Below are positions 1-19,972 of a stretch of 19,972 nucleotides of DNA, piece after piece; positions within the stretch are counted from its first letter, which is position 1; every line of letters starts with the position of its first letter. Source of the stretch: Eubacterium sp. GTDB lineage: Bacteria > Bacillota > Clostridia > Oscillospirales > Acutalibacteraceae. Location: assembly GCA_024696725.1 (NCBI GenBank), contig JAILGO010000157.1, positions 1-19,972 on the forward strand, in the 5' to 3' direction. The notes under the pieces were generated by a model. It was given only the letters and a program-made list of their open reading frames with translations. It did no database searches and was not told the origin of the DNA. The position numbers were made by a program, and so were the translations under genes.

Positions 1-555
1 ACTAACTGCCTTGCTCCCATGGCTCAGGCACTTAATAACTATGCTCCCATCGTATCGGGCATTATGTGCACAATTCACGCTTACACAGGCGACCAGATGA
101 TTCTTGACGGTCCTCACAGAAAGGGCGACCTCAGAAGAGCACGCGCAGGCGCTGCTAACATCGTTCCTAACTCAACGGGCGCAGCTAAGGCTATCGGTCT
201 TGTTATCCCCGAGCTTAACGGCAAGCTTATCGGCGCTGCTCAGAGAGTTCCGACTCCGACCGGTTCAACTACTATCCTTACTGCTGTTGTTGAAGGCGCT
301 GACGTTACCGTTGACGGAATCAACGCTGCTATGAAAGCTGCTTCTAACGAGAGCTTCGGCTACAACACCGACCCCATCGTTTCCATGGATATCGTTGGTA
401 TGAGATACGGCTCACTCTTTGACGCTACTCAGACTATGGTTCTTCCTATCGGCGACGGCAAGTATGAGGTTCAGGTTGTTTCATGGTACGATAACGAGAA
501 TTCTTACACATCACAGATGGTAAGAACTATCAAGTACTTCGCAGAGCTTGGCTAA
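1..555 (+). CDS. gap: Glyceraldehyde-3-phosphate dehydrogenase, 3' part (5' end cut by window)
   Basis: Phosphorylating GAPDH of glycolysis converts glyceraldehyde 3-phosphate, NAD and phosphate to 1,3-bisphosphoglycerate in the cytosol. The reading frame is open from base 1, which starts with T-N-C-L-A-P, the residues just after the catalytic Cys of the family signature (ASCTTNC). The nucleophile itself therefore lies about two codons outside the window. The ATG at 19 is an internal Met, not the start. Visible family landmarks are the catalytic His region (IHAYTGDQ), [13 protein letters not shown], the PNSTGAAKA phosphate-site loop, RVPTPTGS and the C-terminal [10 protein letters not shown] motif. 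Codon use is strongly biased (GCT, GGC, AAC, GTT) compared with the GCG/GCC-rich sugar genes downstream, as expected for a very highly expressed housekeeping gene. A strong terminator follows directly. Confidence 0.97.
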
Positions 556-574
556 TTACCGTTTAAACTGAAAT

Positions 575-612
575 AAACCCCGTGTGCTCCGGCATTCGGG
601 GTTTTACATTTT
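575..612 (+). terminator. Rho-independent terminator after GAPDH
   Basis: AAACCCCG (575-582) pairs perfectly with CGGGGTTT (597-604). A small inner stem TGC/GCA (585-587 with 592-594) closes a TCCG loop, and a T-rich run follows. It ends the GAPDH transcript. Its T-run also contains the -35 box of the next gene. Confidence 0.88.
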
Positions 613-631
613 TTATATTGTGTGATATACT
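603..631 (+). promoter_or_regulatory. Sigma-A type promoter for the Gfo/Idh/MocA gene
   Basis: TTTACA (603-608), a 17-bp spacer and TATACT (626-631) give a good vegetative promoter. The -35 box overlaps the right arm and T-run of the GAPDH terminator. Transcription would start near 638, leaving a very short leader that holds the GGGGGTG ribosome binding site (641-647). Confidence 0.65.
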
Positions 632-652
632 GTAAAAAACGGGGGTGACGTT

Positions 653-1609
653 ATGGAAAAATTCAGATGGGCGTACGTAGGAAGCGGAAATATCGCTAAA
701 AGCACGGCGCGAAGCATTACTAAGGGAGCGCACGTGATATCCGCCGTGTATTCGAGAAACAACAAAAAGGCTCAGGCGTTTGCTGAAAAATACGGAGCGA
801 AGGCGTATAAAACCTTTGACGAGCTTTTAGCCGACCCGGACTTTGACGGCGTTTATATCGCTACGCCGCATACCTCTCACCTTGAATACTCTCTTAAGGC
901 TATGAGAGCGGGGAAGCCCGTGCTGTGCGAAAAGCCCGTAGGTGTAAGCACCGTCGAGGTCGACGAAATGTTTAAAGCCTCCGCAGAAAATAACGTATAT
1001 TTCTGCGAGGCGATGTGGACGTGGTTTTCCGACGTTGCAATCTCGGTTAAGAAATGGATAGAGGCTCAGCGCCTCGGCGAGATAAAAAGCGTACATATCG
1101 ACTACGCGTTCCCCGGTCTTATGATGAGTAAGGATTCGCGCGTGCTTACTCCCGAAACGGCGGGCGGCGCCCTGCTCGACGTCGGAATTTATCCGATTAC
1201 GTACTGTTATAACCTTTTCGGTTATCCCGAAAGTATTAAATGCAGCGGCGTTATAAAAAACGGTATCGACGTTGAGGAAACCGTCGTCCTCGGCTACGGC
1301 GGCTTTGAATGTACTCTCGAGATGTCGCTTTCAAAGCTGAAGGAGGGCTGTAAGATTATCGGCACGAAGGGCGAAATTGATATCCCGATGTTCCACATGG
1401 CGCGCCTCGCGACTCTTAAAGCAGACGGTAAAAAGGAAAGAATAAAGGGTAAAACCGACTATCTTACCGAATTTACGCGTGCCGCGGAGGAAATCAGAGC
1501 GGGTAAAACCGAGTCCGATTTTATCCCGTTTAAAGCAACCCGCGATTGTATGCGGATTATGGACGAGTGCAGGAAACAGATGGACCTCGTCTACCCGTTT
1601 GAAAAATAA
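653..1609 (+). CDS. Gfo/Idh/MocA family NAD(P)-dependent oxidoreductase (dihydrodiol-dehydrogenase-like)
   Basis: A 318-residue cytosolic oxidoreductase of usual family length. The N-terminal Rossmann fold carries GSGNIA (residues 10-15). The family EKP motif with its catalytic Lys lies at 92-95 (CEKP), and DVGIYP at 176-181 opens the C-terminal alpha/beta domain. The segment EAMWTWF (119-125) followed by LDVGIYP resembles the dimeric dihydrodiol dehydrogenase / NADP-dependent D-xylose dehydrogenase branch, so a sugar or cyclic polyol is the likely substrate. The exact substrate cannot be read from sequence. The start is set by GGGGGTG upstream of ATG 653. The gene stands alone, converges on uxaA and shares a bidirectional terminator with it. 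A role alongside the neighbouring sugar-acid operon is possible but unproven. Confidence 0.88.
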   Translation: MEKFRWAYVGSGNIAKSTARSITKGAHVISAVYSRNNKKAQAFAEKYGAKAYKTFDELLADPDFDGVYIATPHTSHLEYSLKAMRAGKPVLCEKPVGVSTVEVDEMFKASAENNVYFCEAMWTWFSDVAISVKKWIEAQRLGEIKSVHIDYAFPGLMMSKDSRVLTPETAGGALLDVGIYPITYCYNLFGYPESIKCSGVIKNGIDVEETVVLGYGGFECTLEMSLSKLKEGCKIIGTKGEIDIPMFHMARLATLKADGKKERIKGKTDYLTEFTRAAEEIRAGKTESDFIPFKATRDCMRIMDECRKQMDLVYPFEK

Positions 1610-1633
1610 AAGGTATCAGAAAATCCGGCTGAA

Positions 1634-1680
1634 AAAAGTAAGGGAGACCTTCTCGGGAAGGTCTCCCTGTTTCTGTCTTT
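1634..1680. terminator. Bidirectional terminator between convergent genes
   Basis: A perfect 12-bp stem, AGGGAGACCTTC (1641-1652) with GAAGGTCTCCCT (1657-1668), encloses a TCGG tetraloop. A-rich sequence precedes it (AAAAAA at 1632-1637) and T-rich sequence follows, so it can terminate both the Gfo/Idh/MocA gene on + and uxaA on -. Confidence 0.92.
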
Positions 1681-3041
1681 TACAGCGTTACTCCGTCTTT
1701 GAAAATTGCGATATCACGGAAGGCGTTAAGCTCGTTTTTCGTTTCCTTTCCGTTAGCCGTATCAACGATAAGAGCGAACAGCCCGTCATCGCTTCCGCAC
1801 TGCGCGTCGAAGTCAATCCAACCGCTTTTCTTTTTTGCAAGCGCGGTGTTTGTGGAAATTTTAAGCGTGGGAACGGGTGCGCCGAGCGGCGTTCCTCTTC
1901 CCGTAGTGAAAAGAATGAGATGACAGCCCGCGGCGGTGAGGTTTGTAACCGCGACCATATCGTTTCCGGGACCGTTAAGAAGGCTTAAGCCTTCTTTTTT
2001 TACCGTATCGCCGTAGCTGAGAACGTCGGTAATAACCGCCGTGCCGCCCTTCTGAACGCAGCCGAGCGATTTTTCCTCAAGCGTGGTTATTCCGCCCTCC
2101 TTGTTACCGGGGGAAGGGTTCTCGCTGACGGGCTGATTATGAGAAACGAAGTAATCCTTAAAGCCGTTAATCATTTTTACCGCCCTGTCAAAGACCTCCC
2201 TCGTTTCGCACCTGTTGAGAAGAAGCTGCTCCGCGCCGAACATCTCGGGAACCTCGGAAAGCACGCACGCTCCGCCCATTGAAATAAGTCTGTCGGTTAC
2301 TCTTCCGACCATAGGGTTAGCGGTTATTCCCGAAAGTCCGTCGCTTCCTCCGCACTTAAGACCTACGGTCAACTGCGAAATCGGAACTTCTTTTCTTTTA
2401 TCCTTTTTTATAAGCTCCTTAAGCCCGTTTACAAGACTTATGCCCTCGGTGATTTCGTCGCCGCAGTCCTGAGCGTTAAGAAATCTTACGCGCTCGCTGT
2501 CGTATTCACCGAGAACGGCTTTAAGCTCTTTGATATTGTTGTTTTCACAGCCGAGTCCGAGAACGAGCACACCTCCCGCGTTAGGGTGAGCGATTAGTCC
2601 GCACAGAGTTTTCCGCGTTACGGTTAAATCGTCGCCGAGCTGAGAGCATCCGTAAGGGTGAGTAAACGCGATGGCGCCCGTTTTTTCGGCTATTTTACGC
2701 GCGGCTTCGTTTATGCAGCCGACGGTCGGTATAATCCATATATCGTTTCTTATGCCGATTTTTCCGTTTTTTCTCACATAAGCCGAAATGAGCGCAGGCT
2801 CGGACTTTTTCAGCTCTGTCTTTACGGGAGCGTATGTGTATTCCGAGCGCGCCGAAAGAGCCGTCCTCAGATTATGGGAATGAACGTGTTCGCCTTTTTT
2901 TATATCGCATAAAGCCTCGCCGACGGGGAAGCCGTACTTGATTACCGCTTCGCCTTTTTTTATATCGCGCCTTGCGTATTTATGCCCGTTTTCAAGGTTA
3001 ACCTCAACGTTGTCCGACGGGTGAATTATGATATTGCCCAT
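1680..3041 (-). CDS. uxaA: Altronate dehydratase
   Basis: A 453-residue enzyme that dehydrates D-altronate to 2-keto-3-deoxy-D-gluconate, the last step before KDG kinase in galacturonate or tagaturonate breakdown. The N-terminal SAF domain (about 1-75) contains two DIKKGE segments and KYGFPVG. The large UxaA C-terminal domain follows with IGIRND, HPYGCSQLGDDL, GLGCENN and KCGGSDGLSG, whose Cys residues fit the metal-dependent family. Length is slightly below the roughly 495 residues of E. coli UxaA. The start is set by AGAGGGA upstream of ATG 3041, inside the end of uxaB, and the two genes overlap by 16 bp, suggesting translational coupling. It is the last gene of a five-gene minus-strand operon. 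Galactarate dehydratase is related, but the uxaB neighbour favours altronate. Confidence 0.92.
   Translation of the reverse strand: MGNIIIHPSDNVEVNLENGHKYARRDIKKGEAVIKYGFPVGEALCDIKKGEHVHSHNLRTALSARSEYTYAPVKTELKKSEPALISAYVRKNGKIGIRNDIWIIPTVGCINEAARKIAEKTGAIAFTHPYGCSQLGDDLTVTRKTLCGLIAHPNAGGVLVLGLGCENNNIKELKAVLGEYDSERVRFLNAQDCGDEITEGISLVNGLKELIKKDKRKEVPISQLTVGLKCGGSDGLSGITANPMVGRVTDRLISMGGACVLSEVPEMFGAEQLLLNRCETREVFDRAVKMINGFKDYFVSHNQPVSENPSPGNKEGGITTLEEKSLGCVQKGGTAVITDVLSYGDTVKKEGLSLLNGPGNDMVAVTNLTAAGCHLILFTTGRGTPLGAPVPTLKISTNTALAKKKSGWIDFDAQCGSDDGLFALIVDTANGKETKNELNAFRDIAIFKDGVTL
2889..2968. repeat. Two identical 20-bp direct repeats inside uxaA
   Basis: The 20-bp sequence at 2889-2908 recurs exactly at 2949-2968, 60 bp apart and in frame. 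On the coding strand it reads GAT ATA AAA AAA GGC GAA and encodes DIKKGE twice. Each copy contains a run of seven A, so slippage or deletion between copies is possible. The protein motif repeat is normal for the SAF region; the identical codon choice is what stands out. Confidence 0.75.
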
Positions 3042-4348
3042 TGTATTCCCTCTTTAATTCTGTCGCTTTCGGCAAATGCGTATGCCTGTAAAACGGCGTC
3101 GGTCATATCGCTTATATCGGCGCCGAAAATATCGCTTTTAAGTATATCTTTAACGCTGCTTTCTTTTATGAATTCAATAAGCTTCGCGCTGTCGGACGGC
3201 TCTCTGTTTTTATAGTAATAAATAAGCGAGGCGAGTGAAAGCGCGGCGGCTTTCGGGTATTCACCGAATTTGTTTTTATAATCGAGTGCCGTCGGGAGAA
3301 CGCGTACCGAAAACTTGCTTACCGAATTAAGAGAAATGGATTTGAGAAGGTGACGGATAAACGGATTCGAAAAGCGTTCAAGCACCGCGTCGGCAAAGGC
3401 TTTGTTTTCCGCGCTTTCGCCGAGAACCGGCAGAACGCAGGAATTGAGATAGTACCTTAAAAACGCGTTGACCTCTTTGTCCTCAAGGCATTCGCCGACC
3501 GTTTCGAGCCCGAGAAGCATCGCGGGGAATACCGTAACGGTGTGAGCGCCGTTAAGAAGCCGTACCTTGCGCTTTTTGAGCGGTCTGATATCGTCGGTCC
3601 ATATTACGTTGAAGCCCGCCGCCCTGAGCGGAAGCTCGCTTTCGAAATCGCCCTCGATTGCCCAGAGATGATAGGGCTCTGCGGTGTCGAGAAGCCTGTC
3701 GTCATACCCGATTTCTTTACAGATTTCCACGGCATCGTCCTTCGGATAACCCGTTACGATTCTGTCAACGAGCGTGTTGCAGAAGGTGTTTTCGCTTTCC
3801 AGCCATTCGGAAAAAGCTTCGTCGAGCTTCCACTCCTCAGCGTGTCTTAAAACGCATTTTTTCAGCTCGTCGCCGTTCCCGTCAATAAGCTCGCAGGGAA
3901 GCAATATAAAGCCTTTGAGCCCTGCTTTAAATCTCTCGAAAAGAAGTTGGGTGAGCTTTGCGGGAAACGAGGGCGCGGGAGCGTCCGTCGGCTTACAGTC
4001 GGGGTTATACTCAATACCCGCCTCGGTGGTGTTTGAAATAATAAAGCGCATATCGGGATTGTGAGCGAGCTCGAGATATGCCGAAAAATCCTCGTAGGGA
4101 TTAACGCATCTGCTTATGCTGTGAATCTCTTTTCTTCGCGTTACGCTTTTTCCGTTTTCGATTCCGCGGATAACGAGGTTATACACGCAGCTCTGCGCTT
4201 CGAATTTTTCAAGGTCTCCGCGCGGCGTGGGCTTGACTATAACGGCCTTTCCGTCGTATAAGCCCTTCTTATTCAATTCGTCTAAAAAGTCCTCGGCGAA
4301 GGCTCTTAAAAAATTACCCTCACCGAACTGAATTACGGTTTCTCTCAT
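3026..4348 (-). CDS. uxaB: Tagaturonate reductase (mannitol dehydrogenase family)
   Basis: A 440-residue NADH-dependent reductase converting D-tagaturonate to D-altronate, the substrate of the overlapping uxaA. It starts with IQFGEGNFLRAF, the nucleotide-binding beginning typical of UxaB, followed by SNTTEAGI (105-112) and NTLVDRI (191-197). The long-chain polyol dehydrogenase catalytic signature K-x4-N-x2-H is at K261, N266 and H269 (KVRLLNGAHT). Length is slightly below that of E. coli UxaB (about 483). The start is set by AAGAGGT upstream of ATG 4348. It lies 10 bp after the lactonase-like gene. Fructuronate reductase (UxuB) is a sister family, but the GEGNFLRAF start and the UxaA partner point to tagaturonate. 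Confidence 0.92.
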   Translation of the reverse strand: MRETVIQFGEGNFLRAFAEDFLDELNKKGLYDGKAVIVKPTPRGDLEKFEAQSCVYNLVIRGIENGKSVTRRKEIHSISRCVNPYEDFSAYLELAHNPDMRFIISNTTEAGIEYNPDCKPTDAPAPSFPAKLTQLLFERFKAGLKGFILLPCELIDGNGDELKKCVLRHAEEWKLDEAFSEWLESENTFCNTLVDRIVTGYPKDDAVEICKEIGYDDRLLDTAEPYHLWAIEGDFESELPLRAAGFNVIWTDDIRPLKKRKVRLLNGAHTVTVFPAMLLGLETVGECLEDKEVNAFLRYYLNSCVLPVLGESAENKAFADAVLERFSNPFIRHLLKSISLNSVSKFSVRVLPTALDYKNKFGEYPKAAALSLASLIYYYKNREPSDSAKLIEFIKESSVKDILKSDIFGADISDMTDAVLQAYAFAESDRIKEGIQWAIS

Positions 4349-4358
4349 AGTTTACCTC

Positions 4359-5231
4359 TTAAAGCATGTGGGGTATCGGCTTAATCTCTTTCAGAGAGTC
4401 GAAGCGGTAAAAGCTTTCGGCGTTTTTAAAGAGGAATTTCTCTTTGTCCTCTTCGCTGATTTCCTTCGATTTAAGAATAAAATCGAAGCTCATTTTATAT
4501 GTGATTTCAACCATCGTTCTCGGGTAATCGCTTCCCCACATCAGCTTATCGAAGCCGCAGATATCCGCCGCCTCGTTAATAGCCTTAACCGCCGACGGAT
4601 AGGGATAGAATTCCTTATTGAAAAGCCAGGTTATGCCGCCGCTTTCAACGAATACATTCTTGTATTTCGCAAGCTCAATCTGCTTCGTCCATCCGCGCGT
4701 CGTCACCATACCGAAGTGACCTATCGCTATACGGAGCTCCGGCAGCTGCTGAATAATCTCTCTCAGCGAAGCTACCTGAAGGTCGCCGTCTGCGAGGTCG
4801 ACTGAAATGAATTTTCCGTTGTCATAAGCAGCCTTGAAAACCTCGAAATGCTTCGTTAAATCCTGCTCCTTAAGCTTGCAGGCGCAGAGCTTTATTCCGT
4901 CGAAGCCGTCGACGGAATAAGGTACTCCCTCGTCGTAGAGTGAGCAGATTTTAAACCTGTCGGGATATTTTTCCTTTACGCTAAGAAGGTAAGCGTCCTG
5001 ATTTCCGTCCATTACCTCCTGAGTCACTACGGCTCCGCTAACGCAGGCGTAGTCCATATTTGAAAGAAACATTTCCGCGTTGTTTTCGCCGTCGAGCATA
5101 TAGGGCGGCATCATCTGACGGATTTCTCCGCCGAAGTCGCTGCGTCCGTTTTTTAGCGCCCTTACGCTTCCGTTGGGATTATACCCGTTCTGGATTTTCC
5201 AGAGGTGAGAGTGTGCGTCGATTATTTTCAT
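4359..5231 (-). CDS. Amidohydrolase-2 family hydrolase, probable sugar lactonase
   Basis: A 290-residue TIM-barrel metal hydrolase with the family landmarks HxH at H7/H9 (DAHSHLW), a conserved His in GHFGM (H172) and the metal-binding Asp in MWGSDYP (D235). It has no signal peptide, so it acts in the cytosol. Amidohydrolases of this type in sugar-acid operons are usually lactonases (L-fucono-, L-rhamnono- or L-galactonolactonase), although decarboxylases share the fold. Here it sits between two dehydrogenases upstream and uxaB downstream, exactly where an aldonolactonase would be needed. It is too short to be the uronate isomerase UxaC (about 470 residues). Its start is 3 bp after the preceding stop, with an AGTAGGAT ribosome binding site. 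The lactonase role is inferred from context. Confidence 0.82.
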   Translation of the reverse strand: MKIIDAHSHLWKIQNGYNPNGSVRALKNGRSDFGGEIRQMMPPYMLDGENNAEMFLSNMDYACVSGAVVTQEVMDGNQDAYLLSVKEKYPDRFKICSLYDEGVPYSVDGFDGIKLCACKLKEQDLTKHFEVFKAAYDNGKFISVDLADGDLQVASLREIIQQLPELRIAIGHFGMVTTRGWTKQIELAKYKNVFVESGGITWLFNKEFYPYPSAVKAINEAADICGFDKLMWGSDYPRTMVEITYKMSFDFILKSKEISEEDKEKFLFKNAESFYRFDSLKEIKPIPHML

Positions 5232-5234
5232 ATC

Positions 5235-6254
5235 CTACTCCGTAAAGCTTATAAGCAGCTTGTTAAGCGTTCCGTCGTTGTGTGAAAGCGCCTCGAACGC
5301 TTCGGCTGCGTTTTTAAAATTATAAACGCCGCTAATCATATCGAGAATATCGACTTTACCCGAAGCGACGAGGTCGATAAGCGTTTCGAAATCCTTTGTG
5401 AAGGAGTTTCTGCTTCCGAATATGTTGAGCTCTTTTTTTAAAATGATTGAGTGAACGAAAGAGGTCTCTCTTTTTCCGTTACCTATAAGAATAATGTTAG
5501 CGCCGTGCGCCGCCTCGTCAACGCAGGAAAGGAAGGTTTCGGGCGCTCCGCACGCCTCGACGCAAACGTCGAAGCCGCAGCCGTCGGTAAACTCTTTACA
5601 TCTTTCGCTCAGGTCTTCGGATTTTGAGTTTATTATCATATCCGCGCCGTATCTCTTCGCAAGAGCGAGCCTGCTTTCAAGAAGGTCGGCTATCGCTACT
5701 CTTGCGCCGAGCGCCTTTGCTCTTATAAGAGCGAAAAGTCCTATCGGTCCCGCTCCCATAATCAGAAGTCTGTCGCCCGACTTTATTTCTGCGCGCGAAA
5801 GCGCGTGGGCGCTGATTGAAAACGGCTCGATAAGCGCAAGCTGCTTTGCGCTCAGTCCCTTGCCGTCGATTATTCTTTCTATCGGCATAGTGATATATTC
5901 CTGAAAGCTGCCGTCGCGCTGAACTCCCATCGTCTGATTATCGTGACAGGCGTTTACTATTCCGCGTCTGCACGCGTAGCACTCACCGCAGTTGAAATAC
6001 GGGTTACAGGTAATTATGTCGCCCGCCTTCAGACCTCTGCCGTTTTCGGGGATTTCAACAATCTGCGCCGAGAATTCATGACCGGGAATTCTCGGATAAG
6101 TCGTAAACGGCTGATTACCCGTAAAGGACGCAACGTCCGCACCGCATATTCCACAGTACAGAACTTTCAAAAGCGCCTCGCCGTCTTTTCTGACGGGCAT
6201 TTCCTTATCAATGATTTTTATTTCAAACGGTTTGGTAATCTGTATAGCCTTCAT
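5235..6254 (-). CDS. Zinc-dependent alcohol dehydrogenase, L-galactonate 5-dehydrogenase (LgoD)-like
   Basis: A 339-residue medium-chain dehydrogenase, the same length as E. coli LgoD. Catalytic zinc ligands are visible at C34 (CGICGAD), H59-E60 (PGHE) and E143. The structural zinc lobe is complete with C89, C92, C95 and C103. The Rossmann motif GAGPIG is at 167-172. Several stretches closely follow LgoD as I remember it: GNQPFTTYPRIPGHE, ALIEPFSISAHALSRA and the KKELNIFGSRN segment. LgoD oxidises L-galactonate to D-tagaturonate, the substrate of the uxaB product in this operon, which makes this the most economical assignment. Alternatives are other polyol or aldonate dehydrogenases such as L-gulonate or L-iditol dehydrogenase. 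It starts 2 bp after the preceding stop, with a GAGGA site inside the upstream gene. Confidence 0.85.
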   Translation of the reverse strand: MKAIQITKPFEIKIIDKEMPVRKDGEALLKVLYCGICGADVASFTGNQPFTTYPRIPGHEFSAQIVEIPENGRGLKAGDIITCNPYFNCGECYACRRGIVNACHDNQTMGVQRDGSFQEYITMPIERIIDGKGLSAKQLALIEPFSISAHALSRAEIKSGDRLLIMGAGPIGLFALIRAKALGARVAIADLLESRLALAKRYGADMIINSKSEDLSERCKEFTDGCGFDVCVEACGAPETFLSCVDEAAHGANIILIGNGKRETSFVHSIILKKELNIFGSRNSFTKDFETLIDLVASGKVDILDMISGVYNFKNAAEAFEALSHNDGTLNKLLISFTE

Positions 6255-6256
6255 AA

Positions 6257-7459
6257 TCAGTCCTCGCTTATATATTCCTTATTCCATACTACCGCGGTTT
6301 TAAGCGGCGCGCCCTTGCAATAGATTTTATTAAGGTAAGCGTCTATCGGGTCGATGGTAAATACATCCTTGTCTATAAGCTCGACAAGCTCGTCGAAATG
6401 ACTTTCGGAGAGTATCCGTATCGCCTCCTCCATGTGCTTTTGGGTAAAGTTAATTGAGGAGAGTATAACGTGGTTCTTAAAGCCGAACGGCATCGTGTCG
6501 AAGGTAACGTGAGGACCGAGCGAGAAGCTGTCGTAGATTCCGTTACAGCCGAGAACGCCGTGCTCAAACGCGATACGGCTTTCAATTTCTGTTCCGCTCG
6601 TTCCGACGAAAACGCTGCACGGCGAGCCGAGATACGATTTGATTTTTTCAGCCGTTTCCTTTTCGCCGAGTCCGTAGCTGCAAAGATAGCTTGCGCCGAT
6701 ATATTTTTTAGCGAATTTAACCTTTTCGCTGTTTTCGTCGCTTCTTGCGATAAAGAGAATATCCGCGTCGGGATGGTTCCTTCTTATCTGGTCGCCGATA
6801 AAGAGCCCCGTAGTGCCGAGTCCGAAGATTACGGTTTTTGAGAAGGTTTCTTCGGCCGACTTTTCAAGCGCCTCGTCCTTTGAGCATTTATCTCTTGCAA
6901 GAACTACCCTGAAGTTCTGCGCGGCGCCGATGTCGCACATCCTCTCATGCTGGAAAATCGCGCACGCGTAAGGGTCCGAGAATACGAGCTTTTTCGCGAG
7001 CGAAAGAGGAAGCTTTTTCAGTCCCTCATATTTTTCGGGAAGGTGAAGAAGCATATCGGGGTTGAAAAAGTTTTTATCGCTGAAAAGTCCGTCGGCTCCG
7101 TCGCAGCCGTATTCAAAATAGCTTTCGTCCTCGCTGAATCTCGTCGGGTCGAAGCTGTCGCCGCCGCGGATAAGAACTATCGCGAAGCGGTTTTCCGACG
7201 GAACCCAGACAACGCCCTCGTGACCGTTGATAAGTCTTTTTTCACCCTCGGGGAATTTTTCACCGAGAGCGCCGTTCTTTCCCATTTTCATAAGCTCAAA
7301 ATCCGTTCCGCAAAAGCCGCAGAAAACGGGCACCGCCTCGACGCCCTCTTTGAGCGGCTCGCCTCTGAGTCTTTGGCGCGGGGGATTAATAATATTGATT
7401 TCGCCGTAACGAAGCGGCTTTTCGCTATCGTTTACAAAATAGGTTGCTTTAGTATTCAT
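6257..7459 (-). CDS. Divergent MDR glucose-dehydrogenase-like oxidoreductase
   Basis: A 400-residue medium-chain dehydrogenase that most resembles archaeal-type glucose 1-dehydrogenases. The N-terminal catalytic domain has C47 in CGFCGTD and H80-E81 in NGHEG, and the Rossmann glycine motif GLGTTG is at 213-218. The usual four-Cys structural zinc lobe is missing; the region (about 98-125) holds only one Cys (C119, in YGCDGADG). The later zinc-site position reads SDPYACA (161-167) where most relatives have a Glu. Such enzymes oxidise an aldose at C1 to the lactone with NAD(P). As first gene of the operon, upstream of an LgoD-like dehydrogenase and a lactonase, it fits the entry step. The substrate, perhaps L-galactose, is inferred only from context. 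ATG 7459 follows a GAGGA site at 7466-7470. Confidence 0.8.
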   Translation of the reverse strand: MNTKATYFVNDSEKPLRYGEINIINPPRQRLRGEPLKEGVEAVPVFCGFCGTDFELMKMGKNGALGEKFPEGEKRLINGHEGVVWVPSENRFAIVLIRGGDSFDPTRFSEDESYFEYGCDGADGLFSDKNFFNPDMLLHLPEKYEGLKKLPLSLAKKLVFSDPYACAIFQHERMCDIGAAQNFRVVLARDKCSKDEALEKSAEETFSKTVIFGLGTTGLFIGDQIRRNHPDADILFIARSDENSEKVKFAKKYIGASYLCSYGLGEKETAEKIKSYLGSPCSVFVGTSGTEIESRIAFEHGVLGCNGIYDSFSLGPHVTFDTMPFGFKNHVILSSINFTQKHMEEAIRILSESHFDELVELIDKDVFTIDPIDAYLNKIYCKGAPLKTAVVWNKEYISED

Positions 7460-7489
7460 AAAATATCCTCACAAGCTTTAATACTCTAT

Positions 7490-7518
7490 ATTATACAATA
7501 TATGATAATTGTTTTAAA
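7490..7518 (-). promoter_or_regulatory. Promoter of the five-gene sugar-acid operon
   Basis: On the minus strand, TTTAAA (7513-7518), a 17-bp spacer and a perfect TATAAT (7490-7495) lie 31 bp upstream of the first start codon. Transcription would start near 7483. It faces away from the GH3 promoter in the same 166-bp gap. Confidence 0.7.
7495..7512. repeat. Short inverted repeat in the operon promoter spacer (possible operator)
   Basis: ACAAT (7495-7499) and ATTGT (7508-7512) form a 5-bp inverted repeat with an 8-bp gap, almost filling the space between the -10 and -35 boxes of the minus-strand promoter. In such AT-rich DNA this could be chance. No regulator gene is nearby to match it. Confidence 0.25.
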
Positions 7519-7565
7519 GACTAAAATTAAAATAAAATATGATTGTCCGAAGTCGCTTATCTTAC

Positions 7566-7594
7566 TGTACTTTTTGTTTTAAGTATGATATAAT
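7566..7594 (+). promoter_or_regulatory. Extended -10 promoter of the GH3-xylB-isomerase operon
   Basis: TGATATAAT (7586-7594) is a perfect extended -10 element. At 17-bp spacing only a weak -35 (TGTACT, 7566-7571) is present, as is usual for extended -10 promoters. Transcription would start near 7601. This excludes the longer open frame beginning at 7539. Confidence 0.65.
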
Positions 7595-7612
7595 ATTATG
7601 CGTAATACAATC

Positions 7613-7619
7613 GGGAGGG
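7613..7619 (+). promoter_or_regulatory. Ribosome binding site fixing the GH3 start
   Basis: GGGAGGG stands 6 nt before ATG 7626. The in-frame ATG at 7539 lies upstream of the -10 box and has no such site, so 7626 is the start. Confidence 0.85.
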
Positions 7620-7625
7620 CGCGCA

Positions 7626-9695
7626 ATGAGTGAAAAAACAACAGCCTTTGAGAAGGCGGTAAAGGATTATTATGCTAATCCGAACGACTCGGTTTTATTC
7701 GAAGCGGCAAATGAGCTTTGCTCAAAAATGAAACTCGCCGAAAAGCTGCGTATGCTGAGCGGTCGGCAGTTTTTTACGCGTAACGGCTTCGACCTTATCA
7801 CGAAGAGACAGAAATATAACTGCCGTCCGTGTCTCAGCGGCGGCGTTAAGCGCCTCGGAATACCCGCGGTTGCGTTTTCCGACGGACCGAGGGGAGTAGT
7901 TATGGGTAACAGCACCTGCTTCCCCGTATCCATGTCAAGAGGCGCGTCCTTTGACGATGAGCTTGAATATGAAATCGGCTCGGCAATCGCAGACGAGGTA
8001 GCAGCTCAGGGCGGTAACTATTTCGCGGGAATATGTATTAATCTCCTTCGCAATCCCCGTTGGGGCAGAGCGCAGGAAACCTACGGCGAGGACCCGTTTT
8101 TACTCGGTAAAATGGGCGCCGCGCTTACAAGAGCCGTTCAGGATAAGGGCGTAATCGCCTGCCCGAAGCACTATGCCGTGAACAGTATTGAAAACATCCG
8201 CTTTGACGTGAACGTGCTTTCGGAAGATAAAACGCTTCACGAGGTTTATCTTCCTCATTTCAAAGCGTGTATAGACGCGGGCGCTATGTCGATTATGGGC
8301 GCATATAATCTGTTCCGCGGAGAGCATTGCTGCGAAAGCAAATATCTTTTAAAAGACGTGCTCCGCGGAGAGTGGGGATTTACGGGCTTTACGATTTCGG
8401 ACTTTTTAATGGGCGTAAGAAACGCGCCGGGGGCGCTTAAGGCGGGGCTTGATATTGAAATGCCTCAGCTTATGCACTACGCGACGCTTCCGCTCGACTT
8501 AAAGCTTAAAAGGGTAAGCGTTGAGGATATTAATAACAGCGTTGAAAGCATACTCCGCGGTCTTATTAAAATTACGCCGAGGCTTAAGTATCCTGGTAAA
8601 TCCGTTGTCGCCTGTAAAAAACATACCGAGCTTGCAAAGCGAGCCGCGCTTGAAGGCACCGTTCTTCTTAAAAACAACGGAATTCTCCCGCTCGCAGAAA
8701 GCGAAAGGGTAGCCGTTATAGGACGCTACGCCGATAAAATCAACGTCGGCGACCACGGCTCAAGCTCCGTTTTTGCGCCTTATACCGTAACGCCCTATCA
8801 GGGACTCTGTAACGCATTCGGAAAGGAAAACGTCGTACTCTGCGAGGGTACGGAATTCGTAGCTATGGAAAGCGAAATCGCAAAATGCGGCGCGGTTATC
8901 GTTTGCGTCGGAAGCGATTATAAGCAGGAGGGCGAAAACCTCGCCAACTTCTCAAAAAGCGACGAAACGACCGAAAAGGCAATGGGCGGCGACAGGTATT
9001 CGCTTCGCATACCCGAAAACGAGGTTGAGCTTATTCATAAAGCGTGCGCCGCGTTCGATAACGTAATAGTAAATATTATCGGCGGAAGCGCTTACGTTAT
9101 TGAGGAATGGAAGGACGAAGCGGGTGCAATTCTTCATTCGTTTTACAGCGGAATGGAGGGCGGCAACGCGCTCGCCGAGCTGATTTCGGGCAAGGCTAAT
9201 CCCTGCGGACACCTTCCGTTTACAATGGCGAAGAATGAGGACGATTACCCCGACTTCCTTTTCCCGAGCGCAAAAACGAGGGATATTACCTACGGCTATT
9301 ATCACGGCTACACTCTGCTTGATAAGGAGAATAAAAAAGCCGCCTATCCCTTCGGATTCGGTCTTTCATATACCGATTTTAAATACGATAATATCAGTGC
9401 GAATGACTGCGGCGAAACGGTCGAAATCTCGCTGAAGATAAAAAACACGGGAGAATACGACGGAAAAACCGTAGTTCAGGTCTATGCGGGAGCAGAGGGC
9501 GACCACCCGGTAAAGCTTCTTAAGGGCTTTAAGAAAATTTTTGTAAAAGCGGGCGAATGCTCCGAAGCTTCAGTAATAATAGATAAGAAAGATTTAATGT
9601 TCTATAACCCCGATACGAAGAAATGGTATCCCGAGGACGAATATACCTTCTTCGTCGGTCAGAACAGCGAAAATACGAAGGCAGTGAAAATATGA
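7626..9695 (+). CDS. Glycoside hydrolase family 3 beta-glycosidase, cytoplasmic
   Basis: A 689-residue retaining exo-beta-glycosidase. The N-terminal TIM-barrel shows SDGPRG (85-90), NPRWGRAQETYGEDP (143-157), KHYAVN (181-186) and the nucleophile Asp in ISDF (D259). The alpha/beta sandwich has EGTVLLKNNGILPL and the GGSAYVIEEW...SFYSGMEGG...GHLPFTM segments. A C-terminal fibronectin-III-like domain has DGKTVVQVYAG. There is no signal peptide, so it hydrolyses short imported glycosides. GH3 covers beta-glucosidase, beta-xylosidase and others, and sequence alone does not decide. The xylulokinase that follows with an ATGA overlap favours release of xylose from beta-xylosides. The family position is usually Asp-Trp after the nucleophile; here it is Asp-Phe, which may affect specificity. 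Confidence 0.93.
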   Translation: MSEKTTAFEKAVKDYYANPNDSVLFEAANELCSKMKLAEKLRMLSGRQFFTRNGFDLITKRQKYNCRPCLSGGVKRLGIPAVAFSDGPRGVVMGNSTCFPVSMSRGASFDDELEYEIGSAIADEVAAQGGNYFAGICINLLRNPRWGRAQETYGEDPFLLGKMGAALTRAVQDKGVIACPKHYAVNSIENIRFDVNVLSEDKTLHEVYLPHFKACIDAGAMSIMGAYNLFRGEHCCESKYLLKDVLRGEWGFTGFTISDFLMGVRNAPGALKAGLDIEMPQLMHYATLPLDLKLKRVSVEDINNSVESILRGLIKITPRLKYPGKSVVACKKHTELAKRAALEGTVLLKNNGILPLAESERVAVIGRYADKINVGDHGSSSVFAPYTVTPYQGLCNAFGKENVVLCEGTEFVAMESEIAKCGAVIVCVGSDYKQEGENLANFSKSDETTEKAMGGDRYSLRIPENEVELIHKACAAFDNVIVNIIGGSAYVIEEWKDEAGAILHSFYSGMEGGNALAELISGKANPCGHLPFTMAKNEDDYPDFLFPSAKTRDITYGYYHGYTLLDKENKKAAYPFGFGLSYTDFKYDNISANDCGETVEISLKIKNTGEYDGKTVVQVYAGAEGDHPVKLLKGFKKIFVKAGECSEASVIIDKKDLMFYNPDTKKWYPEDEYTFFVGQNSENTKAVKI

Positions 9696-11092
9696 ATTAC
9701 TATATCGGAATAGACCTCGGCACGTCGGCGGTTAAACTGATTTTAACCGACAAAAACGCCGAAATAATAAAAACGGTATCGAAGGAATACCCCATTTATT
9801 ATCCGAAGCCGAATTACAGCGAGCAGAACCCCGATGATTGGTGGCGAGCCGTGTGCGACGGAATAGAGGAGCTTATCGGCGGATATTCAAAAAGCGACGT
9901 AAAGGGTATCGGAGTCGGCGGTCAGATGCACGGTCTCGTAATGCTTGACGAAAACGGCTTCGTGCTTCGTAACGCGATTCTCTGGAACGATACGAGAACG
10001 GGTAAGGAAACCGATTATCTTAATAATGTTATCGGCAAAGAAAAGCTTCAGAGGCTTACGGGGAATATCGCTTTCGCAGGCTTTACCGCGCCGAAAATAC
10101 TATGGGTTAAAGAAAACGAGCCCGAGGTTTTTGAGCGGTGTAAAAAAATCTGTCTTCCGAAGGATTATATAAATTACAAGCTTACGGGCGCTTTTGCAAC
10201 CGATGTAAGCGACGCGTCGGGTACTCTGTACTTCGATGTTGAAAACAGAAAATGGTCCGGTGAGATGCTTGATATTCTCGGAATTGATATCGAAATGCTT
10301 CCGACTGTCTGCGAAAGCGGCGAGGTGATAGGAAGAACGAACCTTTCGGGACTCGACTGCGACGTCGTCGCGGGAGCGGGAGATAACGCCGCCGCGGCAA
10401 TCGGAACCCGCACCGTGAGCGAGGGACAGTGCAATATTTCTCTCGGCACGAGCGGAACTGTTTTTATCCCGACGGATAATTACGTTAAAACCGAAAATCC
10501 CGCGCTTCACTCCTTCTGTCACGCGAACGGCAAATATCACCTTATGGGCTGTATTCTCTCGGCGGCAAGCTGTAATAAGTGGCTAAACGAGGTAGTCTTT
10601 GAATCGGCGTATAACGTCGGAGCCGGCTCTGCCGACGGTATGAAGTCAGAGGTGTTCTTCCTCCCGTATCTTTCGGGCGAGCGTTGTCCTCATAATGACG
10701 GCGACGTAAAAGGCGCTTTTATCGGTATTACTCACGCGACCTCGAGAGAGAATATGCAGAGAGCTGTTTACGAGGGCGTATCGTTTGCGATAAAGGACTG
10801 TATTGAGCTTTGTCCGTTTGAAATAAAAAAAGCCACCGTATGCGGAGGCGGAACGAAAAGCCGTGAGTGGATGCAGCTTTTAGCCGATATTCTCGGCGCG
10901 GAGCTTTCCGTTATTGAAAACGAGGGACCCGCTTTCGGCGGTGCGATGCTCGCCGCGGGTAAGCTCAGTAACCCGAGGGTTGAATACACCGTTGTTCCTA
11001 ACGCGGAAATGACGGAGCAATACAGTAAAAAATATAATAGATTCAAAAAACTTTATCCTTTATTAAAGGATTTTTACAAGGAGGAAAAGTAA
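9692..11092 (+). CDS. xylB: Xylulokinase (FGGY carbohydrate kinase)
   Basis: A 466-residue ATP-dependent kinase of the FGGY family, phosphorylating D-xylulose to D-xylulose 5-phosphate for the pentose phosphate pathway. The N-terminal ATPase domain begins GIDLGTSAVK (6-15). The xylulokinase-type substrate motif GGQMHG lies at 76-81, and ILWNDTR, LPKDYI and the DVSDASGT segment follow as in E. coli XylB. The catalytic Asp is D231 in GAGDNAA, and LGTSG and LSGERCPHN are present. ATG 9692 overlaps the GH3 stop (ATGA), with GAAGG at 9677-9681. A longer in-frame start at 9623 would lie deep inside the GH3 gene and lacks support. The similarity to XylB is strong along the whole protein, but related ketose kinases (ribulo-, fuculokinase) cannot be fully excluded. 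Confidence 0.9.
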   Translation: MNYYIGIDLGTSAVKLILTDKNAEIIKTVSKEYPIYYPKPNYSEQNPDDWWRAVCDGIEELIGGYSKSDVKGIGVGGQMHGLVMLDENGFVLRNAILWNDTRTGKETDYLNNVIGKEKLQRLTGNIAFAGFTAPKILWVKENEPEVFERCKKICLPKDYINYKLTGAFATDVSDASGTLYFDVENRKWSGEMLDILGIDIEMLPTVCESGEVIGRTNLSGLDCDVVAGAGDNAAAAIGTRTVSEGQCNISLGTSGTVFIPTDNYVKTENPALHSFCHANGKYHLMGCILSAASCNKWLNEVVFESAYNVGAGSADGMKSEVFFLPYLSGERCPHNDGDVKGAFIGITHATSRENMQRAVYEGVSFAIKDCIELCPFEIKKATVCGGGTKSREWMQLLADILGAELSVIENEGPAFGGAMLAAGKLSNPRVEYTVVPNAEMTEQYSKKYNRFKKLYPLLKDFYKEEK

Positions 11093-12570
11093 TGAAAAAT
11101 ATTCCTGATGTTAAGCTCGGTATAATCGCCGTAAGCCGCGACTGCTTCCCGATTGAATTATCGGTTAAACGCCGCGAGGCGATAGTAAAGGCGTACGAAG
11201 GCGAAATCTACGAGTGTCCCGTTACCGTTGAAAATGAGCTCGATATGCTCGACGCGCTGACCGACGTAACTCTTGAGGAGTGTAACGCTCTTGTTGTATT
11301 TCTCGGCAATTTCGGACCCGAAACGCCCGAAACTCTTATCGCCGAAAAATTTGACGGTCCCGTTATGTACGTCGCGGCGGCAGAGGGCGACGGAGATTTG
11401 ATTAACGGCAGGGGAGACGCTTACTGCGGTATGCTCAACTGCTCGTATAATCTCGGTATGCGTCACCTCAGCGCTTACGTACCCTCTTACCCCGTCGGCA
11501 CCGCAGAAGATATCGCGAAAATGATAAGCGATTTTATCCCGATTGCAAGGGCGGTTATCGGCGTTAAGAATTTAAAAATCATTACCTTCGGTCCGCGTCC
11601 TCAGGATTTCTTCGCCTGTAACGCGCCGATTAAAGGGCTTTATGAGCTCGGCGTTGAAATAGAGGAAAACAGCGAGCTCGACCTCCTTGTTTCGTATAAG
11701 GCGCACGAGGGCGATAAGCGTATCCCTGCCGTATGTGAGGATATGGCGGAAGAGCTCGGCGTTACGGGTAACAACTATCCCGAAATGCTCCCGAGAATGG
11801 CGCAGTTTGAGCTTACTCTTCTCGACTGGGCTGAGGAGCATAAGGGCGCGAGAGAATATGTAGTTTTCGCCGACAAGTGCTGGCCCGCATTCCCCGAGCA
11901 GTTCGGCTTTGAGCCCTGCTACGTTAATTCAAGACTTGCAGGCCGCGGTATTCCCGTAGCGTGCGAGGTGGATATTTACGGCGCGCTTTCCGAGTATATC
12001 GGCGCGTGCGTTTCAGCCGACGCGGTTACGCTTCTTGATATCAATAATTCCGTTCCTGCTTCGCTCTATGAAAAGGAGATTAAGGGTAAAGTTGATTACG
12101 CTCTTACCGATACCTTTATGGCGTTCCACTGCGGAAACACTCCGTCGTGTAAGATGTGCGCCGACAGAGCGGTTAAATATCAGCTTATTCAGCACAGACT
12201 TCTCGAACCCGAGGGAAGCGAGCCCGACTTTACGCGCGGTACGCTTGAGGGCGATATCGCTGCGGGAGAAATTACCTTCTACCGTCTTCAGTGCGACAGC
12301 GAGGGCAATCTCAGAAGCTATATCGCCGAGGGCGAGGTTCTCGACGTTCCGACGGGCTCCTTCGGAGGAATCGGCGTATTCGCAATCCCCGAAATGGGAC
12401 GCTTTTACCGTCACGTGCTTATTGAGAAGCGCTTTCCGCATCACGGCGCGGTAGCCTTCGGACATTACGGAAAGGCGCTCTTTGAGGTGCTTCGTTTTCT
12501 CGGCGTAAAGGATATTTCCTACAATCAGCCGAAATCGCTTCCGTACCCGACGGAAAATCCGTTTAAATAA
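11092..12570 (+). CDS. L-fucose/L-arabinose isomerase-family sugar isomerase
   Basis: A 492-residue cytosolic aldose-ketose isomerase of the FucI/AraA superfamily (COG2407-like), close to AraA in length and shorter than classical FucI (about 590). Recognisable parts are the middle domain KCWPAFPEQFG (262-272) with VACEVDIYGALS (289-300), whose E292 and D294 are candidate Mn ligands; FHCGN (345-349); and the C-terminal RFPHHGAVAFGHYG (447-460), whose His residues probably complete the active site. It overlaps the xylB stop by 1 base (TAATG), with an ideal AAGGAGG site at 11078-11083. Pairing with xylB suggests a pentose such as D-xylose as substrate. D-arabinose, L-fucose or another aldose remains possible. 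No XylA-type isomerase is present in the window. Confidence 0.85.
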   Translation: MKNIPDVKLGIIAVSRDCFPIELSVKRREAIVKAYEGEIYECPVTVENELDMLDALTDVTLEECNALVVFLGNFGPETPETLIAEKFDGPVMYVAAAEGDGDLINGRGDAYCGMLNCSYNLGMRHLSAYVPSYPVGTAEDIAKMISDFIPIARAVIGVKNLKIITFGPRPQDFFACNAPIKGLYELGVEIEENSELDLLVSYKAHEGDKRIPAVCEDMAEELGVTGNNYPEMLPRMAQFELTLLDWAEEHKGAREYVVFADKCWPAFPEQFGFEPCYVNSRLAGRGIPVACEVDIYGALSEYIGACVSADAVTLLDINNSVPASLYEKEIKGKVDYALTDTFMAFHCGNTPSCKMCADRAVKYQLIQHRLLEPEGSEPDFTRGTLEGDIAAGEITFYRLQCDSEGNLRSYIAEGEVLDVPTGSFGGIGVFAIPEMGRFYRHVLIEKRFPHHGAVAFGHYGKALFEVLRFLGVKDISYNQPKSLPYPTENPFK

Positions 12571-12604
12571 TATAGAACGGCTAAGCTTAAAACAATAAAA
12601 ATAA

Positions 12605-12645
12605 TAAAAACGGGAGTGCCGCGCACTCCCGTTTATTCGTTTATT
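12605..12645. terminator. Bidirectional terminator between isomerase and GH130 genes
   Basis: ACGGGAGTG (12610-12618) pairs perfectly with CACTCCCGT (12624-12632) around a CCGCG loop. A-rich DNA on the left and T-rich DNA on the right serve as tails for both convergent transcripts. Confidence 0.9.
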
Positions 12646-13591
12646 TTATCAAATCGTGTTTATGAATGTAGTCGCATACCTCGTCAACCGTTGTGAACGC
12701 GAGCGCAACCGTAGTATCGGCGGCTCCGTAATAAATCGCGATTCTTCCGCTGTCCGCGTCAGCGAGCGCGGCGCAGGGGAATACGACGTTAGGAACGTCG
12801 CCCACGGTTTCATAGAGCTCGTGCGGTGCGAGAAGAAAGCTGTCCGCTCTGTGAAGCACTTTCCAGGGCTCGTCTCTGTCAAGAATCGCCGCGCCCATAC
12901 TGTAAGTGAAGCCGTTACAGCTTGTAAGCACGCCGTGGTAGAAAAGAAGCCAGCCCTCGTCAGTCTCTATCGGAGTCGGACCTGCGCCGATTTTTGTTTT
13001 CTCCCAGTTCTGCTCGGGCTTCATTACGAAGCGGTATTTTCCCCAGTATTCGAGGTCTTTACTCTGCTGAATAAAAATGTCGCCGTAGGGGGTATGCCCT
13101 CTGTCGCAGGGACGCACGAGGAGCATATATTCGCCGTTTATCTTTCTCGGGAAAAGCACGCCGTTTCTCGCCACGGGATAAGTCGCGTCCTCAAGCTGAG
13201 TCCAGCTTTTGAAATCTTCGGTATAGGCTACGCCGATAGTCGTTCCCTCAGGGGTGAGGTTAACCCAGGTAAGAATATACTTCCCGTCGATTTCACAGAT
13301 GCGCGGGTCGTAGCCGTAGAATATAACCTTGTCGTCGAGCTCCCAGTGGATTGCGTCCTTACTGTAGCCCGTTACTATTGTATGATATCTCGTTCTGTCG
13401 TCAACGCGGAACACGCCCGCGAAGCCGTCGCCGAAGGGTACGACAGCCGAATTGAAAATACTGTTAGCGAAAAAGAGGTCGTCCCTCGTGATTATCGGGT
13501 TATCCGTATAACGCCATACGGGGTATAAATATCCCTCGGGCTTATCCTGCCACGGAAGATTTTTAATAGCTTCTCCTAAAATTTTTGCCAT
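12641..13591 (-). CDS. GH130 beta-mannoside phosphorylase family protein
   Basis: A 316-residue five-bladed beta-propeller enzyme of GH130, which phosphorolyses beta-mannosides to alpha-mannose 1-phosphate, sparing ATP. Family landmarks are NPII (31-34), FNSAVV (46-51), FRVDDRTR (61-68), the DPR motif with the probable catalytic Asp (D95), NGVLFPRK (143-150) with a phosphate-contacting Arg/Lys cluster, GAGPTPIETDEGW (202-214) and YYGAAD near the end. The length fits the mannooligosaccharide phosphorylase branch (GH130_2-like) better than the longer mannosylglucose phosphorylases, but subgroup placement needs alignment. There is no signal peptide. The AGGAGG site (13599-13604) overlaps the stop of the GH5 gene, so the two are translated from one message. 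The acceptor left after phosphorolysis is unknown. Confidence 0.88.
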   Translation of the reverse strand: MAKILGEAIKNLPWQDKPEGYLYPVWRYTDNPIITRDDLFFANSIFNSAVVPFGDGFAGVFRVDDRTRYHTIVTGYSKDAIHWELDDKVIFYGYDPRICEIDGKYILTWVNLTPEGTTIGVAYTEDFKSWTQLEDATYPVARNGVLFPRKINGEYMLLVRPCDRGHTPYGDIFIQQSKDLEYWGKYRFVMKPEQNWEKTKIGAGPTPIETDEGWLLFYHGVLTSCNGFTYSMGAAILDRDEPWKVLHRADSFLLAPHELYETVGDVPNVVFPCAALADADSGRIAIYYGAADTTVALAFTTVDEVCDYIHKHDLIK

Positions 13592-13602
13592 TTTTCAGCC
13601 TC

Positions 13603-15072
13603 CTATTCGTTGATTTTAATTTTAATTGTGCTTTCTCCCGCTCCGGTATCTACCGCGATAAGCGCCGCTCCGCTCTCATACTGCTCCAGTACGCGGTGCT
13701 TTATACCGTTTTCAACCGTGAACGGCTTATGTACGTAAATTATGTTTTTGCCCGCCTTGTCGGCTTTGCTTTCGAGAGTGAACACCTTGTTATCCCTGTC
13801 GTAGCGATAACAGAATTTTTCGCTTGCAACCGCAACGGGATGAGTCCTGCTGAGCATATTCATAAGCGGCGAATCCAAATCGTTTCCGAGATACGTCCAG
13901 TAGGACTGGCTCCACTTAAGACTGTCGAAATAGTCGAGAAGCTCATAAGCGTGCGGGAACCATGAGGTGTCCGTATTATCGCTGCAGCCTCCCCATTCTC
14001 CGACGACAACGGGTACGTTAAGACGAAGCTGAGTATTTCTCATTTCGGTAAAGAACGCCTTGACCCTGTCGCTCTTCGCGTACTGATAAAGAGGAGTATC
14101 TACCATCATATCATAGCCGTGCGGACCGAAGCACTGGTTCGGCTCGCGTATTCCGTTAACGGTAATCGGCGGAGCGCTCTGCTTAACGCCGCTGTTACAG
14201 ATATAACACTGCTCCATCATAATAATTCCCTTGTCCGTAACCTCGCGGATTGCGGCGGAAATTTTATTGAGAAACGGCGAATACTTCCTTCTGTCGAAAT
14301 CAGCCTCGTATTTATCTACGGGCTCCGTAACGTCTCTTATCAGTCCGCCTTCAATACAGTCGAGAATACCGCGCGTGTCTCTTTTTACGAGAGAACCGAT
14401 AAGCTTTTTACGGTTCATCTTTTTACTGAAGAGTATGTTCTTGGCGGCGCTTCCGATTAAGCTTGCGAACATTTTTTTACTCTCTGAGCCGGGGAAGGGC
14501 TCGTTCATTAAATCAAAGCCGAAAAGCGCGGGAGAGTCGCCGTAGCGCGAGGCGAGCATTTTCCACAGGTCGGCGTAGCGGTCCTGAAGTCCCTTTCCGT
14601 TCACGGGCGTGTTATTCCAGAAGTTGTCGAAGGATTTAGCTACCCACTTTCCGAAAAAGTAGCCGTCAGCCCAGACGAAAATCGGCTGTCTCGGTTTAGC
14701 ACCGTCGGTGATTACCGCCCATTCGGGAGCGCCGTCGCCGCAGCTCTTTCCGCCGTTGCCCGAGTATAAATCCTGGTGCATATCGAGAAGAATGTATACG
14801 CCGTATTTTTCGGCGAGCTCAAAAATCGCGTCGATTGACCTGAGATAATCCTCGTTGTATTTTTCAATTTCGGGCTCTAAATTCTGCCACGTTACGGCAA
14901 GACGGATAAAGTTAAGACCGAGCGCTCTGTATTTTTTGAAAAATTCCTCGTCGAGCGTGCGGATAAACTCTTTTCTGTCGCGCGATTTGTCGTCTATATT
15001 CATACCGTTAAAGATTCTCGTTCTTCCCTCGGCGTCGACAAAACGCAGCTTTTCGGTTGTTATTCTGTCCAT
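13603..15072 (-). CDS. GH5 glycoside hydrolase, endoglycoceramidase-like, no signal peptide
   Basis: A 489-residue retaining glycosidase. The (beta/alpha)8 barrel shows LNFIRLAVTW (53-62), LLDMHQDLYS (95-104), the acid/base Glu in FDLMNEP (E191), FGPHGYD (315-321) with the His/Tyr pair typical of the group, and the nucleophile Glu in VVVGEWGG (E359). The CGDGAPEW segment (111-118) after MHQDLYS is characteristic of endoglycoceramidases. A short beta-sandwich tail ends the protein (about 410-489). The start at 15072 is fixed by AGGAGT six bases upstream; the in-frame ATG at 15114 falls upstream of the predicted transcription start. Known endoglycoceramidases are usually secreted; this one has no signal peptide and is the first gene of an operon with GH130. 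The substrate may be an imported glycoside rather than a membrane glycolipid. Confidence 0.86.
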   Translation of the reverse strand: MDRITTEKLRFVDAEGRTRIFNGMNIDDKSRDRKEFIRTLDEEFFKKYRALGLNFIRLAVTWQNLEPEIEKYNEDYLRSIDAIFELAEKYGVYILLDMHQDLYSGNGGKSCGDGAPEWAVITDGAKPRQPIFVWADGYFFGKWVAKSFDNFWNNTPVNGKGLQDRYADLWKMLASRYGDSPALFGFDLMNEPFPGSESKKMFASLIGSAAKNILFSKKMNRKKLIGSLVKRDTRGILDCIEGGLIRDVTEPVDKYEADFDRRKYSPFLNKISAAIREVTDKGIIMMEQCYICNSGVKQSAPPITVNGIREPNQCFGPHGYDMMVDTPLYQYAKSDRVKAFFTEMRNTQLRLNVPVVVGEWGGCSDNTDTSWFPHAYELLDYFDSLKWSQSYWTYLGNDLDSPLMNMLSRTHPVAVASEKFCYRYDRDNKVFTLESKADKAGKNIIYVHKPFTVENGIKHRVLEQYESGAALIAVDTGAGESTIKIKINE

Positions 15073-15078
15073 TATTTC

Positions 15079-15084
15079 ACTCCT
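15079..15084 (-). promoter_or_regulatory. Ribosome binding site fixing the GH5 start
   Basis: AGGAGT on the minus strand stands 6 nt before ATG 15072, supporting this start over the in-frame ATG at 15114. Confidence 0.8.
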
Positions 15085-15098
15085 GAATACTAATGAAT

Positions 15099-15112
15099 CG
15101 GATACGTTTACC
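15099..15112 (-). promoter_or_regulatory. cre-like / LacI-type operator candidate at the GH5 promoter
   Basis: On the minus strand the 14 bp read GGTAAACGTATCCG. This fits the CcpA cre core (G-N-A-A-N-C-G-N-W-N-N-C) with mismatches only at the two outer positions. It covers the predicted transcription start, a position where bound CcpA or a LacI-type regulator would repress. It is only a sequence match. Confidence 0.35.
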
Positions 15113-15117
15113 ACTTC

Positions 15118-15146
15118 ATTATAAACGAAGCGATAAGCTAATTCAA
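15118..15146 (-). promoter_or_regulatory. Promoter of the GH5-GH130 operon
   Basis: On the minus strand, TTGAAT (15141-15146), a 17-bp spacer and a perfect TATAAT (15118-15123) form a strong vegetative promoter. Transcription would start near 15111, 39 bases before the GH5 start codon. Confidence 0.75.
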
Positions 15147-15180
15147 TGCTATATTATTAACATTTTTTTATTCTGAAAAT

Positions 15181-15210
15181 TTCGCAACTTTTAAACCGTT
15201 ATTATCTAAT
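15181..15210 (+). promoter_or_regulatory. Possible promoter of the larEBC operon
   Basis: TTCGCA (15181-15186), an 18-bp spacer and TCTAAT (15205-15210) are the best pair I can find upstream of larE. Both boxes are imperfect. The region is AT-rich and other placements are possible. Confidence 0.3.
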
Positions 15211-15213
15211 AAC
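15198..15213. repeat. Perfect 16-bp palindrome upstream of larE (operator candidate)
   Basis: GTTATTA (15198-15204) and TAATAAC (15207-15213) are perfect inverted arms around a 2-bp centre. The site overlaps the candidate -10 box. One arm, GTTATTA, is repeated at 15244-15250 just before the larE ribosome binding site. Confidence 0.45.
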
Positions 15214-15266
15214 TTTTAACTCTTTATTTTGTCTTCTTTTTCTGTTATTATTAATTTGGTGATAAG

Positions 15267-16019
15267 ATGGATATTAAATCGTTTTTTGAAAAGCACGGCG
15301 AGACGGCGCTCGCCTTCTCGGGCGGAGTCGACTCCTCGGTACTGCTTGCGCTTTCGAAGAAATACGCAAAAAGAGTAAAAGCGTATTACGTAAAATCGCA
15401 GTTCCAGCCTCGGTTTGAGCTTGACGACGCGCTTGAAACGGCAGAGAAGCTCGGCGCTGAGCTTGAGGTTATTGAGCTTGACGTGCTCGGCTTTAATGAG
15501 ATTATAAATAACCCGCCCGACCGCTGTTACTACTGTAAAAAGGCAATATTCGGCGAAATACTTAAGCACGCAAAACGCGACGGCTTCGGAGTTATTATTG
15601 AAGGCACGAACGCAAGCGACGATATATCCGACCGACCCGGCTACAAGGCGCTCGGCGAGCTTGAGGTGCTTTCGCCGCTTAAGTTCTGTGGCTATACAAA
15701 AGCCGATATAAGACGTACCGCGGCGGAGTTCGGACTTTCGGTTGCGGATAAGCCGTCCTACGCCTGCCTTGCGACAAGGATTCCGACGGGGACTGTAATA
15801 ACCGACGGGCTGCTTAAAAAAACGGAAGCCGCCGAGAACGGCTTAAGAGCCCTCGGCTTTCGGAATTTCCGCGTGCGTTATAAAAACGGCGGCGCAGGGC
15901 TTGAATTCGGTAAAACGGATTTTGAGCTTTATTATAAATCGGAGGACGAGGTGCAAAACGTGCTTTCGCCCTACTATGATAAAATTACACTTGACTTAAA
16001 GGAGCGACCCGATGAATAA
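15267..16019 (+). CDS. larE: Nickel-pincer cofactor biosynthesis sulfur transferase LarE
   Basis: A 250-residue PP-loop ATP pyrophosphatase that adenylates the carboxylates of pyridinium dicarboxylate mononucleotide and replaces their oxygen with sulfur, making the dithio precursor of the nickel-pincer nucleotide (NPN). The PP-loop is SGGVDSS (18-24). The sulfur-donating Cys of L. plantarum LarE (Cys176) corresponds to C167 in KPSYACLATRIPTG. A CxxC pair at C87/C90 (RCYYC) gives three conserved cysteines, the pattern reported for LarE proteins that carry a [4Fe-4S] cluster and can turn over, rather than sacrificing the protein Cys. The start ATG 15267 follows GGTGAT (15258-15263). It overlaps larB by 8 bp. 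Confidence 0.94.
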   Translation: MDIKSFFEKHGETALAFSGGVDSSVLLALSKKYAKRVKAYYVKSQFQPRFELDDALETAEKLGAELEVIELDVLGFNEIINNPPDRCYYCKKAIFGEILKHAKRDGFGVIIEGTNASDDISDRPGYKALGELEVLSPLKFCGYTKADIRRTAAEFGLSVADKPSYACLATRIPTGTVITDGLLKKTEAAENGLRALGFRNFRVRYKNGGAGLEFGKTDFELYYKSEDEVQNVLSPYYDKITLDLKERPDE

Positions 16020-16758
16020 AGAGGAATTAACCGCTCTGCTCGAAGCGGTTGCAGATAAAAGGCTGTCCGTTGAGGACGCCGTAACGAAGCTGAAAATAAC
16101 GCCCTATGAGGATTTAGGCTTCGCTAAAATAGATACCCACCGCGGAATCCGTCAGGGCGCCGAGGAGGTAATCTACGGCGCGGGCAAGACGAGAGAGCAG
16201 ATTGAGGGCATCGTTATGCACATGCTGGAGGGCGGCTCTGAGAGCGTTCTTATTACGCGACTCAGCGAGGAATCCGCAGAGTATCTTTCAAAGAAAACAG
16301 AGCTGTTTTACGATAAGCTTTCAAAAATCGCGATGGCGGGCGAGCGCACGGCTGAAGCTGATACGGGCAATATTGTAATCGCAACGGGCGGAACGAGCGA
16401 TATTCCCGTTGCCGAGGAAGCGGCGCTTACCGCAGAATACTACGGAAGCAGGGTAACGAGACTTTACGACGTAGGAGTATCGGGGATGCACAGGCTGACC
16501 GATAACGCCGAAATTCTCGCAAAAGCTAAGGTGGTAATCGCGGTCGCGGGTATGGAGGGCGCGCTTGCGAGCGTTGTCGGCGGAATGGTCGACTGTCCCG
16601 TAATTGCCGTACCTACAAGCGTCGGCTACGGCGCGAATTTCAAGGGGCTTTCCGCGCTTCTTTCAATGCTTAATTCCTGCGCGAGCGGAGTCAGCGTCGT
16701 TAACATTGATAACGGCTTCGGCGCAGGCTATCTCGCTAATATGATAAACAAAATTTAG
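16012..16758 (+). CDS. larB: Nickel-pincer cofactor biosynthesis carboxylase/hydrolase LarB
   Basis: A 248-residue enzyme that starts NPN synthesis. It carboxylates C5 of the nicotinic acid adenine dinucleotide pyridinium ring and hydrolyses the phosphoanhydride to give P2CMN. The PurE-like C-terminal domain is clear: GGTSDIPVAEEA (126-137), LYDVGVSGMHR (151-161), AGMEGAL (179-185), TSVGYG (202-207), NSCASGV (221-227) and DNGFGAGY (233-240). C223 and E182 appear to correspond to the catalytic Cys221 and Glu180 of the L. plantarum enzyme. ATG 16012 lies inside the end of larE (8-bp overlap), with AAGGAG a few bases upstream, so the two are translationally coupled. Confidence 0.94.
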   Translation: MNKEELTALLEAVADKRLSVEDAVTKLKITPYEDLGFAKIDTHRGIRQGAEEVIYGAGKTREQIEGIVMHMLEGGSESVLITRLSEESAEYLSKKTELFYDKLSKIAMAGERTAEADTGNIVIATGGTSDIPVAEEAALTAEYYGSRVTRLYDVGVSGMHRLTDNAEILAKAKVVIAVAGMEGALASVVGGMVDCPVIAVPTSVGYGANFKGLSALLSMLNSCASGVSVVNIDNGFGAGYLANMINKI

Positions 16759-16766
16759 GTGATAAT

Positions 16767-17927
16767 ATGAATTTGTATTTTGAATGTAATACGGGTGCGG
16801 CGGGGGATATGCTCGCCTCGGTGCTCGTTTCGCTGTTCGACGATAAAGAGAAAATAACGGCGGAGCTGAATTCGCTCTCACTTCCGCATACCGTGATAAA
16901 GTACGGCGAAAAGGCGCAGAACGGGATTAACGGCGCTCACCTTGAGATAATTATTAACGGAGAAAAAGAGGAGCCCGACGGCGAACATCACTCCCATCAT
17001 CATCACCACGGAAGAAGCCTTGAAGAAATATATTCAATTATCGACTCTCTCAATGTGGGCGATAAGGTAAAAAAGGATATAAAAAGTATTTACGGTATCG
17101 TCGCAGAGGCTGAGGCTCAGGCTCACGGCGCGCCCGTCGGTGAAATCCATTTTCACGAGCTCGGAATGCTCGACGCTATTGCCGATATAACCGTAAGCGC
17201 TTATCTTATAGAAAAGCTGAATATAGGGAAAATATACGCCTCGCCGATTAACGTCGGAAACGGAACGGTAAAATGCGCTCACGGCGTGCTTCCCGTTCCC
17301 GCACCCGCAACGGCGAATATTCTCGTCGGCGTTCCCTATTATAAAAGCGATATAAATACCGAGCTCTGTACGCCTACGGGCGCTGCGGTGCTTAAGTATT
17401 TCTGTGACGGCTTTACCGAAAGCCCGAGGCTTGACTCGGTTAAAAAAATCGGTATCGGCTCAGGCACGAAGGAGCTGAAACAGGCGAATATTTTAAGAGC
17501 GTTTCTCTATGAAGAGGAAACCGTTACCGAGCTTTCGTGCAATATCGACGATATGACGGGAGAGGAAACCGCCTTCGCGACGGAAATTATAATGAAGGAG
17601 GGCGCACTCGATTGCTTTGTTACTCCCGTTTTTATGAAGAAGGGAAGACCCGCGTATCTCTTAACCGTTCTTTGCAATAATGCCGACGCGGAGAATTTCG
17701 CCGCTCTTATCTTTAAGCACACTACGACAATCGGCATAAGAAAATATGCGCCTTCGCGTTATACTCTCGAGCGCGAGCTTAAGGACGAGGGAGTTCCGAT
17801 AAAACGCTCCGAGGGCTACGGAACGGCTAAGGAAAAAATCGAATTTGAGAATATAAAAGCGCTCGCGCTTGAAAAGAACGTATCGGTCTTTGAAGCGCGA
17901 AAGGAGCTTGAAGAACAGTTAAAGTAA
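16767..17927 (+). CDS. larC: Nickel insertion protein LarC, single continuous frame
   Basis: A 386-residue CTP-dependent cyclometallase that inserts Ni into the dithio precursor to complete NPN. It starts LYFECNTGAAGDM (3-15), the typical LarC opening. A His-rich stretch with seven His at 74-81 (HHSHHHHH) probably holds nickel. The EIHFHELG motif and SCNIDDMTGE lead into the C-terminal LarC2-type nucleotide-binding part. In L. plantarum larC is split into larC1/larC2 and joined by ribosomal frameshifting; here it is one uninterrupted frame. ATG 16767 is preceded by AGGTGAT, 8 bp after the larB stop. No larA follows it. Confidence 0.93.
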   Translation: MNLYFECNTGAAGDMLASVLVSLFDDKEKITAELNSLSLPHTVIKYGEKAQNGINGAHLEIIINGEKEEPDGEHHSHHHHHGRSLEEIYSIIDSLNVGDKVKKDIKSIYGIVAEAEAQAHGAPVGEIHFHELGMLDAIADITVSAYLIEKLNIGKIYASPINVGNGTVKCAHGVLPVPAPATANILVGVPYYKSDINTELCTPTGAAVLKYFCDGFTESPRLDSVKKIGIGSGTKELKQANILRAFLYEEETVTELSCNIDDMTGEETAFATEIIMKEGALDCFVTPVFMKKGRPAYLLTVLCNNADAENFAALIFKHTTTIGIRKYAPSRYTLERELKDEGVPIKRSEGYGTAKEKIEFENIKALALEKNVSVFEARKELEEQLK

Positions 17928-17937
17928 GAGGAATAAA

Positions 17938-18852
17938 ATGGTATATACCGTAACTTTAAATCCTGCGATCGACTACGTCATAAAGACGGACGGTCTGAGC
18001 GCAGGCGTTATTAACCGCTCAAAGCACGGGAAAATCTTTTACGGCGGAAAGGGGATTAACGTTTCCGTTATTCTTTCCCGTCTCGGCGTTGAAAATAAGG
18101 CGCTCGGCTTCCTTGCAGGCTTTACGGGCAGGGAGCTTGAAAGACTGCTGACTGCCGATGGCGTCAGCTCAGAATTCATTTATCTTGAAAGCGGCTTAAC
18201 GCGAATCAACGTAAAAATCAAATCAAACGGCGAATACGATATTAACGCCGACGGACCGGAGATTAGTGAAGCGGATATCGAAAAGCTTCTTGATAAGCTC
18301 GGAGAAATTAAGGACGGCGATTATCTCGTAATCGCAGGCTCTGTTCCGAAGTCGCTCCCCGCGGATGTTTACGAAAGAATCCTTTCGCGCCTTGAAGGTC
18401 GTAATATCAGCTTCGTTATAGACGCCGAGGACGGACTGCTTAAAAGCGCGCTGAAATACAGACCGTTTCTCATTAAGCCTAATCACCTTGAGCTCGGCGC
18501 TCTTTTCGGCGTTAAGACCGAAACCGACGCGGAAATTATAAAATACGCGAAGGAACTTCAGAGCCTCGGCGCAAAAAACGTGCTCGTTTCCCGCGCTGAA
18601 AACGGAGCAATCCTGCTCGACGAAAATTCAGGCGTAACAGGAATAAAAACGGTTAAGGGAACGCTCGTTAACAGCGTGGGCTGCGGCGACAGTATGCTCG
18701 CGGGCTTTATCGCGGGATATATTAAAACTAAAAGCTATTCCGAGGCGCTGCGTCTTGCCGCCGCGTGCGGAAACGCGACGGCGTTTTCCGGGCAGCTTGC
18801 CGATAAAAACGAAATTGAAAGAATATACGGCGTCTTAAATACCGACGTTTAA
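17938..18852 (+). CDS. fruK: PfkB-family hexose-phosphate kinase, probable 1-phosphofructokinase
   Basis: A 304-residue ribokinase-fold kinase of the FruK/LacC group. It begins YTVTLNPAIDY (3-13), has the substrate motif GGKGINV (36-42), IAGSVPKSLP (132-141), LIKPNHLELG (178-187) and the ATP-binding/catalytic signature NSVGCGDSMLAGF (245-257) with catalytic base D251. The usual GAGDS reads GCGDS here. It would phosphorylate fructose 1-phosphate to the 1,6-bisphosphate; tagatose-6-phosphate kinase (LacC) is the main alternative. No fructose PTS genes are next to it, which is unusual for fruK. It lies 10 bp after larC with an AAGAGGA site, so it appears to be transcribed with the lar genes. Confidence 0.85.
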   Translation: MVYTVTLNPAIDYVIKTDGLSAGVINRSKHGKIFYGGKGINVSVILSRLGVENKALGFLAGFTGRELERLLTADGVSSEFIYLESGLTRINVKIKSNGEYDINADGPEISEADIEKLLDKLGEIKDGDYLVIAGSVPKSLPADVYERILSRLEGRNISFVIDAEDGLLKSALKYRPFLIKPNHLELGALFGVKTETDAEIIKYAKELQSLGAKNVLVSRAENGAILLDENSGVTGIKTVKGTLVNSVGCGDSMLAGFIAGYIKTKSYSEALRLAAACGNATAFSGQLADKNEIERIYGVLNTDV

Positions 18853-18869
18853 ATCGCATAAAACGACAG

Positions 18870-18891
18870 ATAATAATCCTGTGATTATTAT
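18870..18891 (+). repeat. Perfect inverted repeat overlapping the start codon of the HPr-like gene
   Basis: ATAATAATC (18870-18878) and GATTATTAT (18883-18891) are perfect 9-bp arms around CTGT. The right arm contains the first two bases of the proposed ATG (18890-18892). In RNA it would hide the start codon; in DNA it could be an operator. A competing ACAG/CTGT pairing (18866-18869 with 18879-18882) is also possible. Confidence 0.6.
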
Positions 18892-19150
18892 GGTGTCTAA
18901 AAAATTTATTATGAAAAATAAAAACGGTATGCCCGTACGTTCTGCGCAGAGTCTTGCTAACTCTATGGACCGTTTTTCGTCCGATATAAAGATAAAAACC
19001 GAGGGCAAGGAAACAAACGGTAAGAGCTTTATCGGTATTATGGCGGCGGATATTAAGTACGGACGCGGCTTTGAGGTAAGCTGTAAGGGCGCCGACGAGG
19101 AGGCTATGCTTTCGGAGGCGTGTAACATTATCGAAAGCAGCTTTAATTAA
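18890..19150 (+). CDS. HPr-like (Crh-like) PTS phosphocarrier paralogue lacking the active-site His
   Basis: An 86-residue protein that aligns without gaps over its first 50 residues to Bacillus HPr (88) and resembles Crh (85). Position 15, the His phosphorylated by PEP-dependent Enzyme I, is Pro (NGMPVRSA in place of GIHARPA), while Arg17 is kept. Position 46, the Ser phosphorylated by HPr kinase, is present in GKSFIG (44-49). It therefore cannot act in PTS sugar transport but could still be a Ser46-regulated signal, as Crh is with CcpA. I chose ATG 18890 because it gives this exact HPr register; GTG 18881 adds three residues and ATG 18911 would delete the first strand. No good ribosome binding site precedes it. 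It lies 37 bp after the fruK-like gene. Confidence 0.85.
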   Translation: MVSKKFIMKNKNGMPVRSAQSLANSMDRFSSDIKIKTEGKETNGKSFIGIMAADIKYGRGFEVSCKGADEEAMLSEACNIIESSFN

Positions 19151-19160
19151 AAGCGTACTG

Positions 19161-19189
19161 TTGACTTAAAAGACAAATGTTGATAAAAT
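19161..19189 (+). promoter_or_regulatory. Strong promoter of the metallophosphoesterase gene
   Basis: TTGACT (19161-19166), a 17-bp spacer and TAAAAT (19184-19189), with an extended TG at 19181-19182, form the best promoter in the window. Transcription would start near 19196. Confidence 0.8.
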
Positions 19190-19220
19190 AACAGGTGAAA
19201 ATGCTTCACGAGGTGATAAT

Positions 19221-19972
19221 ATGAAAAAGGTACTTAAAACGACAGGAAAGGTTATAGGAATAGTTATAGCTTCTATTCTCGGTTTTCTTGCCTTGCTTTG
19301 TATAATTACGCTTATCTGGGGCGGAGTGCAGCGCGGCACGGGAACAAAGACGGAGTCGCTTCCCGTTGTTGCCGAGGATTTCAAGCCGACGATTCGCTTA
19401 ATCCTTATGACCGATACTCATAACGAAAATGAAAACGTTGCAAACGCTATCGACGCAGCGTATAAGCTGTTCGATAACGATAAAACCTATAAGGGAATTG
19501 ACGCGTTCTACTGCCTCGGCGATTTTTCAAGCGTCGGCGGTAAGGACGATTACATAAACTATAATAACGCCGTTAAGGAGCACGTCAGAAAAGAAACTCC
19601 GTTTATTACAATCCACGGAAATCACGAGCTTAAGGACGCGAACTATAAGCAGTATTTTGACGAGGTATTCGGATACGAGCCGGATAACGTTAAGGAGATT
19701 AACGGCTTTTCCTGTATTGCTTTTTCGGGAGAGCGCTCGCTTACGGAATGGACATTTACGCCGAAGAGCCTCAAGTGGCTTTCGGATTCCGTAAAAGAAG
19801 CCGAAGCAAAAGCCGACGGCAAGCCCGTTTTCGTATTTACTCATCCGCATCCGTTCGGAACCGTTTACGGAAGCTCGGTATGGTGCGACCCTCAGCTCAA
19901 CGTTATTTTTAACGGAAAAACGAATCTTATAGATTTTTCAGGACATTCCCACTTCCCCTTCAACGACCCGAG
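19221..19972 (+). CDS. Membrane-anchored calcineurin-like metallophosphoesterase, 5' part (3' end cut by window)
   Basis: At least 250 residues, open to the window end. A lysine-rich start (MKKVLKTTGK) is followed by one hydrophobic segment (about 11-34), giving an anchor or signal sequence with the catalytic domain outside the membrane. The five metallophosphoesterase blocks are all present: DTH (D65, H67), GD (D101), GNHE (N134, H135), THPHP (H208) and GHSH (H242, H244), the ligands of a dinuclear metal site. The substrate (a phosphomonoester, diester or nucleotide) cannot be told. The start follows GAGGTGAT, and a strong promoter lies just upstream, so it is a separate transcription unit. 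Confidence 0.9.
   Translation, partial: MKKVLKTTGKVIGIVIASILGFLALLCIITLIWGGVQRGTGTKTESLPVVAEDFKPTIRLILMTDTHNENENVANAIDAAYKLFDNDKTYKGIDAFYCLGDFSSVGGKDDYINYNNAVKEHVRKETPFITIHGNHELKDANYKQYFDEVFGYEPDNVKEINGFSCIAFSGERSLTEWTFTPKSLKWLSDSVKEAEAKADGKPVFVFTHPHPFGTVYGSSVWCDPQLNVIFNGKTNLIDFSGHSHFPFNDP

Follow-up and report, generated by a model that had tools for sequence, protein, structure and literature searches.

Crh of Bacillus carries glutamine at position 15, and fructose 1,6-bisphosphate, made by the 1-phosphofructokinase FruK, stimulates HPr kinase (HprK/P). Crh is defined as an HPr without His15 in a passage of PMC3526391 that also gives a BLAST match to Crh in Thermoanaerobacterium saccharolyticum, so that proteins of the Crh type also occur outside the bacilli; a preliminary description of the DNA studied here had taken Crh as described mainly from bacilli. 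According to part of PMC13130090, unphosphorylated Crh binds and inhibits methylglyoxal synthase in Bacillus, a precedent for action independent of CcpA, and according to part of PMC2405797 few of the species surveyed in 2008 had ptsH without ptsI. The order to which our genome belongs now offers many such genomes, with HPr in 92 of 98, Enzyme I (EI) in 37 of 98 and HprK in 93 of 98. A limited sample of the literature contained no described His-less HPr from these bacteria other than Crh.

We analysed a stretch of 19,972 nucleotides (the window), which is contig 62 of a draft genome of 1.82 Mb in 195 contigs that is 93% complete. Throughout, Gnnn denotes genomes (G000 being the window's), Lnnn loci and Pnnnn database proteins.

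Results

The window encodes a full-length HPr-fold protein with proline at position 15

The HPr-2 reading frame (Table 1) encodes 86 amino acids counted from the ATG at 18890; an alternative GTG start at 18881 would lengthen the protein by three residues. Read directly from the DNA, codon 15 is CCC (Pro) and codon 46, within an NGKS motif, is AGC (Ser), Arg17 is retained and residue 18 is Ser. The protein scored 66.2 bits with the Pfam PTS-HPr profile (PF00381; E 2.7e-18, cut-off 23), 61.1 bits with NCBIfam TIGR01003 (cut-off 47.9) and 46.8 bits with NF010354 (cut-off 123), which we take to be the NCBIfam model nearest to Crh. An AlphaFold model, predicted from 39 sequences, has HPr topology with a mean pLDDT of 93.3, and in a PDB search with this model all 40 matches at E <= 0.001 belonged to HPr, Crh or NPr (TM against the query 0.64-0.93), among them Crh in the CcpA-Crh-DNA complex 1zvv (TM 0.86). 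Positions 18890-19150 encode a full-length HPr-fold protein, far beyond chance: the sequence profile and the predicted open-faced beta-sandwich are those of the HPr family, His15 for phosphotransfer from EI is replaced by Pro, and the combination of absent His15 and present Ser46 is that of Crh. The preliminary description, which had seen an HPr paralogue with Pro15, Ser18 and Ser46 in GKS, aligned to HPr without gaps through residue 50, was right on each point, and the gap-free stretch in fact goes well beyond residue 50, the alignments to solved HPr and Crh chains reaching residues 78-88 in four cases.

Table 1. Features of the window at and around the HPr gene
Feature	Coordinates	Strand	Remarks
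larE	15267..16019	+	profile match; neighbour
larB	16012..16758	+	profile match; neighbour
larC	16767..17927	+	profile match; ends 10 bp before fruK
fruK, 1-phosphofructokinase	17938..18852	+	TIGR03828 323.6 bits, cut-off 292; GCGDS motif kept
perfect 9-bp inverted repeat	18870..18891		ATAATAATC-CTGT-GATTATTAT; overlaps HPr start codon
HPr-2 type protein without active-site His	18890..19150	+	Pro15 (18932-18934), Arg17, Ser18, Ser46 (19025-19027)

The claimed neighbourhood of a fruK-like gene and lar genes is equally real: 37 bp separate the end of fruK from the start of the HPr gene, and larC, larB and larE precede fruK. The nickel pincer cofactor genes larE-larB-larC (15267-17927) lead straight into fruK; larC is a neighbour by position only and lies outside the fru operon of relatives, and no larA was seen among the part of the window's proteins that was scanned. 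The next gene begins 71 bp downstream of the HPr gene, and a remnant of fruA or of an EI gene, sought beside the HPr gene, was not found, the flanking gaps of 37 and 71 bp being too short for one.

The inverted repeat over the HPr start may be an operator or a hairpin. For this pattern, picked after being seen, 0.01 occurrences are expected in the window when as many as 3 mismatches are allowed, and it was found with 0; RNA folding of the start-codon hairpin gave z -1.6, with 12 of 200 shuffles folding equally well. Before the window's HPr start we saw no ribosome-binding-site-like stretch of the GAGG, GGAG, AGGA or GGGGG type, unlike in 35 of the 40 HPr rows compared. These motif types are likewise missing in G019, G108, G023 and G056 (G023 and G056 show GGTG), including G019, whose HPr has His15 and an adjoining EI, so that the missing site is weakened as a peculiarity of the window and alone decides nothing.

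The gene groups with the HPr of fructose operons in its genus

HPr-2 genomes were sorted by hand, matches of 36.9 bits or more being taken as HPr-2 and the rest as HPr-1. An HPr-2-class protein occurs in 41 of 80 genus genomes and EI in 43 of 80, and the two go together (EI in 38 of 41 genomes with HPr-2 vs 5 of 39 without) because both belong to the operon fruR-fruK-fruA-HPr2-EI, of which HPr-2 is the fourth gene in relatives. EI is lacking from three of the HPr-2 genomes: that of the window, G108 and G049, in the last of which the contig stops inside the HPr gene. Among the stretches read, all of fruR, fruK, fruA and EI were present at 20 genus loci, and fruK, fruA and EI accompany 29 HPr rows, several others being cut by contig ends; fruR and fruA were named from the operon pattern, their identity being in part our assumption, and fruK by TIGR03828 for the window's copy. 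The same operon order recurs among public genome records of other clostridia, of which 80 of 536 loci were kept for reading.

Sequence comparison places the window's protein in the HPr-2 class: its best match is a fru-operon HPr-2 (55% identity), it shares 27% identity with its own genome's HPr-1, and it groups with the HPr-2 proteins of its genus in trees without Crh rows, descent from crh being judged from this grouping alone. At the window's locus the fru operon is reduced to fruK and HPr-2. The genes for fruA, EI and fruR are absent from it, so that fruK alone stands beside the HPr gene, without the EI and FruA genes that accompany a fructose-PTS phosphocarrier. The functional link to fruK through fructose 1,6-bisphosphate that had been drawn earlier is, judging by the operons of related genomes in the genus, first of all one of ancestry, the window's protein being the remainder of a fru operon.

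The genus gives a step-by-step record of a sugar transport chain being dismantled. Complete fru operons form the first stage. In the second, fruK-HPr-EI occurs without fruA (L056, L060, L061, L063 and L064) and EI retains its active-site His; such a chain without a transporter is a phosphotransfer chain, perhaps a regulatory one. G108 (L112) represents the third, with fruR-fruK-HPr2 but without fruA and EI (0 EI matches), His15 being kept and Arg17 changed to Lys, and the window represents the fourth, where fruA, EI and His15 are all gone. Two HPr-EI fusions (L057 and L063) were seen among the operons without fruA; fruK was not seen beside L057.

The gene context was read for 46 HPr rows of the genus. 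EI lies in the stretch for 39, all of which have His15 (39/39), and the three rows without His15 (Pro in the window, Asn in L055, Ser in L062) have no EI in their stretches. His15 is present in each of the 4 further rows whose stretch shows no EI; contig ends cut three of these, and the remaining one is G108. A simple rule by which His15 is lost because EI is lost does not hold, given that G108 has an HPr-2 with His15 and no EI and that, among the 31 HPr loci read, none of the 14 genomes lacking EI has lost His15 from HPr-1. It is as if His15 of HPr-1 served some purpose without EI.

Other His-less HPr-2 proteins retain Ser46

Together with the window's protein, G036:C62, G030:C69, P0002, P0003, P0004 and P0010 make seven His-less HPr-2 proteins, in which position 15 is P, T, T, D, N, S or N and Ser46 is present in 7/7. 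A profile search with three His-less proteins gave 172 matches; among the best 120, which are those listed, Ser46 is present in 120/120 and His15 in 115, the five exceptions having the window's own P and T, T, N and D. Searches with the window's protein alone yielded no close relative: a whole-protein search of the protein database found only the protein itself, and a scan of genome contigs found none. G036 and G030 also retain a His15 HPr-2 with EI. In the two His-less relatives with locus DNA read, there is no EI in the locus, fruK is not adjacent and a GGGGG stretch precedes the start.

In a tree without the active-site columns (G019, G023 and G014 left out; 5 of the 120 database proteins and 2 HPr-1 added), the six other His-less proteins form one clade with support 96/85. 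The window's protein lies in the same loosely ordered set of nine rows (96/89) and is sister to the six-protein clade with 48/0 support, on a long branch that, with few columns and long branches overall, may mislead the tree. It falls just as loosely in the same part of a 40-row HPr-2 tree, from which two HPr-EI fusions (L057, L063), the truncated L058, L059 and L066 and a different HPr of G041 (L039) were excluded. A single loss of His15 would be the shortest history (1 change), and two losses are possible. The independent His-less lineage that the preliminary description had suggested, with a tree of such proteins as its check, is thus plausible as far as the six-protein clade goes, whereas the attachment of the window's protein to it is weak.

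The branch is constrained as a whole, and the presumed HprK-binding face is altered

In a two-ratio codon model using 16 of the 40 HPr-2 tree rows, the window branch had an omega of 0.03 with its branch length at the bound of 30, no different from the background of 0.14 (gain 0.6 lnL). With omega fixed on this branch, values up to 0.2 cost no more than 1.4 lnL, 0.3 loses 2.6 and 1.0 loses 9.9, giving an omega of at most about 0.25, an estimate limited by the saturation of silent sites. The model rejects neutral drift, and the window branch as a whole has been under purifying selection, but the estimate also takes in time before His15 was lost. Omega was 0.21 on the terminal branches that lead to G036:C62 and G030:C69, with 1.0 losing 14.2 lnL, and fruK next door is constrained at 0.19, omega 1 being worse by 15.8 lnL units (17 rows, one of them, G019, with an untrimmed start).

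Counted over 34 His-bearing rows (G001, G019 and G108 left out as divergent, along with three His-less rows), 9 of 32 near-invariant columns are changed in the window's protein, and 7 of the 9 changes fall in the active-site loop, the first helix or the Ser46 helix (H15P, M16V, P18S, F22L, V23A, I47F, M48I). The region of the Ser46 helix and the active-site loop is the face that HprK would bind, and since I47F and M48I are among the changed near-invariant residues, this face is altered as well.

Such changes are what one would expect of a decaying relic, in which HPr-2 became functionless after the loss of fruA and EI and is drifting to loss, its frame surviving because the loss is recent. A start codon inside a hairpin with no ribosome-binding-site-like stretch before it, and a long branch leading to a protein found in the window's genome alone, would fit the same history. 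It is countered by the rejection of omega = 1 over the branch, by the intact frame, predicted fold, Arg17 and Ser46 motif, by the persistence of other His-less HPr-2 proteins with Ser46 and by the constrained FruK next door, and the case of G019 deprives the missing ribosome-binding site of its force as proof. We would wager against decay, but regard it as a serious rival and not much less likely than a regulator.

The draft genome holds HprK and a second HPr, with no match for Enzyme I or CcpA

Besides the Pro15 gene, the genome has one other HPr gene, that of a canonical His15 HPr-1 (GLHARPA, NAKS), which sits between two ORFs that we take to be trmD and uvrC. An HPr kinase gene is present (PF07475, 236.5 bits at C143) with its Walker motif GESGAGKS intact. 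The preliminary description had named as a check a canonical ptsH and an hprK in the same genome, and with both in place the objection that there is no HPr kinase falls away. It had looked to ptsI and ccpA as well, and neither was matched in this draft: EI gave 0 matches with PF02896 and PF05524, PTS EIIC 0 with PF02378 and the LacI-type sugar-binding domain 0 with PF13377, and the LacI helix-turn-helix (PF00356), over the cut-off in 7 of 60 genus genomes, gave only a partial 20.5-bit match below it. The proposed role as a CcpA cofactor was set aside, because the draft genome yielded no CcpA with PF13377 and PF00356 and so lacks, by these families, the partner that Crh has.

Of the 14 control genomes, each of these five families matched between 7 and 14, always with B. 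subtilis among them. The HPr kinase family search matched 3 control genomes, B. subtilis not among them; B. subtilis has HprK, and a genome search of this kind can thus miss a gene. PF02896, which presumably also marks pyruvate phosphate dikinase, gave 0 in the window's genome vs 14/14 controls, either a true absence or a draft gap, so that some expected genes may be missing from the draft. In sum, neither fruA nor EI is present at the locus, the searches turned up neither of them in the rest of the draft genome, and this gut-type bacterium appears to have lost the rest of this sugar transport system.

A strict equivalent of Crh, whose P-Ser46 form would be a co-repressor of CcpA, would share the anatomy of the window's protein (no His15, Ser46), its coexistence with HprK and its likeness to the Crh of 1zvv; with no CcpA-type protein found by PF13377 and PF00356, and with a gene that sits beside fruK and groups with the HPr-2 of its genus, we consider this very improbable. 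Little credence attaches, too, to the idea that EI and a fructose EII lie on missing contigs and are served by HPr-1, leaving the Pro15 protein as a spare copy. A draft in 195 contigs, 93% complete and with 0 matches for a family found in every control, leaves room for it, but in a fru operon EI would be expected directly downstream, a place taken here by another gene that begins 71 bp on, and neither the two EI domain families nor EIIC had any match. That a sequence or binning error made Pro15 or joined foreign contigs is hardly credible, for although the protein occurs on one contig only in the protein database, it diverges along its entire length (55% identity with the best relative) rather than at one codon, and the placements of fruK and of HPr both fall inside the genus set.

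Further HPr and HprK variants occur in the order

Twelve genomes of the order outside the genus (L123-L134) encode HPr-like proteins of about 75-80 amino acids without the His15 loop and with the Ser46 region kept (DAKSIMGIFSLDL). This short family, whose listed members are mostly named 'HPr family phosphocarrier protein', has 2781 matching protein clusters; among the 120 listed, Ser46 is present in 120/120 and HxRP in 0/120. It is possibly a better candidate than the Pro15 protein for a widespread Crh-like regulator of Clostridia. Another Pro15 HPr (GLPMESA, NAKSLLG) lies at L067 (5953-6315, minus strand) in G074, from a different family of the order and with no EI match. The HPr of L191 (Soehngenia longivitae) reads GLQLRPAA with NGKS kept, its Gln15 matching that of Crh, and the other 79 of the 80 loci compared have His. 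At L118 (G041, 8433-10364), an HPr with His15 and no Ser46 (NLTKLM) stands beside an Enzyme I that appears in three ORF pieces. The C-terminal signature of HprK is PITPGRN or PVTPGRN in the genus (L113, L215-L232) and PVKPGRN in two genomes outside; PVTPGRN was dropped as a signature specific to the window because one or other of the two genus forms is present in all 18 other genus genomes read.

Discussion

The Pro15 protein cannot relay PEP phosphate through His15, because the phosphorylatable histidine is proline; no EI was found in the draft genome either. Both its predicted fold and the motif around Ser46 are preserved, the genome has an HprK gene, and the pattern of change on the protein's branch is not neutral overall. 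The best explanation, which we judge about as likely as not, is that the protein is a former fructose-PTS phosphocarrier without the His relay, whose action, should it have any, would go through Ser46 to some non-CcpA partner.

On this explanation, the HPr-2 gene would descend from the dedicated phosphocarrier of a fructose PTS operon, and its product, made together with FruK, would be a Ser46-only target of HPr kinase, with HprK phosphorylating Ser46 in a manner dependent on fructose 1,6-bisphosphate. Since FruK's product stimulates HPr kinase, the state of Ser46 would report sugar flux. We propose action independent of CcpA because no CcpA was found: the Pro15 protein would compete with HPr-1 for HPr kinase, or would bind an enzyme directly, its two Ser46 forms differing in how they bind a non-CcpA partner.

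A more specific proposal is that a His-less, Ser46-only HPr lineage was born in one clostridial genus from a fru-operon HPr and, in the window's genome, works without EI and CcpA as an HPr-kinase-controlled reader of FruK's product, its target being a metabolic enzyme or HPr kinase itself. We put it forward tentatively, as a reading that is rather unlikely to hold in all its parts. Should HPr kinase indeed phosphorylate Ser46 of the His-less forms, they would show a way for an HPr to turn into a protein of signalling alone, in this case with no CcpA to be seen. Of the Crh-like regulator originally proposed, the anatomy and setting survive, namely a His-less protein with Ser46 kept, adjoining fruK, in a clostridial genome with HprK and a His15 HPr; the part of CcpA cofactor, with no CcpA found, does not.

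Comparison with known systems

With Bacillus Crh, the window's protein has in common the absence of His15, the presence of Ser46 and an HPr kinase in the genome, which in principle makes it a target of HprK only. It differs in having no CcpA found, in lying at a different locus, in grouping with the fructose-operon HPr of its genus and in carrying Pro rather than Gln at position 15. The HPr-2 proteins of fru operons, in the same genus and in other clostridia, resemble it in sequence (up to 55% identity), in the fruK neighbour, in NGKS at Ser46 and in fold; unlike the window's Pro15 protein, with neither fruA, EI nor fruR at its locus, they keep His15 when accompanied by EI (39/39 genus rows). 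The other His-less HPr-2 proteins share HPr-2 ancestry, the loss of His15, the retained Ser46 and, in the two loci read, a locus without EI, whereas they form a clade of their own (96/85), two of their genomes (G036 and G030) also have a His15 HPr-2 with EI, and the two loci are not beside fruK. Finally, the pair of HPr-1 and HprK in EI-less genomes of the order likewise combines a Ser46-bearing HPr with HprK without EI, and differs in that HPr-1 keeps His15 in all 14.
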